64,000 bases of DNA from Haloglomus litoreum (GCF_029338515.1 NZ_CP119988.1:1-64000); one strand, 5' to 3'. Shown: positions 1-64,000, numbered from the stretch's first letter. Notes: generated by a model from the letters alone, not told the origin. Numbers and translations: made by a program.

Positions 1-219
1 CTCCGGCTCTGTTGAAATTCTCAGTGGCTGACAGGACCGGCCTGCTGAATATAGAGGGTATTTCTTGCACAGCCCGATCTGCTGCCGCGGTCTAGCTGTT
101 AGATGATAGTCACCAACTTATTTCCGCAGTCGCCCAGTATACGTCGTAACTCCAGTTCTGTATCCATCTCGAAGACTTGGAGGGGTATCTCCTCGAGTGC
201 AGTCTGGACGGTCACACTC
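1..219. other. Left flank of window, no gene recognised
   Basis: No convincing coding sequence. Composition is lower in GC than the core of the window, like the AAA ATPase gene that follows. The first bases (around 5-20, GGCTCTGTTGAAATT) recall the ends of some insertion sequences, but no transposase or matching inverted end is visible, so this is not called. The promoter of the gene at 220 must lie here, but no clear TATA box can be picked out. Confidence 0.4.
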
Positions 220-2394
220 ATGAGACTCATTGTTAAGCCGCTCGACAGACAAATTGCAGGGAAGGGTATCGCAGCAATTGACCGAGAGTCGATGTCGGAA
301 CTCGGCATCGATAACGGCGATTTCGTCACTATCGAAGGTGAGAGCGGGTCTGCAGTGGTCCGTGTTCGGCAAGGACAGGCCGGCGATCGACAGCGCGGAA
401 TCATCGGCATCGACGGGCAAACGCGCAAATCAATCGGCGCCCGACTCGACCGAATCGTTTCGGTCGAGGAGGCCGATATCGAGCCAGCGAGTCAGTTGTC
501 GATTGCGCTCCCAGACGGCCTGCAAATCCGTGGCGACCTCGCCCCATATCTCCGCCAGAAGCTCGCTGACCGAGCGGTGCAGGCGGGACAGACCGTCCCG
601 CTCTCACTCGGACTCGGCTCGGTGATGGGGCGCTCGAACCGCCGAATTCCGATCCGTATCGTCGACAGCGAGCCTGAAGGGACCGTGATCGTTACGCAAA
701 CGACTAGCGTCGAAGTGGTCGAGCAGTCCGCCGAATCCGTCAGTGGTGGCCGGGACAGTGAGTCGGCTGGCAGCCCGGAATCACCAAGCGTCACATACGA
801 AGACGTCGGGGGACTCAACGACGAACTCGACCAAGTTCGGGAGATGATTGAGCTGCCGATGACCCATCCCGAGCTGTTTCAGGCACTCGGTATCGAGCCG
901 CCACAGGGCGTCTTGCTCCACGGGCCGCCCGGGACCGGCAAAACGCTGATTGCAAAGGCAGTTGCCAACGAGATAGACGCTAACTTTTCGACGATTTCCG
1001 GCCCGGAGATCATGTCGAAATATCACGGTGAAAGCGAGGAACGACTCCGTGAGGTCTTCGAAGACGCCGGCGAAAACGAACCGTCGATAATCTTCATCGA
1101 CGAAATCGACTCCATCGCCCCGAAGCGAGACGATACCCAGGGTGAGGTAGAGCGCCGAGTGGTGGCGCAATTGCTCTCCCTGATGGACGGGCTGGAAGAC
1201 CGCGGTCAAGTGACGGTTATCGGGACGACCAACCGCGTCGACTCCATCGACAACGCGCTCCGGCGTGGCGGCCGGTTCGACCGTGAAATCGAAATCGGCG
1301 CTCCCGACACCGAGGGCAGACACGAAGTCCTCCAAATTCACACCCGGGAGATGCCCATTGCCGACGATGTCGACCTCCAGCAGTACGCCGACAACACACA
1401 CGGGTTCGTCGGCGCAGACTTGGAAAGCCTCGTCCGCGAGGCGGCGATGAACGCACTCCGACGGGTCCGCCCGGATCTAGATCTCGAAGGTGACGAAATT
1501 AGCGCCGAGACGCTTGAAACGCTCGAGGTCACCGAACAGGACCTCCGGTCAGCGCTTCGGGAGATCGACCCCAGCGCACTCCGAGAGGTGTTCGTCGAGA
1601 AACCCGACGTCACGTGGGACGACGTGGGAGGACTTGCAGAGACCAAAGAGCGACTGCAGGAGGCCATCGAATGGCCCCTTGCCTATCCGGATGCGTACAA
1701 GCAGGTCGATCTCCAGTCGACGAAGGGAATTCTGCTGCATGGGCCGCCCGGTACAGGGAAAACCCTGCTAGCGAAGGCCGTCGCAAACGAGGCCCAGTCG
1801 AACTTCATCTCTGTGAAGGGGCCGGAACTGTTCGACAAGTACGTCGGCGAAAGCGAAAAAGGGGTCCGGGAAATCTTCGAGAAGGCTCGCTCGAATGCCC
1901 CCACCGTCATCTTCTTCGACGAAATCGACGCTATCGCAAGCAAGCGTGGCAGCGGTGGTGGGGACAATCAGGTCGGTGAACGCGTCGTGTCGCAGTTGCT
2001 GACTGAACTCGACGGGCTAGAGGAGTTGGAGGATGTGGTTGTGATCGCGGCCACGAACCGGCCAGACCTCATCGACGATGCGCTCACCCGTGCGGGCCGA
2101 ATCGAGCGTAAGATCGAGGTCGGTGTGCCTGACGAGGCGACCCGACGCGAGATTTTGACGATCCATACCCGCAATCGGCCACTGGCCGACGATGTCGACC
2201 TCGACCAACTCGCTGCTGACATGGATGGTCTGGTGGGTGCCGATGTGGCCGCACTCTGTCGTGGCGCCGCCACTGGCGCCGTTCGCGAGCACGTCCGATC
2301 CCAGTCCAGTGACGAACCGACCGCTGTCGAGGATATCGTGCTGACGCAAGCGCATTTCGAGGCAGCACTCGAAGAGATCACAGCCGAGAACTAA
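220..2394 (+). CDS. CDC48/VAT-type AAA ATPase with two ATPase domains
   Basis: A 724-residue member of the CDC48/p97/VAT family, hexameric ATPases that unfold or extract proteins for proteasomal degradation or remodelling. The N domain covers about residues 1-185. D1 has Walker A GPPGTGKT near 235 and Walker B IIFIDEID near 290. D2 has GPPGTGKT near 508 and VIFFDEID near 565. Both domains keep arginine-finger regions and NRxD/NRPD second-region motifs, so both look active. An open frame runs upstream to 103, but the ATG at 220 (MRLIVKPLD) gives the normal N domain start, and the extension (Ser/Arg-rich) does not resemble the family. GC is clearly lower than in uvrC and later genes, which suggests this is a laterally acquired or accessory paralogue rather than the housekeeping copy; that is an inference. 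Confidence 0.95.
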
Positions 2395-2537
2395 TTCAGA
2401 CAGCAGCCGGTCGCTCATGGCACCTTTCGTGGGGAGCCAAAACGAATCCTTATCCGTCGGTCGGAACTCTTGCGACTTGATATGGGTTTCTTGATTCCTT
2501 CGGAACATTAGCTAGTGGTATCATCGCGACGTTCGTC

Positions 2538-2741
2538 ATGCTGGCGTTTGCTATCCTCAGTTTCTTTGTGACGGTGTTTATCGTGCAAGTTGGTGCTGGG
2601 TTGGCCGGCTACTCACCGAGTGGGGATTTCGTTGTGTTGTCGGGAGCGCTGCTTGCAACAGGTGCTATCGTTGCCGGCGCCACTCCGATGACAGCCCTCA
2701 GCGATAGGACGAATAGGTTCCATCGAGCGATACACCGCTGA
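2538..2741 (+). CDS. Small membrane protein, possibly frameshifted at its start
   Basis: A 67-residue hydrophobic protein with two predicted membrane segments (about residues 2-22 and 31-48) and a basic tail. No function is recognised. The reading frame is open upstream to 2481 and encodes a plausible extension (GFLDSFGTLASGII) but has no start codon there. The ATG at 2482 lies one frame away and begins MGFL, then stops after nine codons. Adding one base near 2492 would join them into a single longer protein starting MGFLDSFG. The annotated ATG at 2538 is therefore either the real start or an internal Met of a gene damaged by a one-base deletion (or a sequencing error). Confidence 0.55.
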   Translation: MLAFAILSFFVTVFIVQVGAGLAGYSPSGDFVVLSGALLATGAIVAGATPMTALSDRTNRFHRAIHR

Positions 2742-2969
2742 CTTGTGCTGACCGACTCTCGCTGTGTATTCAGCACGGTTTCACTGAACTGTCACCGGCC
2801 GAGAGTGGTAGGAGAGCAAATAAATGGGATATGCGCTCCAATAATTTCGAATTTGTTCGATATATTGCCTGAAATTGATGTTGTTGGAAAATTGTGGGGT
2901 TTAGAATGGTTTATAGCTAAAGTGTGGGCGCGTATAAATATCATATCCGCGAGCGAAGCGAGCGGTTCA
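2742..2969. other. AT-rich intergenic stretch, no gene seen
   Basis: This stretch between the small membrane gene and the hairpins is far richer in A and T than the rest of the window, especially 2815-2945. Short open frames exist on the plus strand, but their composition is not haloarchaeal coding sequence. Nothing else is recognised. Confidence 0.4.
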
Positions 2970-3027
2970 CCGGTGTCGAACGAGCGTCCTGCCGGCCTGC
3001 GGCCGGCAGGTCCGAGTGAGACACCGG
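2970..3027. repeat. Nested inverted repeat (long hairpin)
   Basis: An outer perfect 8-base stem (CCGGTGTC 2970-2977 with GACACCGG 3020-3027) encloses an inner perfect 10-base stem (CCTGCCGGCC 2988-2997 with GGCCGGCAGG 3001-3010) around a 3-base loop. On the plus strand two T-runs follow (about 3030-3035 and 3043-3048). It could end transcription from the left, or be the remains of a small mobile element; the sequence does not decide. Confidence 0.6.
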
Positions 3028-3070
3028 CATTTTTTCTGAATGTTTTTTGCGGCGTAGTGGTTCGCGCAGA

Positions 3071-3117
3071 CGGCCGGCCATTGGCCGGCCGACAAGCGAG
3101 CCCGAGCCGTCAAAAAA
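3071..3117 (-). terminator. Probable terminator of the GNAT-like gene
   Basis: On the minus strand the stop codon at 3121-3123 is followed at once by a run of six T (3117-3112), and then by a perfect 10-base inverted repeat (3071-3080 with 3082-3091). T-runs just after a stop are the usual archaeal termination signal. Confidence 0.5.
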
Positions 3118-3120
3118 GCT

Positions 3121-3540
3121 CTATTGCTCCACTCTGGTCGGCTCGTGCCGGTACTTCACCGTCGGCATCCCATCGAAGGCGGGTCCGCGCCCCTCGTTAC
3201 GGAACCCGGCCTTCTCCGCGATGTCGCGTTTCTCGTCGGCGTTCTCCGTGACGAGGAGTTCGACGGGCATCCCCTCGCCCTCGGCGAAGCGCAGCGGTTC
3301 CTCCAGCATCCGCTCGCAGGCCGGGAGCGTCCCCTCGAGCTGTGTGATGTGGACCACGCCGTTCTGGGCGTCGTAGCTCACGAAGCCGAGGACGTACCCG
3401 TCTCCGTCGTCCTCACCCTCGGGTTCGGTGGCCACCCGGACCGTCCGGTCGTGGACCAGGTTGCGCATCACGTCCGCCGGCTGGCCGGTCAACTCGGCGA
3501 GCCGGTCGGCGTCGGCTTCGACGGCGTCCCGCACGTCCAT
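3121..3540 (-). CDS. GNAT-like acetyltransferase-related protein
   Basis: A 139-residue acidic cytoplasmic protein. The order of elements resembles a small GNAT fold: an N-terminal helix (VRDAVEADADRLAELTG), central strands (GYVLGFVSYD, GVVHITQLEGTL) and a C-terminal segment (AEKAGFRNEGRGPAF) like the acetyl-CoA binding end of GNAT N-acetyltransferases. A clear R/Q-x-x-G-x-G/A loop is not visible, so activity is uncertain. It is divergent from uvrC, with 145 bases between the two starts. The family assignment rests on pattern only. Confidence 0.6.
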   Translation of the reverse strand: MDVRDAVEADADRLAELTGQPADVMRNLVHDRTVRVATEPEGEDDGDGYVLGFVSYDAQNGVVHITQLEGTLPACERMLEEPLRFAEGEGMPVELLVTENADEKRDIAEKAGFRNEGRGPAFDGMPTVKYRHEPTRVEQ

Positions 3541-3685
3541 ACCGGCTGCTGGGCGTGCAGGTAGTTAAACCTCCGCACGGAGGGGCGCCCTCGTGTGGTT
3601 TTCTCGGCCGTCCCCGGGCTGCCGCCCGCCCACCCCTCCGCAGCCGACACCCACATGGCCGTCGCGCGCCGACGGACGGACGACT

Positions 3686-5428
3686 ATGGACGCGGCCGCG
3701 GTCAGGGAGCGGGCCGCCGACCTCCCGACGAGCCCCGGCGTCTACCAGTTCGAGGACAGCGACGGGAGCGTCCTCTACGTGGGGAAGGCCGTCGACCTGC
3801 GGAGTCGGGTGCGGTCGTACGCGGACCCGCGGGGCGAGCGCATCCGCCGGATGGTCGAGCGCGCGGCGCGCGTCGACACGGCGGTCACCGACACGGAGAC
3901 GCAGGCACTCCTGCTGGAGGCGAACCTGATCAAGCGCCACCAGCCCCGCTACAACGTTCGGCTGAAGGACGACAAGTCCTACCCGCTCGTCCAGTTGACT
4001 GACCACCAGTTCCCGCGCATCGAGGTGACGCGGGACCCCGACCCGGACGCCACCGTCTACGGTCCGTACACGCAGATGAAACGGGTCGAGACGGTCGTGA
4101 AGGCGCTCCGGGAGACGTACGGGCTGCGGGGCTGCTCGGACCACAAGTTCCAGGGCCGGGACCGGCCCTGCCTCGATTACGAGATGGGCCTCTGCACGGC
4201 GCCCTGCACCGGCGAGATCGACGAGCCGGGCTACACCGCCGACGTCGAGTCCGTGAAGCGGTTCTTCGAGGGCGAGACGGGCGTCCTCGCCGATCCGCTC
4301 CGGGACGCGATGGAGACCGCCGCCGCCGACCAGGAGTTCGAGCGCGCGGCCAACCTCCGGGACCGACTGGAGGCGGTCGAGGCGTTCCACGGCGGCGGGG
4401 GCGAGGCCGTCCACGCCGGGGAGCGCGAGGAGCGCGCCGTCGACGTCCTGGGTGTGGCCATCTCCGGCGGGGACGCGACGGTCGCGCGCCTCCACAGCGC
4501 CGACGGCAAGCTGGTCGACCGCGAGCGCCACGCCCTCGCTGCGCCGGAGGGCGAGGACCGCGTCGCGGCGGTCCTCTCGGCGTTCCTCACGCAGTACTAC
4601 GCCGAGCGCGACCTGCCGGACGCGCTGCTCCTCTCGGAGCGCCCCGACGACCCGGACGTGACGGCGTGGCTCGAAGCCGAAGGCGTCGCCGTCCGCGTCC
4701 CCGGCGCGGGTCGGGAGGCCACGCTCGTCGACCTCGCGCTGAAGAACGCCCGCTCGCGCGACGCTGGGCGCGACGGACTCGCCGCGCTCCGCGACGCGCT
4801 CTCGCTCGACCGGCGCCCCCGCCGCATCGAGGGGTTCGACGTGAGCCACGCGGGGGGGAAGGCCGTCGTCGGGTCGGACGTGACGTTCGTGGACGGCGAG
4901 GCCGCCAAGAGCGACTACCGTCGCAAACGCCTCACCGACGAGAACGACGACTACGCCAACATGCGCCGGCTCGTGGCCTGGCGCGCCGAGCGCGCGGTCG
5001 AGGGGCGCGACGACCGGCCCGACCCCGACCTGTTGCTCATCGACGGGGGCGAGGGGCAACTCGGCGCCGCGCAGGACGCGCTCGCCGAGACCGGGTGGGA
5101 CGTACCCGTCGTCGCGCTCGCGAAGGCCGAGGAACTGGTCGTCACGCCCGAGGGCGTCCAGCGCTGGCCCGACGACGCCGCCCACCTCCATGTCCTCCAG
5201 CGGGTCCGCGACGAGGCCCACCGGTTCGCCGTGGCCTACCACCAGCAGGTCCGTGACGAGGTGTCGACGCCGCTGGACGACGTGGAGGGGGTCGGTCCGG
5301 AACTCCGCAAGCGGCTGCTCCGCCGGTTCGGCAGCGTCGAGGGGCTCCGTGAGGCCTCCCGCGAGGAACTGGCGTCCGTGGAGGGGGTCGGCCCCTCGAC
5401 GGCCGAGCGGGTCGACCGGGCGCTCTGA
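3686..5428 (+). CDS. uvrC: UvrC, excinuclease ABC subunit C
   Basis: The nuclease that makes both incisions in UvrABC nucleotide excision repair, working with UvrB on damaged DNA. The 580-residue product shows the N-terminal GIY-YIG domain (GVYQF and VLYVGKA, residues about 15-35), a UvrB-interacting UVR helix pair (about 214-234), the RNase H-like second nuclease domain ([13 protein letters not shown] near 380, [14 protein letters not shown] near 448) and two C-terminal helix-hairpin-helix motifs ([13 protein letters not shown] and [12 protein letters not shown], about 530-578). The start at 3686 ([14 protein letters not shown]) gives the family N terminus; the open frame to 3593 has no matching sequence. 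Many haloarchaea carry bacterial-type uvrABC. The gene is complete and shows no damage. Confidence 0.97.
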
Positions 5429-5483
5429 GGACCACGGCGCCCGGCGCGCGGCCCACGCTGCCGTGTTCCCGTCCGGGGTGCAG

Positions 5484-5490
5484 TTTTATT
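5484..5490 (+). promoter_or_regulatory. TATA box of the SPFH gene
   Basis: TTTTATT lies 25-31 bases ahead of the ATG at 5515, the spacing expected for a leaderless haloarchaeal transcript. The location supports the start chosen for the downstream gene. Confidence 0.6.
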
Positions 5491-5514
5491 GCCCGAGGGG
5501 ACCAACCCGCGTGT

Positions 5515-6780
5515 ATGTCCCGCTCGGGGTCCTCGTCCTCCACCACGTCCGCCTCCAGCTCGGGCTCGGGCGGCATCTTCTACGAACTCGGGAAGATGAC
5601 CGCCGACCGTGACGACGGCAACGAGATGCCCGACCCGGGCGACGGCGCGGCGACCCTCGACGAGGGCCCCGGTGCCGGCCGGCTCGTCTTCTTCGTCGTG
5701 CTCGCGGCCGTCATCCTGGGACTGGCCATCGGCCAGCTCAACCTCACGCCGGGGCTCGTCATCGGGCTCGTCGCGCTCTGGATCGTCATCGCCGGCATCT
5801 CCTCGTCGGTCCAGATCGTCCAGGCCTACGAGAAGCGCGCCCTGACGGTGTTCGGCGCGTTCGAGCGCCTGCTCGACCCCGGCATCCACTTCGTCTGGCC
5901 GTTCATCACCGACACGTACCAGTTCGATATGCGGACCGAGGCACTGGACGTACCCAGCCAGGAGGCTATCACCCGCGACAACTCCCCCGTCCGCGCCGAC
6001 GCCGTCGTCTACATCCGCGTGATGAACGCCGAGCGTGCGTTCCTCGAGGTCGACGACTACCGGAACGCCACGCTGAACCTCGCCCAGACCACGCTCCGGG
6101 CGGTCATCGGCGACATGGAGCTGGACGAGACGCTGAGCCAGCGCGAGCGCATCAACGAGCGCATCCAGGAGGAACTCGCCGGCCCGACCGACGAGTGGGG
6201 GGTCCGCGTCGAGGCGGTCGAGGTCCGCGAGGTCAAGCCCTCGAAGGTCGTCCAGGACGCGATGGAGCAGCAGACCTCCGCCGAGCGCCGCCGCCGCGCC
6301 ATGATTCTCGAGGCGCAGGGTGAACGGCGCTCCTCGGTCGAGCGCGCGGAGGGCGAGAAGCAGGCCAACATCATCCGCGCCGAGGGGTCGAAGCAGTCCC
6401 AGGTCCTCACGGCACAGGGTGACGCCGTCGCCACCGTCCTCCGGGCCCGGGCCGCGGACTCGATGGGCGAGCGCGCCATCATCGACCGGGGGATGGAGGC
6501 GCTCCAGACCGTCGGCGAGGGCGAGTCGACGACGTTCGTCCTGCCGCAGGAGCTGACCTCGCTCGTCGGGCGCTACGGCAAGCACCTCTCCGGGAGCGAC
6601 GCGGGCGTCATCGACGTCGGCTCCTCGCTGGAGGGCCGTGAGTTCGACGCCGAGGAGCGCGAACTGCTCGGCCTCGACGAGATCGAGGAGCTGGCGGCCG
6701 GGCTGCCCGGTGATGGTGGGAGCAGTGGCGCGGGTGGAAACGGCCATGCGACGAATATCGATACCGATACTGACGGCTGA
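5515..6780 (+). CDS. SPFH/stomatin-prohibitin family membrane protein
   Basis: A 421-residue membrane scaffold protein of the SPFH (stomatin/prohibitin/flotillin/HflK) superfamily, which forms large oligomers and organises membrane microdomains or regulates membrane proteases. A Ser/Gly-rich N terminus precedes two membrane segments (about 56-73 and 79-98). The SPFH domain follows (about 105-285; VFGAFERLLDPGIHFVWPF, SPVRADAVVYIRV, LRAVIGDMELDETLS). After it comes an Arg/Glu/Ala-rich coiled coil (about 250-310; SAERRRRAMILEAQGERR), then an acidic tail. Stomatin-like proteins are often paired with an NfeD protease-like partner, but none is adjacent here. The start is supported by the TATA box at 5484. 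Confidence 0.9.
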   Translation: MSRSGSSSSTTSASSSGSGGIFYELGKMTADRDDGNEMPDPGDGAATLDEGPGAGRLVFFVVLAAVILGLAIGQLNLTPGLVIGLVALWIVIAGISSSVQIVQAYEKRALTVFGAFERLLDPGIHFVWPFITDTYQFDMRTEALDVPSQEAITRDNSPVRADAVVYIRVMNAERAFLEVDDYRNATLNLAQTTLRAVIGDMELDETLSQRERINERIQEELAGPTDEWGVRVEAVEVREVKPSKVVQDAMEQQTSAERRRRAMILEAQGERRSSVERAEGEKQANIIRAEGSKQSQVLTAQGDAVATVLRARAADSMGERAIIDRGMEALQTVGEGESTTFVLPQELTSLVGRYGKHLSGSDAGVIDVGSSLEGREFDAEERELLGLDEIEELAAGLPGDGGSSGAGGNGHATNIDTDTDG

Positions 6781-6866
6781 GAGTTCGCTGAGGGGCCCCG
6801 TCCCCGTCCAGGTCTCATTGGGTCGTATCGCTCCACGTCCTATCCCTCCACAATCAGATATGTATG

Positions 6867-6873
6867 TTTTTTT
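6867..6873 (+). terminator. T-run after the SPFH gene
   Basis: A run of seven T, about 90 bases past the SPFH stop and just before the insertion sequence, is a plausible archaeal transcription end. The surrounding bases (6850-6887) are AT-rich. Confidence 0.4.
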
Positions 6874-6887
6874 AGTTAATGTTATTG

Positions 6888-7633
6888 GGCACTGTCTAGT
6901 TTAGCACCTCCTCAGCTGGCGTTCGTCCGTCGAGCGATTGGTGCGGTCGTTGTTCGTTGTAGTATTGCACGTAGTGAGAAATCCAACGGCGGACGCTCCG
7001 CCGACTGCCGACCCACGAGTGATGGAAGCGGTCGATGCGCTGCTTGAGGGTGTGAAACCACTTTTCGATGAGGTTTCGGTCGGTGTAGTCCACCCGACCG
7101 CTCAGCCCTAATCGATTGAGGGCAGTCCGATAGCCGAACGAGTCAGTCAAAAACGTGGTATTCGCGCAGTCGTGATTTTCACGGAGTCGGTGGAGGAACG
7201 CAGCCGCTGGATCGGTGCCGTGACGCTTGAAAATCTGGGCATCCAGAATCAGCTTTGTATCAAGGTCGATTGCAGCGTACACCCAACACAGGTCGCCATT
7301 GATCCGGACAGCAGTCTCGTCAACCGCGACCCGCGACGGCGAAGCCGTCGGCGGGTCTGGACTGCTGTCAGTCAGCCGATGTACCCACTGAAAGATCGCC
7401 TGATGCGAACGCTCCACGCCGAGAGACGCAAGAATCGCTTCTGTTTCTCTGAGTGAACAACCGGTCGCGTGAAGCCGGACGGCGAACGCCCTGACGGGCG
7501 TCGCCGTCCGCTCACGCTCCCAATATTCATCTAAGTCGCCGTTGTAATCGTTCTCGAGCAGGTCTGCGAGCATCTCTAGGCAAGACACTCAACGACCTGC
7601 TCGTTCCTCAATCTGCGCTAACTAGACAGTGCC
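6888..7633 (-). mobile_element. IS6-family insertion sequence (746 bp)
   Basis: The element is bounded by terminal inverted repeats: GGCACTGTCTAGTT at 6888-6901 and its reverse complement AACTAGACAGTGCC at 7620-7633, with weaker similarity continuing inward. It holds one transposase gene on the minus strand. Both outer edges are flush with TTATTG (6882-6887 and 7634-7639), a candidate target duplication. IS6-family elements usually leave 8 bases, so a 6-base repeat is short and may be partly eroded or chance. It sits at the left edge of a lower-GC cargo region. Confidence 0.9.
6896..7588 (-). CDS. IS6-family DDE transposase
   Basis: A 230-residue transposase of the haloarchaeal IS6 type. The N-terminal helix-turn-helix region (CSLRETEAILASLGVERSH, about 43-61) is followed by the DDE catalytic core: first Asp in SRVAVDETAVRING (near 90), second Asp in TTFLTDSFGYRTAL (near 145) and Glu in TDRNLIEKWFHTLK (near 180). 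The C terminus has the usual YYNEQRPHQSLDGRTP. Length and motifs are normal, so the gene looks intact and the element could be active. The stop lies 8 bases inside the left end of the element, as is usual for these compact ISs. Confidence 0.95.
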   Translation of the reverse strand: MSCLEMLADLLENDYNGDLDEYWERERTATPVRAFAVRLHATGCSLRETEAILASLGVERSHQAIFQWVHRLTDSSPDPPTASPSRVAVDETAVRINGDLCWVYAAIDLDTKLILDAQIFKRHGTDPAAAFLHRLRENHDCANTTFLTDSFGYRTALNRLGLSGRVDYTDRNLIEKWFHTLKQRIDRFHHSWVGSRRSVRRWISHYVQYYNEQRPHQSLDGRTPAEEVLN

Positions 7634-7665
7634 TTATTGTAGCGTGGAAGTCGGCGTATGATGCA

Positions 7666-8377
7666 ATGTGCGAACAAGACGAAAGCAAGGGGCGCACATC
7701 TCTCGACCGGCGCTCGGTGCTGCGATACGGAGCGGCTACCGGCATCGGTACCTCCCTCGTCGGAGGGACTGCTGCGGCAGCCAGGGACATCGAGTTCGTC
7801 GAAGCAGTACTCCGGTACGAGCTTCCCGGAGATCACCACGGCAAACGGGTCACCGTCTGCCGGCCCGAAAAGTATCGATCCTCTGATGACGGGGTCGCTT
7901 TCCGAACGCCGTATCTGACCGACCGTGAAGAGCGTGAAATCAGTAACAACGACTTCATCGTTGCGGGAGCTCGAATCCGTGGGGTTCCGAGCGAGCAGGT
8001 CCCGATGGGCCACGGTGGATTCCTCGCAACGTCCTTCGGAACGAACGGTCGTCCCGGTCACGGTGTACTCTTCCTTCGACGTTCCGCCCCTGAATATCGA
8101 GGGAACGAATGCGGGTGTCGGGGTCGGAATCCGCGGCGAGCGCCGAAACGTCAAGCCGGGACAGACGCGGAAGATACAGCTTCCAGGGCGAGGAGTGCCT
8201 GTCGTCGGCTACGAAAAGGAACGCCGTGAGAACTACGACGAATCGGCCGGCCGTGGCGACCTGAATGCCGGGAAGTACCGATACAGGAAACGGAAACGAA
8301 CGGTACAGGCGCGTCCGTGGTTCGAGGTCACACATAGAGGTACGGTGGCAATGACGCGATCCGGAGGTGACAACTGA
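7666..8377 (+). pseudogene. Tat-exported protein of unknown function, frameshifted
   Basis: The first part, from ATG 7666, begins with a Tat signal (RRSVLRYGAATGIG, near residues 15-28) and an Ala-rich cleavage region, then a hydrophilic domain to about residue 125. Near 8040-8060 coding character moves to the next frame, which reads through VTVYSSFDVPPLN and GRGVPVVGYEKERRENYD to a TGA at 8375-8377. That TGA overlaps the ATG of the next gene (TGATG), which strongly suggests that the second frame is the genuine end of the same gene. In the first frame the tail after the break is Arg/Cys-rich and un-halophilic. The cause is either a real frameshift or a sequencing error. No known family is recognised; it appears to be the first gene of a three-gene cassette. 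Confidence 0.65.
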
Positions 8378-9090
8378 TGTCGTACACCGTCAAAGACAGG
8401 TACCAACCGTACGAGGGGTCCGGGGAGTTGATCGAGGTGAACGTTCTCAAGGAGAGCTATGCGGACTGGGATTACGTCGACAAGGTGTACGAGTTCGTCA
8501 AGGACGCGCTCGATCAGTGCTATCAGGAGGGTGATTTCCCGGGCGGTATCCTCGCGCGGAAGATAGAGACCGACGCCGTCCTCAGCTGTGAATCGCCGAA
8601 CTACTTTCAGGATGGGAACGAGTTCCTCGACGATAATGGTATCTATGGGGATGGATCCTATCTGTGGGTGATCGGTGGGTGTGGCAACTTCTTCGTCGCA
8701 GAAGCGGCCGTCGAGGGGGCCTGGCAAGAGCGTCGGCAGGCGTTTATCGACCAGAGTACCCGCCCTTCGAAGCGGCTGACGGCGATTCAAGGGATTCACG
8801 AGGCTCTCCACCCCTACTTACACGCAGAGAACTGCAACGAAGTCATTCAGCAGGTACTCAGCGGGGAGGAAACGTCTGGCAACTCCAATGATCACGGACT
8901 CGGAATGGTTCGGCCAGGGCTGATAATGCCATCCATGACTACACCCATGCTCAACTACTATGGCCAGGCCGAGGCGGAGACTGGTGACTGCAGCAACTGG
9001 GAGAGCGATCACGACCACGGGGACACGCTCGCCGAATGCACGATAGAGGCGCTGGAACTCTCCCGGGATCACAGCCTCGGGCAGCACTGA
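8377..9090 (+). CDS. Putative zinc-dependent protease-like protein (HExxH)
   Basis: A 237-residue protein with no signal peptide of its own. The motif GIHEALHPYLH (about residues 146-156) carries HExxH, the zinc-binding and catalytic signature of metallopeptidases. Further on, NDHGLGMV (about 177-184) and TPMLNYYG are placed like the third-ligand region of uncharacterised haloarchaeal proteins that I recall with an H-x-LG pattern; GDCSNW and AECTIEAL follow. This suggests a gluzincin- or metzincin-like fold, but no named peptidase family can be assigned. Its start overlaps the stop of the Tat gene by one base, and the lipoprotein gene begins two bases after its stop, so the three are translationally linked. 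Several Cys residues may form disulfides. Confidence 0.6.
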   Translation: MSYTVKDRYQPYEGSGELIEVNVLKESYADWDYVDKVYEFVKDALDQCYQEGDFPGGILARKIETDAVLSCESPNYFQDGNEFLDDNGIYGDGSYLWVIGGCGNFFVAEAAVEGAWQERRQAFIDQSTRPSKRLTAIQGIHEALHPYLHAENCNEVIQQVLSGEETSGNSNDHGLGMVRPGLIMPSMTTPMLNYYGQAEAETGDCSNWESDHDHGDTLAECTIEALELSRDHSLGQH

Positions 9091-9092
9091 AC

Positions 9093-9590
9093 ATGAGTGG
9101 GCGGCTCCCCGTTGTGGCTCTCGTTGGGTGCCTGCTGCTCGTGGGCTGCACCGCGCCAGCGGCGAGTCCAGGAGCGACGCCGAACGAGTCGGCTACTGAA
9201 CCTCCGTCACCGCCGAGTCCGACGCCCACGATGACACCGTCTACGACACCCACGGTTTCTACAGTTTCAGTGGAAACGGCCGGCCGGACCGAGTCCCTTC
9301 CGTCCGAGTGCCGACTGGTGAACCACCGGCTCGATAAGGAGCGGACGGAGCGACTGGATTACCGAACGGTCGAGTACAACTACACGAACCTGAGCACTGA
9401 CGCGCAGTACGTCGCACGCAAAGCGATTCGCGAGGGGGCGTTCGTGAGTTCGAATCTGAGCCGGGACTCGCCCGAGTTCCGGTATACGGATTCGAGGTGG
9501 ATATACCGGATCAACTGGAACGACTCGTACTACTACATCGACTCTCACGGCGGCAGCTCACGGTGCCCAATCGAGGAGCAGGGAGAGTGA
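9093..9590 (+). CDS. Lipoprotein of unknown function
   Basis: A 165-residue surface lipoprotein. The signal segment (PVVALVGCLLLVGC) ends in a lipobox with the lipidated Cys near residue 18, followed by a Pro/Thr/Ser-rich linker (about 20-60) and a compact Tyr-rich domain (about 70-160) with several N-glycosylation sequons (NYTNLS, NLS, NDS). No family is recognised. The start at 9093 is two bases after the previous stop. An in-frame extension to 9036 would overlap the previous gene and lacks a signal, so it is not used. It forms the third gene of the Tat protein / HExxH / lipoprotein cassette. Confidence 0.7.
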   Translation: MSGRLPVVALVGCLLLVGCTAPAASPGATPNESATEPPSPPSPTPTMTPSTTPTVSTVSVETAGRTESLPSECRLVNHRLDKERTERLDYRTVEYNYTNLSTDAQYVARKAIREGAFVSSNLSRDSPEFRYTDSRWIYRINWNDSYYYIDSHGGSSRCPIEEQGE

Positions 9591-9747
9591 CGCCGATGAT
9601 GCCAACACGAATTCCAACTCTGTCGAGGCCCCCGAGTCCGAGTCCGAGGCCGGCTCGAACGACTGATCTCCTGCGGCCGAGCGCGGCTGGAGGACAGATA
9701 TGTGGTCGGGGGAGAGGATATTTGTGTTCGCGTCCCCGAGCAGACGC
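9591..9747 (+). promoter_or_regulatory. Gap with an acidic open tail and the next gene's TATA box
   Basis: Bases 9595-9666 read in one frame as an acidic, halophile-like tail (DDANTNSNSVEAPESESE, ending at TGA), which could be the 3' remnant of a gene lost when the island was inserted. A TATA-like GATATTT at about 9716-9722 lies 26-32 bases ahead of the ATG at 9748. Confidence 0.3.
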
Positions 9748-10266
9748 ATGGAGATGGACCCGTCCGACGGGTTCGACGGCGCGAGCCGCGAGCGATGGGC
9801 CGAGGAGCGGACGACGTTCCAGCGTGTCTACGACGTGGTGACGACGCTCTCGGAGCCAGTGACGGCGACGACCGTGGCGGAGCGCGCCGACTGCTCGGAG
9901 ACGGGCGCCAGGAACGCGCTCGGCCGACTCGTCGAGCTCGGCGTGGCGACTCGTTCCGATGGCCGCCCCGCGACGTACCAGCGCAACGAGTCGTACTTCG
10001 AGTGGCGGCGGGTCGAGCGACTGGCTCGCGAGCACTCGGCGGCGGATCTCCGGGAGCGACTGGACGAACTCGTGTCCCGGGAGGAGCAACTCCGGGACGA
10101 GTACGGGGTCCCGTCGCCGGACGCCGTGGCCGCGACGCCGACCGACCACGACGAGATCCACGCGCTCCGTGACGACCTGACGGAGTGGCGGACGATCCAG
10201 CGCGACCTGCGGATCGTCCAGCGTGCCCTCCAGCGCGCCGAGAGCCGCACCGGTGCGCCCGCGTAG
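9748..10266 (+). CDS. Winged-helix DNA-binding protein
   Basis: A 172-residue cytoplasmic regulator. A winged helix-turn-helix occupies about residues 25-85 (TATTVAERADCSETGARNAL, then a wing with TRSDGRPATYQRNESYF). A long charged helix follows (EHSAADLRERLDELVSREE) and probably mediates dimerisation. It resembles a haloarchaeal family placed near TrmB/ArsR-type regulators. The stop is one base from the next gene, which encodes a TumE-like protein, and this pairing recurs in haloarchaea as I recall it; it suggests an autoregulated two-gene module. The ATG at 9748 fits the TATA box near 9716; ATG 9754 is also possible. Confidence 0.75.
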   Translation: MEMDPSDGFDGASRERWAEERTTFQRVYDVVTTLSEPVTATTVAERADCSETGARNALGRLVELGVATRSDGRPATYQRNESYFEWRRVERLAREHSAADLRERLDELVSREEQLRDEYGVPSPDAVAATPTDHDEIHALRDDLTEWRTIQRDLRIVQRALQRAESRTGAPA

Positions 10267-10267
10267 G

Positions 10268-10696
10268 ATGGACGGGCCGGACGGTCCCCTCGACGTCCCG
10301 ACGCTCCGGACGCTGGGGCAGCGGTCGGCGTCCCACCCGCTGGTCGATGGCTGGCGCCTGGAGCCGGCCGTGAGTCCACGGAAGCTCGTGGTCGACCTCG
10401 ACCCGGGTTCGTACCCGGCGGGGGTCTCCGCTGCTCGGATCGATGCCCGGTGGTTCGACTCCGGTGACTACTCCGTCCACTACGTCGAGACGCGTGCGGA
10501 CACCGAGTGGCAGTGCCGGTGGGACCGACACGCGAAGCCGTCCGCGCCGCGTGCTCACGTCCATCCACCACCGGACGCCGGTGTCGCCGAGCCATCGCCG
10601 CTGGAGGCGCACGACCCACTGGGGGTCTGGTTCGCGATACTGGACTGGATCCGTGAGCACGTGGCGACGCTGTTCGAGGAACTGGACGAGGGATGA
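10268..10696 (+). CDS. TumE-like protein paired with the wHTH gene
   Basis: A 142-residue protein. The central region (about 42-105) reads like the TumE/toxin-like fold seen in haloarchaeal two-gene modules: LVVDLDPGSYPAGV, ARWFDSGDYSVHYVE, QCRWDRH and the histidine-rich APRAHVHPPPDA. A C-terminal helix (VWFAILDWIREHVATLFEEL) ends it. TumE is the toxin of the TumE/TumA toxin-antitoxin family; the partner here is the upstream winged-helix protein. The start at 10268 overlaps the wHTH gene's TAG region closely, suggesting translational coupling. Toxin activity is an inference from arrangement and pattern, not shown. Confidence 0.55.
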   Translation: MDGPDGPLDVPTLRTLGQRSASHPLVDGWRLEPAVSPRKLVVDLDPGSYPAGVSAARIDARWFDSGDYSVHYVETRADTEWQCRWDRHAKPSAPRAHVHPPPDAGVAEPSPLEAHDPLGVWFAILDWIREHVATLFEELDEG

Positions 10697-10768
10697 CCCC
10701 GGATCGGGGCCCGGTCCGGTTCCCACGCACCCGACGCGCTTTTGCCGACCACCCCTGTATCGCGCCCC

Positions 10769-11578
10769 ATGAGAGCCCTGACGCTCGGCCCTGCCGGAAC
10801 GTACTCGCACCGCGCGACGCGGGCCATCACGTCGGACGAGGAGATCGAGTTCGCCGAGTCCGTGACGAGTATCGTCGAGGGGGTCGCCGGCGGGGAGTTC
10901 GCGCGCGGCGTCATCCCGGTCGAGAACTCCATCGAGGGCTCGGTCAGCGAGTCGCTCGACGCCCTGGCCGACCGCAACGTCGCCGTCGTCCGGGAGATCG
11001 TCACCCCGATCCGGCACGCACTGCTCGCCCAGACCGGCGAGTTCGAGGTCGTCGCCAGCCACGCGCAGGCGCTGGCCCAGTGCCGGGAGTACCTCGACCG
11101 CGAGTACCCCAACGCGCGGCTGGAGGCCGTCGCCTCGACCGCTCGCGGCGTCGAGCGCGCCCGCGAGGACGCCTCCGTCGCGGCCGTCGGCCACCCGGAC
11201 ACGGCCGGCGAGGGCCTCCGCGTCCTCGCCGAGGACATCCAGGACCGCACCTCCAACGCGACTCGCTTCGTCGTCATCGCGCCCCAGTCCGAGCGCAGCG
11301 ACGCCGGCGGCAAGACCAGCATCGTCGTCTACCCCGGCAACGACTACCCGGGTCTCCTGCTGGAGTTGCTGGAGTGCTTCGCGGATCGGGACATCAACCT
11401 CTCGCGCATCGAGTCCCGGCCCTCCGGCGAGCGGCTGGGTGACTACGTCTTCCACATCGACTTCAACGCGGGGCTGTACGAGGACCGCGCGCAGGGCGCA
11501 CTGGAGGAGCTGGAGGGCATCTGCGGGAAAGGCTGGGTGAAGGTGCTGGGGTCGTACGATACCGAACACGCGCTGTAG
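10769..11578 (+). CDS. pheA: Prephenate dehydratase
   Basis: Converts prephenate to phenylpyruvate in phenylalanine synthesis. The 269-residue protein has the periplasmic-binding-like catalytic domain (LGPAGTYSHRA at the N terminus, IPVENSIEGSV near 52, and the catalytic Thr-Arg-Phe in SNATRFVVI near 168-176). A C-terminal ACT domain (about 190-262) carries ESRPSGERLGDYVF, the loop that binds phenylalanine for feedback inhibition. Length is typical of monofunctional archaeal PheA, without a chorismate mutase domain. The start at 10769 gives the family N terminus; the 27-base in-frame extension is not used. It stands alone as a transcript. Confidence 0.96.
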   Translation: MRALTLGPAGTYSHRATRAITSDEEIEFAESVTSIVEGVAGGEFARGVIPVENSIEGSVSESLDALADRNVAVVREIVTPIRHALLAQTGEFEVVASHAQALAQCREYLDREYPNARLEAVASTARGVERAREDASVAAVGHPDTAGEGLRVLAEDIQDRTSNATRFVVIAPQSERSDAGGKTSIVVYPGNDYPGLLLELLECFADRDINLSRIESRPSGERLGDYVFHIDFNAGLYEDRAQGALEELEGICGKGWVKVLGSYDTEHAL

Positions 11579-11770
11579 CGCGCCTGCCGGGCGCGCCCGT
11601 GGAAGCGGGACCTCGCTCCCGCTCCAGTGCCGACACTCCTCCTGCCCGACGCCTGCTCGTCCGGTCAGCCTCGGCTCCGTACATGTGGCGTCAAATGACT
11701 CCATCCGGGGCCTCACCGTGCTACGGTTGACCAAGGTTTGATTACGGTTCTCCCTCTGCCGTCGGGTGGA

Positions 11771-13354
11771 ATGCGACTGTCTTCAGCGGTGTTCGAAGAC
11801 GAGCGGGCTGTGGGGGAACAGGAGGCGCGTGCCCTGGCGATACACGACGCGATACGGGGGGATATCTCCGATCACGTCGACCGCCAGTGGGAGCGCATCA
11901 AGTATCTCGGTGCGGGCGGTCTGGTGGCGGCGGTGATCGGGCTCGGGCTCCTGGTCGCCGGGAGTACGCTCTCCGGGGTGGGGCTGCTCCTCCTGGGGCT
12001 GCTCGGCGGCGGTGGCGGCGTGGCATACGTCAGGTCGCAGGAGCCCGACGTGACGGTGACCTCGGTCGAGAAGGGGTACTGGACGGGGTACGCGGTGCCC
12101 GACCGTGAGGGGACGGTCGTCTTCGACGCGACCGAATCCATCCAGCCCCGCGAGTTCACGCTGGAACTGCTCGAGGACCCCGAGCACGCGGCCGAGATCG
12201 AGCAGGAACTCGAGTCGATGCGGGAGTTCCCGGTCGTGATGGAGAGCGAGGGGAACGTCGAGGGCTCGTTCGTGGACCTGCTCGACGACGTCGGCGCCCA
12301 GCTCCGGGACGCCGAATCACACGAGATCCGCGCACCGGTCCTGGCGGACGACGACCCGGCCATGGAGTCGCTCTCCCGGCTCGCGCCCATGGCGAGCGAG
12401 GAGCCGGTCGACGCCGGCGGCGTCTCGCTCTCGATGGCCGACGCGAACGAGCAGGTTGACACCTTCAGCGAGTTCGAATCGATGGCCGACGAGGACCACG
12501 GCGAGTCGGTCCTCCTCAACGTGAGCGAGCAGAGCCGGGAACTGGCGACCGAACTCTCCGGGCTGCAGGAGACCGCCGTGGACCTCCTGAACGGGCATCT
12601 CGAGACCGCCGGGGACATGTTCGGCCACGTCTCGTACAACTTCTACTGCCCCGACTGCAAGGGGGACGACATCGATTCGCAGCTCGAACTCCTCGACAGC
12701 GACGGGGAGTGGTACTGTGACACCTGCCGCTCGAACTTCGCTCCCGACGAGGGCATCCCGCGCCACCGCATCCGGGACGAGATCGTCCTCGACGTGTGGG
12801 ACCAGCTCTGGATCGAGAAGGACGACCAGCGCCGGGAGATCTACGAGTCCATCGAGGACCAGAAGGCCGAACTCGAGGAGCGGGAGTTCGAGCAGCGCCG
12901 CGAGGAGATCCGGACCGCCGAGGAGCGCATCAAGGACATCAGGACCCGCATCCGCGACCTCCAGACCGAGGCGAAGGCCAAGCAGGGGACCGTCGAGGAG
13001 ATCGGGAAGCTGATGGTGAAGTACGAGCGGCTGAACGAGCGCAAGAAGGAGGCCTTCCGAGAGGACGTCACCGAGGCGTTCGACGAGATCGACGAGGAGA
13101 CGGAAGAGATACTGGAGGAAACGGAGGGCATCATCCAGGACCGCATCGCGGAGGCCGAGGCGGAGGCCGAGGATCGGGCCGAGACGATGCGGGAGGAGGA
13201 GCGACAGCGCGAGCGCGAGCGCGTCGCGTACGAGCAGGCCCGAGAGGACCGCCGGGTCGAACACCAGGAGGCCCGGAAGGACCAGCGGGCGAGAGGTGTC
13301 GTCGGGGCGATACAGTCCACGAACGACAACAAGCCGTCCCGGAGGGGTGACTGA
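11771..13354 (+). CDS. Membrane-anchored zinc-ribbon, coiled-coil protein (scaffold operon gene 1)
   Basis: A 527-residue protein of unknown function. After a short N-terminal region, two close membrane segments (about 43-62 and 64-84, Gly/Leu-rich) anchor it. A soluble, probably beta-rich region (about 85-150) is followed by an acidic helical part. A zinc ribbon comes next (CPDCKGDD near 293 and CDTC near 316). The last 190 residues form a very long charged coiled coil (ELEEREFEQRREEIRTAEER and onward), ending in a basic tail. The coiled coil implies oligomers or a filament-like partner. It is the first gene of a four-gene operon with a coiled-coil protein, a beta-helix protein and a membrane protein. 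A TATA-like TTTGATTA (about 11736-11743) fits the ATG at 11771; the upstream in-frame start at 11738 would overlap it. Confidence 0.7.
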   Translation: MRLSSAVFEDERAVGEQEARALAIHDAIRGDISDHVDRQWERIKYLGAGGLVAAVIGLGLLVAGSTLSGVGLLLLGLLGGGGGVAYVRSQEPDVTVTSVEKGYWTGYAVPDREGTVVFDATESIQPREFTLELLEDPEHAAEIEQELESMREFPVVMESEGNVEGSFVDLLDDVGAQLRDAESHEIRAPVLADDDPAMESLSRLAPMASEEPVDAGGVSLSMADANEQVDTFSEFESMADEDHGESVLLNVSEQSRELATELSGLQETAVDLLNGHLETAGDMFGHVSYNFYCPDCKGDDIDSQLELLDSDGEWYCDTCRSNFAPDEGIPRHRIRDEIVLDVWDQLWIEKDDQRREIYESIEDQKAELEEREFEQRREEIRTAEERIKDIRTRIRDLQTEAKAKQGTVEEIGKLMVKYERLNERKKEAFREDVTEAFDEIDEETEEILEETEGIIQDRIAEAEAEAEDRAETMREEERQRERERVAYEQAREDRRVEHQEARKDQRARGVVGAIQSTNDNKPSRRGD

Positions 13355-13356
13355 CG

Positions 13357-14289
13357 ATGGCCGGCAACGACGACCTGCATCCGATCCTCAGCAAGATCCA
13401 CGAGACGCTCGGTGAGGTCCTGAAGTCGGTCCAGGAGGTGAAAGGCGAGATCCGGAAGGTCCACACGGCGGTCACGGAGGCGGCCGAGTCGATCCGGGAT
13501 GCCATCCACGAGAACATCCAGGCCCAGGCCGAACTGAAGATGATGGAGCGGGTGGTGGAGGTCCGGTCCATCCTGCCGCAGATCGAGGCCGAGAACGAGC
13601 GCATCCAGATCGAGCAGGAGGAGCTCGACACCCAGCTCGACCGCATCGCCGACCGGTACGAGGAGAAACACGAGGAGCTCGACGAGACGGCCGCGCGTCG
13701 CGTCCGCGACCTCGGCTCGCACATCTTCGAGATCGACGAGCAGGAGTTCGAGAAAGGTATCGAGGAGCCCTTCGCCGAGCACGTGACGACGGCGTGGATG
13801 TCCCTCCAGGCACACAACGACATGGTCGGTCGGGACCGCCGGGAGCGGGTCGAGTCCACGACCGGCGACGTCGTCACGGATGTCCACGAGTTCGTCGAGC
13901 AGCAGCACGAGCTGGTCGAGCGCATCGAGAGCGTCCGGGCGGACCTGAACGAGTCCGTCTCCGAGCCCCGACGGCTCCAGGTGCCGTACTACACCGTGAC
14001 CGTCGAGGTCGACGGGCGGACCCGCCAGCACGTTGTCGCCCCGTCGATGGTCTCCGCGACCGACGACGACGGGGCGGCGACCGTCGAACTCAGGCCCCTT
14101 CCCGGCATGGACGAGCTGGTCTCGCGGACGGAGCTGAACCGGGCCCGGACGGAGACGCTCGACGGTGCGGCCGTCCGGGACGCTCTCGAGCCCCGCATCG
14201 AGGACGGCCGGCCGCTCGTCTCGTACGGTGAGGCCGTCGAGGGGGCGATGCCCGACCGGGTGGATGTCGCCGTCGAGGGGGGTGAGTGA
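13357..14289 (+). CDS. Coiled-coil protein (scaffold operon gene 2)
   Basis: A 310-residue soluble protein without membrane segments. Residues about 5-115 are amphipathic helix with heptad character (ILSKIHETLGEVLKSVQEVK; ERIQIEQEELDTQLDRIADR). A second helical stretch spans about 120-200, and a mixed alpha/beta C-terminal domain (about 205-310) contains YYTVTVEVDGRTRQHVVAPS. No family is recognised. GGAGGGGTGA (13341-13350) is a good ribosome site 6 bases before the ATG, inside the end of gene 1, and its stop overlaps the GTG of gene 3, so translation is coupled on both sides. The shared coiled-coil style suggests direct contact with gene 1's product. Confidence 0.7.
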   Translation: MAGNDDLHPILSKIHETLGEVLKSVQEVKGEIRKVHTAVTEAAESIRDAIHENIQAQAELKMMERVVEVRSILPQIEAENERIQIEQEELDTQLDRIADRYEEKHEELDETAARRVRDLGSHIFEIDEQEFEKGIEEPFAEHVTTAWMSLQAHNDMVGRDRRERVESTTGDVVTDVHEFVEQQHELVERIESVRADLNESVSEPRRLQVPYYTVTVEVDGRTRQHVVAPSMVSATDDDGAATVELRPLPGMDELVSRTELNRARTETLDGAAVRDALEPRIEDGRPLVSYGEAVEGAMPDRVDVAVEGGE

Positions 14290-15077
14290 GCGTGGCGTCC
14301 ATCGAGAAGACGCGCGCCGTGGTCGAGGCCGGCGAGACGTACGACGGGAAGATCATCCCGACCGCGCAGGCCGAGATCGACCGGCCGGTCCGGATTCGGG
14401 ACGATGCGACGGTCCTGGGGAGCATCTACGGGGCGACCGTCTCCGTCGAGGACGGCACCGTCGACGGCTCCATCATGGCCGCCGATGGCGCCGAACTCGA
14501 GGGCGCGACGGTCCACGGCGAGGTCGGCTCGGACGGCAAGGTGACCGCCACGGGAGCAACCATCCACGGAACGGTCACCGGAACGCGGGTCCGCCTGACC
14601 GACGCCATCGTCTACGGTAACGTCGTCGGCTCCGACGTCATCCTCGAGGACTGCGTCGTCATCGGCATCGTCACGGCCGAGCGGGAACTCGTCGCCGAGC
14701 GGTCGCTGTGCTACACGTTCAAGTCGTACGGCGAGGCGACGCTCGACGACCTCTCGACCGTGCTGCCCCAGGCCATCCTCGAGGGCGATGTCCGGTTCGA
14801 ATCACCGGTCACGGTCACCGGCCTCGGTGAACTCGAGGCCGAGGGTCCGGACCTCCCGACGATGGACGCGGACGACATCCTCGAGGTGGGCGACGGAACG
14901 TACCTGTCGCTGTCGCCGCGCATCCTCAACCTGGAGGCGGTGACCGACCGGCTCGACACGCTGGAGGAGACGCTCCAGCGTGTGGCCACGGCGACCTCGC
15001 GCGACGAGGTTCCCCCGGCGACGGAACTGCTCGCGACGCTCGGCGTCGACGAGTCACAGTACCCGGACGTGGTCTGA
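14286..15077 (+). CDS. Bactofilin-like beta-helix protein (scaffold operon gene 3)
   Basis: A 263-residue protein. Residues about 20-165 show short repeating units of about six residues with alternating small and hydrophobic positions (RIRDDATVLGSIYGATVSVE, GTVDGSIMAADGAELEGATV, GTVTGTRVRLTDAIVYGNVV). This is the pattern of a right-handed parallel beta-helix as in bactofilins, which polymerise without nucleotide, or in hexapeptide (LpxA-like) proteins. No acyltransferase histidine or cofactor motif is evident, which favours a structural role. The C-terminal part (about 200-263) is acidic and partly coiled coil (VTDRLDTLEETLQRVATATS). Translation starts at GTG 14286, overlapping the previous stop by four bases; GTG 14292 is an alternative. 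Bactofilin-like halofilins are reported in haloarchaea, but identity with them cannot be judged here. Confidence 0.65.
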   Translation: MSVASIEKTRAVVEAGETYDGKIIPTAQAEIDRPVRIRDDATVLGSIYGATVSVEDGTVDGSIMAADGAELEGATVHGEVGSDGKVTATGATIHGTVTGTRVRLTDAIVYGNVVGSDVILEDCVVIGIVTAERELVAERSLCYTFKSYGEATLDDLSTVLPQAILEGDVRFESPVTVTGLGELEAEGPDLPTMDADDILEVGDGTYLSLSPRILNLEAVTDRLDTLEETLQRVATATSRDEVPPATELLATLGVDESQYPDVV

Positions 15078-15138
15078 GATGCTGGGCCGAAGGACGACCC
15101 ACGCGCCCGGGTCGCCGCCGACACATCTGCGGTCGCCC

Positions 15139-15146
15139 GGAGGTGA
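15139..15146 (+). promoter_or_regulatory. Ribosome binding site of operon gene 4
   Basis: GGAGGTGA lies 6 bases before GTG 15153 and decides this start. Strong Shine-Dalgarno sites are uncommon for leaderless haloarchaeal genes, so its presence supports internal translation on a polycistronic transcript. Confidence 0.75.
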
Positions 15147-15152
15147 GGGTAC

Positions 15153-16487
15153 GTGATCTTCCTGCTGAAGCTGCTCCGGAAGCTCATCGGACTGCTGATC
15201 AAACTGGTGTTGCTGCCGTTCCGCCTCGTGATGCGGCTCGTGGGGCTCCGCTCCGGGGGTGACGGCGGCTCCTCGAGTGCGGCCGGTGTCGCCTCGGCCG
15301 CCGCCTCGGCCTCCGCGACGGCAGCCGCGGGGGCCGCCGAGGCCGCCGGGAGCCGGCGTGAGGCGTCGACGGGCACCGGCACGGAAACGGGCGTCACCCG
15401 CCGCGTCGACCCCGCGACCCTGAGGAACTACGAGCGGTTCCGCAAGGCGCTGTACGCCTACGCCGGCCTCGGAGTCCTCTTCTACGTCTTCATCTGGGCC
15501 GAGTTCGGCTTCGGGGGCCAGTTGCCGCTGGTTCCGATGGCGGTCGGTTCCGTGGTCCCGGCGGCGGTCGGGTACGCGACCCGAACCCGAACGCGCCTGA
15601 CCTGGGGTGCCGGAATGGCGTACGCCGCCATTTTCCTGCTCGTGTCGGTCGTCAGCCTCGGTGCCCTCGGCACTCTCGGTCCCTCCGCCACCAGGGCGTT
15701 CCGCGATCTCATGGGTGGTGGAACGGTCATGTTCCTCGGGCTGGTCAGCCTGCTCCAGCTCGGCGCGCTCGCGGCGGCGCTGTACTTCGGTGTGACCGGT
15801 CGTGCCGTCGCACTCGGGGGTGGGCCCGTCGAGCCGTCGCCCGCGGAGCCGACCGCCACTCCGGCCGACTCGGACGACGGCGAATCGGGGACCGGCGCCT
15901 CGGAACCGGCGGCGACGAGCGACACGACCGACAGCGGTGCGGCCGCGAGCGACGCGAGTGATACCGCGGCCCCGACGGGAACCGCCGGGGGCGAGGATGC
16001 GGGGAAGGCGACCGCCGGCACCACCGCGGCCGGAGCATCGGCTTCGACCGACACCGACTCGGCCGGCGGTGCGGCCCCCGCGAGCGGTGCCGCGAGCGCG
16101 ACCGACGCCCCCGCGGACGGCCCGGCGGACGGGGCTCCCGGCGCGGACGAGTCCGGCGCGGAGCCGGATGCGGGCTCGGAGATCGACGCCGAGGCCGACC
16201 CGGCTCCGGAACCGACAGGTCCGTCGGTCGTCGACCTCGCGGAGCGGGCCCGCGATACGCGCGACCCATCGGCGATCCGGGAGCTCGGCGAGGCGGTAGA
16301 CGGAGAGGTCTCCGAGGCGGTGGTCGCGGCGCTTGAGGCCGGTGCAGAGGCCGACGACCCGGATGTCCGTGTCGCGGTCTGTGACGCCTGCGAGGCCATC
16401 GACGCTGACGAGACGGACGCGGTCCTCCGGCGGCTCCGCATCGACACGAACGACCGCGTCGCCACCGCGGCGATGCAGGCGTACTGA
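15153..16487 (+). CDS. Multi-pass membrane protein with low-complexity linker and helical-repeat tail (scaffold operon gene 4)
   Basis: A 444-residue protein of unknown function. The N terminus is a basic, amphipathic hydrophobic helix (LLKLLRKLIGLLIKLVLLPF) followed by an Ala/Ser/Gly stretch. Four membrane segments lie between about 95 and 220. A long Ala/Ser/Thr/Asp/Glu-rich disordered linker covers about 225-350. The final 90 residues (VVDLAERARDTRDPSAIREL onward) look like two or three HEAT-like helical repeats, as in protein-interaction domains. It begins 75 bases after the beta-helix gene and has its own strong ribosome site, so it is taken as the last gene of the four-gene operon. The likely role is a membrane receptor or anchor for the soluble partners. 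Confidence 0.65.
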   Translation: MIFLLKLLRKLIGLLIKLVLLPFRLVMRLVGLRSGGDGGSSSAAGVASAAASASATAAAGAAEAAGSRREASTGTGTETGVTRRVDPATLRNYERFRKALYAYAGLGVLFYVFIWAEFGFGGQLPLVPMAVGSVVPAAVGYATRTRTRLTWGAGMAYAAIFLLVSVVSLGALGTLGPSATRAFRDLMGGGTVMFLGLVSLLQLGALAAALYFGVTGRAVALGGGPVEPSPAEPTATPADSDDGESGTGASEPAATSDTTDSGAAASDASDTAAPTGTAGGEDAGKATAGTTAAGASASTDTDSAGGAAPASGAASATDAPADGPADGAPGADESGAEPDAGSEIDAEADPAPEPTGPSVVDLAERARDTRDPSAIRELGEAVDGEVSEAVVAALEAGAEADDPDVRVAVCDACEAIDADETDAVLRRLRIDTNDRVATAAMQAY

Positions 16488-16548
16488 CGGTACGGGTCCG
16501 CGTCCGGTCCCCACAGGCCTTTTGCGCGCTGACTGGGAAGCTACGGGT

Positions 16549-17253
16549 ATGAGCGACTTCGACCGCGAGGCCGAGCGGCGGAAACTGGAGGAGAAGTACG
16601 GCCAGGAGGAGGACGACCGCGAGCGCACCCAGCAGTTGAGCGAACTCCTGCTGAAGGGCGCGACGATGACCGACATCCACTGTCCGGAGTGTGGCGACCC
16701 AATCTTCCGCCACGAGGGCCGGCAGTTCTGTCCCTCCTGCCAGCGCGAGGTCGCGACCGACGAGAGCCAGCAGGCGACCGCCGGGCAGGCCGCCGCGCAG
16801 GACCCGCTGGCCGACGAAGGGACCGAGGACACCGTCCCGGCCACCGACGGCCACTCCGTCGAGGTGGAGACGCCCGAGGGGAGTGACGACGCGCGTCCGG
16901 AAGCGACCGACGCCGGCACGGAGGAACCGGCGTCCCCATCCGAGAGCGACCAGTCCGAAACGGGGACCCGGCCGCCCACGGAGCAGGCCCCGGAACAGCC
17001 CTCGACGACCCAGCAGCCCCAGTCCGGCCAGCGGGGCTCCGGGACCCCAGCACGGATGCCCTCGTCGGGCGGACAGGCTGGCACGTCCGGCAACGCCTCG
17101 GGGCTGATGCCCGCCCGCCAGCATCTCACCCGCACCGTGAACCGCCTGGCCGAGCAGGCCGCCGCCGAGGAGGACCCCGGCCGCAAGCGGGAGTTCCTCG
17201 CCGCGACGCGCGAGGCCGCCGAGGCGCTCGAAGCCGTGCGGAACGCGGAGTAG
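16549..17253 (+). CDS. Autoantigen p27-like zinc-ribbon protein
   Basis: A 234-residue cytoplasmic protein of the Sjogren's syndrome/scleroderma autoantigen 1 (p27) family, widespread in archaea and of unknown molecular role. The N-terminal helix (REAERRKLEEKYGQEEDDRE), the signature LSELLLKGATMT (about 28-40) and the zinc ribbon CPECGDPIFRHEGRQFCPSC (about 44-63) are diagnostic. A long disordered acidic and Pro/Ser/Thr-rich region (about 70-190) and a C-terminal helix pair (LTRTVNRLAEQAAAEEDPGR onward) follow. A TATA-like CTTTTGC (about 16519-16525) is 24-30 bases ahead of the ATG at 16549, so it is transcribed separately from the scaffold operon. The frame is open upstream, but that part is a shadow of the preceding gene. 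Confidence 0.88.
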   Translation: MSDFDREAERRKLEEKYGQEEDDRERTQQLSELLLKGATMTDIHCPECGDPIFRHEGRQFCPSCQREVATDESQQATAGQAAAQDPLADEGTEDTVPATDGHSVEVETPEGSDDARPEATDAGTEEPASPSESDQSETGTRPPTEQAPEQPSTTQQPQSGQRGSGTPARMPSSGGQAGTSGNASGLMPARQHLTRTVNRLAEQAAAEEDPGRKREFLAATREAAEALEAVRNAE

Positions 17254-17257
17254 GCCG

Positions 17258-17274
17258 ATAATCTGTCTGATTAT
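17258..17274. terminator. Small hairpin between convergent genes
   Basis: ATAATC (17258-17263) and GATTAT (17269-17274) form a 6-base stem with loop TGTCT, in a 51-base AT-rich gap between the p27-like gene and hef. A shared transcription end is plausible. Confidence 0.35.
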
Positions 17275-17304
17275 TCAGAAATACACTCTGTTCGGTGAAA
17301 ACGG

Positions 17305-19812
17305 CTACTTCTGCGCCGATGGGTCGTACTCGCCGGAGACGACCTCCCGGATACGCGTGGCCGTCACGTCGCCGACCCCCGAGACCTCCTTCAGCGCGTC
17401 GGCGTCGGCGGTCATCACCGCCTCGACGCTGCCGAAGTGGTCCAGCAGCGCCCGCGCCGTGACCGGTCCGACCTCGGCGACCGACGAGACGACGTACTCC
17501 TGCTGCTCGGCCAGCGTCTTCGAGGACTTCTCCCCGTGGACCTGGACCTCGCGGTCGTCCCGGTCCTGCTCGCGCCGGGCGATGACCTCCAGCAGGTCGG
17601 CGGTCTCGTCGGTATCGCGGGTCTGGAGCACGCTCGCGCCGAAATCGACGGCCAGCGACGACAGGGCGCCCCGGATGGCGTTCGGGTGGACGTTGCGCTT
17701 CTCGTAGAGTCCGTCGCCCTCCAGGATGACGACCGGCCGGGCGTAGTGCCGGGCGGCGTCGCCGACCTGGTCGAACATCGAGCGGTCGTTGCCCAGCAGC
17801 GTGTCGAGGAAGTCGTCGACAGACTTGCGCTCGACCGCGACCCGGTCCGAGAGGACGTAGTCGCCCACCGCCAGGGTCTCCAGCCTGGTCGTCACGCCGT
17901 CGCGCTTCGAGAGGTCGCGGGCGATGTGCGAGTCGAGTTCGCGCTGGTCGGCGACGATCTCGATGTCCTCGGCATCCGGGTCACCGCCCGCGGTCGCGAC
18001 GAGCCCCTCGGCCTCGTCCTCGGGGGCCGGGTCGTCGCTGGCCGCGTCCTCGTCTTCGTCGGAGCCGTCCTCCGTGCCTGCGAAGTCGGCAAGTCCCGGC
18101 TGGCTGTCGCTCCCGTTCGTCCGCTCGGGCGCCGGCTCGGACGACTCGGCGTCCGCCGCTTCCGCGTCGTCTCCATCGTCCTCTTCCTCGCCGTCCCTGT
18201 CGGCCTCCTCGCCCGCGAACGACTCCAGGGACTGCTGGGAGTCGTCGAGTTCGGCCTCGATGTCGGCCTCGGCGCCCTTCAGCTTCCGGAGCTCCTCCTC
18301 CATCTTCTGCTCCTCGTTCTTCGAGATCCAGTAGAACGCCTCGTCGCGGGTGTCGTTGGCGATGAGGACGACCACGCGGCCCTCCTGGGCCCGGCCGGTC
18401 CGGCCCTTGCGCTGGATGGAGCGCACGCCCTTCGGGACCGGCTCGTAGAACAGCACGAGGTCCACGTCGGGCACGTCCAGCCCCTCCTCGGCGACGCTGG
18501 TCGAGACCAGCACCTCGAACTCGCCGTTCCGGAAGGCGGCGAGGGTGTCCTTCTGCTCGGTCTGGGTCATCCCGTCGGAGCCCTCCTTGTCGCCCTGCCC
18601 GACGAACCGGCGAACGTCGAAGCTCTCGCTCAGGAACTCGGTCAGCGATTCCGCCGTGTCGCGCGACTCGGTGAAGACGATGACGCGCTCGCCGTCCTGG
18701 ATGCCGAGCGTCTCGGCGAGCAGGAGCCGCGTCTTCCGGAACTTCGGGTGGAGGTCGTCGAAGTCCTCGGCCTTGCGCATGGCCTCCTTCACGCGCGGTT
18801 CGGAGACGAACCGCTGGGCCGCCTTCGACGCGCCCGAGGAGCGCGCGGCGTTGCGCTGGCGGTCGAAGTAGCGCCGGAGGGACTCGACGCTCTGCGTCTC
18901 GACCAGCTCCACGGCACGCCGGAGCTTCATGATCTCGGCGTGTGCGCTCATCCCCTCGTACCCCTCGGACTGGCCGTTGTTGATGAGCTCCTGCAGCTTC
19001 GCGCGGATGGCGTTCAGCTGCTTCTGTGACATCGAGGGGTCCGTCGAGTTCGTCACCCCCAGCTGCTTGAGCTGCTCCAGGCGCTCGGCGATGACGTCGT
19101 TCAGGGCGTCCCGTATCTCCAGCACCTCGTCAGGGAGGTCCAGATGCGTCCAGTCGACCTCGGTCTCGTAGGTGTGTTCGGCCACGTCGGCGTCGGCTTC
19201 GGTCATCACCTCCACGTCGTCGATGCCGAGGTTCCGGCAGACGATGAGGATCTCCTCCTCGTCGCCGCCGGGCGAGGCGCTCATCCCCGTCACGAGCGGC
19301 CTGTCGGCGTCTGAGTGGTAGCGCTCGGCGATGTAGTTGTAGGCGTAGTCGCCGGTGGCGCGGTGGCACTCGTCGAAGGTGCAGTGGACCACGGGCCCGA
19401 GGTCGATGCGGTTGCCGACGAGGTCGTTCTCGATGACCTGCGGCGTGGCCATCACGACGCGGGCGTCGTTCCAGACCGCGGCACGGTCGTCCGGACTGAC
19501 CTCGCCGGTGAAGACGACGATCTCGTCGTCGGGGATCTCCAGGGCCTCGCGGTAGAACGCGGCGTGTTGCTCGACCAGCGGCTTCGTCGGCGCGAGCATC
19601 AGCGCCTTCCCGCCGTACTCCGCGAGCCGGTGTGCCGTGACGAGCAGCGAGACCGTCGTCTTCCCGAGGCCCGTCGGCAGACAGACCAGCGTGTGGCCGT
19701 CGCATGAGGCGTCGGCCAGTTCGGTCTGGTAGCTGCGGTCCTCGAGGAAGCCCGGCACCAGCAGTGGCCGGTCGAGGTAGTCGGTCCCGCCCTCGGCGTC
19801 CGTGGCCGCCAT
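17305..19812 (-). CDS. hef: Hef, helicase/XPF-type nuclease for stalled forks
   Basis: An 835-residue fusion of an SF2 helicase and an XPF-family structure-specific endonuclease that processes stalled replication forks and flap DNA. The helicase half has Walker A LPTGLGKTTVS (about 45-55), the DEAH-like box FDECHRATGDYAYNYI (about 148), TGMSASPGG and motif VI QRKGRTGRA (about 500). An acidic, low-complexity linker of about 110 residues separates it from the nuclease, which has VAVERKSVDDFLDTLL (ERK-x3-D active site, near 660). Two C-terminal helix-hairpin-helix motifs follow (VAEVGPVTARALLDHFG, VSGVGDVTATRIREV). All key residues are present. In haloarchaea Hef takes part in repair as an alternative to Hjc-dependent recombination. 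It is divergent from the small membrane gene at 20024. Confidence 0.96.
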   Translation of the reverse strand: MAATDAEGGTDYLDRPLLVPGFLEDRSYQTELADASCDGHTLVCLPTGLGKTTVSLLVTAHRLAEYGGKALMLAPTKPLVEQHAAFYREALEIPDDEIVVFTGEVSPDDRAAVWNDARVVMATPQVIENDLVGNRIDLGPVVHCTFDECHRATGDYAYNYIAERYHSDADRPLVTGMSASPGGDEEEILIVCRNLGIDDVEVMTEADADVAEHTYETEVDWTHLDLPDEVLEIRDALNDVIAERLEQLKQLGVTNSTDPSMSQKQLNAIRAKLQELINNGQSEGYEGMSAHAEIMKLRRAVELVETQSVESLRRYFDRQRNAARSSGASKAAQRFVSEPRVKEAMRKAEDFDDLHPKFRKTRLLLAETLGIQDGERVIVFTESRDTAESLTEFLSESFDVRRFVGQGDKEGSDGMTQTEQKDTLAAFRNGEFEVLVSTSVAEEGLDVPDVDLVLFYEPVPKGVRSIQRKGRTGRAQEGRVVVLIANDTRDEAFYWISKNEEQKMEEELRKLKGAEADIEAELDDSQQSLESFAGEEADRDGEEEDDGDDAEAADAESSEPAPERTNGSDSQPGLADFAGTEDGSDEDEDAASDDPAPEDEAEGLVATAGGDPDAEDIEIVADQRELDSHIARDLSKRDGVTTRLETLAVGDYVLSDRVAVERKSVDDFLDTLLGNDRSMFDQVGDAARHYARPVVILEGDGLYEKRNVHPNAIRGALSSLAVDFGASVLQTRDTDETADLLEVIARREQDRDDREVQVHGEKSSKTLAEQQEYVVSSVAEVGPVTARALLDHFGSVEAVMTADADALKEVSGVGDVTATRIREVVSGEYDPSAQK

Positions 19813-20023
19813 TGCGCCGTCCTACCGCGTCCTCGTGGATAAGGGTTCGCTGGGCGGGGCGGAAGTGGAGTCGGCGCCGCTGGTTCGGATTCCGGTGCCT
19901 CCGCCGGGGTCTGACCCCTCCGTTTCGTATGGAGATACGAGACATATCGCCCGACCCGGGTCCGGTCCCGACCCCCGCCGCCCCGACCGGGGCGGGTAAG
20001 TGGGACGCCCGCGAAGACGGGGC

Positions 20024-20245
20024 ATGGACGGCCGGACGGCGGTCGGCGGGTTGCTGGCGGGCTCGGGCCTCATGTTCGCCTACGTCGCGGCCCGCGCAGT
20101 TCGCCGTGGTCTCGCGAGCGACGCCGGAACCCCCGCACTCATCGCGCTCGGCGGCATCACGCTGTTCACGCTCGCGATGGCGGCGCTCGGGGTCTCGCTC
20201 ATCCTCCGCGGCAGCCGAGAGGAGCCGGGTGCGACCGGGGAGTAG
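20024..20245 (+). CDS. Small two-helix membrane protein
   Basis: A 73-residue protein with two membrane segments (about 6-24 and 41-64; GGLLAGSGLMFAYVAARAV, LIALGGITLFTLAMAALGVS) joined by a short basic loop (RRGLASDAG), ending in a charged tail. No family or function is recognised. The start at 20024 follows a weak TATA-like GGTAAGT near 19995-20001. The gap between hef and this gene (19813-20023) holds no other coding sequence; it contains a weak inverted repeat around TCGTATGGAGATACGA (about 19926-19941). Confidence 0.55.
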   Translation: MDGRTAVGGLLAGSGLMFAYVAARAVRRGLASDAGTPALIALGGITLFTLAMAALGVSLILRGSREEPGATGE

Positions 20246-20283
20246 TCGTCAGCCACGCCTGTCGCTGCCGGTTCGCTCCACCG

Positions 20284-20871
20284 TCAGCCCCGGCGATCGA
20301 TGACGGCTTTCGCCTCCTCGGCGGCCTGCTTCCAGCCGTAGCCGCGCTCGTAGACGTGCTGCTTGTCGTCGACGACCTCCTCCGGCGAGCCCTCCTCCCA
20401 GCCGCCGCGGGCCCAGGAGCCGGACTCGCGGAGCCAGGCCACGACCTGCTCGCGGGCCTCGGGCCAGGAGAGCCCGACCATCTCGTAGTAGGCGACGAGC
20501 GCGAAGACGCTGTGGTCGTGGGCGCCGGGGACGCTCCCGTGCTCGTAGATGGTCTTCAGCGGCTCGTGGGTCGGCTCCCGGACGAGGTCGGTGTACTCCT
20601 CGGCGGTCAACAGCCGCAACGGCCCGTCGCCGTCGACGACGCGCCGCTCGGCGACCAGCCGGTCGAGCGCGTCGCCGTGGAGGCCGCTCCACTCGCCCGG
20701 GACCGCGTCCGGGAGCGCCTCGCGCTCGACCGGGCGCCGGGAGAGGACCGACAGGATGTCCACGTACGCCCGCTCGACGACCGCGCGGGTGGTGCCGTCG
20801 TGCTCGCAGTCGGCGTCGTGGAGGTTGCTCGTGGTCCGACAGTCCGGACACGGATACGCGAAGCGCGCCAC
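20284..20871 (-). CDS. Conserved haloarchaeal zinc-finger-like protein
   Basis: A 195-residue acidic cytoplasmic protein. The N terminus ARFAYPCPDCRTTSNLHDAD continues to a third Cys, so CPDC with DAD-C and a nearby His may bind zinc. The rest is helical and resembles a conserved haloarchaeal family of unknown function (EPTHEPLKTIYEHGSVPGAH, then WLRESGSWARGGWEEGSPEE and YGWKQAAEEAKAVIDRRG). The start is GTG at 20871, which gives that family's N terminus; the open frame continues upstream to 21024 with Arg/Ser/Trp-rich sequence that is only the shadow of the next gene. It lies 61 bases downstream of the HAD-like gene and may share its transcript. Confidence 0.75.
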   Translation of the reverse strand: MARFAYPCPDCRTTSNLHDADCEHDGTTRAVVERAYVDILSVLSRRPVEREALPDAVPGEWSGLHGDALDRLVAERRVVDGDGPLRLLTAEEYTDLVREPTHEPLKTIYEHGSVPGAHDHSVFALVAYYEMVGLSWPEAREQVVAWLRESGSWARGGWEEGSPEEVVDDKQHVYERGYGWKQAAEEAKAVIDRRG

Positions 20872-20932
20872 TCTACTGCGGGGTGTGCGCTGGGGCAGGT
20901 ATGAACGTGTCGGGACCCGCGTGGTCGCCCCC

Positions 20933-21652
20933 TCACTTCCACTCCAGGATGGCCGCGAGCCCGGCCAGCCCGTCGACCGAACGGGCCTCCGGCGGCACCG
21001 CGCCGTCGGGGGCCACGACCACACCGGGGATGCCGATGTCGAGGGCGGCGGCGGCCCCCGCCGGGTCGCGGGTGGCGAACCAGACCCGACCGTCGCCGAG
21101 CGCGTCCTCGACGGTCTCGAAGGCCCGGGCGTGGGGCAGTTCGTAGCCCGTGAGCGCCGAGGTGAACGCCTCGCCGACCTGGTCGTCGAGGCCGACCGCC
21201 GTGAGCAGTTCGTCGATCTCCGGTGGGCCGTTCAGGTAGACCAGCGGCTCCCAGCCCGCGGCCGCGAGCCGGTCCAGCGCGGCCGCGGCACCCTCGGCCG
21301 CCGCCCAGGCATCGGGGTCGAGGTACGCCTCGCGGACCGTCCGGGCCACGGCGTCCGCCTGTCGCCGGGGGACCCCGACCGCGGCGAGCGCGTCCGCGAA
21401 CGCCGACTCGTGGTGGCGCCACCAGTCCTCGCCCCGCCGGTCCGGATGCATCCGGTCCGGGTGGTGCCACGGGAGGTCGAGGTGGGGCCGCACGGCGTCG
21501 GGTGTCGCCGAGCGGCCGGTGTCGCTCGCGGCGAGTGCGTCACACAGCGCTCCGGCCCAGTCGTCGTCCGGCGGGCCGTAGGCGCCCGCGGGCGTACTCC
21601 CGGCTCGCGTCGCGAGCGTGTCGAACCCGAGGAGGACGTACCGGTCGCGCAC
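20933..21652 (-). CDS. HAD-superfamily-like protein with degenerate catalytic motifs
   Basis: A 239-residue protein with the layout of a haloacid dehalogenase-type hydrolase (Rossmann core plus helical cap, about 20-120). The catalytic motifs are altered. Motif I, normally D-x-D-G-T, reads LLGFDTLAT, so the nucleophilic Asp is replaced by Gly. Motif II reads VYLNGPPE instead of a Ser/Thr. Motif III has no clear Lys (GYELPHARAF). Motif IV, normally GD-x(3-4)-D, reads ATRDPAGAAAALDIG. It is therefore probably a non-catalytic or altered-activity HAD protein. The start is GTG 21652, with MRDRYVLLGF as N terminus. Confidence 0.7.
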   Translation of the reverse strand: MRDRYVLLGFDTLATRAGSTPAGAYGPPDDDWAGALCDALAASDTGRSATPDAVRPHLDLPWHHPDRMHPDRRGEDWWRHHESAFADALAAVGVPRRQADAVARTVREAYLDPDAWAAAEGAAAALDRLAAAGWEPLVYLNGPPEIDELLTAVGLDDQVGEAFTSALTGYELPHARAFETVEDALGDGRVWFATRDPAGAAAALDIGIPGVVVAPDGAVPPEARSVDGLAGLAAILEWK

Positions 21653-21732
21653 GGGGGAGGGGTGTCGGGTCGCCGGAGAAAAGCTGTCGGTTCACCCGGC
21701 GGGGGAGCCACGGCCGGGCCGCCTGCCGTCGG

Positions 21733-21882
21733 TCACCAGTGTCGGGGCTTGCCGAGGTTCTGCATCTCGGTCTCGCAGTCGACACAGCAGACCGAGCCCG
21801 TCGCCTCGACGCGGTGACCACACCGGGGGCATTCGTACTCCGCGAGACGCGCGTCGTCGGTCGCCGGGTCCGTTTCGAGCAT
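21733..21882 (-). CDS. Short rubrerythrin-like zinc-ribbon protein
   Basis: A 49-residue protein. Two Cys pairs, CPRCGH (residues 18-23) and CCVDC (32-36), are arranged like the rubredoxin-like iron or zinc site of rubrerythrins and match a small family conserved in haloarchaea; it ends MQNLGKPRHW. It probably binds one Zn or Fe. The acidic N terminus (LETDPATDDARLAEYE) is typical of halophiles. It sits 80 bases from the HAD-like gene on the same strand. Confidence 0.75.
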   Translation of the reverse strand: MLETDPATDDARLAEYECPRCGHRVEATGSVCCVDCETEMQNLGKPRHW

Positions 21883-21964
21883 CGCTACCCCGGTATTGGG
21901 CGCCCGGACACGTGAATGTGGTCCCTGTTCCCACGTCGCGGGACCGTCGGGGGCGGACCGTGGG

Positions 21965-23236
21965 TCATCCGGTGTCCGGGGCGGCGTCCGGGTCCGCCGT
22001 CAGCACGAGGATATGCCGGACGAGCGAGCCGTGGACGCGCCGGTCGAACCGGTCCGTGACGGTCCAGCCGGCGGTCTCGGCTGCCTCCGTCCACGGGCGG
22101 TCCCCGACGACGACCGCCCGCCGTGCGACCCGTCGGGCCTCCGCGAGCGCGTCCCCGACGACGGCCGAGAGCTCGTCGCTGGCCCAGGACTGCCGGCCGT
22201 ACGGGGCGTCGAAGACGACGGCGTCGATGGGGCCCTCGCCGTCCTCGCCGGCGATGGGGAGGCGCCGGGCGTCTCCCCGACAGACGGCTGCCTCGCCGGG
22301 TGACTCGGCGGCCCCGGAGAGGCCTCCGGCCGACTCGTCCCCGTCCGCGTCGGTCGAGTCGCCGAGGTAGTGTTCGAGGTTCTCGCTGGCGCCCCGGACC
22401 ATCTTCCACTGGGCATCGACGCCGACGACGTCGGCCCCCACGAGCGCACCCTCGGCGAGCAGGCCGCCGGTCCCGCACATCGGGTCGAGCAGCGTCCGGC
22501 CGGGGCGGGCGCCCGCGATGTTCGCCAGCGCCCGGGCCAGCAGCGGGTCCATGCTCCCGGGCTGGAAGAACGGTTTGTCCGTCGGCTGGCGGTCCCCGAA
22601 GTCCCGCCGGCTCTCGGCGGTCAGCCAGCCCAGCGCGCAGACGCCGGGCGCGGTGTCACCGCCGAGTCCCTCCAGACCGTCCGTGTCGACCGCCCCGTCG
22701 TGCTCGACGACCTCGACATCGCGTTCGTCGTCGATACCGATGGTGACGGTGCCGTCGTCATCGTCGTCGTGGCCGGGCGGCGCGGCGAACAGCGCCCGGA
22801 GTTCGTGGTCCGGGTCCTCGAGGTCGACCTCGAAACCGCGGTCGACGAGCACCTGTCCGAGTTCGCGCTCGGCCCGTTTCGTGTCGATGTCGGTCAGGCC
22901 GCGCACGTCGCGGGCCCGCACCCGGACGGAGCCCTCGCGGTCGTCGGGCGGCGCTCGGCTTCCCGTGGGGCGTTGCCCAACGCTGTCGAGCGCGGCGGCG
23001 TCCAGCAGCGTGACGGCGTCCTCGATGCGTGGGGCGGTCCGCCCGACCAGTTCGGCGGCGCGCTGGGTGAAGGCGAGGCCACGGACGCGGTCGGTGACGC
23101 CACGCGCGGTCGCCAGGCCGGTCCCCAGCGGCTCGACGGCGGAGCAGGCGCTCTCGGCCTCGCGGCGCGCGAACCGGTCGTCCTGGCCCCCCAGTTCGAG
23201 GACGTACACGCCCGGGGTCGGGGCCGCGTCGGGCAT
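21965..23236 (-). CDS. tRNA (guanine-N2) methyltransferase, Trm-G10 type
   Basis: Methylates N2 of guanosine 10 in tRNA using S-adenosylmethionine (archaeal Trm-G10/Trm11 family). The 423-residue protein has an N-terminal THUMP-containing region (YVLELGGQDD start, about 1-190), then a Rossmann methyltransferase domain with LLDPMCGTGGLLAEGA (SAM binding, about 248-263) and a DAPYG catalytic loop (about 341-345; DPPY in most relatives). An acidic insertion (HDDDDDGTVTIG) sits in the middle. Start choice: ATG 23236 is used; GTG 23209 would give the shortest family-like N terminus, and GTG 23287 would be leaderless from the TATA box at 23315-23322. It is divergent from tbp. Confidence 0.88.
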   Translation of the reverse strand: MPDAAPTPGVYVLELGGQDDRFARREAESACSAVEPLGTGLATARGVTDRVRGLAFTQRAAELVGRTAPRIEDAVTLLDAAALDSVGQRPTGSRAPPDDREGSVRVRARDVRGLTDIDTKRAERELGQVLVDRGFEVDLEDPDHELRALFAAPPGHDDDDDGTVTIGIDDERDVEVVEHDGAVDTDGLEGLGGDTAPGVCALGWLTAESRRDFGDRQPTDKPFFQPGSMDPLLARALANIAGARPGRTLLDPMCGTGGLLAEGALVGADVVGVDAQWKMVRGASENLEHYLGDSTDADGDESAGGLSGAAESPGEAAVCRGDARRLPIAGEDGEGPIDAVVFDAPYGRQSWASDELSAVVGDALAEARRVARRAVVVGDRPWTEAAETAGWTVTDRFDRRVHGSLVRHILVLTADPDAAPDTG

Positions 23237-23314
23237 GAGGGTGCCGGTCCACGCGACCCACCCCGCCGTCGTACGGGCGAGACGCACCCCCACTTCAAGC
23301 GGCAATCGATGCCG

Positions 23315-23322
23315 CTTTATAA
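23315..23322 (-). promoter_or_regulatory. TATA box for the Trm-G10 gene
   Basis: TTATAAAG on the minus strand. Transcription would begin near 23290, either giving a leader of about 55 bases to ATG 23236 or a leaderless GTG at 23287. Confidence 0.55.
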
Positions 23323-23385
23323 GCTGAACAGCCGTATGGGGCCCGATATCTCCGGTTATCGACCTGTCAGCCACCACCACCCATA

Positions 23386-23393
23386 TTTATAAA
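23386..23393 (+). promoter_or_regulatory. TATA box of the tbp gene
   Basis: TTTATAAA, a near-perfect archaeal TATA box, lies 28-35 bases before the tbp ATG at 23421, in a short AT-rich island (23381-23420). It is a plausible site for autoregulation by TBP itself. Confidence 0.85.
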
Positions 23394-23420
23394 GGTTAAA
23401 TACGTTGCTTAAGACATACG

Positions 23421-23984
23421 ATGAGCGACCCCAAGGAAACCATCAACATCGAGAACGTGGTGGCCTCGACGGGTATCGGCCAGGAGCTCGACCTCCAGAG
23501 CGTGGCCATGGACCTCGAGGGCGCCGACTACGACCCCGAGCAGTTCCCCGGCCTCGTCTACCGGACCCAGGAACCGAAGAGCGCGGCGCTCATCTTCCGC
23601 TCGGGCAAGATCGTCTGCACGGGCGCGAAGTCCACGGACGACGTCCACGAGTCGCTGCGCATCGTCTTCGACAAGCTCCGCGACCTCAACATCGAGGTCG
23701 ACGAGGACCCCGAGATCGTCGTCCAGAACATCGTCACCTCGGCGGACCTGGGCCGCAACCTCAACCTGAACGCCATCGCCATCGGGCTGGGCCTGGAGAA
23801 CATCGAGTACGAGCCCGAGCAGTTCCCCGGTCTCGTCTACCGCCTCGACGAGCCCGATGTGGTGGCGCTCCTGTTCGGCTCCGGCAAGCTCGTCATCACG
23901 GGCGGCAAGAAGCCTGAGGACGCCGAGCACGCCGTCGACAAGATCACCGACGAACTCGACAAGCTCGGTCTGCTGGACGGCTGA
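23421..23984 (+). CDS. tbp: TATA-box binding protein
   Basis: The general transcription factor that binds TATA boxes and recruits TFB and RNA polymerase. The 187-residue product has the two TBP direct repeats: INIENVVASTGIGQELDLQS with FPGLVYRTQEPKSAALIFRS (about 9-65), and VVQNIVTSADLGRNLNLNAI with FPGLVYRLDEPDVVALLFGS (about 100-155). Each keeps the intercalating Phe pairs and the stirrup region, and the C terminus is short and acidic. Haloarchaea often have several TBPs; this one lies in conserved-looking chromosome and is probably a main copy. The promoter is very strong. Confidence 0.98.
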   Translation: MSDPKETINIENVVASTGIGQELDLQSVAMDLEGADYDPEQFPGLVYRTQEPKSAALIFRSGKIVCTGAKSTDDVHESLRIVFDKLRDLNIEVDEDPEIVVQNIVTSADLGRNLNLNAIAIGLGLENIEYEPEQFPGLVYRLDEPDVVALLFGSGKLVITGGKKPEDAEHAVDKITDELDKLGLLDG

Positions 23985-24069
23985 GCGGTCGACTCGACGC
24001 GGTTCTCCCTCCCTCTGTCTCCTCGTCCGGGAGCGTATGCTACATACGGCCCGGGCGCCCAATTCGGGT

Positions 24070-24477
24070 ATGGCCGGTCTCCTCGCGCCCGTGCCGCTCC
24101 AGTCCGTCACCGGCGGCGGTCCGCTGGCGGTCGTCGTCACCTTCCTGCTGACGTGGCTGTTCTACGCCTTCACGCTCCACCTGGCGGCCACGTTCTTCAT
24201 CGGCGACGTGCCCTCGCAGAAGGCCGCCACCGCGTCGGCCCTCCCCGCGGCCGTCTCCATCCTCCTCCAGCAGTACGGCGTCCGCGGCGGTGCGTTCGGC
24301 ATCGACCCCTCGCTGCTCGCGGGCGTCACCATCGTCGCCACGCTGATCGCGGACGGCATCGCCGTCAGTACGGTCTACCGCCTGCGCGCCCGGTCGACCG
24401 CCCCGCTGGTGGCGCTGCACTTCGGCTTCGCGGCCGTCATCGGCGTCGCGCTCGCGAACGTGTTCGGTGTGCTGTAG
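24070..24477 (+). CDS. Multi-pass membrane protein of unknown function
   Basis: A 135-residue hydrophobic protein with four predicted membrane segments (about 16-35, 50-65, 75-95 and 112-133). The sequence contains LAVVVTFLLTWLFYAFTLHL and FFIGDVPSQKAATASALPAA, the latter a polar loop with a conserved look. It resembles conserved haloarchaeal membrane proteins without assigned role. The start at 24070 is 26-34 bases after a TATA-like TGCTACATA (24036-24044); ATG 24037 lies within that promoter and is rejected. Confidence 0.65.
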   Translation: MAGLLAPVPLQSVTGGGPLAVVVTFLLTWLFYAFTLHLAATFFIGDVPSQKAATASALPAAVSILLQQYGVRGGAFGIDPSLLAGVTIVATLIADGIAVSTVYRLRARSTAPLVALHFGFAAVIGVALANVFGVL

Positions 24478-24594
24478 CGGATTATCCGGCCAATCGACGA
24501 CCTCCTGATATTACCTCCGACATAAGGATATCGTGGTGGACATTTTCGACTTCTGTTCGCATCCTCCCGCGAGTGGTGATGCCTCGCTCCCGGC

Positions 24595-26367
24595 CTACCG
24601 CAGCGCCGACAGCCGGAACTCGAAGCCCGCCACTGGCAGTTCGAGGTCGTGCTCGACCAGGACGCGGGGGTGGAGTTCACCGATGACCCCGACCTCTTCG
24701 CCGTCGATGACGACCGACGCGGTGCGCCCGTCGATGAACGACGGGTGCTGCGTGGGCGGCGTCTCTAGGTCCACGTCGAACGCCCGGCAGAGTGCCTGTA
24801 GCTTGCCCTTCGCGTCCTCGTAGGTGGCGTCGGTCCGGGCGAGCACCGCGGCGACGGTCCGGTGTTCGCTGACGCGCGTGTTCTTCTCGTCGTCGCGGGC
24901 CGCCGCCAGCCCGATCTCGGCGAGGTCCTGCGGGTACGCGCGATGGGTGTTCCGCTCCAGCACCATCGTCAGCGACGGGAGCGCCCACGTCCGGACCATC
25001 GTGTAGTCCTCGCTGTACGGCTCCGTGATGGTCACGGGGGGCCGGGCACCGACGGGGGCGTCCGGGTCGGGCGTCACGTCGCCCTCCCCTTCGACTGGAG
25101 GCACGTCGAGTCCCATCCGCTCGTAGTTCTCCGCCTCCGAGATCATGTGGAAGTCGAGCATGTCCTCGAAGCCCAGGCCCACGAGGGCGTCGCGGGCGGC
25201 GTCCTCGACGCGCGAGCGCTCGTGGCGGCCGCCGATGGTCCCCACGTCGGGGTAGCGCGGTTCGAGGTCGTTGAAGCCGTAGGCGCGGCCCACGTCGTCC
25301 ACGAGGTCGAGCGGGTGGAGCACGTCCACGCGGTAGGGCGGCACCTCGGTCTCGTAGACGAGTTCCTCGGGGTCGATGTCCTCGGGGTCGTCCACGTCGG
25401 CCGTCGCGTCGAGCCCGGCCCGCTCCATCAGGTCGACGACCTCCCGGGGGTCGAGCGAGATGCCCAGCAGCGACTCGATGCGCTGGTGGCTGACGCTCTT
25501 GTGCGACACCGAGAGGTCCGGGCGGTCCAGCGTGCGGTCGGGGTACTCGACGTCGACGCGCTCGACCCGCCCGCCCCGCGCGTCGAGCGCGTAGCAGACG
25601 ATGTTGAGCATCTTGTCGATGGTCCACTGGTCGGTCCCCGTCATCTCGATGAACAGGTCCCGGGAGTCGGGCTCGACCTCCGTCCGCTTCCCGTTGATGA
25701 CGGGCGGGAACGAGAACAGCCCCACGTCGTCGTAGATGGCCGGGAACCGCTCGTAGTCGGCCACGAGGTCGGCGTACGTCTCGCCGGTAGGGTGCTCGGT
25801 GAGGACCTCGCCCGGCGTCAGCTCCCGGTTCGAGTCCAGCGGGACGAACGTATCGCCGTCCGGTTCGACACCGACGTAGCGGATGGACTTCTGGCCGCCC
25901 CCGTCCCCCGTGGCCGGCCCGCCCTTCAGCATCGTCAGGTCGTGGACGCCGATGGCGCCCTTCGCGCGCTTGCGGCCCATCGTCGCGTGCAGTTTCTCCT
26001 GCAACTGGATGAGCGAGTCCAGCCCGGCCTCGTCCATGTCCAGTCCACGGACGATGGCGCCCGTGACGTACGGGCGCTCGTCGGGCACCGACTCCTCGAC
26101 CTCGATGGTCCAGTCGGCGTCGTTCGTGCTCGGGAGGTAGACCCCGCGGTCGTCGCCGTACTGGTAGCGCAGCGAGCGCGCGACGCCCTCGACCGAGAGG
26201 CGGTCCAGGCGGTCGGGCGCGAACTCCAGTTGCATGAGTCCGTCCTCGGTCTCGCCCTCGTACTCGAGGCCGAGCGCGAACAGGTCCTCCTTGAGTTCCT
26301 CGTCGTCCTTCTCGTCGTGGCCGGTCAGGTGGCGGAGTTCGTCGGGGTCGACGTCGACGACGGGCAT
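24595..26367 (-). CDS. pheT: Phenylalanyl-tRNA synthetase beta subunit
   Basis: The beta chain of the (alpha-beta)2 enzyme that charges tRNA-Phe; it carries the editing domain that clears mischarged Tyr. The 590-residue product is the shorter archaeal/eukaryotic type, without the N-terminal tRNA-binding domain of bacteria. The B3/B4 editing domain (about 90-240) has GVHDLTMLKGG; the B5 domain (about 280-350) has ISLDPREVVDLMERAGLDA and VPPYRVDVLHPLDLVDDVGR; the C-terminal core resembles a degenerate class II fold (about 360-590). Its start ATG overlaps the last base of the pheS stop (TGATG), so the subunits are translationally coupled. Confidence 0.97.
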   Translation of the reverse strand: MPVVDVDPDELRHLTGHDEKDDEELKEDLFALGLEYEGETEDGLMQLEFAPDRLDRLSVEGVARSLRYQYGDDRGVYLPSTNDADWTIEVEESVPDERPYVTGAIVRGLDMDEAGLDSLIQLQEKLHATMGRKRAKGAIGVHDLTMLKGGPATGDGGGQKSIRYVGVEPDGDTFVPLDSNRELTPGEVLTEHPTGETYADLVADYERFPAIYDDVGLFSFPPVINGKRTEVEPDSRDLFIEMTGTDQWTIDKMLNIVCYALDARGGRVERVDVEYPDRTLDRPDLSVSHKSVSHQRIESLLGISLDPREVVDLMERAGLDATADVDDPEDIDPEELVYETEVPPYRVDVLHPLDLVDDVGRAYGFNDLEPRYPDVGTIGGRHERSRVEDAARDALVGLGFEDMLDFHMISEAENYERMGLDVPPVEGEGDVTPDPDAPVGARPPVTITEPYSEDYTMVRTWALPSLTMVLERNTHRAYPQDLAEIGLAAARDDEKNTRVSEHRTVAAVLARTDATYEDAKGKLQALCRAFDVDLETPPTQHPSFIDGRTASVVIDGEEVGVIGELHPRVLVEHDLELPVAGFEFRLSALR

Positions 26368-27887
26368 CAGTTCACCACCTCCGCGGTCCGCAGGAGGTCC
26401 AGGTCACAGAGCGTCCCGTGCACGTCGCGGATGTCCTCGAAGCCGTACATGAGCATGAGCAGTCGCTCCAGCGCCAGTCCCCAGGCCATCACGTCGCACT
26501 CGACGCCGAGCGGGCGGAGCACTTCCTCGCGGAAGATGCCGCTGTTCCCGATCTCGACGATCTCGCCGGTCTTCGGGTGCGTCCCGAACAGCTCGAACGA
26601 CGGCTCCGTGTACGGGTTGTAGTGGGGCTTGAACTCGATGTCCGTGATGCCGAACTGCTCGTAGAACTCCGTGAACGTCCCCATCAGGTCACGCACGGAG
26701 AGGTCCTCGGCCATCACCCAGCCCTCGATCTGGAAGAACTCCAGCAGGTGCGTCGGGTCGAGCGTGTCGTTGCGGTACACCTTCTCGACGGAGAACCACC
26801 GCTGGGGCGGTTCCAGCTCGCCGACCTGCTCGCCGGAGAGGTAGCGCATCGACAGCGAGGTGGTGTGGCCCCGCAGGTCGACGCCGCGGGCCACCTCCTC
26901 CGTCCACGGCGAGTGGTAGCCGTCGCCGTCCTCGCCGACCCCCTCGCGGTGGGCCGACTCCACCCGGTCGACGAGGTCCGCCGGGAGGTCCCGCATCGGC
27001 GGCACGTCCAGCGCGAACTGGTCCCAGTGGGTCCGCGCGGGGTGGTCCTGGGGCATGAACAGGCAGTCGTTGATCCAGAACTCCGCGTCGGCGTGGGGGC
27101 CCTCCATCTCCTGGAACCCCATCCCGACGAGGACGTCCTTGACGCGGTCGGCGGTCTGGCGGAGGACGTGCTTGCGGCCGCCGTACTCGGCCTCGGCGTC
27201 CGCTTCCACGTTGTACTCGGCGAACTCCACGTCCTCCCACTCACCCGAGGTCAGCAGCTCGGGCGTGAGCGCGCCGACCGTCTCGGCGGTCTCGACGCCC
27301 TCCATCAGCGCCGTCACGCCCGCGTCGGTGAGCGTCACGGAGCGCACGGTGGTCTCGTGGCGGGTCGCGAGGCCGCGGTCGACGAGCCGGTCGAGGACGT
27401 TCCCGTCGAGGTAGCCGGCGTTCCCGTCGTCGATGGCGTCCAGCGCGCCGGCCTCGGGGTCGTCGTCGGGGTCCACGTCCGGGCCGCCCTCGAGGTCGAC
27501 GCGGACGGCGCCGTCGTCGATGTCACCGAAGCCCTTCCGCGCGAAGTTCGAGAGCGCGATGTCGACTTCGGGCCCCTCCAGCCCGCTCGCGCCGACCAGC
27601 TGGCCGATGCCGACCGCCTCGTCCTCGGCGCCCGCGTCGACGGCCGCCCGGTACAGGCGGAGTTCGGGCAGGCCGGCCTCGCGGTAACGCTCGCCCTCCT
27701 CCGTGAGTTCGACCTCCTCGGCGGCGTACTCGTCGACCTCGACGAGCCCCTCGGCCTCGAGTTCGAACGCGGCGTTCGTGACCGCGGTGGTGTCGGCGTC
27801 AGCCTGTTCGGCGAGCGATTCGACCGTCTTCGTCTCGGTCGCGCTGGCGGCCTCGAGCAGCGCGACCTGTATTGCCGGGAGTCGCAT
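26367..27887 (-). CDS. pheS: Phenylalanyl-tRNA synthetase alpha subunit
   Basis: The catalytic chain of phenylalanyl-tRNA synthetase. The 506-residue protein begins with winged-helix domains (about 1-170; RLPAIQVALLEAASATE and a second region near NFARKGFGDIDDG). The class II catalytic core follows, with motif 2 VEKVYRNDTLDPTHLLEFFQ (about 375-395) and motif 3 WGLALERLLMLMYGFEDIRD near the end. FGTHPKTGEIVEIGNSGIF shapes the phenylalanine pocket. The start at 27887 gives the usual N terminus; the frame continues open to 28286 but that extension is Pro/Arg/Ser-rich non-coding sequence. It is transcribed with pheT behind a hairpin-containing leader. Confidence 0.97.
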   Translation of the reverse strand: MRLPAIQVALLEAASATETKTVESLAEQADADTTAVTNAAFELEAEGLVEVDEYAAEEVELTEEGERYREAGLPELRLYRAAVDAGAEDEAVGIGQLVGASGLEGPEVDIALSNFARKGFGDIDDGAVRVDLEGGPDVDPDDDPEAGALDAIDDGNAGYLDGNVLDRLVDRGLATRHETTVRSVTLTDAGVTALMEGVETAETVGALTPELLTSGEWEDVEFAEYNVEADAEAEYGGRKHVLRQTADRVKDVLVGMGFQEMEGPHADAEFWINDCLFMPQDHPARTHWDQFALDVPPMRDLPADLVDRVESAHREGVGEDGDGYHSPWTEEVARGVDLRGHTTSLSMRYLSGEQVGELEPPQRWFSVEKVYRNDTLDPTHLLEFFQIEGWVMAEDLSVRDLMGTFTEFYEQFGITDIEFKPHYNPYTEPSFELFGTHPKTGEIVEIGNSGIFREEVLRPLGVECDVMAWGLALERLLMLMYGFEDIRDVHGTLCDLDLLRTAEVVN

Positions 27888-28024
27888 GTTGTGGTGGTTC
27901 GTGTGTGCGTGAGCGTGCGGGTCCGTGCCTCCCACGAGTGGGCGGGTCGGGAACGGCCCGCGCTGGCGCCACGCGGGCGCCAGCCTGGTCGTCAGCGATG
28001 CCTGCGTCGGCCGGCCAACTAACG
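27888..28024 (-). promoter_or_regulatory. Leader of pheST with two hairpins
   Basis: A TATA-like GTTAGTTGG on the minus strand (28024-28016) would place the transcript start near 27990, giving a leader of about 100 bases before pheS. It contains a perfect 9-base stem (27962-27970 with 27976-27984, 5-base loop) and a smaller palindrome CCCACGAGTGGG (27931-27942). Most haloarchaeal genes are leaderless, so a structured leader on a synthetase operon is unusual. No known riboswitch or T-box is recognised. Confidence 0.45.
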
Positions 28025-28284
28025 GTTCCGGACCCCCGCGACGGTTTCGCCGCCGACCCCTCGGTTTCGTCTCCAGATGGTGAGGGATCGACGGGTCCGC
28101 CGTCGCGTCAGGCGAAGAAGAACGGGTCGGACGCGGTGGTCGGTGGGCGAGCAACGCGCCGTTCGGAGCGTCCGACTGGCATGCGACGGCCTGCGTGACA
28201 GCGGGACTTGAGTGTTGTGGGACGGGTGGCACCCCTCGCGATGGGGACACAAGGCCTATCCCGGCCGTGTCGTTCCCCCCGGAC
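28025..28284. other. Intergenic stretch, no gene seen
   Basis: This stretch between the pheST promoter and the small membrane gene has open frames on both strands, but none has acidic haloarchaeal coding character. The promoter of the gene at 28285 must lie at its right end; no clear TATA box was found. Confidence 0.35.
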
Positions 28285-28647
28285 ATGGACGACCGACTCC
28301 CAGGGGCAGCGCTCGCGGTGGTCGGGGCGGGACTGCTCGCCGTTCTGGTCGCGGACCCCCCTGTGGGCGGGCAGGGTGGTCCGGGGATCGCGTACGCCGC
28401 GTTCGTCCTCCTGGTCGTCGGGGGGGCCGGCGGCCTGGCGGTCGTGGTCGGCGCTCGCTCGCTGCTGGCCGGCCGGGTCCACCGGCCGACGGTGTTCCTC
28501 GCCGGCTACGCGGCGGTCGGTGCGGTGTACGCGGTGGTCCACCGGGGACTGTTGCTGGATCTGTCGCCGGGGGCCTTCGTCCTCGCCGGAGCGGTGTTCG
28601 TCCTGTCGGTCGTCGCCGGAGCCGACCGGTTCGCACCGACGGACTGA
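28285..28647 (+). CDS. Four-helix membrane protein of unknown function
   Basis: A 120-residue hydrophobic protein with four predicted membrane segments (about 7-25, 33-55, 65-83 and 92-112; LPGAALAVVGAGLLAVLVAD, IAYAAFVLLVVGGAGGLAVV). It has short loops and an acidic tail. No family is recognised. The start at 28285 (MDDRLPGAALA) avoids a non-halophilic extension to 28195. Confidence 0.55.
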   Translation: MDDRLPGAALAVVGAGLLAVLVADPPVGGQGGPGIAYAAFVLLVVGGAGGLAVVVGARSLLAGRVHRPTVFLAGYAAVGAVYAVVHRGLLLDLSPGAFVLAGAVFVLSVVAGADRFAPTD

Positions 28648-28744
28648 CACCACGACTGCGGGCCGGTCGAGCGTCGCGCCGCTCTCGCTATCGATGCCAT
28701 CCCATCTGAAAGATTGATAGGCGCGTCCACACAACCAACGGGCA

Positions 28745-31096
28745 GTGTCATCCTACGTGGGCGAGGACACGGCCGCCGCCATCGACAGCGGCCGTGAGAC
28801 GGCGGGCGCGATGCTCCGGCAGGCCCAGAAACACCTCCAGAAGGTGTTCATCCTGTTCCTCGTCGGGCTCATGGGGACCATCTACGTCCTCCGGAACTTC
28901 GTCTGGGACCAGCTGAAGGCCGACCTCAACGTCCAGGAGGACATCGTCATCGTCGCGGTCACGCCGTTCGACGTCATCCTCCTGCAGGTGAAGATCGGGC
29001 TCTTCGTGGGGATCATCGTCGCGTTGCCGCTGTTGCTCTACTACTCGCGGGACGCCCTGAAGGAGCGAGGTCTCTGGCCGACCGGCATCCCGCGCTGGAA
29101 GATCGCCACCGTCGGCTTCTTCAGCTTCCTGCTGTTCTGTGGCGGCGTCGCGTACGGCTACGCCGTCTTCTTCCCCACCGCCTTCCGCTTCCTCGCCGAG
29201 AACGCCGTCCAGTCCGGCTTCGCGCCCACCTACTCCATCGTCAAGTGGGCCCAGTTCATCATGCTGCTCTCGGTCTCGTTCGGGCTGGCGGCGCAGTTGC
29301 CGCTCGTGATGAGCGCGCTGTCGTACTCGGGGGTCGTCCCGTACACGACGTTCCGTGACTACTGGCGCCACGCGGTCGTCGGACTGTACGCCATCGGGGC
29401 GGTGTTCACGCCACCGGACCCGCTCACGCAGCTGATGTGGGCGACGCCGCTCGTCGTGCTGTACGCCATCAGCCTCCAGATCTCGAAATTCGTCGTCACG
29501 GCGAAGGTGTCCAGCCAGCGCCTCGGCGTGAAGAACGTCGCCCGGGAGCGGTGGAACGTCCTCGCGGGCGTGGGAGCGCTGGCGTTCGCCGGGACCTACT
29601 TCGGCTACCGGGCGCTGCTGGCAGGGGCAGCCGACTCGCTGGTCCCGTCGGTGAACGCCGCCGCCGCGGGCCTGGACCGCTACGTCGGGTTCCGGAGCCG
29701 CTTGAACCCGCCGTCGACGTGGTCGGTCGACCCGATGTTCGGCCTCTCGCCCGAGGTGGCGCTCGGCATCGGCGCCCTCGTCGTCGCGCTCGGCGCGGCG
29801 CTCGTGACGCTCTCGTACCTGCTCGTCGCGGCCGTCGACGAGATCATCGCGGCCGAGGGTGGGCTGAAGGCGGTCGAGCGGGGGCTCAACCGTTCGGCGA
29901 CGGCCGGCGAGGGCGGCCCCGCTCCTGCCTCGACGGGCGCCCCCGGGGAGATCGACCTCTCGGAACTCGACGAGGCGGGCATCCGCGCGGCCCCCATCGA
30001 GGCGTTCGCCGACATGGAGGAGGACGAGGCCGTCTCCCTGGCGGGCGAGGCGATGGACGAGGACGACCCGGACAAGGCCCAGGCCATCCTCGACCGGTTC
30101 GACGAGGCCCAGGAACTGGTCGAGGCCGACCCCGTCGAGAAGGGGGCGACGGCGGCCGCCGCCAACGATGTCGGCCGGTCCGCCGCCCCCGGCCCGAACC
30201 AGGCCGGCGTCAACGCCGACGACGAGGAGGCCGGCGTCGGCACCCGCACGGCGGCGGGCGTCGCCAACGCGTTCACCGCCGAGGAGACCGACGAGGACGA
30301 CATCGGCGGCTACCTCTACGACATCCAGTTCATCGTCGAGTCGCTCACCTCGAAGGCGTTCGTCATCGTCGGGCTGTTCATGACCGTCCTCGCGGTGTCG
30401 TTCAGCGCGCTCTACCTGGGTGGCATCGGCTACCTCAAGGACGAGTTCGTCTCGCGGGTCCCGTCGCAGGTGGTCGACCCGAGCGCCATCGACATCGTCG
30501 CGCTCCACCCGGTGGAGGTGCTCATCTTCGAGATCAAGGTGTCGGTCATCTTCGCGGCGGTCGCCACGCTGCCCGTCCTGCTGTACTTCGCGTGGCCCGC
30601 GCTGAAGGAGCGCGGCTTCGCCGCCGGCGACCGCAACGTCCTGCTGCTGTGGGGCGGGCTCATCACGGTCGGCCTCGTCGCCGGCAGCGCCGTCGGCTTC
30701 CTCTACGTCGCGCCCACCATCATCTCCTGGCTCGTCGCCGACGCGCTCGGCGCGAACATGGTCATCGCCTACCAGATCAACTCCTTCGGCTGGCTGGTCT
30801 TCTTCACCACCGTCGGTGTCGGCCTACTGTTCGACATCCCGGTCACGATGTACCTGTTCCACCGGGGCGGGCTGGTCCCCTACCGCACGCAGCTGGCGCG
30901 CTGGCGCGAGGTGACGGTCCTCATCCTCGGCGGCGCCGCACTGTTCACGCCCAAGAGCGTCTTCTCGATGTTCATCGTCGGCATCCCGGTCCTGCTGGCG
31001 TACTTCGCGGGGCTGGGCCTGCTGTACGTCGTCACGCTGGGCGGCCGACGGGGGGGCCCGAAGCCGACGAAGCCCGAGCCGGAGACCGCCGACTGA
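28745..31096 (+). CDS. Double TatC Tat translocase subunit (TatCt type)
   Basis: TatC binds the twin-arginine signal and forms the core of the translocase that exports folded proteins. This 783-residue protein has two fused TatC units, as in the haloarchaeal TatCt. The first (about 25-265) has VTPFDVILLQVKIGLFVG and PLLLYYSRDALKERGLWP; the second (about 525-770) has LHPVEVLIFEIKVSVIFA and LPVLLYFAWPALKERGF. Each unit has six membrane segments; extra segments near 275-300 and 335-360, and an acidic Ala/Asp-rich linker (about 385-510), join them. The start is GTG 28745. No tatA gene is adjacent. The window contains several Tat substrates. Confidence 0.95.
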   Translation: MSSYVGEDTAAAIDSGRETAGAMLRQAQKHLQKVFILFLVGLMGTIYVLRNFVWDQLKADLNVQEDIVIVAVTPFDVILLQVKIGLFVGIIVALPLLLYYSRDALKERGLWPTGIPRWKIATVGFFSFLLFCGGVAYGYAVFFPTAFRFLAENAVQSGFAPTYSIVKWAQFIMLLSVSFGLAAQLPLVMSALSYSGVVPYTTFRDYWRHAVVGLYAIGAVFTPPDPLTQLMWATPLVVLYAISLQISKFVVTAKVSSQRLGVKNVARERWNVLAGVGALAFAGTYFGYRALLAGAADSLVPSVNAAAAGLDRYVGFRSRLNPPSTWSVDPMFGLSPEVALGIGALVVALGAALVTLSYLLVAAVDEIIAAEGGLKAVERGLNRSATAGEGGPAPASTGAPGEIDLSELDEAGIRAAPIEAFADMEEDEAVSLAGEAMDEDDPDKAQAILDRFDEAQELVEADPVEKGATAAAANDVGRSAAPGPNQAGVNADDEEAGVGTRTAAGVANAFTAEETDEDDIGGYLYDIQFIVESLTSKAFVIVGLFMTVLAVSFSALYLGGIGYLKDEFVSRVPSQVVDPSAIDIVALHPVEVLIFEIKVSVIFAAVATLPVLLYFAWPALKERGFAAGDRNVLLLWGGLITVGLVAGSAVGFLYVAPTIISWLVADALGANMVIAYQINSFGWLVFFTTVGVGLLFDIPVTMYLFHRGGLVPYRTQLARWREVTVLILGGAALFTPKSVFSMFIVGIPVLLAYFAGLGLLYVVTLGGRRGGPKPTKPEPETAD

Positions 31097-31264
31097 CTCC
31101 CCCCGCGCTGATCCTCCTCGGTCGATCCTCCGATTCCGGTGGCCACCGCTCTCGCCGTCCCTCGACATAGATAACGCGAACAATCGAATCAATGTGCGAA
31201 CGGCGACCATATCCTCGCAATTTGGCGGATTATCGATCCTTTCGGGACAGTACTCACCCATAGC

Positions 31265-31271
31265 TATTTTT
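31265..31271 (+). promoter_or_regulatory. TATA box of the amino-acid permease
   Basis: TATTTTT lies 26-32 bases before ATG 31297. The preceding gap (31097-31264) is AT-rich in part (31165-31230) and carries no gene. Confidence 0.6.
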
Positions 31272-31296
31272 GTGTGGTGCTTGTTGACACGGGACG

Positions 31297-32709
31297 ATGA
31301 GCCAGGCAGGCGAGCGCGCGCCCGTGGCGAGTCTGGGACTGCTCGACGCGACGATGGTCGGCGTCGGGGCGATGATCGGCGCGGGCATCTTCGTCCTGAC
31401 GGGCCTGGCCGCCGAGACGGCAGGCTCGGCGGCCATCATCGCCTTCGCACTCAATGGGGGTGTGACGGCGTTCACGGCGCTGTCGTACGCGGAGCTGGCG
31501 GCCGCCATCCCCCGCAACGGCGGCGGGTACGCCTACGTCCGCGAGGCGTTCCCGCCGCTGGTCTCGTTCGTGATGGGCTGGACGCGCTGGTTCACCTACA
31601 TGGTCGCGGGGGCGCTGTACGCGCTGGGCTTCTCCTCGAACTTCGTGGAGTTCGTCCACCTGTACGGCGTGACCGTGCCGTTCGGGGAGACGTTCCCGGA
31701 GCTGTATGCGCTCGCGGTCATCGCGCTGTTCGTGGCGCTGAACGCGCTCTCGACGGAGGCCAGCGGCGGCGCCGAGACGCTCATCACGCTCGTGAAGATC
31801 GCCATCCTGCTGGTGTTCGTCGGGTTCGGGCTCCCCCAGGCGAACCCTGGGGAGTTCAGCCCGACCTTCCCGAACGGGGCGGTGTCGGTCCTCCCGGCGA
31901 TGGGCCTGACGTTCATCGCCTTCCAGGGGTACGACCTCATCGCGACCGTCACCGAGGAGGTGGAGAACCCCCAGAAGAACATCCCGCGGGCCATCATGCT
32001 CAGCCTCGGCGTCACCGTCGTCATCTACCTGCTTGTCGTCTTCGTCGCCATCGGCGTCCTCGGGGCGGGGCCGCTGGCCGCGGCCGGCGAGACGGCCATC
32101 GCGAGTGCCGCCGAGGCGTTCATGCCGGCGCTCCCCATCGTCGGGACGGGCGCGGGACTCATCGCGTTCGGGGCCGTCTTCTCGACGGTGTCGGCGCTGA
32201 ACGCGGTCGTCATCGGCTCCTCGCGGGTCGCGTTCGCGATGGGGCGCGAGCGCCAGTTGCCCGGGCCGCTCGGCCGCCTCCACCACCGCTTCGGGACGCC
32301 GTTCGTCGCGGTGCTGGCGAGCGCCGTCGTGATGCTGGTCGCGGTGCTGGTGGTCCCCATCCGCATCGTGGGGAACCTGGCGAGCCTCTTCTCGCTGCTG
32401 GGGTTCGTCGTCGTCAACCTCGCGGCCATCGAACTCCGGCGCGAGCAGCCCGACCTCCGACGACCGTTCGAGATCCCCTACTACCCCGTTCCGCCGATAC
32501 TGGGCATCGCCCTGAACCTGCTGCTGGGGCTGTTCATCGACCCGGTGACGTGGGCGCTGGCGGTCGGCTGGCTCGTCGTCGGCGGCGCCGTCTACGTCGC
32601 CCTGCAGCGCCGCAAGGGTGAGCCGGCCGCCCCCGCGCCCGAGGTCGGCGTGGGGGTCGAACCCGACGTCGACCCCGAACGCGACGTCCCCGCCCGACCC
32701 GACGACTGA
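31297..32709 (+). CDS. APC-family amino-acid permease
   Basis: A 470-residue secondary transporter of the amino acid-polyamine-organocation superfamily, taking up amino acids by cation symport or exchange. Twelve membrane segments are predicted. The family signature in the first helix, GVGAMIGAGIFVLTGLAAE (about 21-40), forms the substrate-binding unwound segment (G-A-G-I). NGGGYAYVREAFPP (about 72-85), GLTFIAFQGYDLIATVTEEV (about 205-225) and EVENPQKNIPRAI are also typical. The C terminus is acidic. The substrate cannot be told from sequence. The downstream gene encodes a TrkA-type nucleotide-binding protein 32 bases away, probably co-transcribed and possibly regulatory. Confidence 0.93.
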   Translation: MSQAGERAPVASLGLLDATMVGVGAMIGAGIFVLTGLAAETAGSAAIIAFALNGGVTAFTALSYAELAAAIPRNGGGYAYVREAFPPLVSFVMGWTRWFTYMVAGALYALGFSSNFVEFVHLYGVTVPFGETFPELYALAVIALFVALNALSTEASGGAETLITLVKIAILLVFVGFGLPQANPGEFSPTFPNGAVSVLPAMGLTFIAFQGYDLIATVTEEVENPQKNIPRAIMLSLGVTVVIYLLVVFVAIGVLGAGPLAAAGETAIASAAEAFMPALPIVGTGAGLIAFGAVFSTVSALNAVVIGSSRVAFAMGRERQLPGPLGRLHHRFGTPFVAVLASAVVMLVAVLVVPIRIVGNLASLFSLLGFVVVNLAAIELRREQPDLRRPFEIPYYPVPPILGIALNLLLGLFIDPVTWALAVGWLVVGGAVYVALQRRKGEPAAPAPEVGVGVEPDVDPERDVPARPDD

Positions 32710-32741
32710 CCGGCCCCCGACCACACGAGACACACCACACC

Positions 32742-33398
32742 ATGACAGAGACACTCCACATCATCATCGCGGGTGGCGGCGAGGTCGGTCTCGGCGCCGC
32801 GCGCGTCCTGGACGACCGCGGGCACAACGTGACCATCATCGAACCCGACCCGTCGCGGGCGGACTACCTCAGCGACGCCTACGTCGGCACCGTCATCGAG
32901 GGGGATGCCGCCCGGCCGAGCGTCCTCGCACAGGCGAACCTGGAGCGCAGCGACGTGGTCGCGGCGCTCACCGACGACGAGGCCTCGAACTTCGCGGTCT
33001 GCATGGCCGCCCAGCGCATGGCCACCGTCCGGACCGTCCTGCGGACCTCGGCGCCGCCCGGCGAGGAGTACGACGCCTTCGTCGACGGCACCGTCTTCCC
33101 GGAGGCGTTCGGCGCCCGCGCGGCGGCCAACGAGATCACCGGCGCCGGCGTCCGCGCCATCGAGGAGATCGGCGGCGAGCTCGGCCTGGAGATCGTCGAG
33201 GTCGAGGTGACCGAGGCGGCCCCCGCCGCGGGTCGGAGCCTGCAGGAGGTGTCGTTCCCGCGGGGGAGCCTCATCATCGCCGACGCCGCGGGCGGCCGGA
33301 TCGGCGGCCCCGACACGGTGCTCGAACCGGGTGTCCGCTACCTCGTCGCGATGGAGGCCGACGTGGCCGACGAGATCATGAACCTCCTGCGGGGGTGA
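32742..33398 (+). CDS. TrkA-type regulatory protein (RCK_N + RCK_C)
   Basis: A 218-residue cytoplasmic protein. The N-terminal Rossmann RCK domain has the NAD-binding IIAGGGEVGLGAARVLDDRG (about 7-26) and the acidic TIIEPD ending strand 2. The RCK_C domain (about 145-215; VTEAAPAAGRSLQEVSFPRG, EPGVRYLVAMEA) binds a ligand. TrkA proteins gate K+ uptake systems such as TrkH, but no TrkH gene is nearby; it follows an APC permease by 32 bases, so it may regulate that transporter instead. The gene is complete. Confidence 0.88.
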   Translation: MTETLHIIIAGGGEVGLGAARVLDDRGHNVTIIEPDPSRADYLSDAYVGTVIEGDAARPSVLAQANLERSDVVAALTDDEASNFAVCMAAQRMATVRTVLRTSAPPGEEYDAFVDGTVFPEAFGARAAANEITGAGVRAIEEIGGELGLEIVEVEVTEAAPAAGRSLQEVSFPRGSLIIADAAGGRIGGPDTVLEPGVRYLVAMEADVADEIMNLLRG

Positions 33399-33459
33399 CG
33401 CCCGCCGCCCCGCCCACCATCGGGCACGCTTTTTGCCGCTCCTCCGCGAACGGCCATGT

Positions 33460-33636
33460 ATGCCCAAGATATCCGTCGAGATGCCCCAGGAACTGCTCGA
33501 TGACTTGGACGAGCACGTCGGCGACGACGGGAAGTTCGTCAACCGGAGCGACGCCATCCGCGCCTCCGTGCGGAAGACGCTGGACGTGCTGGACGAGATC
33601 GACGCCCGGCACGGGCGGCTCGACGAGGAGGAGTGA
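33460..33636 (+). CDS. Ribbon-helix-helix DNA-binding protein
   Basis: A 58-residue CopG-like protein. The N-terminal beta ribbon PKISVEMPQELLDDLDEHV is followed by NRSDAIRASVRKTLDVLDEI, the two helices that form the dimeric RHH fold. It is a probable small transcription regulator. The TATA-like CTTTTTG (about 33428-33434) lies 26-32 bases before ATG 33460 and supports that start over the in-frame ATG at 33433. It is convergent with rlmE with a 9-base gap; this neighbourhood recurs in haloarchaea as I recall. Confidence 0.88.
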   Translation: MPKISVEMPQELLDDLDEHVGDDGKFVNRSDAIRASVRKTLDVLDEIDARHGRLDEEE

Positions 33637-33645
33637 CCGGTCGCC

Positions 33646-34461
33646 CTACTCCTCGTCGGGGTCGCGCTCGGTGACCTCGGCGAAGCCGAACCGCGGCTTC
33701 ACCTCCTCGACGCGCACCCGCACCTCGTCGCCCACCGCGGTCCCGGGGACGAACAGCGTGAACCCCTCGATGCGGGCGATCCCGTCGCCCTCCGCGCCCT
33801 CGTCGCTCACCTCGACGACGACCTCGTCGCCGGCCCGAACCGGCGCCGTGATGCGGTTCTTCGCCACGAGGTAGAGCTCGGAGGACGCATCGCGGGAGGC
33901 GGGCGGGCGGACCTCGCGGACGTACTCGAACTCCGCGTCGATGTCCTGCTTGAGGTCGTCGAGGTCGCGCCCGTCGAACACCTTCACCACGAGGTCGCCG
34001 CCCGCCGGCAGCACCGTCAGCGCCGTCTCGAACGCCTGCCGCGCGAGATGGACCGACCGGGCGTGGTCGAGGTCGTACTCCCCGCTCATGTTCGGCGCCA
34101 TGTCCGAGAGGACGATGTCGGCGCCACCCTCGCCGACCAGCTCCCCCACCCGCTCGCGGGTGTCGGCCTCGGTCATGTCCCCGCGGACGGTCTCGACGTG
34201 GGCGGCGCCGTCGCCGCTGCCGGCCTCGTCCTCCGAGAGGTTCCGGACGTTCTGGAGGTCGACGCCGACGACCTTGCCGCTCGCACCGACGCGCTGGGCG
34301 GCGACCTGCAGCCAGCCGCCCGGCGCCGCCCCGAGGTCGACGACGATGTCCCCCTGCGAGAGGAGGCCGGCCTCCTCGTCGAGCTGCTGGAGCTTGTACG
34401 CCGCTCGGGAGCGATAGCCCTCCTGCTTGGCGCGGTTGTAGTACTCGTCCTTGCCCGTCAT
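33646..34461 (-). CDS. rlmE: 23S rRNA uridine-2'-O-methyltransferase with TRAM domain
   Basis: An RlmE/FtsJ-type SAM-dependent enzyme that 2'-O-methylates a uridine in the peptidyl-transferase region of 23S rRNA. The 271-residue product has YYNRAKQEGYRSRAAYKL at the N terminus (catalytic Lys region), the SAM motif VVDLGAAPGGWLQVA (about 40-54), the catalytic SDMAPNMSGEYDLD (about 112-125) and GGDLVVKVFDG (about 150). A C-terminal TRAM domain (about 205-271; GDEVVVEVSDEG, FVPGTAVGDEVRVRV), common in the archaeal form, probably binds RNA. The start at 34461 (MTGKDEYYNRA) is the family start; the frame is open upstream but carries only shadow sequence. Confidence 0.95.
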   Translation of the reverse strand: MTGKDEYYNRAKQEGYRSRAAYKLQQLDEEAGLLSQGDIVVDLGAAPGGWLQVAAQRVGASGKVVGVDLQNVRNLSEDEAGSGDGAAHVETVRGDMTEADTRERVGELVGEGGADIVLSDMAPNMSGEYDLDHARSVHLARQAFETALTVLPAGGDLVVKVFDGRDLDDLKQDIDAEFEYVREVRPPASRDASSELYLVAKNRITAPVRAGDEVVVEVSDEGAEGDGIARIEGFTLFVPGTAVGDEVRVRVEEVKPRFGFAEVTERDPDEE

Positions 34462-34608
34462 GGCTCCCCCGCTGTGCTCGTGGCCGTCTCTCCGGCGTAT
34501 CGCGACGAACGCGTGGTCATTGGCGGGGGAACGGCGTCGACGCGGAAATGGACATCGGATAGGGCGCCGCGCCACAGGCTTGTAGTCACCCCCTCCGTAC
34601 GGTGGCCC

Positions 34609-35052
34609 ATGACAGACGAGCCCGCGGTCTCGGGCGTGGACCACGTGGAACTGTTCGTCAGCGACGCGGAGGCGGCCGCCGACTGGTACGAGCGCGTGCT
34701 GGGGGTCACGCGGGCGTCGGCGTTCGCGGAGTGGTGGGAGACGGGGCAGGGGCCGCTGATGCTGTCGGTCGACGACACGACGAAACTGGCGCTGTTCGAG
34801 CGCAAGACGGCCAGCCGCGGCGGGGACGTGAGTCCACACCGTGTCGCCTTCGGTATCGACGGTGACGGGTTCCTGTCGTTCCTCGACGACCTGGACGGCC
34901 TCGGCCTGACCGACCGTCACGGCGACGCGGTCACGAGGGCCGACGCCGTCGACCACGGCCTCTCGTACTCGCTGTACTTCACCGACCCCGACGGCAACTG
35001 GCTCGAACTGACGACGAACGACCACGACGTGGTGGCCGCCGATCTGGCGTGA
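34609..35052 (+). CDS. VOC-family (glyoxalase/dioxygenase fold) protein
   Basis: A 147-residue metal-binding protein of the vicinal oxygen chelate superfamily. VDHVELFVSDAEAAADWYER (about 10-29) holds the first metal His, and SLYFTDPDGNWLELTT (about 122-137) the Glu ligand, as in glyoxalase I, dioxygenases and antibiotic-resistance proteins. A third His lies in SPHRVAFGIDGDG (about 80). Substrate is unknown. The start at 34609 is chosen because the coding pattern and the family N terminus begin there, although the frame stays open back to 34048, antisense to rlmE. Confidence 0.85.
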   Translation: MTDEPAVSGVDHVELFVSDAEAAADWYERVLGVTRASAFAEWWETGQGPLMLSVDDTTKLALFERKTASRGGDVSPHRVAFGIDGDGFLSFLDDLDGLGLTDRHGDAVTRADAVDHGLSYSLYFTDPDGNWLELTTNDHDVVAADLA

Positions 35053-35136
35053 GAGGGCGGCCCCTCCGGGGTCGCGGCCGTCGCCCCCCTGCCACCGCCA
35101 ACACTTAGGTACGTGTGCACACAGTTCACCAGTACT

Positions 35137-36696
35137 GTGGGGAACGACACACGCACAGGTGGGGAGGAAGCCGCGGTCGGGGAGCTGCTCCCCCCCGAGG
35201 GGGAGCTCCGGGAGGGGATCCTCGAGATCAGTCCCGTCCCCATCGCCATCCTCGATTCCGACCGGAAGGTGGTCCTCGCCAACGACCGGGCGAAGCAGGA
35301 ACTGGGACTCTCGGAGGACGAACTCCTCGGTCTGAGCACGGACGACTCGTCGCTCTCGGCCGTCGACGAGGACGGCGAGCCGGTCGGCGCGGACGAGGGC
35401 ATCACCACCGACATCCTGGAGACGGGGGAGTCGGTTCAGAACCGGGTCTACCGCATCGACATGCCGACCGGGGACGCCATCTGGCTCTCCATCAGCGGGA
35501 CGCCCCTGCTGGACGACGACGGCGCGGTCGAGCACATCGTCCTGGCCTTCGAGAACATCACCGAGCGCAAGGAGCGCGAGCGCCGGTTCGACGCCGTCTT
35601 CAACCACACCTACCAGTTCACGGGCCTGATGGAGCCCGACGGCACGCTCATCGAGGCCAACGAGACCGCGCTCCAGTTCGTCGGTGCCGAGCGCGAGGAG
35701 GTCGTCGGCGTCCACCTCGCGGAGGCACCCTGGATCACCGACGACAACCGTGACCGGGTCCGGGATGCGGTCGACCGGGCCCGCGAGGGGGAGTTCGTCC
35801 GGTTCGAGATGGAGATCAACAGCGCGGGCGACGCCGACACCGTCCCCATCGACTTCTCGCTCAAGCCGTTCACCGACGAGTACGGGGACGTGACCCTGCT
35901 CATCCCCGAGGGGCGGGACATCACGGAGCTGAAGGAACGCGAGCACGAGCTGGCCGAGAAGACCGAGGAGTTAGAGCGCACGGTCGACCGGCTCGAGCGG
36001 ACGAACGCCGAGCTGGAGCAGTTCGCCTACGTCGCCTCGCACGACCTGCAGGAGCCGCTCCGGATGATCTCCAGCTACCTCGACCTGCTGGAGCTGGAGT
36101 ACGAGGACGCGCTCGACGAGGAGGCCCACGAGTACATCGAGTACGCCGTCGACGGGGCCGACCGGATGCGCGAGATGATCGACGACCTGCTGGCGTTCTC
36201 GCGGGTCCAGACCCGGGAGGAGGAGTTCGAGGTCCGTCCGGTCGAGGCGGTGCTGAACGAGGCCCGGGACAACCTCGCGCTGGCCATCGAGGAGGCAGAC
36301 GCCACCATCACGCACGACGACCTCCCGACGATGGCCGTCGACGCCCACCAGCTCCGGCAGCTGTTCCAGAACCTGCTCGACAACGCCATCAGCTACGCCG
36401 GCGACGACCCCCCGCGGGTCCACGTCGGCGCGACCGAACACGACGACCACTGGGAGTTCGCCGTCGCGGACGAGGGTGTCGGCATCCCCGAGGAGGAGCA
36501 GGACCGCATCTTCGACATCTTCATGCGGGGAGCCGGGACCGAGGAGGGCGGCAGCGGCATCGGGCTGGCCATCTGCAAGCGGGTCGTCGAGAACCACGGC
36601 GGGCGCATCTGGGTCGAGTCCGAGGCCGGGGAGGGGACGACCTTCCGGTTCACCCTCGCGAAGGAGCCCGCCGGCAACGGGGGTGTCGCCGCGTGA
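35137..36696 (+). CDS. PAS-domain sensor histidine kinase
   Basis: A soluble sensor kinase of 519 residues with no membrane segments. Two PAS domains (about 25-140 with EISPVPIAILDSDRKVVLAN; about 150-270 with GLMEPDGTLIEANETALQFV) are followed by a coiled-coil linker, a HisKA phosphoacceptor with YVASHDLQEPLRMISSYLDL (about 296-315) and a HATPase with NLLDNAISYA, VADEGVGIPE and GSGIGLAICKRVVENHGG. All catalytic boxes are present. GTG 35137 is chosen because a TATA-like CTTAGGTA (35104-35111) sits 26-33 bases before it; the GTG at 35113 would fall in the promoter. The stop overlaps the GTG of the receiver gene by four bases. Confidence 0.92.
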   Translation: MGNDTRTGGEEAAVGELLPPEGELREGILEISPVPIAILDSDRKVVLANDRAKQELGLSEDELLGLSTDDSSLSAVDEDGEPVGADEGITTDILETGESVQNRVYRIDMPTGDAIWLSISGTPLLDDDGAVEHIVLAFENITERKERERRFDAVFNHTYQFTGLMEPDGTLIEANETALQFVGAEREEVVGVHLAEAPWITDDNRDRVRDAVDRAREGEFVRFEMEINSAGDADTVPIDFSLKPFTDEYGDVTLLIPEGRDITELKEREHELAEKTEELERTVDRLERTNAELEQFAYVASHDLQEPLRMISSYLDLLELEYEDALDEEAHEYIEYAVDGADRMREMIDDLLAFSRVQTREEEFEVRPVEAVLNEARDNLALAIEEADATITHDDLPTMAVDAHQLRQLFQNLLDNAISYAGDDPPRVHVGATEHDDHWEFAVADEGVGIPEEEQDRIFDIFMRGAGTEEGGSGIGLAICKRVVENHGGRIWVESEAGEGTTFRFTLAKEPAGNGGVAA

Positions 36697-37139
36697 CGCC
36701 CGGCGAGCGGGGCAATCCGATCGAGATCCTGCTGGTGGAGGACAACCCCGGCGACGTCCGGCTCACCCGGAAGGCGTTCGAGGACGCCGGGCTCGTCAAC
36801 AACCTCCACGTCGTCAACGACGGCGTGTCGGCCATGGAGTACCTCCGGCAGGAGGGCGAGTACGCCGACTCCGAGCGGCCGGATATGGTGCTGCTGGACC
36901 TGAACCTCCCGCGCAAGAGCGGGGAGGACGTGCTGGCCGACATCAAGCACGACGAGGAGCTCAAGCGCATCCCGGTGGTCATCCTCACCTCCTCCGACGC
37001 CGAGGAGGACATGATCAGGACGTACAACGAGCACGCGAACGCCTACCTCACGAAGCCGGTCGACTTCCAGGGGTTCCTGGACGTCGTGGGCCGGGTCGAG
37101 GGGTTCTGGATCTCCGTCGTCGAGTTCCCCCCTGACTGA
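36693..37139 (+). CDS. Single-domain response regulator (Rcp1-like)
   Basis: A 148-residue stand-alone receiver domain. It has the acidic pair in ILLVEDNPGDVRLTRKAFED (about 11-30), the phosphoacceptor Asp in VLLDLNLPRKSGEDVL (near 68), VVILTSSDAEED with the conserved Thr/Ser, and ANAYLTKPVDF with the conserved Lys. It has no output domain and is like cyanobacterial Rcp1, the partner of phytochrome kinases, so it may pass the phosphate to another protein. GTG 36693 overlaps the kinase stop. It belongs to a three-gene operon with the kinase before it and the receiver-kinase after it (2 bases). Confidence 0.93.
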   Translation: MTPGERGNPIEILLVEDNPGDVRLTRKAFEDAGLVNNLHVVNDGVSAMEYLRQEGEYADSERPDMVLLDLNLPRKSGEDVLADIKHDEELKRIPVVILTSSDAEEDMIRTYNEHANAYLTKPVDFQGFLDVVGRVEGFWISVVEFPPD

Positions 37140-37141
37140 CC

Positions 37142-38302
37142 ATGAGTGGGGGGACGAACCGGGGGCCGGGGGACTCGCCCGCTCCCGACGTGGACCAGGA
37201 CGAGGCGCTCGGCTTCGGCGACCGGCCGCTCCAGGTGCTGCTGGTGGAGGACAACCCCGCCGACGCGAACCTCATCGAGACGCATCTGGACCGGGCGCCC
37301 GGGGGGGAACTCGGGACGGACCTGTCGCTCACGCACGTCGAGCGACTGACCGCGGCGCTCGAACGCCTCGAGTCCGAGCGGTTCGACGTCGTGCTGCTGG
37401 ACCTCGGGCTCCCGGAGAGCACCGGCATCGAGACCCTGGAGCGCGTGCTGGAGGACTTCCCCGGCGTCCCGGTGGTCGTGCTGACCGGGCTCCAGAACCG
37501 CGAGGTCGCCGTCGAGGCCATCCGTGCGGGGGCCCAGGACTACCTCAACAAGAACGAGCACATCGAGGGGCCGATGCTGGCGCGTGCCATCCGGTACGCG
37601 GTCGAGCGGAAGGCCCGCGAGAAACAGCTCGAGCTCCGGACAGAGCGGCTCGGGGAGTTCGCCGAGCTCATCTCCCACGAGCTCCGGAACCCGCTGAGCA
37701 TCGCGACGGGGTACATCCAGCTCGCACGCGACGGCGCGACCGAGCCCGGAGCGGCGCTGGAGGAGGTCGACGACGCCCTCGACCGCATCGACACCCTGGT
37801 CGACAAGCTCCACCAGCTCACCTCGTTGAGCACCGCCGAGGGGGTCGCCCCGGTCGACCTGGACACGACGGTACGCGAGAGCTGGGCGTCGGTCAGCACC
37901 GCCGAGGCAACGCTGAAGCTGTCCGACACCCTGCCGACGGTCGCGGCGAACCCGGACCGCATCCGCTCGCTGTTCGACCAGCTGTTCCGCAACGCCATCG
38001 AGCACGCCGGCGACGACGTGACCGTCGAGGTCGGCTCGCTGCCCTCCGACGACGGCTTCTTCCTGGCCGACGACGGCCCGGGCATCCCGCCCGAGGAGCG
38101 CGGCGACCTGTTCGAGCACGGCTCGACCGGCGGGGCCGACCCGCGCTTCGGCCTCACCATCGTCCGCAACGTCGCCGAGGACCACGGCTGGGAGGTGCGT
38201 GCGCTCGAGAGCGCCTCCGGCGGCGCTCGCTTCGAGATCGCCGGGCTCTCGAACACGCTGACGGAGCTCCGACGGAACGCCGCGGGCATCGGTCGGAACT
38301 GA
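37142..38302 (+). CDS. Receiver-histidine kinase (inverted hybrid)
   Basis: A 386-residue cytoplasmic protein with a receiver domain first and kinase after it. The receiver (about 28-150) has [18 protein letters not shown], the phosphoacceptor in [13 protein letters not shown] and the Lys in DYLNKNEH. The HisKA (about 170-235) has [20 protein letters not shown] and the HATPase (about 275-370) has [31 protein letters not shown] and [15 protein letters not shown]. It could be the receiver of the upstream kinase and then signal onward. It ends the three-gene signalling operon; the final target is not visible. Confidence 0.92.
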
Positions 38303-38393
38303 CTGCCACCCCACCGCCCCGGGGTGTCCCGCCCGCCGTCGGAACCGAGTGCCGGGGTTCTCCGATTCGCGCCCGCGCACGCGTAGGGGTGAC

Positions 38394-38400
38394 TTTTTAT
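38394..38400 (+). promoter_or_regulatory. TATA box of pcn
   Basis: TTTTTAT lies 24-30 bases before the PCNA ATG at 38424, consistent with a leaderless transcript. Confidence 0.7.
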
Positions 38401-38423
38401 CGGGGGACGCCGAACCCGGCCGC

Positions 38424-39167
38424 ATGTTCAAGGCCATCGTGAACGCGGACACGCTGGAGTCCGCACTGGACTCCGTCAGCGTGCTCGTCGACGAGTGCAA
38501 GATCAACCTCAACGAGGACGGACTGGCCATCCGCGCGGTGGACCCGGCGAACGTGGGGATGGTGGACCTCACGCTGGACGCCGACGCCTTCGAGTCCTAC
38601 GAGACCGACGGCGGCGTCATCGGCGTCAACCTCGCACGCCTGGAGGAGTTCGTGGGGATGGCGGACTCCGGGCAACTGGTGCAGCTCGAACTCGACGAGG
38701 AGACCCGCAAGCTCCACATCCAGATCGAGGGCCTGGAGGGGACGCTCGCGCTCATCGACCCCGACTCCATCCGCCAGGAGCCCGACCTCCCGGACCTGGA
38801 CCTCCCCGCCGAGATCGTCGTCGAGGGCAAGGACATCGACCGCGCGGTCAAGGCCGCCGACATGGTCTCCGACCACATCGCGCTCGGGGTCGACGTCGAC
38901 GAGGACGTCTTCTACGTCGAGGCCGAGGGCGACACCGACGACGTCCACCTCACCCTGACCCGCGAGGACCTCATCGACCTGGAGGCCGGCGAGGCCCGCT
39001 CGCTGTTCTCGCTGGACTACCTCAAGGACATGAACAAGGCCATCCCCAGCGACGCCGAGGTCCGGATGGAACTGGGTGAGGAGTTCCCCGTCAAGATGCA
39101 CTTCGATATCGCGGAAGGGAAGGGTAAAATTACTTACATGCTCGCGCCGCGCATCCAGAGCGACTGA
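38424..39167 (+). CDS. pcn: PCNA, DNA polymerase sliding clamp
   Basis: The ring-shaped processivity clamp that encircles DNA and tethers polymerases, ligase, FEN1 and repair enzymes. The 247-residue product has the two repeated PCNA folds: [20 protein letters not shown] with [20 protein letters not shown] (1-60) and the second from about 125 ([38 protein letters not shown]). The C-terminal [21 protein letters not shown] region supplies the PIP-box binding strand. The length is normal and there is no intein. A freestanding homing endonuclease gene starts 9 bases after its stop. Confidence 0.98.
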
Positions 39168-39175
39168 ACCGGAGG

Positions 39176-39940
39176 ATGAGCGGGATTTGTCCGTCTTGCG
39201 GTGAGGAGTTCGACAAGCCAGGGCTTCACTGGTCACACGGTACCTGTCCGTATCCAGAGATATCTCCGATTCAGGAGGCCGTCTTCGAGGGGTTGCTGAT
39301 GGGCGATGGATCGATACCGAAACAGAGCGGCGGCAATAGTGCTCTACTCCACCTCCCGATGATCAACCGCCGGTTTCTGGAGTGGATCGACGAGCGTCTC
39401 GGTATCCTCACGACGGGTGTCTCGCTGAAGAAGACCGCTGCGGAACTCGCTAGCAACAACCGTGAGAGCGGGTTCAGTCCGAACGCGAAGGAGGAGCGGT
39501 ACCACGACATGTACACCATCTGGACGCGCACACATCCGTACTTCGAGGACCTGCGGGAACGCTGGTACCCGGATGGCGACAAGCGGTTCCCGGACGATCT
39601 CGAACTGACGCCGCTTCGGGCCAAGCTCTGGTACCTCTGTGACGGCTATCTCGATGTCGGGCAGCACGGCCGTCCCAGAATCGAAATCAAGGCCCGTAAC
39701 GAGGAGAAGCGTGCCGAGTTTCTAACCGGGCTGTTCGAGGACGCGGGTTTCTCCCCGCTGTACAGGCGTCACGAACTCCGGTTCACCTGCGACGAGACGG
39801 AGGAACTGGTCGAGTGGATGGGCGACCCGCTCCCCGGCTTCGAGTACAAGTGGGCGCTCGACTCTCGCGAGCAGTACCACGACCTGAAGCGGCAAGCGTA
39901 CGAGGAACATGCGACGCAGACCATCGAAGTAGAGGACTAA
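39176..39940 (+). CDS. Freestanding LAGLIDADG-type homing endonuclease-like protein
   Basis: A 254-residue protein. The first dodecapeptide-like motif, FEGLLMGDGSIPKQSG (about 38-53), and the second, LWYLCDGYLDVGQ (about 149-161), fit the two LAGLIDADG helices of homing endonucleases; each carries the catalytic Asp. The N terminus has CPSCGEEF, WSHGTCPY, a probable Cys/His zinc knuckle. It is not inside an intein or intron: the upstream PCNA gene is whole. GGAGG is directly before the ATG, unusually tight, and an AT-rich promoter-like patch (39125-39138) overlaps the end of pcn. GC is lower than in its neighbours, in line with a mobile gene. Nuclease activity is inferred. Confidence 0.75.
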   Translation: MSGICPSCGEEFDKPGLHWSHGTCPYPEISPIQEAVFEGLLMGDGSIPKQSGGNSALLHLPMINRRFLEWIDERLGILTTGVSLKKTAAELASNNRESGFSPNAKEERYHDMYTIWTRTHPYFEDLRERWYPDGDKRFPDDLELTPLRAKLWYLCDGYLDVGQHGRPRIEIKARNEEKRAEFLTGLFEDAGFSPLYRRHELRFTCDETEELVEWMGDPLPGFEYKWALDSREQYHDLKRQAYEEHATQTIEVED

Positions 39941-40211
39941 GCCGCCGTCTCTCCGCCGAAATAATCAGATATATTGTATATATCTGATATATATGCAGAA
40001 TTGGCGGAGTATTATCTCATTTGACATTCTAAACTCTCTTCTATTTAGATGCTTAGGGGTGGGTGGAATAGCGAGCGGAGTGACTGTGGGAGCAATCACA
40101 TATCCTGTTATCGACGGAGAATATCTATGGGGCAATGCTGAACCCATAGCGCGAGTCGGTCAGTAGCCAGTTGCCCCCAGACACTTACCGACAGACGGGG
40201 ATGTGGAGATT
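39941..40211. other. AT-rich intergenic region with an inverted repeat
   Basis: The AT-rich stretch 39960-40050 holds a perfect inverted repeat, ATCAGATATA (39964-39973) with TATATCTGAT (39979-39988), and a run of TATATAT after it. It may end the homing endonuclease transcript or be an operator. No gene is supported here; the small open frame on the minus strand (39965-40147) has no coding character. Confidence 0.4.
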
Positions 40212-40601
40212 ATGGCCACCTCAACCAGTATCGGCCTCGGAGGTGAGATGGAGGGGCCGCTACGCTACCTTCTCCTGAGCGGCGGCGTGGGTGTTGGAGT
40301 AATCGTTCTCAGGTCTGTCGGCTACGCAGTCGGTGGCCCGGCCCTCCTGTTCACATCGTGGTTGGCTGTCGTTCTGTTACTGGGCGTGACAGGTGCGCTG
40401 GCGGTCATGGCCAGCAAGGCCGGTGGCGGTGTCTTACTGTCGGTTCTCGTTGTGTTTCTCCCGGTGGCCGCCGAGCGCGAGTTCGACATCGTACTCGGTA
40501 TCGGACACCCGAATCCGGGTGTCCTCTATGGAGCCGCGCTGGCGCTCGCCGTGGCTGTCCCTGTCGGAGTACTCGGGTATCTCATCGGACAGCATTGGTA
40601 G
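40212..40601 (+). CDS. Hydrophobic membrane protein of unknown function
   Basis: A 129-residue protein with four predicted membrane segments (about 19-38, 42-64, 70-87 and 103-125; LLLSGGVGVGVIVLRSVGYA, LFTSWLAVVLLLGVTGALAV). A short polar loop carries EREFDIVLGIGHPNPG. It resembles no family I recognise. The composition is slightly poorer in GC than the surrounding core, in keeping with the adjacent homing endonuclease region. ATG 40212 is used; GTG 40203 in frame is also possible. Confidence 0.5.
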   Translation: MATSTSIGLGGEMEGPLRYLLLSGGVGVGVIVLRSVGYAVGGPALLFTSWLAVVLLLGVTGALAVMASKAGGGVLLSVLVVFLPVAAEREFDIVLGIGHPNPGVLYGAALALAVAVPVGVLGYLIGQHW

Positions 40602-40705
40602 CCCGAAGAAAGCGACGGGAAATGGGCTTCGTCCGTGCTGAACCCATCCTCTGAGCCGGTCACGACGCACATGCCCGATTCCCGTCACGAGTCGGCCGCA
40701 GCGGA

Positions 40706-41347
40706 TCAGACATCCGCGATTCGTGTCTCCCCGGCCCGCGTCGTCTCCCCCGCCTCGACCAGCACCTCGTCCTCGGTCACGCCCGCCGGCAGCAGCACGT
40801 CGGCCCGCGACCCGAAGGAGATGTGGCCGATGCGCTCGCCGCGCGCCAGCGGCTGGCCGGCCTCGACGTACGGGTGGATGCGGCGAGCGAAGGCGCCGGC
40901 GATGAGCGTCACCCGGTAGTCACCGTCGTCCGTGGCCTCGTCCGTGTCCGCCTCGCGGGCGATATCGACGTGGACGCGTTCGTTGTGCTCGGAGTCCTTC
41001 GAGAACGCGAGGCGGTGCCCGCCGTCGATGTGCTCGATGGACGCCACGGTCCCCGGGAGCGGCGCGCGGTTGACGTGGACGTTCGCGGCGTTCATGTAGA
41101 TGCCCACGCGGACGCGGGCGTCGCCGTCGTGTTCCTCGGTGCGGACGACGGAGACGACGCCGTCGGCGGGCGCGACGGCCCCGTCATCGGGCGGTGTCCG
41201 TTCGGGGTCGCGGTGGAACGCGAGGACGGCCCCCGCGAGCAGGAGCGCCAGCGCGACGGCGGCGCGCCGTCCCAGTCGGCGCGCGGTCGCGAGCCCCGCG
41301 AGCGCGGCGGCGACGGCGTAGCGGACGGCTCCCGGTGCGATTCGCAT
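40706..41347 (-). CDS. Phosphatidylserine decarboxylase family protein
   Basis: Decarboxylates phosphatidyl- or archaetidylserine to the ethanolamine lipid. The 213-residue precursor has an N-terminal membrane segment (about 9-45; YAVAAALAGLATARRLG, AVALALLLAGAVLAF), then the catalytic region with VAPADGVVSVVRTEE (about 64-78), the active His in MNAANVHVNRAPLPGT (about 90-105) and the self-cleavage site in ISFGSRADVLLPAG (near 185), where Gly-Ser is cut to give the pyruvoyl group. It is the short, archaeal/Psd-II-like form. The start at 41347 (MRIAPGAVRYA) is favoured over 41377. It stands alone; regulation is unclear. Confidence 0.92.
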   Translation of the reverse strand: MRIAPGAVRYAVAAALAGLATARRLGRRAAVALALLLAGAVLAFHRDPERTPPDDGAVAPADGVVSVVRTEEHDGDARVRVGIYMNAANVHVNRAPLPGTVASIEHIDGGHRLAFSKDSEHNERVHVDIAREADTDEATDDGDYRVTLIAGAFARRIHPYVEAGQPLARGERIGHISFGSRADVLLPAGVTEDEVLVEAGETTRAGETRIADV

Positions 41348-41644
41348 GGACGACGCTGCGGCCCTCGGCCACATCACCGTTCCGACCGCGACCGCGAACC
41401 CCTCCGCTTCCGGTGGAGGTGGCAGGTCCGGACGTGAAATTATGACACGGTAGCCGTCGAATCGGGGCTACCGGGGTGGTACCTGCCGTTGTCGATGTCA
41501 CGATCGACCGGACGGGTCGGAATCTGGACTCGAAACGGGGGGCGACCGGGTCCGGGAGGTCCTCGCCCGGGGGTCACGCGGCGGTCGTGTGGGTCGCTGT
41601 CGGGATACTGCAAGGCCTTAGTACGCGGCCCGTGTGCGCCCCGT
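41348..41644. promoter_or_regulatory. Divergent promoter region between the PSD and CBS genes
   Basis: A TATA-like CTTAGTA (41617-41623) lies 22-28 bases before ATG 41645 of the CBS gene. The frame of the CBS gene stays open through this region, but its translation is not halophile-like. Nothing else is recognised. Confidence 0.45.
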
Positions 41645-42508
41645 ATGAACGTCGCAGACGCCATGACGCCCCGCGAGGAGGTGGTGACGGTGTCCATCCC
41701 CGGTACCCGTGAGGACGCCCTCGAATACCTGCAGGGCGGCGCCTTCTCCTCGATTCCGGTCGTGAAGGAGACCGACGACGGCGAGGAGTTCCGCGGCCTC
41801 GTCACCCGCGAGGCGCTCATCGAACAGCCCGACGAGGACCAGCTCGCGCTGCTGGTCGAGGCGGTCCCGACCGTGACGAGCGATGCCTCCCTGGCCGACG
41901 TGGCGCGACTCGTCCGCGAGACCGGTCACAACCGCGTCCCCGTGGTCGACGACGAACACCTCGCCGGCATCGTCACCGTGACCGACGTGATCCGTGCGCT
42001 GGCCAACGGCGAGATCGCCGGCACGGACGTCGAGGTCGGCCCGCTGGCGACGCCCACGATCAACACCATCTACCGCGAGACGCCGCTCCCGGTCGCGCAG
42101 GCGGAACTCGACTACGCCGACGTGCCCTACGCGGTCGTCCTCGACGACGAGGGCGAGCCGGAGGGGATGCTGACGGAGGTCGACATCATCGAGGTCGCCC
42201 GCGTCGAGGAGGGCGAGGACGACACGGGCGAGTCCATCGCCGACGAGGACGACGACTGGAAGTGGGAGGGCATCAAGGCGACCGGCAACCGCTACATGCC
42301 GACCCGGAACGTCGAGATTCCCGCCGAGCCCGCCCACCAGTTCATGAGCCCGGACCTCGTGACGGTCACGCGCAAGCGGACCGCCCAGGACGCCGCCCAG
42401 CTGCTCATCTCCAACGACATCGAACAGCTCCCGCTGATGACGGCCGACGACATGGTCGGCATCCTCCGGGACGTGGACCTGCTCGCGGCGGTGATCGAGG
42501 ATGAGTGA
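41645..42508 (+). CDS. Four-CBS-domain protein
   Basis: A 287-residue cytoplasmic protein made of two Bateman modules (four CBS repeats). CBS 1 starts MNVADAMTPREEVVTVSIPG; CBS 2 contains ARLVRETGHNRVPVVDDEHL (about 80-100); CBS 3 and 4 contain AQAELDYADVPYAVVLDDEG and LISNDIEQLPLMTADDMVGI. CBS pairs bind adenosine nucleotides and act as energy sensors. No catalytic domain is attached. Its stop overlaps the glycyl-tRNA synthetase start by 8 bases, so the two are co-translated; a link with translation status is possible but unproven. Confidence 0.9.
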   Translation: MNVADAMTPREEVVTVSIPGTREDALEYLQGGAFSSIPVVKETDDGEEFRGLVTREALIEQPDEDQLALLVEAVPTVTSDASLADVARLVRETGHNRVPVVDDEHLAGIVTVTDVIRALANGEIAGTDVEVGPLATPTINTIYRETPLPVAQAELDYADVPYAVVLDDEGEPEGMLTEVDIIEVARVEEGEDDTGESIADEDDDWKWEGIKATGNRYMPTRNVEIPAEPAHQFMSPDLVTVTRKRTAQDAAQLLISNDIEQLPLMTADDMVGILRDVDLLAAVIEDE

Positions 42509-44297
42509 GGGCGAGGACGCGTCCCGCTCGGACGGCGGCGATATCGAGCCGGTCCCGGCCGACGAGGAGCTGGAGACGGTCGCCGAACTGGCGAAGCGGC
42601 GGGGCTTCTTCTTCCCCGCCTCCCGTGCGTACGGCGGCGTCGCCGGCTTCTACACGTACGGTCCGGAGGGCGCCGCGCTCAAGCGCAACGTCGAGGACGC
42701 CTGGCGCGACCTGTTCGTGACCCAGGAGGGCCACATGGAGATCGCTGCGCCGGACGTGATGCCCGAGCCCGTCTTCGAGGCGTCGGGCCACCTCGACGGC
42801 TTCGACGACATGATCATCGAGTGCCCCGAGTGTGGCACCAACCACCGGGCCGACCACCTCGTCGAGGACGCCACCGGCATCGAGGAGGCCGAGTCCCTGC
42901 CGATCCCCGAGATCGAGGAGCTCATCGCGGAGTACGACCTCGACTGCACCACGTGTGGCGCGTCGCTGACCGACGTGCCGGTCGAGGATTTCAACCTGAT
43001 GTTCGAGACGAACATCGGCCCCGGGAGCTCGAAGCCGGGCTACCTCCGCCCGGAGACCGCCCAGGGCATCTTCGTGGAGTTCCCGCAGCTCAAACAGTAC
43101 GCCCGCAACCAGCTCCCGTTCGGCGTCGCACAGGTCGGTACCGCGTGGCGCAACGAGATCTCCCCGCGCCGCGCCCTCGTGCGGGTCCGGGAGTTCACGC
43201 AGGCCGAACTGGAGCACTTCGTCGACCCCGACGAGGACGAGCCGCCGCTCGAACGCGTCGCGGACGTCGAACTGACGCTGTATCCCGCCGACGAGCAGGA
43301 GGCCGAGGACGGCGACTACGTCGAGTGCACGGTCCGGGAGGCCGTCGACGAGAACATCGTCGCTTCGGACTGGGTGGCCTACTACCTGGGCCTCTCGCAG
43401 GACTGGTACGAGCGCGTCGGCGTCGACATGGACCGATTCAGGTACCGCCAGCACCTCTCCGGCGAACTCGCCCACTACGCCGCGGACTGCTGGGACGCCG
43501 AGGCCGAACTCGGCGGCGACTGGGTGGAGATCACGGGATTCGCCTACCGCTCGGACTACGACCTCTCGAAGCACGGCGCCCACTCCGACGAGGACTTCAC
43601 GCTGTTCAAGCAGTACGACGAACCGAAGACCGTCGAGCGCGCGACCGTCGACCCCGACATGTCCGTCCTCGGCCCGGAGTTCGGCGGCGACGCCGGCGCC
43701 GTGCAGGACGCGCTCAACGACCTCGTCGAGCGCGACCCCGAGGCCTTCGACGGCGAGACCGTCACCGTGGAGGTCGACGGCGAGTCCTACGAGGTCGACG
43801 TCGAGCACACCAACTTCGCCCGCGAGGAGGTCACGGAGTCGGGCGAGCACATCACACCCCACGTCGTCGAGCCGTCGTTCGGTATCGGTCGCATCGTCTA
43901 CACCGTCCTCACGCACGCGTACGACCGCGACCTCGTGGACGGCGAGGAGCGCGCGTTCCTCGACCTGCCGCCCGAGGTGGCGCCGACCACCGTCGGCGTC
44001 TTCCCGCTGATGGACAAGGACGGGCTCGGCGAGCGTGCCCGCGAGGTCGAGGCGGACCTGCGGCGGGCCGGCTTCGCCGTCGCCTACGACGACTCCGGCA
44101 ACATCGGTCGGCGCTACCGCCGGCAGGACGAGGTCGGCACGCCGTACTGCGTCACGGTCGACTACGAGTCGCTGGAGGACGACACCGTCACGGTCCGCGA
44201 GCGCGACTCGACCGAGCAGGCCCGCGTCGACATCGACGACCTGCCCGTGACCCTGGCCGCCCTCCGAACCGGGAGCACCGATATCACCGAGCTGTAG
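42501..44297 (+). CDS. glyS: Glycyl-tRNA synthetase
   Basis: Charges tRNA-Gly. The 598-residue product is the archaeal/eukaryotic class II alpha2 type. Motif 1 region GPEGAALKRNVEDAWRDLFV (about 52-72), a zinc-like CPECGTNH (about 110) with CTTCGASL (about 150), motif 2 VGTAWRNEISPRRALVRVRE (about 213-232) and motif 3 HVVEPSFGIGRIVYTVL (about 455) are all present. The C-terminal anticodon-binding domain (about 490-598) has TVGVFPLMDKDGLGERAREV. A dolichol-kinase-like gene starts 4 bases after the stop. Confidence 0.97.
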   Translation: MSEGEDASRSDGGDIEPVPADEELETVAELAKRRGFFFPASRAYGGVAGFYTYGPEGAALKRNVEDAWRDLFVTQEGHMEIAAPDVMPEPVFEASGHLDGFDDMIIECPECGTNHRADHLVEDATGIEEAESLPIPEIEELIAEYDLDCTTCGASLTDVPVEDFNLMFETNIGPGSSKPGYLRPETAQGIFVEFPQLKQYARNQLPFGVAQVGTAWRNEISPRRALVRVREFTQAELEHFVDPDEDEPPLERVADVELTLYPADEQEAEDGDYVECTVREAVDENIVASDWVAYYLGLSQDWYERVGVDMDRFRYRQHLSGELAHYAADCWDAEAELGGDWVEITGFAYRSDYDLSKHGAHSDEDFTLFKQYDEPKTVERATVDPDMSVLGPEFGGDAGAVQDALNDLVERDPEAFDGETVTVEVDGESYEVDVEHTNFAREEVTESGEHITPHVVEPSFGIGRIVYTVLTHAYDRDLVDGEERAFLDLPPEVAPTTVGVFPLMDKDGLGERAREVEADLRRAGFAVAYDDSGNIGRRYRRQDEVGTPYCVTVDYESLEDDTVTVRERDSTEQARVDIDDLPVTLAALRTGSTDITEL

Positions 44298-44301
44298 GCC
44301 G

Positions 44302-44985
44302 ATGCCAGACACCGCCGGCGCCGACGGGGGCGAGGGCGGTGCGGACGGGGGAGCGTCGGCCGATACCGGGACCGACGGTGGTGGCGTGCTCTCGCGGCTC
44401 CGCCACCCCGAGATCGAGCGCCGGCTGGTCCACGTCTCGGGGGCGCTCGCGCCGGCGAGCTACCTGCTCGGGGTGTTCACCTGGCGCCAGCTGGGGCTCG
44501 TCCTGCTGGGCGGGTCGATGCTGGCTGCGATGCTGGAGGCCGGCCGCCTGTCGGGTCGGCTCGACCTCTCCATCTACGACCGCCTCACCCGCGAGTACGA
44601 GCAGGACAACGTCGCGGGCTACGCGCTGTACGTGGTGAGCGTCACGCTCGTCGTCCTGCTGTTCGAGCCGCGGGTCGCGATTCCGGCGGTGCTGGCGCTC
44701 GCCATCGCCGACCCCGTCTCCGGGCTGCTGGGGTCTGGCGAGTTGCGCGACGTGAAGCAGGGGTACGTCCTGCTGGCGACGTTCGGCGTCGCCACCGGCC
44801 TCGCGAGCTTCTTCGTCCCGCCGCTGGCGGCGGTGCTGGGCGGGCTGGCGACCGCGCTCGCCGACGGCGTCAAACCGGTCGTCAGCGGGTACGTCCTCGA
44901 CGACAACCTCACCATCCCGCCCGCAGCCGCGGTCGCGATGACGCTCGGGCTGGAGCTGGCTGGCCGGCTGCCGGCGCTGGGGTAG
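44302..44985 (+). CDS. Dolichol kinase-like membrane protein
   Basis: A 227-residue membrane protein of the CTP-dependent lipid kinase/phosphatidate cytidylyltransferase-like family (dolichol kinase, VTE5). It is predicted to phosphorylate dolichol or a related prenol in lipid-carrier metabolism and N-glycosylation. A Gly/Asp-rich disordered N terminus (about 1-28) precedes six or seven membrane segments. The signature regions are LALAIADPVSGLLGSG (about 131-146; Asp-Pro motif) and VLDDNLTIPPAAAVAM near the C terminus. It directly follows glyS by 4 bases and is convergent with the antiporter gene with no gap. Confidence 0.88.
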   Translation: MPDTAGADGGEGGADGGASADTGTDGGGVLSRLRHPEIERRLVHVSGALAPASYLLGVFTWRQLGLVLLGGSMLAAMLEAGRLSGRLDLSIYDRLTREYEQDNVAGYALYVVSVTLVVLLFEPRVAIPAVLALAIADPVSGLLGSGELRDVKQGYVLLATFGVATGLASFFVPPLAAVLGGLATALADGVKPVVSGYVLDDNLTIPPAAAVAMTLGLELAGRLPALG

Positions 44986-46200
44986 TCAGCCGGGGGTCGT
45001 TCCGGCCCCGGATCCGCCGCGCAGCCGGGCGACGAGCGCCTCGATGCGCCCGGAGGACCGCATCAACACCGTCCCGAGGATGCTCATCGCGAGGACGTAG
45101 CCGACGATGAGCGCCGTCAGCTGCGGGTCCAGGCCCGCCGTGACCGCCAGCGCCGCCAGCACGAGCGAGAACTCGCCGCGCGCGACCATCGCCAGCGCCA
45201 TCCGCACCCGGCGGCGCTCGGTCAGGCCGTACGCGGCCGCGCCCAGGTACCCGGAGACGAGTTTCGTGACCGCCGTGATGCCGACGAGCGCGGCGAGCGG
45301 CACCGCCACCGCCCCCAGCGTCCCGGGGTCGGTCGTCAGGCCGATGGCGAAGAAGAAGACGGCGGCGTAGAGGTCCCGCTCGGAGGTGATGACGCGCTCG
45401 ACGCGGTGGGCGTGTTCGGTGCCCCCGACGGCCGCGCCGAGGAAGAACGCGGCGACGGCCTCGCTCACGCCGAGCGCCAGCGCGACGCCGGCGACGACCG
45501 TGACGGCGGCGACGATGCGCAGCAGGAACAGCTCGTCCGCACTGGTGTCGAGCGCCCGCGCGACCAGCGGCGTCCCGATGGTCGCGAGCCCGACGAGCGC
45601 GGCGATGACCGCGATGCTGATGCCGAGCGGGACGAGCGCGCTCGCGAGGCCGCCGCCCGAGAGCGCGACCGCCGTCAGCAGCGCGAGGTAGACCGCGATG
45701 ACGAGGTCCTCCGCGATGAGCACGCCCAGGATGGCCTCGGCCTCGGGGTCGGCGATCCAGCCGAGTTCGATGAGCGACTTCGTGATGATGGCCGACGAGG
45801 AGATGTAGGTCGCGCCCGCGAGCAGGACGCTCTCGACGAGGCCGAAGCCGAACACCACCCCGAGCGCGAAGCCGGCCCCGGCGTTCAACAGGAGGTCGAC
45901 ACCCGCGGCTCGCGTGACGGCCTCGCGCCGACGGAGCAGGCTCGAGAGGTCGAACTCCAGGCCGATGAAGAACAGCAGGAGGACGATGCCCAGCTCCTGC
46001 AGGAGCGTGATGAACTCCTGTTGCTGGACGAGCGTGAGCGACCGGCCCCCGATCTCGGGCGCGTTCGGCCCCACGAGGACGCCGGCGACGATGTACGCCG
46101 GGATGACCGACTGGTCGAGCCGGCTGGCGATGGCGCCGCCGACGGCCAGCGTCGCGAAGACGACGCCCGCCGCCAGCAGGAGCGACTCCGACGCGGCCAT
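44986..46200 (-). CDS. CPA2-family cation:proton antiporter (KhtU-like)
   Basis: A 404-residue integral membrane protein of the Kef/CPA2 monovalent cation:proton antiporters, here probably K+ efflux. Twelve membrane segments are predicted. The antiporter motifs GVLVGPNAPEIGGRSLTL (about 39-56), LLFFIGLEFDLSSLLRR (about 76-92), the ion-binding GVLIAEDLVIAVYLALLTAV (about 162-181) and GVSEAVAAFFLGAAVGGTEH (about 255) are clear. It has no C-terminal RCK domain. Its ATG overlaps the stop of the preceding gene by one base, which provides a TrkA-C regulatory subunit, the KhtTU arrangement described for Bacillus K+/H+ antiport. Confidence 0.93.
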   Translation of the reverse strand: MAASESLLLAAGVVFATLAVGGAIASRLDQSVIPAYIVAGVLVGPNAPEIGGRSLTLVQQQEFITLLQELGIVLLLFFIGLEFDLSSLLRRREAVTRAAGVDLLLNAGAGFALGVVFGFGLVESVLLAGATYISSSAIITKSLIELGWIADPEAEAILGVLIAEDLVIAVYLALLTAVALSGGGLASALVPLGISIAVIAALVGLATIGTPLVARALDTSADELFLLRIVAAVTVVAGVALALGVSEAVAAFFLGAAVGGTEHAHRVERVITSERDLYAAVFFFAIGLTTDPGTLGAVAVPLAALVGITAVTKLVSGYLGAAAYGLTERRRVRMALAMVARGEFSLVLAALAVTAGLDPQLTALIVGYVLAMSILGTVLMRSSGRIEALVARLRGGSGAGTTPG

Positions 46201-46742
46201 CAGGCTCCGTCCGTGTCGTCGGAGCCGGCGCCGTCGTCGTCCGCGCCGTCGATGGTCGCGTCCCCGCCCTGGCAGCGGTCGGCGAAGACGGTCTGCTGCT
46301 CGCGGGTCCCCAGCGTCACGAGGATGTCGCCCGCCTCGACGCGGAAGTCCGAATCCGGGTTCGGGACGGTGTCGGCACCGCGCTGGACGGCGATGACCGA
46401 CACGCCCGAGACCGCCCGCAGGTCGGCCTCCGCGAGTGTCTTTCCGGCGACGGCCGAGGCGTCGGTGATGTCGACCCACTCGATGATGGCGTCGCCCAGC
46501 GGGACCGAGAGCCGGTCCATGTCGACGGCCTCGAAGTAGGCGCCCTCGAGGATGGAGCCGAGGTAGTTGGCCTGCTGGCTGGTCAGCTCGAACACCTTCT
46601 CGGAGTCGGCGTCCGCGTCCGGCCGGCGGAACACCTCGACCCGGCCGTCGTGATGCAGTAGGACCACGGCGCGGGCCCCGCCGCCCACGTCGACCTCGAA
46701 CTTCTTGCCGACGCCGGGCACGTCGGCCTCGTAGACGGTCAT
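46200..46742 (-). CDS. TrkA-C-domain regulatory subunit (KhtT-like)
   Basis: A 180-residue cytoplasmic partner of the antiporter. The N-terminal part (about 1-75) reads VYEADVPGVGKKFEVDVGGG and VVLLHHDGRVEVFRR, the small barrel-like region of KhtT. The C-terminal RCK_C (TrkA-C) domain (about 90-160) has KTLAEADLRAVSGVSVIAVQ and GDILVTLGTREQQTVFADRC, which binds a ligand such as a nucleotide. The tail is acidic. It is first in the antiporter operon; a promoter lies in 46743-46936. Confidence 0.92.
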   Translation of the reverse strand: MTVYEADVPGVGKKFEVDVGGGARAVVLLHHDGRVEVFRRPDADADSEKVFELTSQQANYLGSILEGAYFEAVDMDRLSVPLGDAIIEWVDITDASAVAGKTLAEADLRAVSGVSVIAVQRGADTVPNPDSDFRVEAGDILVTLGTREQQTVFADRCQGGDATIDGADDDGAGSDDTDGA

Positions 46743-46936
46743 GGGCGGGCGTTCGAACGTCGACGGCTTAACTCCGGGCGGTCGGATACGGGGGTGTCGC
46801 GGCCGCCCCGCCCCCCGGGGCGCCGTGCTCCCGCGTCGGTCGGAGATGGATATATCGGGTATACCCTCCGAACAATCGATAAAATGTTCAAAATAATTGC
46901 ATTATTTACAATATTGGCCGAGAATCGGTCTGTTCG
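46743..46936 (-). promoter_or_regulatory. Promoter region of the antiporter operon with an AT-rich element
   Basis: The AT-rich element at 46873-46910 contains, on the minus strand, TATTTTGAAC followed by TTTTATCGAT and a flanking GTTC. It recurs at 50728-50765 (see findings). It lies 27-64 bases downstream of the stop of the DyP-like gene. A TATA-like GGTATAC (46863-46857) is also present on the minus strand. Its distance from the ATG at 46742 leaves a leader of 90 bases or more. Confidence 0.4.
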
Positions 46937-48250
46937 CTACGCTAACTCGGCGGTTCCGTCCGGAGCCGGGAGTGCCCGGAGGTCCCGTGGCGGCACGAGG
47001 AAGTTGCCCCGGTGTCGGACGAAGATGTACTCCAGGATGCCGTTGTTGACGCGCTGGCGGACGGCGGGCGTGACCTCGGTGAGGTCCTGCCCGTTCATGG
47101 CCTCGCGGACGGCGTCGAACTCGGACATCTCGCGCTGGAGGGAGGGGAAGTGGAGGCTGGCGATGCCGTCGTCGGCGGACTCGAAGTGACGGCGGTTGAG
47201 CTTCACGCCGCCGTCCTCGTCCCGGTTCGCCCGGGCGGCCTTCTGTGCGTGGCCCACCCGTCCGTGTTCGCGGGCCTGCTCGCGGATGGTGTCGAGCGTC
47301 TCGTCCACGCGTGAGTCGTCGCCGAGGTTCTCGCCGACGCCCTCGACCCAGTCGTTCTCGGCGTGCATCGGCGAGAACATCTCCATCACCTGCTCGGTGA
47401 AGTCCTGCTCGCCGTACCAGTCGGCCAGCCGCTGGCGGAGGTTGGCGACGTGCTTCGTGGTGCCGCCGGCGAACGGCCCCTCCTCGATGGTCACGCGGTC
47501 CTCGGGGGCCTGGTTCTTCGCGAACCCGGCCTTGAAGCCCATGAACAGCGGGCTCGCCTCCGGCACGGGGCCGTCGGCGGGAACGCCCTCCAGGCCGTCC
47601 TGCTTCGAGGCGGGGAGGCCGGCGCCGACGAACCCGGTCCGGCGGTCGGCCACCTCGAAGACGTCGGTGAGCGCGGCGTCGAACGCGACGCCGTTGGCGC
47701 GCTCGCGCTCGCCGGTGAGCGCGAGTTCCGCCGCCAGCAGCGCGTCCGGGCGGTCGCTGGCGAGGTGGAGCAGCGCGTCCTGCCGGTCGAAGTCGGGCGT
47801 CTCGAACGCGGAGAGCCGCCTGGCCGGGTAGATGTCGACGCCCTCCGGCGCCGACCCGTACCGCTGGAAGTACTCCGGCGAGTACGCGACCGAGCGCAGC
47901 AGCCCCTCGTGGGACCACGCGTACGCCTCGTCCAGCCGCGTGAGCGCGCGCTCGACGGTCGCGCGCTGGTCGGCCGTCGGCGGCCCCTCGCCGGGCAGGT
48001 TCAGGTAGAGCAGCGTCTGGTGGCTCGGTAGCTGCTCGTTGCCGAACGCGTCGCGGCGGATGTACTCGCCCCAGGCGAACTGCCGCGCCGGGAGCGTCGA
48101 GAGGTCGGCCGGCCCGGACGGGACGGGCGGCCGGTCCTCGCCCTGGTAGCCGACGGCGTCGAGACACGCCGAGAGCCCGACGCTGCCGCCGACCGCGACG
48201 GCCGCCTTCAGTACGTCGCGCCGTGTTCGTCCGTCGTCCGTTCCGGTCAT
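46937..48250 (-). CDS. Tat-exported DyP-type peroxidase-like protein
   Basis: A 437-residue exported protein. The N terminus is a Tat signal (TRRDVLKAAVAVGG, about 9-22) with a Cys at 29 that could be lipidated (VGLSAC). The mature part resembles the dye-decolorising (DyP) peroxidase fold of EfeB-type proteins: GFKAGFAKNQAPED (about 230-243), a C-terminal core RRHFESADDG, LHFPSLQREMSEFDAV and NNGILEYIFVRHRGNFLVPP. The distal GxxDG heme motif of true DyPs reads GFKAG here, with Ala for Asp, so peroxidase activity is doubtful. In iron uptake EfeB extracts Fe from heme or works beside EfeO. Its neighbours encode P19-like proteins, which supports a metal role; that link is inference. I recall relatives in NCBI as DUF7405, unverified. 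Confidence 0.65.
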   Translation of the reverse strand: MTGTDDGRTRRDVLKAAVAVGGSVGLSACLDAVGYQGEDRPPVPSGPADLSTLPARQFAWGEYIRRDAFGNEQLPSHQTLLYLNLPGEGPPTADQRATVERALTRLDEAYAWSHEGLLRSVAYSPEYFQRYGSAPEGVDIYPARRLSAFETPDFDRQDALLHLASDRPDALLAAELALTGERERANGVAFDAALTDVFEVADRRTGFVGAGLPASKQDGLEGVPADGPVPEASPLFMGFKAGFAKNQAPEDRVTIEEGPFAGGTTKHVANLRQRLADWYGEQDFTEQVMEMFSPMHAENDWVEGVGENLGDDSRVDETLDTIREQAREHGRVGHAQKAARANRDEDGGVKLNRRHFESADDGIASLHFPSLQREMSEFDAVREAMNGQDLTEVTPAVRQRVNNGILEYIFVRHRGNFLVPPRDLRALPAPDGTAELA

Positions 48251-48298
48251 GGTCGGTCGTTGCGGGTGGAGGTGTTTAGTCGTTCCATGCTGTCCGGG

Positions 48299-49363
48299 TC
48301 AGAGTGTGAGGCTGGTCGGTTGCATGTCGACGAAGGCGGTCTCGTACCCCTCGTGGCGGGCGACCTGCGGCGGGGTCGTCACGCGCAGTTCGAGGGTGTC
48401 GCCCGACGCGACCGAGCCGACGGCCGCGCCGTAGTGGTAGTTCAGGTCCGGGTCGAGCGTGCGAGACAGGGTCCCGTCGAAGACGGTCTCCCCGCCGCTC
48501 GTCAGCGTCCCCTCCAGCGCCATCGCCGGCAGGACCATCCGGTTGTACGGCGTCCGGGCGGATACCGCGAGGTACTGCGAGCCGTCGGGTGCGTCGACGC
48601 CCGCGGGTGGCGACTCGAGCGTGGTCACGACGAGTTTCGCATCGCCCGTCTCGGCCGTCCCGCGAACCGTCCCCGGCAGCTCCTCGGCCGGCGGCAGCGT
48701 CGACTGGGGCAGCATCCCCATCTCCATCGGGCTCCGGGCCATCCGTTGCCCCGCCTTGTCGGGCGTCTCCTCGAACATGATCTCGTCGCGTGCGGCCTGG
48801 CTGTAGTCGAAGCCGATGGTCGTCTCGGCGGGGTCGCCGAACCGCCCCTCGAACGCGCCCGTCCGCCGGATGTTCATCCCGCCGACCGAGAGGGTCACGT
48901 CGTAGCTCCCGTCGCCGTCCAGCGAGAAGTTCGCGCCGTAGTGGAAGCCCATCGGCTGAGAGAGCATCGGGTAGATGACCTCCTGGCTCACGAGGTCGCC
49001 GCCCTTCGATATCTCGATGCTGAGTCCCGTCTCCGGGAGGACGATGCCCGTCTCGGGGTCCCAGACGCTCGCCATCAGGTGGACGTCGTCGTCGTCCTCG
49101 ATGCTCGTCTTCTGGACCTCGTCCCCGTTGACGTTCCAGAACCGGTGGGGGTAGCTGTACATCAGGGCGAACTGGTAGTCGCCCGATTTCCCCATCCCGC
49201 TCATCTCCATCCCCTCGACGTGGGTGGGGAAGTAGACGGCGTCCGGGCGGTTCGAGAGGACCGGCGGGCTGGAGAGCGAGCGGGTCTCGACCAGGCCGCT
49301 ACAGCCCGCGAGCCCGGTCGCGCCCGCTCCCGCGGCCCCCAGCAGGAAATCGCGTCGTTGCAT
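48299..49363 (-). CDS. P19/Tp34-like metal-binding Tat lipoprotein, copy 1
   Basis: A 354-residue surface lipoprotein. The signal is twin-arginine (RRDFLLGAAGAGATG) with a lipobox ATGLAGC (Cys near 21). The domain contains MGFHYGANFSL (about 137-147), like the metal-binding HYGAN strand of P19/Tp34/FetP iron and copper proteins, plus Met-rich VEGMEMSGMGKSGDY (about 49-63), YHYGAAVG (about 309-316) and RHEGYETAF (about 336). These Met and His residues are suited to Cu or Fe(II). P19 family proteins bind metal outside the cell and pass it to a permease. The gene is paralogous to 52850-53950 over its whole length. It lies 48 bases before the DyP-like gene on the same strand. Confidence 0.75.
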   Translation of the reverse strand: MQRRDFLLGAAGAGATGLAGCSGLVETRSLSSPPVLSNRPDAVYFPTHVEGMEMSGMGKSGDYQFALMYSYPHRFWNVNGDEVQKTSIEDDDDVHLMASVWDPETGIVLPETGLSIEISKGGDLVSQEVIYPMLSQPMGFHYGANFSLDGDGSYDVTLSVGGMNIRRTGAFEGRFGDPAETTIGFDYSQAARDEIMFEETPDKAGQRMARSPMEMGMLPQSTLPPAEELPGTVRGTAETGDAKLVVTTLESPPAGVDAPDGSQYLAVSARTPYNRMVLPAMALEGTLTSGGETVFDGTLSRTLDPDLNYHYGAAVGSVASGDTLELRVTTPPQVARHEGYETAFVDMQPTSLTL

Positions 49364-49393
49364 TGGATATCCGTCGGGTCCCCCCGCAAAAAC

Positions 49394-49416
49394 GGGTTCT
49401 GGTCCGACCGTCGAAA
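49394..49416 (-). promoter_or_regulatory. Shared upstream block, site 1
   Basis: A 23-base block beginning GGGTTCTGGTCCGACC (plus strand), identical to site 2 (53983-54005). It lies 31-53 bases before the ATG of P19-like copy 1, just upstream of a T-run (49387-49391, minus strand) at TATA position. It is a candidate operator. Confidence 0.6.
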
Positions 49417-49454
49417 CCGTCGTCTGCTGGCCGCTCCCGGCCGGTCGGGGCGTG

Positions 49455-50405
49455 TCAGGCCTCCCGTCGGGCCCGCCCGAGTGCCAGTGCGACGACGGCC
49501 GCAGCCGCGACGATCACCACGGGGCCGAATCCGGGCTGGCCGCCCGTCTCGGTCGTGCCGTCGCCGGGCGTCGCACTCGCGTTCCCGGTCGCGCCGCCGT
49601 CCCCGCCCGGCGGCGCGGTCGTCGGGACCGGGGTCGTCACGATGCCGCCGCTGCGCTCGGGTTCGACGCTGAACCGGGTGGCGACGGTCTCGTTGCCCGC
49701 CTCGATGGGTGGCTCGTCGCCGTCGAACCGTCGGTCCCCGTCGTCGCGGTGGAGGCTCACGCGTGCCGCGAACGAGCCCCCGGTCGACTCGTAGAACGAC
49801 TCGTTCACCGCGACGGAGACGTTCTCGTACGTCCCGGTGTCGAGGGTCCGGGTCCCGACGACCCGGCCGTCGGCGGTCCGGTTGCGGACGACGAGGTGCC
49901 CGCGCTCGGGGAGCGTCGCCTGCCGGACGGTCACAGTCGGCCCGTCGGCCCGCTGCGGGAAGTCGTCCTCGCCGGTGACGACCGCGCGGTCGCCACGTTC
50001 GACCACGAACCGGTCCGTGACGATGACGCCGAACCCGCCCAGCGGCGGGTCCTCGCTCGTGTACTCCCCGTCACCGTCCTCGCCGTGGAGGACGACGACG
50101 ACCTCGCGGGTGGTCCAGTTGGCCCACGCGCCGTCCTCGATGGTGACCGCGATGTCCGTGTAGAAGGCGTTCCGGCGGGGGAGCCGGGTGGCGCCGAGCG
50201 CCTCGCCGTAGCCGTCCGCGGTCCGCTCGTGGACGACGGCCCAGCCCGACTCCTCCACGAAGGCTCCCTCGACCACGACGGTCCCGTCGGGCGTGACCTG
50301 CGGGTCCGCGGAGACGTAGTTGACCGAGTGCCCGCCCACGACGCCCGCACCGACGAGCGCGGCCGCCAGCACGAGGAGGGTCAGCGTTGCGGCACCGGGT
50401 CGCAT
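49455..50405 (-). CDS. Surface protein with PGF-CTERM-like tail, copy 1 (DUF7282-like)
   Basis: A 316-residue exported protein: signal segment (about 7-26), two related beta-rich domains (about 30-130 with VSADPQVTPDGTVVVEGAFV; about 135-245 with DRFVVERGDRAVVTGEDDFP), a Thr/Pro/Gly-rich linker, and a C-terminal PGF-CTERM-like tail (GQPGFGPVVIVAAAAVVALA and a basic end). PGF-CTERM tails are cut by archaeosortase and attach proteins to the cell surface. The domain pattern matches the haloarchaeal family I recall as DUF7282, unverified. It has a paralogue at 51710. ATG 50405 is preferred over 50432. Confidence 0.7.
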   Translation of the reverse strand: MRPGAATLTLLVLAAALVGAGVVGGHSVNYVSADPQVTPDGTVVVEGAFVEESGWAVVHERTADGYGEALGATRLPRRNAFYTDIAVTIEDGAWANWTTREVVVVLHGEDGDGEYTSEDPPLGGFGVIVTDRFVVERGDRAVVTGEDDFPQRADGPTVTVRQATLPERGHLVVRNRTADGRVVGTRTLDTGTYENVSVAVNESFYESTGGSFAARVSLHRDDGDRRFDGDEPPIEAGNETVATRFSVEPERSGGIVTTPVPTTAPPGGDGGATGNASATPGDGTTETGGQPGFGPVVIVAAAAVVALALGRARREA

Positions 50406-50792
50406 GAGCGGGACTTCGGCATCGGGGCGCAAGAGGCTGCGGGTTCCTTCCCGATGCCGTACGCTGTTGCCGCCGTCGACGACTGATTCCTCCTGTCAGT
50501 CGAGTGGGCGCGCGCTGGCGGCCGTGCCCGCAGGGTCGGCCGCCTCTACACCGTGCGAGGTCCTCGCGAGCGGAGCGAGCGAGGGCTCGGTAGAGCTCGC
50601 TCTACCGGTGGCCGAGAAGCGCAGGCCGAACGAAGTAAGGCCGAGGACCGAAGCGAGGCGCGCGAATCGAGAGTGCGAGGGCTTCGGAGGTGGTTGCGTC
50701 GGTGCTGAGACGGTGGCTGAATCATCGATAAATGCGTTCAAAAGATAGAAATATGGAATTATTTAGATGAAATCACGGTATTATTGGTTTAT
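50406..50792 (-). promoter_or_regulatory. Long structured upstream region of copy 1 surface protein
   Basis: No coding sequence is convincing here. The right part (50728-50765) holds the AT-rich element shared with 46873-46910. The middle (50500-50710) is GC-rich with repeated GCGAGCG/GAAGCGAG-like units and a perfect 9-base inverted repeat around 2 bases, CGGTAGAGCTCGCTCTACCG. A weak match to the P19-gene upstream block, GGGTTCCTTCCCGA, lies at 50441-50454. The region may be a long leader or a small RNA. Confidence 0.4.
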
Positions 50793-51317
50793 TCACTCGG
50801 CAAGGAGCGAATCCACGAGCCGCGTGAACCGGTCGACGAGCCGCTCCGGGAGCGACGGTTCGGCCCGTTGCAGGAGCCGTGCCGTCCGCTCGGGCGCCGA
50901 CAGCGTCAGGACCACGCGGTTCCCGTCGCGTTCCGTGCGGACCACGCCGGCCTCGACCAGCCGGTCGACGTGCCAGGAGCAGGTCGAGCGGGCGATGCCG
51001 ACCCGCTCCGCGGTCTCGCCCGCGCCGAGCGGGCCCGCAGCGAGCAGTTCAGCCACGATGTCGGCGCTCGTCTCGCGATGGAGCAGCGCGAGCGCGGCCC
51101 GCTCCCAGTCGTCGAACTCGGGCGGGTAGTAGTGGGTCCGGCCGAACAGTTCGTCGGCCACGAGCCGGTCGGCGCGGATGAGCCGCTTGAGGTGGTACTG
51201 GACCTGCCCGGGAGCGAGGTCCAGCACCCGGACGAGTTCGTTGAAGTGGACGCCCGGGCAGTCCCGGACGTGGTCGTGGATGGCCCGGCGGGTCGCGTTC
51301 TCGGCCGTCTCACTCAT
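50793..51317 (-). CDS. Tandem winged-helix transcription regulator
   Basis: A 174-residue cytoplasmic regulator with two winged helix-turn-helix domains. The first (about 8-65) has CPGVHFNELVRVLDLAPGQV and QYHLKRLIRADRLVADELFG, and the second (about 85-145) has GAGETAERVGIARSTCSWHV and a basic wing RTERDGNRVVLTLSAP. Tandem ArsR/MarR-like proteins of this kind act as repressors. Cys11-like residues (DCPG) and HYY are potential metal or redox sensing positions, but no site is proven. Its start overlaps the upstream membrane gene by 8 bases. It lies in the middle of the P19-like/surface protein cluster and is the obvious candidate to bind the shared upstream block. Confidence 0.75.
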   Translation of the reverse strand: MSETAENATRRAIHDHVRDCPGVHFNELVRVLDLAPGQVQYHLKRLIRADRLVADELFGRTHYYPPEFDDWERAALALLHRETSADIVAELLAAGPLGAGETAERVGIARSTCSWHVDRLVEAGVVRTERDGNRVVLTLSAPERTARLLQRAEPSLPERLVDRFTRLVDSLLAE

Positions 51318-51684
51318 CGTCGTGTCCCCCCTCGAAACCGCCCGGGTGCGTGTCGCGTCCGCCGTCCGGCGCCGCCTCGGGCGTCTCGTCCGAGCGGGCC
51401 CGCCGCCGGACCGACCGCGCCGTGTAGACGGCCGCGATGACCAGCGCGGCCATCAGCACGTCCAGGATGTGCTCGGCGAGATGGTGGTCGGGGTCCGCCA
51501 GCAGGCCGGCCATCGCGGCTGTCGCCACGCCGACGCGTGCCAGTAGCGTCGCGAGCGCGAGCGCCACCAGCAGGTACGAGGCCGAGCGTCGGCGCGCGAA
51601 GCCCGCGAGCGCGAGGCCCAGCAGCGTGGCTGCCGCGACCCCTGCGAGCGCCAGCAGCACGATGAGCACCGGCCCGTTCGCCAT
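51310..51684 (-). CDS. Small membrane protein with His-rich helix start (DUF7471-like)
   Basis: A 124-residue membrane protein with three membrane segments (about 5-30, 36-58 and 70-95; LIVLLALAGVAAATLLGLAL, SYLLVALALATLLARVGVAT). The motif DPDHHLAEHILDVLMAALV (about 64-82) places three His at the mouth of the last segment, a plausible metal site. The C-terminal tail is polar and charged with more His. It overlaps the regulator gene by 8 bases, an operon. I recall relatives as DUF7471, unverified. It could be a permease subunit or a metal-sensing partner of the regulator. Confidence 0.6.
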   Translation of the reverse strand: MANGPVLIVLLALAGVAAATLLGLALAGFARRRSASYLLVALALATLLARVGVATAAMAGLLADPDHHLAEHILDVLMAALVIAAVYTARSVRRRARSDETPEAAPDGGRDTHPGGFEGGHDDE

Positions 51685-51709
51685 GAATGTGCGTAGTCAT
51701 CGTTCGTGT

Positions 51710-52756
51710 TTAGGTCCGTCGGCGTCGCGCGTGAGCGACGAGACCGACCACGAGGGCCAGTGCCGCCGCCAGGGTGCCGAATCCGGGCTGGCCGTCCGTG
51801 CCCGTCGTGCTGGCGTCGGTCGCCGTTCCGTCTCCGCTCGTTCCGTCTCCGCTCGCCGTGGACCCGGCCGTCGCGGTCGTGACGAGGCTGCCGTCGTCCG
51901 AGCCGTCGGTCGCGCTCGGGGTGGTCACCGCCGCGCCCTCGTCGCCATCCCCGGCCCCGTCCCCGCCGCCGGTGTCCGTCCGGTTGAGGGAGACGAAGGT
52001 GGTGAGCGTTTCGCCCCCCGCCCGGACGGGCTCGTCGTCGGCGTCGAAGGTGCCGTCGCCGTCGTCGCGGTAGACGGTGAACGCGATGCGGGCGCGGGCA
52101 TCCTGGCGCTCGTAGTAGTCCTCGTCCAGCTCGACGGTGACGTTCCCGTGGGTGCCGGCGCCGAGCGCCGTGGCGCCGACGGGTTCCAGCGCGGTCTCGT
52201 TCTCGCCGACATCGGTCACGTTCCGCGCGACGAGGTGGCCGTCGCTCGGGAGCCGGACGGTCCGGGCGGTCACGCTCGGACCGTCAGTCTCCTGCGGGCT
52301 GAACGCCCGTGCGCCGACGTAGGCACCCGTTCCCCGTTCGAGCGTGAACCGGTCGGTCGCCGCCCGTCCGAAGAACGTCAGGACCTCGTCCTCCTCGGGG
52401 TCGAAGCCGCTCGAGCCCTCGTCGTTGTGGAGCGCGACGTGGACGGTGCGGGCCTCGCCCTCGGGCCAGTCGCGCCAGGCCGCCTCGTCGATGCTGACGG
52501 CGAGGTCGGTCCGGAAGCCGGCGCCGCTCAGCCGCCTCGTCGCGATGACCTCGCCCCGCGAGCCGTCGTCGTCGCGGTAGACCGCCAGCCAGGCGTCGTC
52601 GGCGACGTACGCCGTCTCGACCAGCACGGTCCCGTCTGCCGAGACCTGTGGGTCGCCACGGACATCGTTGACGTGGGCGCTGACGGGGAGCGGGACCGCC
52701 GCCAGTGCGGCCACGCAGGCCAGGGCGAGCGTCGCCGCGAGCGCGTGTCGTCTCAC
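51710..52756 (-). CDS. Surface protein with PGF-CTERM-like tail, copy 2 (DUF7282-like)
   Basis: A 348-residue exported protein, paralogue of 49455-50405. A signal peptide (RRHALAATLALACVAALAAV, cleaved after VSA) is followed by two beta domains (RGDPQVSADGTVLVETAYVA about 35-55; LERGTGAYVGARAFSPQETD near 139), a Thr/Ser/Gly/Asp-rich linker and a tail GQPGFGTLAAALALVVGLVA with a basic end. The start is GTG 52756, because a TATA-like CTATAC (about 52786-52780) lies 25-30 bases before it; the longer frame starts with an unlikely TTG. It is transcribed toward the small membrane protein and regulator. Confidence 0.7.
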   Translation of the reverse strand: MRRHALAATLALACVAALAAVPLPVSAHVNDVRGDPQVSADGTVLVETAYVADDAWLAVYRDDDGSRGEVIATRRLSGAGFRTDLAVSIDEAAWRDWPEGEARTVHVALHNDEGSSGFDPEEDEVLTFFGRAATDRFTLERGTGAYVGARAFSPQETDGPSVTARTVRLPSDGHLVARNVTDVGENETALEPVGATALGAGTHGNVTVELDEDYYERQDARARIAFTVYRDDGDGTFDADDEPVRAGGETLTTFVSLNRTDTGGGDGAGDGDEGAAVTTPSATDGSDDGSLVTTATAGSTASGDGTSGDGTATDASTTGTDGQPGFGTLAAALALVVGLVAHARRRRT

Positions 52757-52799
52757 TGTCGAAGCATTGCGGGGCACAGCGTATAGCGCATTTCCCAAT

Positions 52800-52810
52800 T
52801 CGGACCAGAA
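52800..52810 (-). promoter_or_regulatory. Shared upstream block, inverted partial copy
   Basis: TCGGACCAGAA on the plus strand is the exact reverse complement of the TTCTGGTCCGA core in sites 1 and 2. It lies 44-54 bases before GTG 52756, just upstream of the TATA-like CTATAC. Orientation is opposite to the other two sites. Confidence 0.5.
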
Positions 52811-52849
52811 TCGTCCGGTCGTCGGCCACGGTGGCTCGCCACCGGCCGC

Positions 52850-53950
52850 TCAGACCGTGAACGTCATCGGCTCCATCTGGAGGAACGCCCGCTCGTACCC
52901 CTCGTGGCGTGCGATCTGCGGCGGCGTCGGGACCCGTAGCTCGACCTCGTCGCCGGCCTCCAGCCCACTCTCGATGGCGGCGCCGTAGTGGTAGTCCAGC
53001 TCGGGATCCAGCGTCCGGGTCAGCGCGCCGTCGAGGACGGTCTCGCCGCCCCGGGTGACGGTCGCCTCGACGGCCATCGACGGCAGGACGATGCCGTTGT
53101 ACGGGGTTCGGGCGGAGACGGCGAGGTACTGCTCGGCGTCGAACCGGCTCGCGGCGTCGCCCGAGAGCTGTGTCGAGAGGAACGTGGCGTCGTCGCTGGT
53201 CGTCTCCGCGAGGAACTCGCCGGGCAGGTCTTCCTTCGCCGGGGCGTACGCCTGCGGCATCATCCCCATGCTCATCGGCTGGACCGCGCCACGCTTGCCG
53301 TACTGCTCCAGTTCCTCGACGGTCACCTTCGAACGTTCCTCCTCGTTGAACGCGAACGGGACCTCCACCGTCGCGGGATCGCCGAATCGGCCCTCGAAGG
53401 CGCCCGTCCGGCGGGTGCTCATCCCGCCGATCCCCACCTTCGCGGTGTACTCCCCGTCGCCGGCCAGCCCGAAGTTGCCGCCCCAGTGGAACCCCATCCG
53501 CTGGGAGAGCATCGGGTAGATGACCTCCTGACTCACCAGTTCGTCGCCCTGCACGATCTCGACCGAGACGCCGACCTCCGGGAGGACCGTGTTCGTCTCG
53601 GTGTCCCAGACGACGGCCATCAGGTGGATGCTGTCGGAGTCCTCCTTCGGCGTCTTCTGCTTCTCCGACCCGACGACGTTCCAGAAGACGTGCGGGGCGG
53701 CGTACATCAGGCCGACCGTGTAGTCGCCCTCCGATTCGGTCCCCTGCATCGCCATGCTCTCGGCGTAGCGCTGGACGTAGACCCCCTCGGGCAGGGAGTC
53801 CTGGTCGGCCTGCGTCGGCGTCTCGCCGCTGCCGCCGGCCGGCGTCGGTGTCGGGTCCGAGCCACCGTCCCCCTCGTCGGTGCCGGTGCACCCGGCCACC
53901 GCGAGGATACCGGCCGCGCTCCCTGCCCGCAGGAACTGCCGTCTGTTCAT
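52850..53950 (-). CDS. P19/Tp34-like metal-binding Tat lipoprotein, copy 2
   Basis: A 366-residue surface lipoprotein, paralogue of 48299-49363. The Tat signal RRQFLRAGSAAGILAVAGC ends in a lipobox (Cys near 21), followed by a Gly/Thr/Pro/Asp-rich linker (about 24-50). The P19-like domain shows Met-rich YAESMAMQGTESEG (about 60-73), GLMYAAPHVFWNVVG, MGFHWGGNFGL (about 148-158), YHYGAAIES (about 320) and RHEGYERAFLQMEP at the C terminus. The pattern differs from copy 1 in that the HYGAN-like strand has HWGGN. The same strongly conserved block lies before both copies. The divergent gene at 54090 begins 139 bases away. Confidence 0.75.
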   Translation of the reverse strand: MNRRQFLRAGSAAGILAVAGCTGTDEGDGGSDPTPTPAGGSGETPTQADQDSLPEGVYVQRYAESMAMQGTESEGDYTVGLMYAAPHVFWNVVGSEKQKTPKEDSDSIHLMAVVWDTETNTVLPEVGVSVEIVQGDELVSQEVIYPMLSQRMGFHWGGNFGLAGDGEYTAKVGIGGMSTRRTGAFEGRFGDPATVEVPFAFNEEERSKVTVEELEQYGKRGAVQPMSMGMMPQAYAPAKEDLPGEFLAETTSDDATFLSTQLSGDAASRFDAEQYLAVSARTPYNGIVLPSMAVEATVTRGGETVLDGALTRTLDPELDYHYGAAIESGLEAGDEVELRVPTPPQIARHEGYERAFLQMEPMTFTV

Positions 53951-53982
53951 TCGTGTGTCGGGTAGGTCAGAGCCCGGAAAAT

Positions 53983-54005
53983 GGGTTCTGGTCCGACCGT
54001 CGAAA
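53983..54005 (-). promoter_or_regulatory. Shared upstream block, site 2
   Basis: The same 23 bases as site 1, identical at every position, 33-55 bases before ATG 53950. A run of A (53978-53981, plus strand) follows at TATA distance, as in site 1. Candidate operator for a common regulator. Confidence 0.6.
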
Positions 54006-54089
54006 TCGCGCCACTCGGGCCCTGACCGCCCGTTCAGCGCATACGACCGGAGCGACAGGCGTTTGCCCCTCGCCCGCCGACTCCGGACC

Positions 54090-55370
54090 ATGGCACCCTC
54101 GCTGGGCGGCGCGCTCGTCGGCCGCGCGCTCCCCGCGCTCGCGCTCGTCGCCTGCCTCCTCCTCGCGGGCTGTGCCCTGCCCGGTGGAACCGACGGCGGG
54201 GACGACGGCGACCTCACCGCCAGCGTCGACTGGGTGGCCGGCGACTCGGAGATCCTCGGCAACCACCACTCGCCCGGCGTGGGCCGACTCCCGGACACGG
54301 ATGGTCCGGACGGCGTCGTCGTCGCCCACCCGCTCGGCGGCCGCGGCGACCGGGCGGGCTGTCGCCTGCTCGCGCTGAACGGGAGCGGCGGTGAGCGCTG
54401 GACGGAACCCGTTCCGCCCGAGCACTGCACCATCCACGCCGTCGCCGACCCGACCGTCGCGGACTTCCTCGGCGGCCCCGCACCGGAGGTCATCGCCTCC
54501 ACGACCGAGGCCGAGACGGTCGCCTACGATGCGCGCACCGGACAGCGCCGCTTCGCCGTCTCGCTCACCGACTACGGCTACGTTACCCCCGTGGTCGCGA
54601 ACCTGACCGGCGACGACGCCCCGGAACTCGTCACCCTCGACGCCCGCGGCGAGCTGTTCGTCGTCCGGCCGGACGGGGTGGTCTGGCGACGTTCGCTCGA
54701 CGCCTACACCTTCGCCGACCCCTCGGTCGACGACTTCGACGCCGACGGCGCCCCCGAACTCGTCCTCGGCCTCGGTGACGGCCGCGTGCTCGCCCTCACC
54801 GGGAACGGTGTCCGCGAGTGGAACACCTCCCTCTCCGAGGCCGTCGTCTGGGCGGAGGCTGCCGACGTCGACGAGGACGCCGCGGTCGAGTTCCTCGTCA
54901 CCACCTTCGACGGCGAGGTCCTCGCGCTGGATGGGCGGACGGGCGAGGTGGAGTGGCGCTACGGCGGCGCGGGCGACCTCGCGGCGGTCGGGCCCGCCCT
55001 CGACGGGGACGGCGACGGCGGGCACGAGGTGTACGTCACTGGCAAGGACGCCCGCGTGCGGGCGCTGGACGGTGGGACCGGCGAGGTCGAATGGACGAGC
55101 GAGCCGCTCTCGGAGGCACCGCTGCGCTCGGTGCCGCCGGCCGTCGCCGGGGACGTGGACGGCGATGGCACCGACGAGATCGTGGCCGTCACGGGCGACG
55201 GCGTCGTCGGCGTGCTGGCCGGCGACGGGACCGTCCGCGCGACGTACGACCGCGGCGGCGACCGGGCGCTCTACACGCCCGCCGTCACCGCCGACCTCGA
55301 CGACGACGGCCGGGACGAGGTGCTGGTACCGTACGGTGACGGCCGGCTCCACGCCGTCTCGTTCGACTGA
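54090..55370 (+). CDS. Beta-propeller (FG-GAP/PQQ-like repeat) lipoprotein
   Basis: A 426-residue surface lipoprotein. The signal ALPALALVACLLLAGC gives a lipobox with Cys near 29. The mature part is built of about seven repeated blades with FG-GAP/VCBS-type calcium-loop motifs and a PQQ-like WD pattern: DPTVADFLGGPAPEVIA (about 118), VVANLTGDDAPELVTLDARG, DFDADGAPELVLGLGDGRVL, DVDGDGTDEIVAVTGDGVVG and DLDDDGRDEVLVPYGDGRLH. DxDxDGxxE segments bind Ca2+. It probably forms a seven-bladed propeller for protein or carbohydrate binding outside the cell. It is divergent from the P19-like copy 2 and may share control with that gene. Confidence 0.82.
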   Translation: MAPSLGGALVGRALPALALVACLLLAGCALPGGTDGGDDGDLTASVDWVAGDSEILGNHHSPGVGRLPDTDGPDGVVVAHPLGGRGDRAGCRLLALNGSGGERWTEPVPPEHCTIHAVADPTVADFLGGPAPEVIASTTEAETVAYDARTGQRRFAVSLTDYGYVTPVVANLTGDDAPELVTLDARGELFVVRPDGVVWRRSLDAYTFADPSVDDFDADGAPELVLGLGDGRVLALTGNGVREWNTSLSEAVVWAEAADVDEDAAVEFLVTTFDGEVLALDGRTGEVEWRYGGAGDLAAVGPALDGDGDGGHEVYVTGKDARVRALDGGTGEVEWTSEPLSEAPLRSVPPAVAGDVDGDGTDEIVAVTGDGVVGVLAGDGTVRATYDRGGDRALYTPAVTADLDDDGRDEVLVPYGDGRLHAVSFD

Positions 55371-55415
55371 GCGGGGGCGGCGCGGGCCGCCCGGCGAGCG
55401 CCGAGAGGCATGCCG

Positions 55416-55454
55416 TCGGCCACTGGCCGAACCGCGTGGCTATCCGTGGATAGC
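55416..55454. terminator. Two small hairpins between convergent genes
   Basis: TCGGCCA (55416-55422) with TGGCCGA (55424-55430), and GCTATCC (55439-55445) with GGATAGC (55448-55454), form two tight perfect stems between the propeller gene and the small acidic gene. A bidirectional transcript end is plausible, though no T-run is present. Confidence 0.35.
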
Positions 55455-55481
55455 TAGTAGAAGGTGCAGGAACGGGCCCCG

Positions 55482-55628
55482 CTACAGTTCGATCTCCTCG
55501 CCCTCGTACAGCTCCTCGAAGTCGAGCTCCTCGTCCTGGTGTTCGATCGCCTGTTTGATATCGCGTTCGCGGCGCTGTTCTCGCTTCACCAGTCCCTTCC
55601 GCTCGCGGCCCTTCTTCGTGTCTCCCAT
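55482..55628 (-). CDS. Small charged protein (48 residues), conserved-looking
   Basis: A 48-residue protein with a basic first half (GDTKKGRERKGLVKREQRRE) and an acidic second half (EELDFEELYEGEEIEL), probably helical. It resembles a small family conserved in haloarchaea without known role; function cannot be assigned. It is directly preceded by a palindrome at 55632-55654 that overlaps the promoter. It is convergent with the propeller gene. Confidence 0.65.
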   Translation of the reverse strand: MGDTKKGRERKGLVKREQRRERDIKQAIEHQDEELDFEELYEGEEIEL

Positions 55629-55631
55629 TAC

Positions 55632-55654
55632 AGTGTGTGTCAATACCACACACT
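55632..55654. promoter_or_regulatory. Perfect inverted repeat at the start of the small acidic gene
   Basis: AGTGTGTG (55632-55639) and CACACACT (55647-55654) are exact inverted repeats around TCAATAC. The palindrome occupies positions -4 to -26 from the ATG at 55628, where transcription of a leaderless gene would begin and where the TATA box should lie. It is a good candidate operator. Confidence 0.5.
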
Positions 55655-55813
55655 AACTTGAACCTGTCGGCGCCCCCGACCGCCCTCCGGTCCCGGACGG
55701 TGACACTGCCACGTCCGCTCCGCAGCCGCGTCCCGGCGCTTCCGTCCGGCATAGCTGGTGACACCCGTGTCACGGAGACGCTGATATGTCTCGCCCGCGT
55801 AGGTCGGGTCACC

Positions 55814-56818
55814 ATGGTCAACATGTTCGTCGACGGCGAGTGGCGCACCGACGCCCACGAGATGAACGACGACGACGGCGAGTTCGAGCGCGACGAGACC
55901 ACCTTCCGTGATCGGCTCGGCGACGAATTCCCGGCCGAGGCGGGCCGGTACCACCTCTACATCTCGCGGGCCTGCCCGTGGGCCCACGGCGCGGCGATGG
56001 TCCGGTCGCTGCTGGGCCTGGAGGACGCCATCTCGATGGACATCGTCGACCCCTACCGCGATGAGCGGGGCTGGCAGTTCACCCCCGAGAAGGACGACTG
56101 CACCGTCGACTCCGTCAACGGCTTCGACTACCTCGGCGAGGCCTACGTCGCGGCCGACCCCGACTACACCGGCCGCGTGACGGTCCCGGTGCTGTGGGAT
56201 ACGGAGCAGGGGACCATCGTCAACAACGAGTCCATCGAGATCATGCGGATGCTCGCGACCGAGATGCGCGAGGTCGGCAACGGCGTCGACCTCTACCCCG
56301 AGGGGCTTCGCGACGAGGTCGACGAGGTCGTCGACGCTATCTACGACCCCATCAACAACGGCGTCTACCGCGCGGGCTTCGCCGGCACGCAGACGGCCTA
56401 CGAGAACGCCGTCTCGGAGCTGTTCGACGCGCTCGACCACTGGGACGACGTGCTCGCCGACCAGCGCTACCTCGTCGGCGACGGCGAGCGGCTGACCCTC
56501 GCGGACCTCCGCATGTTCGCGACGCTCGTCCGGTTCGACAAGGTGTACCATACCCACTTCAAGTGCAACAAGCGGCTCATCGAGCAGTACGACAACCTCT
56601 GGCCCTACGTCCGGGATATCTACCGGACGCCCGGTATCGAGCAGACGGTCAACATGGACCACATCACGGAGCACTACTACACCACGCACACGGACATCAA
56701 CCCGACCGCGTTCGTGGCCGTGGGCCCGGACCTCGACTTCGAGGCGAGCCACGACCGCGACGACCTCCCGGGCGGGCCGCCGGAGGAACTGGTGGCCGGC
56801 GCGGCGAGCGCGGACTGA
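55814..56818 (+). CDS. Glutathione S-transferase family protein (glutathionyl-hydroquinone reductase-like)
   Basis: A 334-residue cytoplasmic protein of the Xi-class/ECM4-type GST family, which reduces glutathionyl-hydroquinones. The thioredoxin-like N domain has the catalytic Cys in ISRACPWAHGAAMV (about 49-62), the family CPWAH motif, followed by TVPVLWDTEQGTIVNNESIE (about 129-148) which binds the thiol substrate. The all-helical C domain (about 180-310) has YDPINNGVYRAGFAGTQTAY and DNLWPYVRDIYRTPGI. Haloarchaea use gamma-glutamylcysteine rather than glutathione, so the real thiol is probably that; this is inference. The start at 55814 is the family start; the frame upstream (from 55637) is not coding in character. 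Confidence 0.9.
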   Translation: MVNMFVDGEWRTDAHEMNDDDGEFERDETTFRDRLGDEFPAEAGRYHLYISRACPWAHGAAMVRSLLGLEDAISMDIVDPYRDERGWQFTPEKDDCTVDSVNGFDYLGEAYVAADPDYTGRVTVPVLWDTEQGTIVNNESIEIMRMLATEMREVGNGVDLYPEGLRDEVDEVVDAIYDPINNGVYRAGFAGTQTAYENAVSELFDALDHWDDVLADQRYLVGDGERLTLADLRMFATLVRFDKVYHTHFKCNKRLIEQYDNLWPYVRDIYRTPGIEQTVNMDHITEHYYTTHTDINPTAFVAVGPDLDFEASHDRDDLPGGPPEELVAGAASAD

Positions 56819-57107
56819 GCGCACACGCAACCGTCGCCTCTGCAATCATCTCTGTTATGTCTGGACTTATCCGATAAGCTGCTGAATTACGGTTCTATCT
56901 ATGGAGTTATGGCCATGTTATCTCTGCAGGTGGCGGATGCCCCCTGGTTTCGGGCAGCCCCGTTCGGGAGATGACGGTGCGGCTCCCGGCGCGGAGTTGC
57001 ACGCTCCTGCCCGCGTGAACCGGCCCCGCTCGCGCGCGGGTGTGGTCGCTCGTGGACTCCGCACCGGTGGTGGTCCCTTCTGACCCCCGCAGCGGACGAC
57101 CTGCCAG
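56819..57107. other. Intergenic region without recognised gene
   Basis: Between the GST gene and the 3' end of thiDN. The left half (56840-56930) is AT-rich and may carry transcript ends of the two convergent genes. No promoter or gene was found; open frames here are not halophile-like. Confidence 0.35.
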
Positions 57108-58496
<1,389 letters not shown>

Positions 58497-58590
58497 ACGC
58501 GCGAGTGCGGTCGTGACGACCATAGCGGTGGTGGTCGGCGCGGCCGGGCCGGGGGCAAACGATTTGCTCCGGTGGCCGGTAGCGCGAGCC

Positions 58591-59937
58591 GTGTCCGACG
58601 ATGCCGACCCGGGCGGGGACCGGGGTGACGAGCCGGTCCCGGGACTGAGCCGCCGCCGGGCGGTCGGGACGCTCTTCCTGATCGTCTTCATCGACCTGCT
58701 TGGGTTCGGTATCCTCATCCCGGTCATCCCGCTGTACGCGAAGTTCTTCGGGGCCAACGAGTTCGTCGGGAGCCTCCTCATCGCCACCTACTCGCTGTTC
58801 CAGTTCGTCGGCGCGCCGATACTGGGACGGCTCTCCGACGAGCGCGGCCGCCGACCCATCCTCCTGCTGTCGCTGTTCGGGAGCGTCCTCGCGTGGACCC
58901 TGTTCGGCCTCGCGGGTGAACTCGGGCAGACGCTCGGCCTCGTGAACGGCCTCGCGGTCCTGTTCCTGGCGCGCGCCCTGGCCGGCGCGATGGGCGGGAA
59001 CATCGCCACCGCGAACGCCTACATCGCCGACATCACGCCGCCAGAGGACCGGGCGCAGGGGCTCGGCCTCCTCGGTGCCGCCTTCGGCCTCGGCTTCGTC
59101 TTCGGCCCGGCCATCTCGGGCGTGGTGTCGAGTCCGTTCGCGCTGGCCGCGCTCCGCGACGTGCTGCCCGCGTTCGTCCCCGTCTCCGAGTTCACGATGC
59201 CCTCCTTCACGGCCGCCGCGCTCTCCGCGGCGAACCTCGGCCTCGCGTTCGCCGTCCTCCCGGAGCCGCGTCGCCGCGAGCCCAGCGAGCGCGTCTCCGC
59301 CGGGGATCGGCTCCGCCGGCTCTACGAGGCCGCCCGGTCGCCCGGCCTCGGCGCGCTGGTGCTGTCGTTCTTCGTCGCGTCGTTCGCCTTCTCCGCCTTC
59401 GAGAGCCAGTTCATCTTCCTCACCAACGACCAGCTCGGCTACGGCACCGCCGAGAACGCCGTCCTCCTCACCTACATCGGCGTCCTCATCGCGGTCATCC
59501 AGGGCGGGCTCATCGGCCCGCTCACCGACCGGTTCGGGGAGTACCGGCTCGCGCTCGCCGGCGCGGGCATCCAGGCCGTCGCGCTGGCGCTCGTTCCGTT
59601 CTCGCTGTCGTGGCCCGTTCCCGCCGTCGGGCCGGTCGAGGGTGGGGCCGTCGCGCTGGCGCTCGTCTCGACGCCGCTCGCGTTCGGCAACGCCCTGACG
59701 AACGTCTCGCTCAACGCGCTCGTCTCGCTCAACGCCGCCGCCGAGGAGCAGGGCGGCGCCTTCGGCCTCACCCAGTCCGCGGGCAGCCTCGCCCGGACCG
59801 TCGGCCCCGCGCTCGCCGGCCTCCTCTACGTGGTCGTCGCCTTCTGGTCGCCGTTCGTCGTCGCCGGGGTGCTGTTCCTCCCCGTGCTCCTGCTGCTCGG
59901 GCGGGTGAGCCGGGAGGCCGTCCGGCCGGCGGAGTAG
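58591..59937 (+). CDS. MFS transporter (TetA-like drug efflux)
   Basis: A 448-residue major facilitator superfamily protein with twelve membrane segments. The first helix has [20 protein letters not shown] (about 28-47); the loop [20 protein letters not shown] (about 75-94) is motif A of drug:H+ antiporters; and [19 protein letters not shown] (about 157-175) is motif C of the antiporter subfamily. The TetA-like architecture suggests efflux of a drug or metabolite; no substrate can be named. The start is GTG 58591, favoured by a TATA-like GATTTGC (about 58561). It is divergent from thiDN, sharing a 94-base promoter region. Confidence 0.9.
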
Positions 59938-60021
59938 CCCGGAGCCCCCGCTCGTTCGCACTTCCCGGGGAGATCGGTGGCCCGTCGCCGGCCGACGGCG
60001 GCAGTGGTCCCACGGGGCCGC

Positions 60022-61452
60022 TCAGCCCGTGCCGGCCAGCGCCTTGCGCTCCCAGCGCCGCCCGGCGCGGGTGTAGAGCGCCGCGCCGATGCCGCCCGCG
60101 ACGAGGCCGATGCCGACCGCCGCGCCGCCGGCCTGCAGCGGCGGGTAGAGGTCGAACGCGATGGCGATGATGACCAGCGGCAGGAGCACCGCCATCATCG
60201 CGAGCGTGAACAGCGCGAACGTCGGCGTGTCGAACAGGAGTTCCGTGGGTTCGAGCCCGGCGACGTACGCGGTGACGCCGAAGACGTACAGCGCCAGCGG
60301 CGGGAAGACGAGCAGCCCGACGACAGCCGTGTCGTAGCCGAACACGACGCCACCGAGCGCCAGGTACCCCAGCCCGACCGGGAGCGCGAGGATGGCGAAC
60401 CCGATGAGCTTCGCGCGGAACACGGTCGTCAGGGTGACCGGGTAGCGGAGGTAGAACCGCCCGTCCTCGAACTGGCAGAGCCAGTTGTACGTCGTGAACG
60501 TCCCCAGCGCGAGGATGGTGGCGATGGTCAGCCCCGGGGCCGGCCGGACGGGGACGACCTCCGGCAGGTAGGCGAGGAGGACGGCGAGGACGCCGAAGAC
60601 GAGCCCCTGCGAGAAGACGACCTTCCACAGCCCGCCCGACGACCGGCCGACATCGAGCAGCGACTTCGTGAGCGCGCCCTGGCGGTCCAGCCCGCCCAGC
60701 CGCGAGTGGAGGAACCGGAACCGGTCACGCGCCGTTCGGGCGGGCGTCCGCCGGTCGAACTCGAACAGCGCGATACCCACCGCCGTCAGGGCGACGGGCA
60801 GGACGACGCTCCCGGCGACCGCAGCGGGCGTCACCCGGGAGACGAGCTGGTACGGCGTGACGCTCACGACTGCGCCCCCCCGGAGGACGAGCGCCGCCAC
60901 CAGGACGCCCGTCACGGCGAGGGAGGCGAGGCGCGACCGGGTGTAGACCCCGACGAGGAACAGCGACAGCGCCACGCCCAGCGTGAACATCCCGCCGGCC
61001 GTGACGAACACGAGCGGCACCGTCGTCCACGGGACGAGCCCGAAGTACGCCAGCGGCGCCACGCCCACCGCGAGCGGCAGGATGAACAGGACGGCGTAGT
61101 AGAGGACGTCCTTGAACACGAAGGCGATCATCAGCCGCCGGAAGCTCACGGGGAGGGTGCGCGCGGCGTACAGCAGCAGCGTCGTGTCCCCGAGCAGGTC
61201 CTCCAGCGCGTCCCGGCCGACGAGGCCGACGGTGCCGACCTGCAGTCCGAGCAGCGCGACGACGAGGTGGAGCCCGCCGAGCAGCGTGTCGGCGGCGGCG
61301 TTGCCCAGCGCGAAGAAGGTCGCCGTCCCGGCCGCGACGAACGCGACGAAGAAGGGGAACATGGCGAAGCGCCGGCTCCCGAACAGCTCCGAGTGGAGCC
61401 GCCACTCCTCGCGCACCATCCGGTCGAACAGGTAGCGGTACGAGACGGCCAT
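60022..61452 (-). CDS. ABC transporter permease
   Basis: A 476-residue membrane protein with about ten to twelve predicted membrane segments and no signal peptide, the permease partner of the ATPase encoded just upstream. The N terminus (VSYRYLFDRMVREEWRLHSE) and the segments ALLGLQVGTVGLVGRD and FTLGVALSLFLVGVYTRSRL are typical of type-2 ABC exporters (multi-drug, antibiotic or lipid). A Tyr/Phe-rich stretch follows in the middle (LTTVFRAKLIGFAILALPVG). It starts directly after the stop of the ATPase gene (no gap). Substrate unknown. Confidence 0.88.
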   Translation of the reverse strand: MAVSYRYLFDRMVREEWRLHSELFGSRRFAMFPFFVAFVAAGTATFFALGNAAADTLLGGLHLVVALLGLQVGTVGLVGRDALEDLLGDTTLLLYAARTLPVSFRRLMIAFVFKDVLYYAVLFILPLAVGVAPLAYFGLVPWTTVPLVFVTAGGMFTLGVALSLFLVGVYTRSRLASLAVTGVLVAALVLRGGAVVSVTPYQLVSRVTPAAVAGSVVLPVALTAVGIALFEFDRRTPARTARDRFRFLHSRLGGLDRQGALTKSLLDVGRSSGGLWKVVFSQGLVFGVLAVLLAYLPEVVPVRPAPGLTIATILALGTFTTYNWLCQFEDGRFYLRYPVTLTTVFRAKLIGFAILALPVGLGYLALGGVVFGYDTAVVGLLVFPPLALYVFGVTAYVAGLEPTELLFDTPTFALFTLAMMAVLLPLVIIAIAFDLYPPLQAGGAAVGIGLVAGGIGAALYTRAGRRWERKALAGTG

Positions 61453-62310
61453 CTACCGGTCCTCCGGCGCCTCGCCGCCGTCGGTCTCCGCTTCCGCGGG
61501 CCCCTCGCCCGGCGCGCTCGCCGCGGGGTCGGCGGCGTCGGTCGCCAGCCCCGCACCGACCTCCGTACCGGCCTTCGAGTCGGCGTCGACCGCCGCGAAG
61601 AACCGATCGAGGAGGCTCTCGCTCTCGTCGAGTTCGCGCGGGTCGATCTCCGCGAGCAGCCGCCCGCGGTTGATGATGCCGACCTGCGTGCAGACCTCCT
61701 CGGCGGTCCCGATGAAGTGCGTCGAGAGGAACAGCGTGTTGCCGTCGGCGCGGTACTCCCGGAAGAACCGCTTCACCCGCTCCTGCATGATGGGGTCGAG
61801 GTTCGTCAGTGGCTCGTCGATGAACACGACCTCGGGCTCATGGAGGAACGCCTGCGTGATGAGCACCTTCTGGCGTTCCCCCTGCGAGAGGTCCGTACAC
61901 AGCGTGTCCAGCTTGTGCTCGAACTCCAGCCGGTCGGCCCAGGCGTCGACCCGGGGCTGGACCGTCTCCTCGTCGAGGTCGCGGGTCGCCGCGACGAACT
62001 CGAAGTACTCACGCACCGTCAGGAAGGAAGGCGGTCGGCCGTTCTCCGGCAGGATGCCGACCGCCTCGCGGGCCCGGACGGGCTCGGCGACGGGGTCGAT
62101 GCCCGCCACCTCGGCGGTCCCCGCGTCGGGGACGAGCTGCCCGGTCAGGATGTTGATGGTCGTCGACTTCCCCGCCCCGTTCGGCCCGAGGAACCCGAAC
62201 AGCTCCCCCCGCGGGACCGTGAGCGACAGGTCGTCCAGCGCAGTCACCTCCCCGTAGTGCTTGGCGAGCCCCTCGGTCCGTACCGCGGGCTCGCCCTCGT
62301 CACCGGTCAT
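61453..62310 (-). CDS. ABC transporter ATP-binding protein
   Basis: A 285-residue nucleotide-binding subunit. The Walker A GPNGAGKSTTINIL (about 39-52), the ABC signature DLSQGERQKVLITQ (about 140-153), Walker B VVFIDEPLTNLDP (about 160-172) and the switch His in NTLFLSTHFIGTAEE (about 193-207) are all present. The drug/antibiotic exporter-like N terminus (RTEGLAKHYGEVTALDDLSL) and a C-terminal extension (about 230-285), acidic and disordered, fit bacitracin/daunorubicin-type exporters. It is co-transcribed with the permease that follows. Confidence 0.95.
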   Translation of the reverse strand: MTGDEGEPAVRTEGLAKHYGEVTALDDLSLTVPRGELFGFLGPNGAGKSTTINILTGQLVPDAGTAEVAGIDPVAEPVRAREAVGILPENGRPPSFLTVREYFEFVAATRDLDEETVQPRVDAWADRLEFEHKLDTLCTDLSQGERQKVLITQAFLHEPEVVFIDEPLTNLDPIMQERVKRFFREYRADGNTLFLSTHFIGTAEEVCTQVGIINRGRLLAEIDPRELDESESLLDRFFAAVDADSKAGTEVGAGLATDAADPAASAPGEGPAEAETDGGEAPEDR

Positions 62311-62430
62311 TGCCCACCCGTTCGAACCCGGCCGTCGTTAACCCTGTCCCGACCCGGGGTCGCTCGGCCCCGCGCGACTGTTCGTACTCCCGACATCTGC
62401 TGTACTCTACAACCTCGGTACAGCGCCACT

Positions 62431-63345
62431 CTATCCCGTATCCTGCTCGTGCGCCCGTTGCGCCGTGCGCCGTGCCCCGAGGAAGTCGGTGAGCAGTTCG
62501 ACGAGCCGGCCGGGCTGATCCTCGGGAACGAGCGCGTAGGAGTCCGGTATCCGTTCGAGTCGTGCGTTCGGGAACAGCTCGGCCAGCCGCTCGGCGTCCG
62601 CGACGGGGAAGATGGGGTCTTCGGGAGCCCACGCCAGCAGGACCGGTCGGTCGAACGATGGGAACGCCTCGGCGGCCCTGTTCGTGTATCGCGGCGAGAC
62701 GCCGAGCAGGGCCTTCCGGAGATCGCGCTGTACGGCGGGGTCCGTCGAGAGCGTGCCGACGTATCCCGCGAGGGTCTCCGCGTCGACGGGGTGTTTCGCC
62801 AGCAACCGGAACGCGAGCCGCCGCACGGCGGCCAGCCGGAGCGACCGGGCGAACAGCCCCGTGACGCCGGGTACCCGTGCCCCCCAGACGAACGGGAGCG
62901 CCTCGCGTGGCGGGAAGTTGTCGAACGCGTCGCAGTTCGTGAGCACCAGCCGCTCGACGCGCCCGGGGTACTCGGCCAGGAACACCTGACAGAGTGCACC
63001 GCCCGTATCACAGCCCACCAGCGTCACCCGCTCGACCCCGACGGCGTCGAGGAACTCCGCGAGCAGGGCGGCCACCCCGGTCGGCGTGAGGTCCGCATCG
63101 GGATGCATCGGGACATCGTGGCCGCCGAGCGGGAGCGTCGGGACGAGACAGCGGGCCGCCCCCGTCTCGGCCAGTGGCCCGGCGACGTTCCGCCAGAGGT
63201 CGCCGTTCACGAACGCGCCGTGGACGAACAGCACCGGGTCGCCAGTCCCCAGATCGTGGTAACGGAGTGTTCCCTGCGGGAGTTCGACCTCGTGAGGGTC
63301 GTCCGCCAGTCGGTTCGTCGGGCCACCGGCTTCGGTCCGGGACAT
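62431..63345 (-). CDS. Alpha/beta hydrolase with Asp nucleophile elbow
   Basis: A 304-residue cytoplasmic alpha/beta hydrolase. The oxyanion-region motif DPVLFVHGAFVNGDLWRNV (about 35-53) is normal. The nucleophile elbow reads LVGCDTGGALCQVF (about 108-121), that is, G-x-D-x-G with Asp as nucleophile, as in haloalkane dehalogenases and epoxide hydrolases, rather than the esterase Ser. The usual catalytic His, expected near IPDSYALVPEDQ (about 275-286), seems replaced by Ala. I recall relatives with a similar DSY-x-FV pattern, so it may be a distinct subfamily. The start at 63345 (MSRTEAGGPTN) is chosen. It is divergent from a regulator at 63456. Confidence 0.85.
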   Translation of the reverse strand: MSRTEAGGPTNRLADDPHEVELPQGTLRYHDLGTGDPVLFVHGAFVNGDLWRNVAGPLAETGAARCLVPTLPLGGHDVPMHPDADLTPTGVAALLAEFLDAVGVERVTLVGCDTGGALCQVFLAEYPGRVERLVLTNCDAFDNFPPREALPFVWGARVPGVTGLFARSLRLAAVRRLAFRLLAKHPVDAETLAGYVGTLSTDPAVQRDLRKALLGVSPRYTNRAAEAFPSFDRPVLLAWAPEDPIFPVADAERLAELFPNARLERIPDSYALVPEDQPGRLVELLTDFLGARRTAQRAHEQDTG

Positions 63346-63385
63346 ACCCGAATCGTGGGCGCTTGCGGCCGTCAAGACACCGACG

Positions 63386-63416
63386 CGGAAATTCCGGGCG
63401 GCGCGGAATCCTTCCG
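63386..63416. promoter_or_regulatory. Two CGGAA-n-TTCCG inverted repeats between divergent genes
   Basis: CGGAA-A-TTCCG (63386-63396) and CGGAA-TCC-TTCCG (63404-63416) lie side by side in the 110-base gap between the hydrolase (start 63345) and the regulator (start 63456). Repeated palindromes in this position are typical operator pairs. The regulator at 63456 is the natural candidate to bind them. Confidence 0.45.
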
Positions 63417-63455
63417 GATGGCGGCATTGATGGTCGGGGGAACGAACGGGGCCGT

Positions 63456-64000
63456 ATGGACGGAGACGATCTCGCAGAACTGCTCCGGCTCCGCCACGGG
63501 GTCCTCCGGGCGGTCGTCGAAGCCCCGCGCCCGAGACACGAACTCGTCGACGCCCTGCCGGATTCGAAGTCGACCGTCTACAAGGGACTCTCGCAGCTGG
63601 AGGCGGCCGGCCTCGTCGAACGCTCCGAGGACGGCTTCGTCCCCACCCTGTTCGGAACGGTGGCGCTCGCGCGGTACGATGCGCTCGCCGACACCGCCGC
63701 GCTCGCCGACCTGCTCGCCGATGTCCCCGCCGGGGCGGTCGACCCGGCGGCGCTGGTCGGCGCAGAGATCGTCCGTCCCGACGAGACCGACGTCGAGCGT
63801 CACCTCGATGCGCTCTGGGAACTCCTCGGCGACGCCGAACACGCTCGCGGCGTCTCCCCGGTCGTGTCGCCGGGGTACGTCGAGCGCTTCCGGGCACTGC
63901 TGGACAGTGGGCTCACGGCCGAACTGGTCCTCCCCACCACCGTCGTACGCTCGCTCCGGGACGAGCACCCGGACGCGCTGGCCGCCGTCGCCGAACGGAC
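63456..64000 (+). CDS. Transcription regulator, wHTH plus FilR1-like domain (cut by window end)
   Basis: The gene runs off the right end of the window after 181 codons, so its length is unknown. The N-terminal winged helix (about 5-65) has LLRLRHGVLRAVVEAPRPRH, ALPDSKSTVYKGLSQLEAAG and a wing with SEDGFVPTLFGTVALARYD. Further on, VVSPGYVERFRALLDSGLTA and ELVLPTTVVRSLRDEHPDA (from about 130) resemble the methanogen/halophile FilR1-type output domain. It is divergent from the alpha/beta hydrolase; the two CGGAA-n-TTCCG palindromes between them may be its sites. Frame and codon use are normal. Confidence 0.8.
   Translation, partial: MDGDDLAELLRLRHGVLRAVVEAPRPRHELVDALPDSKSTVYKGLSQLEAAGLVERSEDGFVPTLFGTVALARYDALADTAALADLLADVPAGAVDPAALVGAEIVRPDETDVERHLDALWELLGDAEHARGVSPVVSPGYVERFRALLDSGLTAELVLPTTVVRSLRDEHPDALAAVAER

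Follow-up and report, generated by a model that had tools for sequence, protein, structure and literature searches.

The locus at positions 46937-53950 of the window (the whole 64,000-nucleotide stretch of Haloglomus litoreum DNA that was analysed) may be part of a haloarchaeal system for the extracytoplasmic acquisition and delivery of copper, a reading to which we give a probability of about 0.5 and which is favoured over iron uptake. The model is built on homology, ligand conservation, gene co-occurrence, the absence of FTR1, a common promoter motif and invariant histidines, and from these we infer the identity of the metal and the direction in which it moves. A fuller version is held more tentatively: fused double-P19 lipoproteins with a composite copper site, surface proteins with an N-terminal His, a non-peroxidase relative of the DyP family and a new family with about 10 transmembrane (TM) segments could together form a haloarchaea-wide copper trafficking system, co-regulated through the motif with SCO and NosL and operating with no FTR1. 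An earlier note had proposed extracytoplasmic metal handling, which is supported, together with the P19 ligands and the co-occurrence of the genes, and the regulon context favours copper over iron as the metal.

The supply of copper at the haloarchaeal cell surface, on which halocyanins, cytochrome oxidases and denitrification enzymes draw, is poorly known. The locus offers named families (DUF7350, DUF7405, DUF7282 and DUF7471), a defined promoter motif and a prediction about structure, all testable in Haloferax volcanii, whose genome matches the four families. No paper naming any of the four was found in the literature searched.

Gene order and conservation of the locus

All seven open reading frames are intact and lie on the minus strand, in agreement with the earlier note, and are transcribed in the order P19-2, surface protein 2, DUF7471, tandem winged-helix (wHTH) regulator, surface protein 1, P19-1 and DUF7405, with a gap of ~390 bp between the regulator and surface protein 1. 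The P19 proteins (P19-1, 48299..49363; P19-2, 52850..53950) both have visible Tat/lipobox starts and match Iron_transport (P19) and DUF7350 in Pfam, while the surface proteins (surface protein 1, 49455..50405; surface protein 2, 51710..52777) each contain DUF7282 in two stretches and a PGF-CTERM-like end (PGFG, a TM segment and basic residues). Hence, the two P19-like Tat lipoproteins and two PGF-CTERM-like surface proteins described previously were both recovered. The description of the cluster as duplicated holds in that there are two of each, but not as a recent local duplication. P19-1 and P19-2 are 53-54% identical, and a quick tree put them in separate clades, that of P19-2 (19 rows, SH-aLRT 99) consisting mostly of proteins encoded next to a surface protein; therefore, the locus joins two old paralogues. 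A third P19 paralogue adjoins a halocyanin elsewhere in the genome.

Conservation was followed across the order, where 120 of 146 genomes have DUF7350 and 126 have DUF7405; every genome with DUF7350 carries DUF7405, and the 20 genomes without DUF7405 are all without DUF7350 as well (Fisher p 1e-19), five of these 20 absences being deduced from missing rows among the matches. Among the matches listed, 77 of 150 DUF7405 genes lie within 10 kb of DUF7350 against ~1.2 expected, which argues that the gene set is more than a product of chance. The neighbourhood comparison thus upheld the earlier claim that these genes co-occur. A sample of 80 named loci plus the window, picked by P19 similarity and so biased to close relatives, contained DUF7405 in 60 cases, the wHTH regulator in 47, DUF7471 in 38, surface proteins in 22 and the 10-TM family K6 in 17. 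The paired arrangement was found again in loci of Haloglomus, Halorientalis and Halomarina. In Haloglomus halophilum its two halves converge, and Halorientalis salina keeps the same one-strand order without surface protein 1.

Some loci have halocyanin, multicopper oxidase or metal ATPase genes as neighbours. A mobile, near-identical island in at least seven genomes combines the gene string HTH-MEM/DyP-P19-P19-K6 (HTH, regulator; MEM, DUF7471) with a heavy-metal P-type ATPase and a CDF exporter, and some of its copies also hold a multicopper oxidase and a halocyanin; the ATPase scores as Zn/Cd type. In Halobaculum, cluster genes have an ABC binding protein of iron type and a permease resembling FecCD in their vicinity.

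Exported proteins, sensor candidate and regulator

The kinship of the lipoproteins with P19 and its metal ligands, suspected from the start, is supported. A profile comparison linked the first half to P19 structures (E 6e-6 for FtrA), and the AlphaFold model of P19-1 (mean pLDDT 91.5) had FtrA, FetP, Tp34 and HftA as its leading Foldseek matches (probability 1.0), the top 25 comprising 24 P19-family structures and one designed cage (4nwn). The second half, DUF7350, aligned with the first at a probability of 95.9% and is thus a second P19 fold. His95, Met97, Met133, His141 and His337 are invariant in 51 of 51 sequences. His95, Met133 and His141 are aligned with the ligand positions of an Azospirillum P19 and fall at what we take to be the positions of FetP His44, Met90 and His97, and Met97 occupies the position corresponding to FetP Glu46. 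The RHxxxET motif (R336-H337-E341) is confined to the second fold (51/51), and its His is the one that the FtrA-H151A structure has mutated. Since the first fold contains the His/Met/His set and the second alone the final His, all of them invariant, one site shared between the halves is suggested. We infer from these sequences that a composite metal site may span the two P19 folds as in a fused dimer, and fusion would offer a path by which a homodimer of P19 could have become one protein with a composite site.

The surface proteins consist of tandem Ig-like domains. The PGFG signature is present in 14 of 21 sequences, and His26 is invariant in all 21, following an AxA-like predicted cleavage site in nearly all of them; in the window, surface protein 1 has a His at its predicted mature N terminus, and surface protein 2 a predicted AxA|H mature start. 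Such predicted starts were counted in 25/25 surface proteins, 7/7 members of family K18, 3/3 of family c85 and 10/17 of K6 (at least one of these ten being an internal site), versus 30/452 other proteins, and one other DUF7282 protein of Haloglomus litoreum with a readable N terminus has no such His. The alignment of 21 surface proteins contains no second invariant His to complete a histidine brace. Foldseek returned generic Ig-like matches only, and no family is therefore claimed. Copper would suit both the His at the N terminus and the P19 site with its many Met residues.

The last gene transcribed, DUF7405 (46937..48250; Pfam PF24152, E 9e-164), encodes a Tat-exported protein remotely related to the DyP superfamily. 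Its DyP-like nature had been noticed earlier, and the remote kinship stands: hhalign aligned it with the DyP profile at 97.5% (E 8e-12, 350 columns), whereas three unrelated control alignments reached at most 2.5%. EfeB-like peroxidase chemistry does not stand equally well. The catalytic Asp of the GxxDG motif is replaced by Ala, Ser or Val in 29 of 29 DUF7405 sequences (Ala241 in the window protein), the correspondence between GFKAG and GFKDG being judged by eye and hhalign placing these segments somewhat differently. The loss of this Asp makes such chemistry doubtful, and DUF7405 probably cannot act as a classical peroxidase. His334, Arg353 and Arg354 are invariant and are candidates for the proximal heme His and distal Arg, with hhalign placing the His four residues off. 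Dyp_perox_N had no match in the Haloglomus litoreum genome.

DUF7471 (51310..51684; Pfam) and the wHTH regulator (50793..51317; HTH_HVO_0163_N plus an ArsR-type wHTH in Pfam) form an overlapping gene pair, and the 8-base overlap noted before is confirmed, the DUF7471 gene ending at 51310 and the regulator gene starting at 51317. Overlaps of 4-8 nt occur in 32 of 33 adjacent pairs. DUF7471, a single-copy gene in Haloglomus litoreum, has ~3 predicted TM segments and an invariant HHxxxHxxD. The small membrane protein had been put forward as a carrier; given its few TM segments, the recurrent overlap with the regulator gene and the invariant His-rich motif, it is better suited to be a sensor partner and probably works as such with the regulator rather than as a carrier.

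No permease of the expected kind accompanies these genes. The earlier observation that FTR1/EfeU is missing beside the cluster extends to the whole Haloglomus litoreum genome, where controls were positive, and effectively to the order, with 0 of 146 genomes above the cut-off; the seven cluster genes likewise gave no Pfam match to EfeO or FtrB. K6, with ~10 predicted TM segments, had no Pfam, NCBIfam or PDB match, and at least 38 of its copies have a DUF7350 gene no more than 6 kb away (pairs chosen by eye, distances checked). Four K6 matches are present in Haloglomus litoreum, none of them in the window cluster.

Under the copper model, PGF-CTERM-anchored surface proteins with a predicted free N-terminal His would bind copper at the cell surface, and the fused double-P19 Tat lipoproteins would bind it outside the cell at a site to which the first fold contributes His95, Met133 and His141 (Met97 nearby) and the second fold His337. 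Perhaps via a heme or redox step, DUF7405 might assist, and the copper could then be handed to chaperones of the SCO/NosL type and to cuproenzymes, or enter the cell via the unlinked K6. DUF7471 may sense the metal or redox state and control the overlapping wHTH regulator, which would act on a conserved promoter motif at -51.

The promoter motif and the choice between copper and its rivals

The motif, TTCGA-n7-ACCASAAY at ~-51, lies upstream of P19, DUF7405 and some copies of linked K6 genes. In the window, one copy (TTCGACGGTCGGACCAGAAC, 49396..49415, minus strand) lies 52 nt before the start of P19-1, and an identical copy (53985..54004, minus strand) precedes that of P19-2 by 54 nt. The first exact string had suggested a clade-specific element, and the general form emerged by gapped-word discovery. 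By this counting, 29 of 57 non-redundant regions upstream of P19 contain TTCG-n8-ACCA (shuffles ≤7), as do 14 of 26 upstream of DUF7405 (shuffles ≤5), and its usual place is -50 to -52. When half of the loci served to train a matrix that was then applied to the rest (range -40 to -60), it was found before 49/94 P19 and 32/61 DUF7405 genes versus 10/1241 other genes, the hold-out being partly dependent in that loci of one genus may sit in both halves. These ten include NosL, CtaA and c85; an SCO gene also carries the motif, a DsbD-like gene carries it in plain form, and beyond P19, DUF7405 and K6 it stands almost only before SCO, NosL, CtaA and exported His-first proteins. The Haloglomus litoreum genome has exactly three perfect sites (P19-1, P19-2 and a c85-like Tat protein) and a one-mismatch site before a DsbA-like Tat lipoprotein. 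The motif was absent before surface-protein, wHTH and most DUF7471 genes, and no enriched motif was found before the DUF7471 genes. With no copy before the surface-protein and wHTH genes, the wHTH protein stays a putative regulator of the motif.

Because SCO and NosL are families of copper chaperones, the motif common to them and the P19 genes, together with the overlapping SCO and P19 genes of one operon in both Haloferax loci, points to copper. On the other side of the balance lie the Halobaculum iron-type ABC neighbours, the Zn/Cd type of the island ATPase and the lack of the motif before surface, wHTH and most DUF7471 genes.

A P19 copper site alone does not make copper the cargo, because bacterial P19, FetP and FtrA bind copper yet serve iron uptake; they act in iron transport and require a copper site (a title cited in PMC10783030), and FtrABCD is an iron transport system (PMC11966278). 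Ferrous iron uptake without FTR1, in which the P19 copper site would, on the pattern of FetMP and FtrABCD, oxidise or hand over Fe(II) and another permease (K6 or an ABC importer) would import it, could also draw on the Halobaculum permease genes and on DyP/EfeB as a bacterial iron-uptake component. We consider it unlikely, as FTR1 is effectively absent from the order, the FetP Glu46 position is an invariant Met, the few other motif-bearing genes include SCO, NosL and CtaA, and SCO shares an operon with P19 in Haloferax loci. Haloarchaeal iron-starvation and copper-stress proteomes gave no usable match to P19 or peroxidase terms.

Detoxification of copper or several metals, with surface proteins and lipoproteins sequestering the excess outside the cell, would suit the mobile island and its metal exporters; an exporter is missing from the surroundings of most chromosomal copies, and a motif common with copper delivery genes fits supply better than removal, which makes this explanation quite doubtful. 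It is improbable that the locus serves envelope redox maturation, helping to assemble N2O reductase or cytochrome oxidase, and binds metal only incidentally. Motif copies before CtaA, DsbD-like and DsbA-like Tat genes speak for such a role, but the conserved P19 ligands and N-terminal His indicate direct metal binding, and the idea overlaps with the copper model. Copper acquisition and delivery accordingly remains our preferred reading.

Comparison with known systems

The fold and the parts of the system are of known kinds, and no prior description was found of the tandem P19 architecture, the FTR1 absence, the promoter motif or the gene set. CopC/LPMO-type histidine-brace proteins offer a works-like comparison only: the surface proteins have an Ig-like beta-sandwich and a predicted mature N-terminal His, but lack a second invariant His and any sequence or specific fold match. 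DyP-type peroxidases (EfeB, PF04261) are similar to DUF7405 in profile, and the candidate proximal His and distal Arg are kept in DUF7405, which differs from them at the GxxDG Asp. FtrABCD, FetMP and EfeUOB likewise combine P19-like and DyP-like extracytoplasmic proteins, in contrast to the present system in their FTR1 and EfeO/FtrB components and in its motif common with copper chaperones. The closest likeness is to Campylobacter jejuni P19, Escherichia coli FetP, Brucella and Rubrivivax FtrA and Treponema Tp34/HftA, which have the same fold, the His/Met/His set and the RHxxxET His. Unlike these, the haloarchaeal proteins are single Tat lipoproteins made of two fused P19 folds, of which the second alone has the RHxxxET His, and unlike FetP they have Met in place of Glu46 and no FTR1/FetM permease; the P19 fold is thus separated here from the permease alongside which it is usually described.

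Gene content of the metal island

A near-identical metal island occurs in several haloarchaeal families (loci L093, L094, L096, L100, L101, L107 and L113, the last copy being on a plasmid). It comprises the gene pair for the tandem winged-helix regulator and the DUF7471 membrane protein, PEMT, the remote DyP relative DUF7405, two P19 proteins and K6, together with CDF and a P-type ATPase of the Zn/Cd type; some copies also have a multicopper oxidase, a ZIP-like protein and halocyanin.

K6, c85 and the third P19 paralogue

The K6 proteins (~460 aa, ~10 predicted TM segments; L058:12629-14008, L163, L164, and G000:C1:2042948, 2426041 and 145312 in the H. litoreum genome) have no match in Pfam or PDB, are frequently adjoined by DUF7350 and often have a predicted AxA|H start. 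The c85 proteins, small and Tat-exported with HFP as the predicted mature start, have no Pfam family, and the promoter motif is common to their genes (L168:960-1469, c85-type; L058, L075, L076). A halocyanin gene is immediately followed by the third P19 paralogue (L003:1480-3004; G000:C1 near 1124074), and no promoter motif is visible upstream of this paralogue at L003.

AT-rich stretches and a plasmid gene pair

The otherwise GC-rich window has two similar AT-rich stretches (ATCGATAAA..TTCAAAA), at 46860-46920 and 50725-50790, which may act as terminators or as binding sites. On an actinobacterial plasmid (L155:1-1371), the genes for a DyP peroxidase and for the copper chaperone PCu(A)C abut each other, and this pair is a further DyP-copper link.
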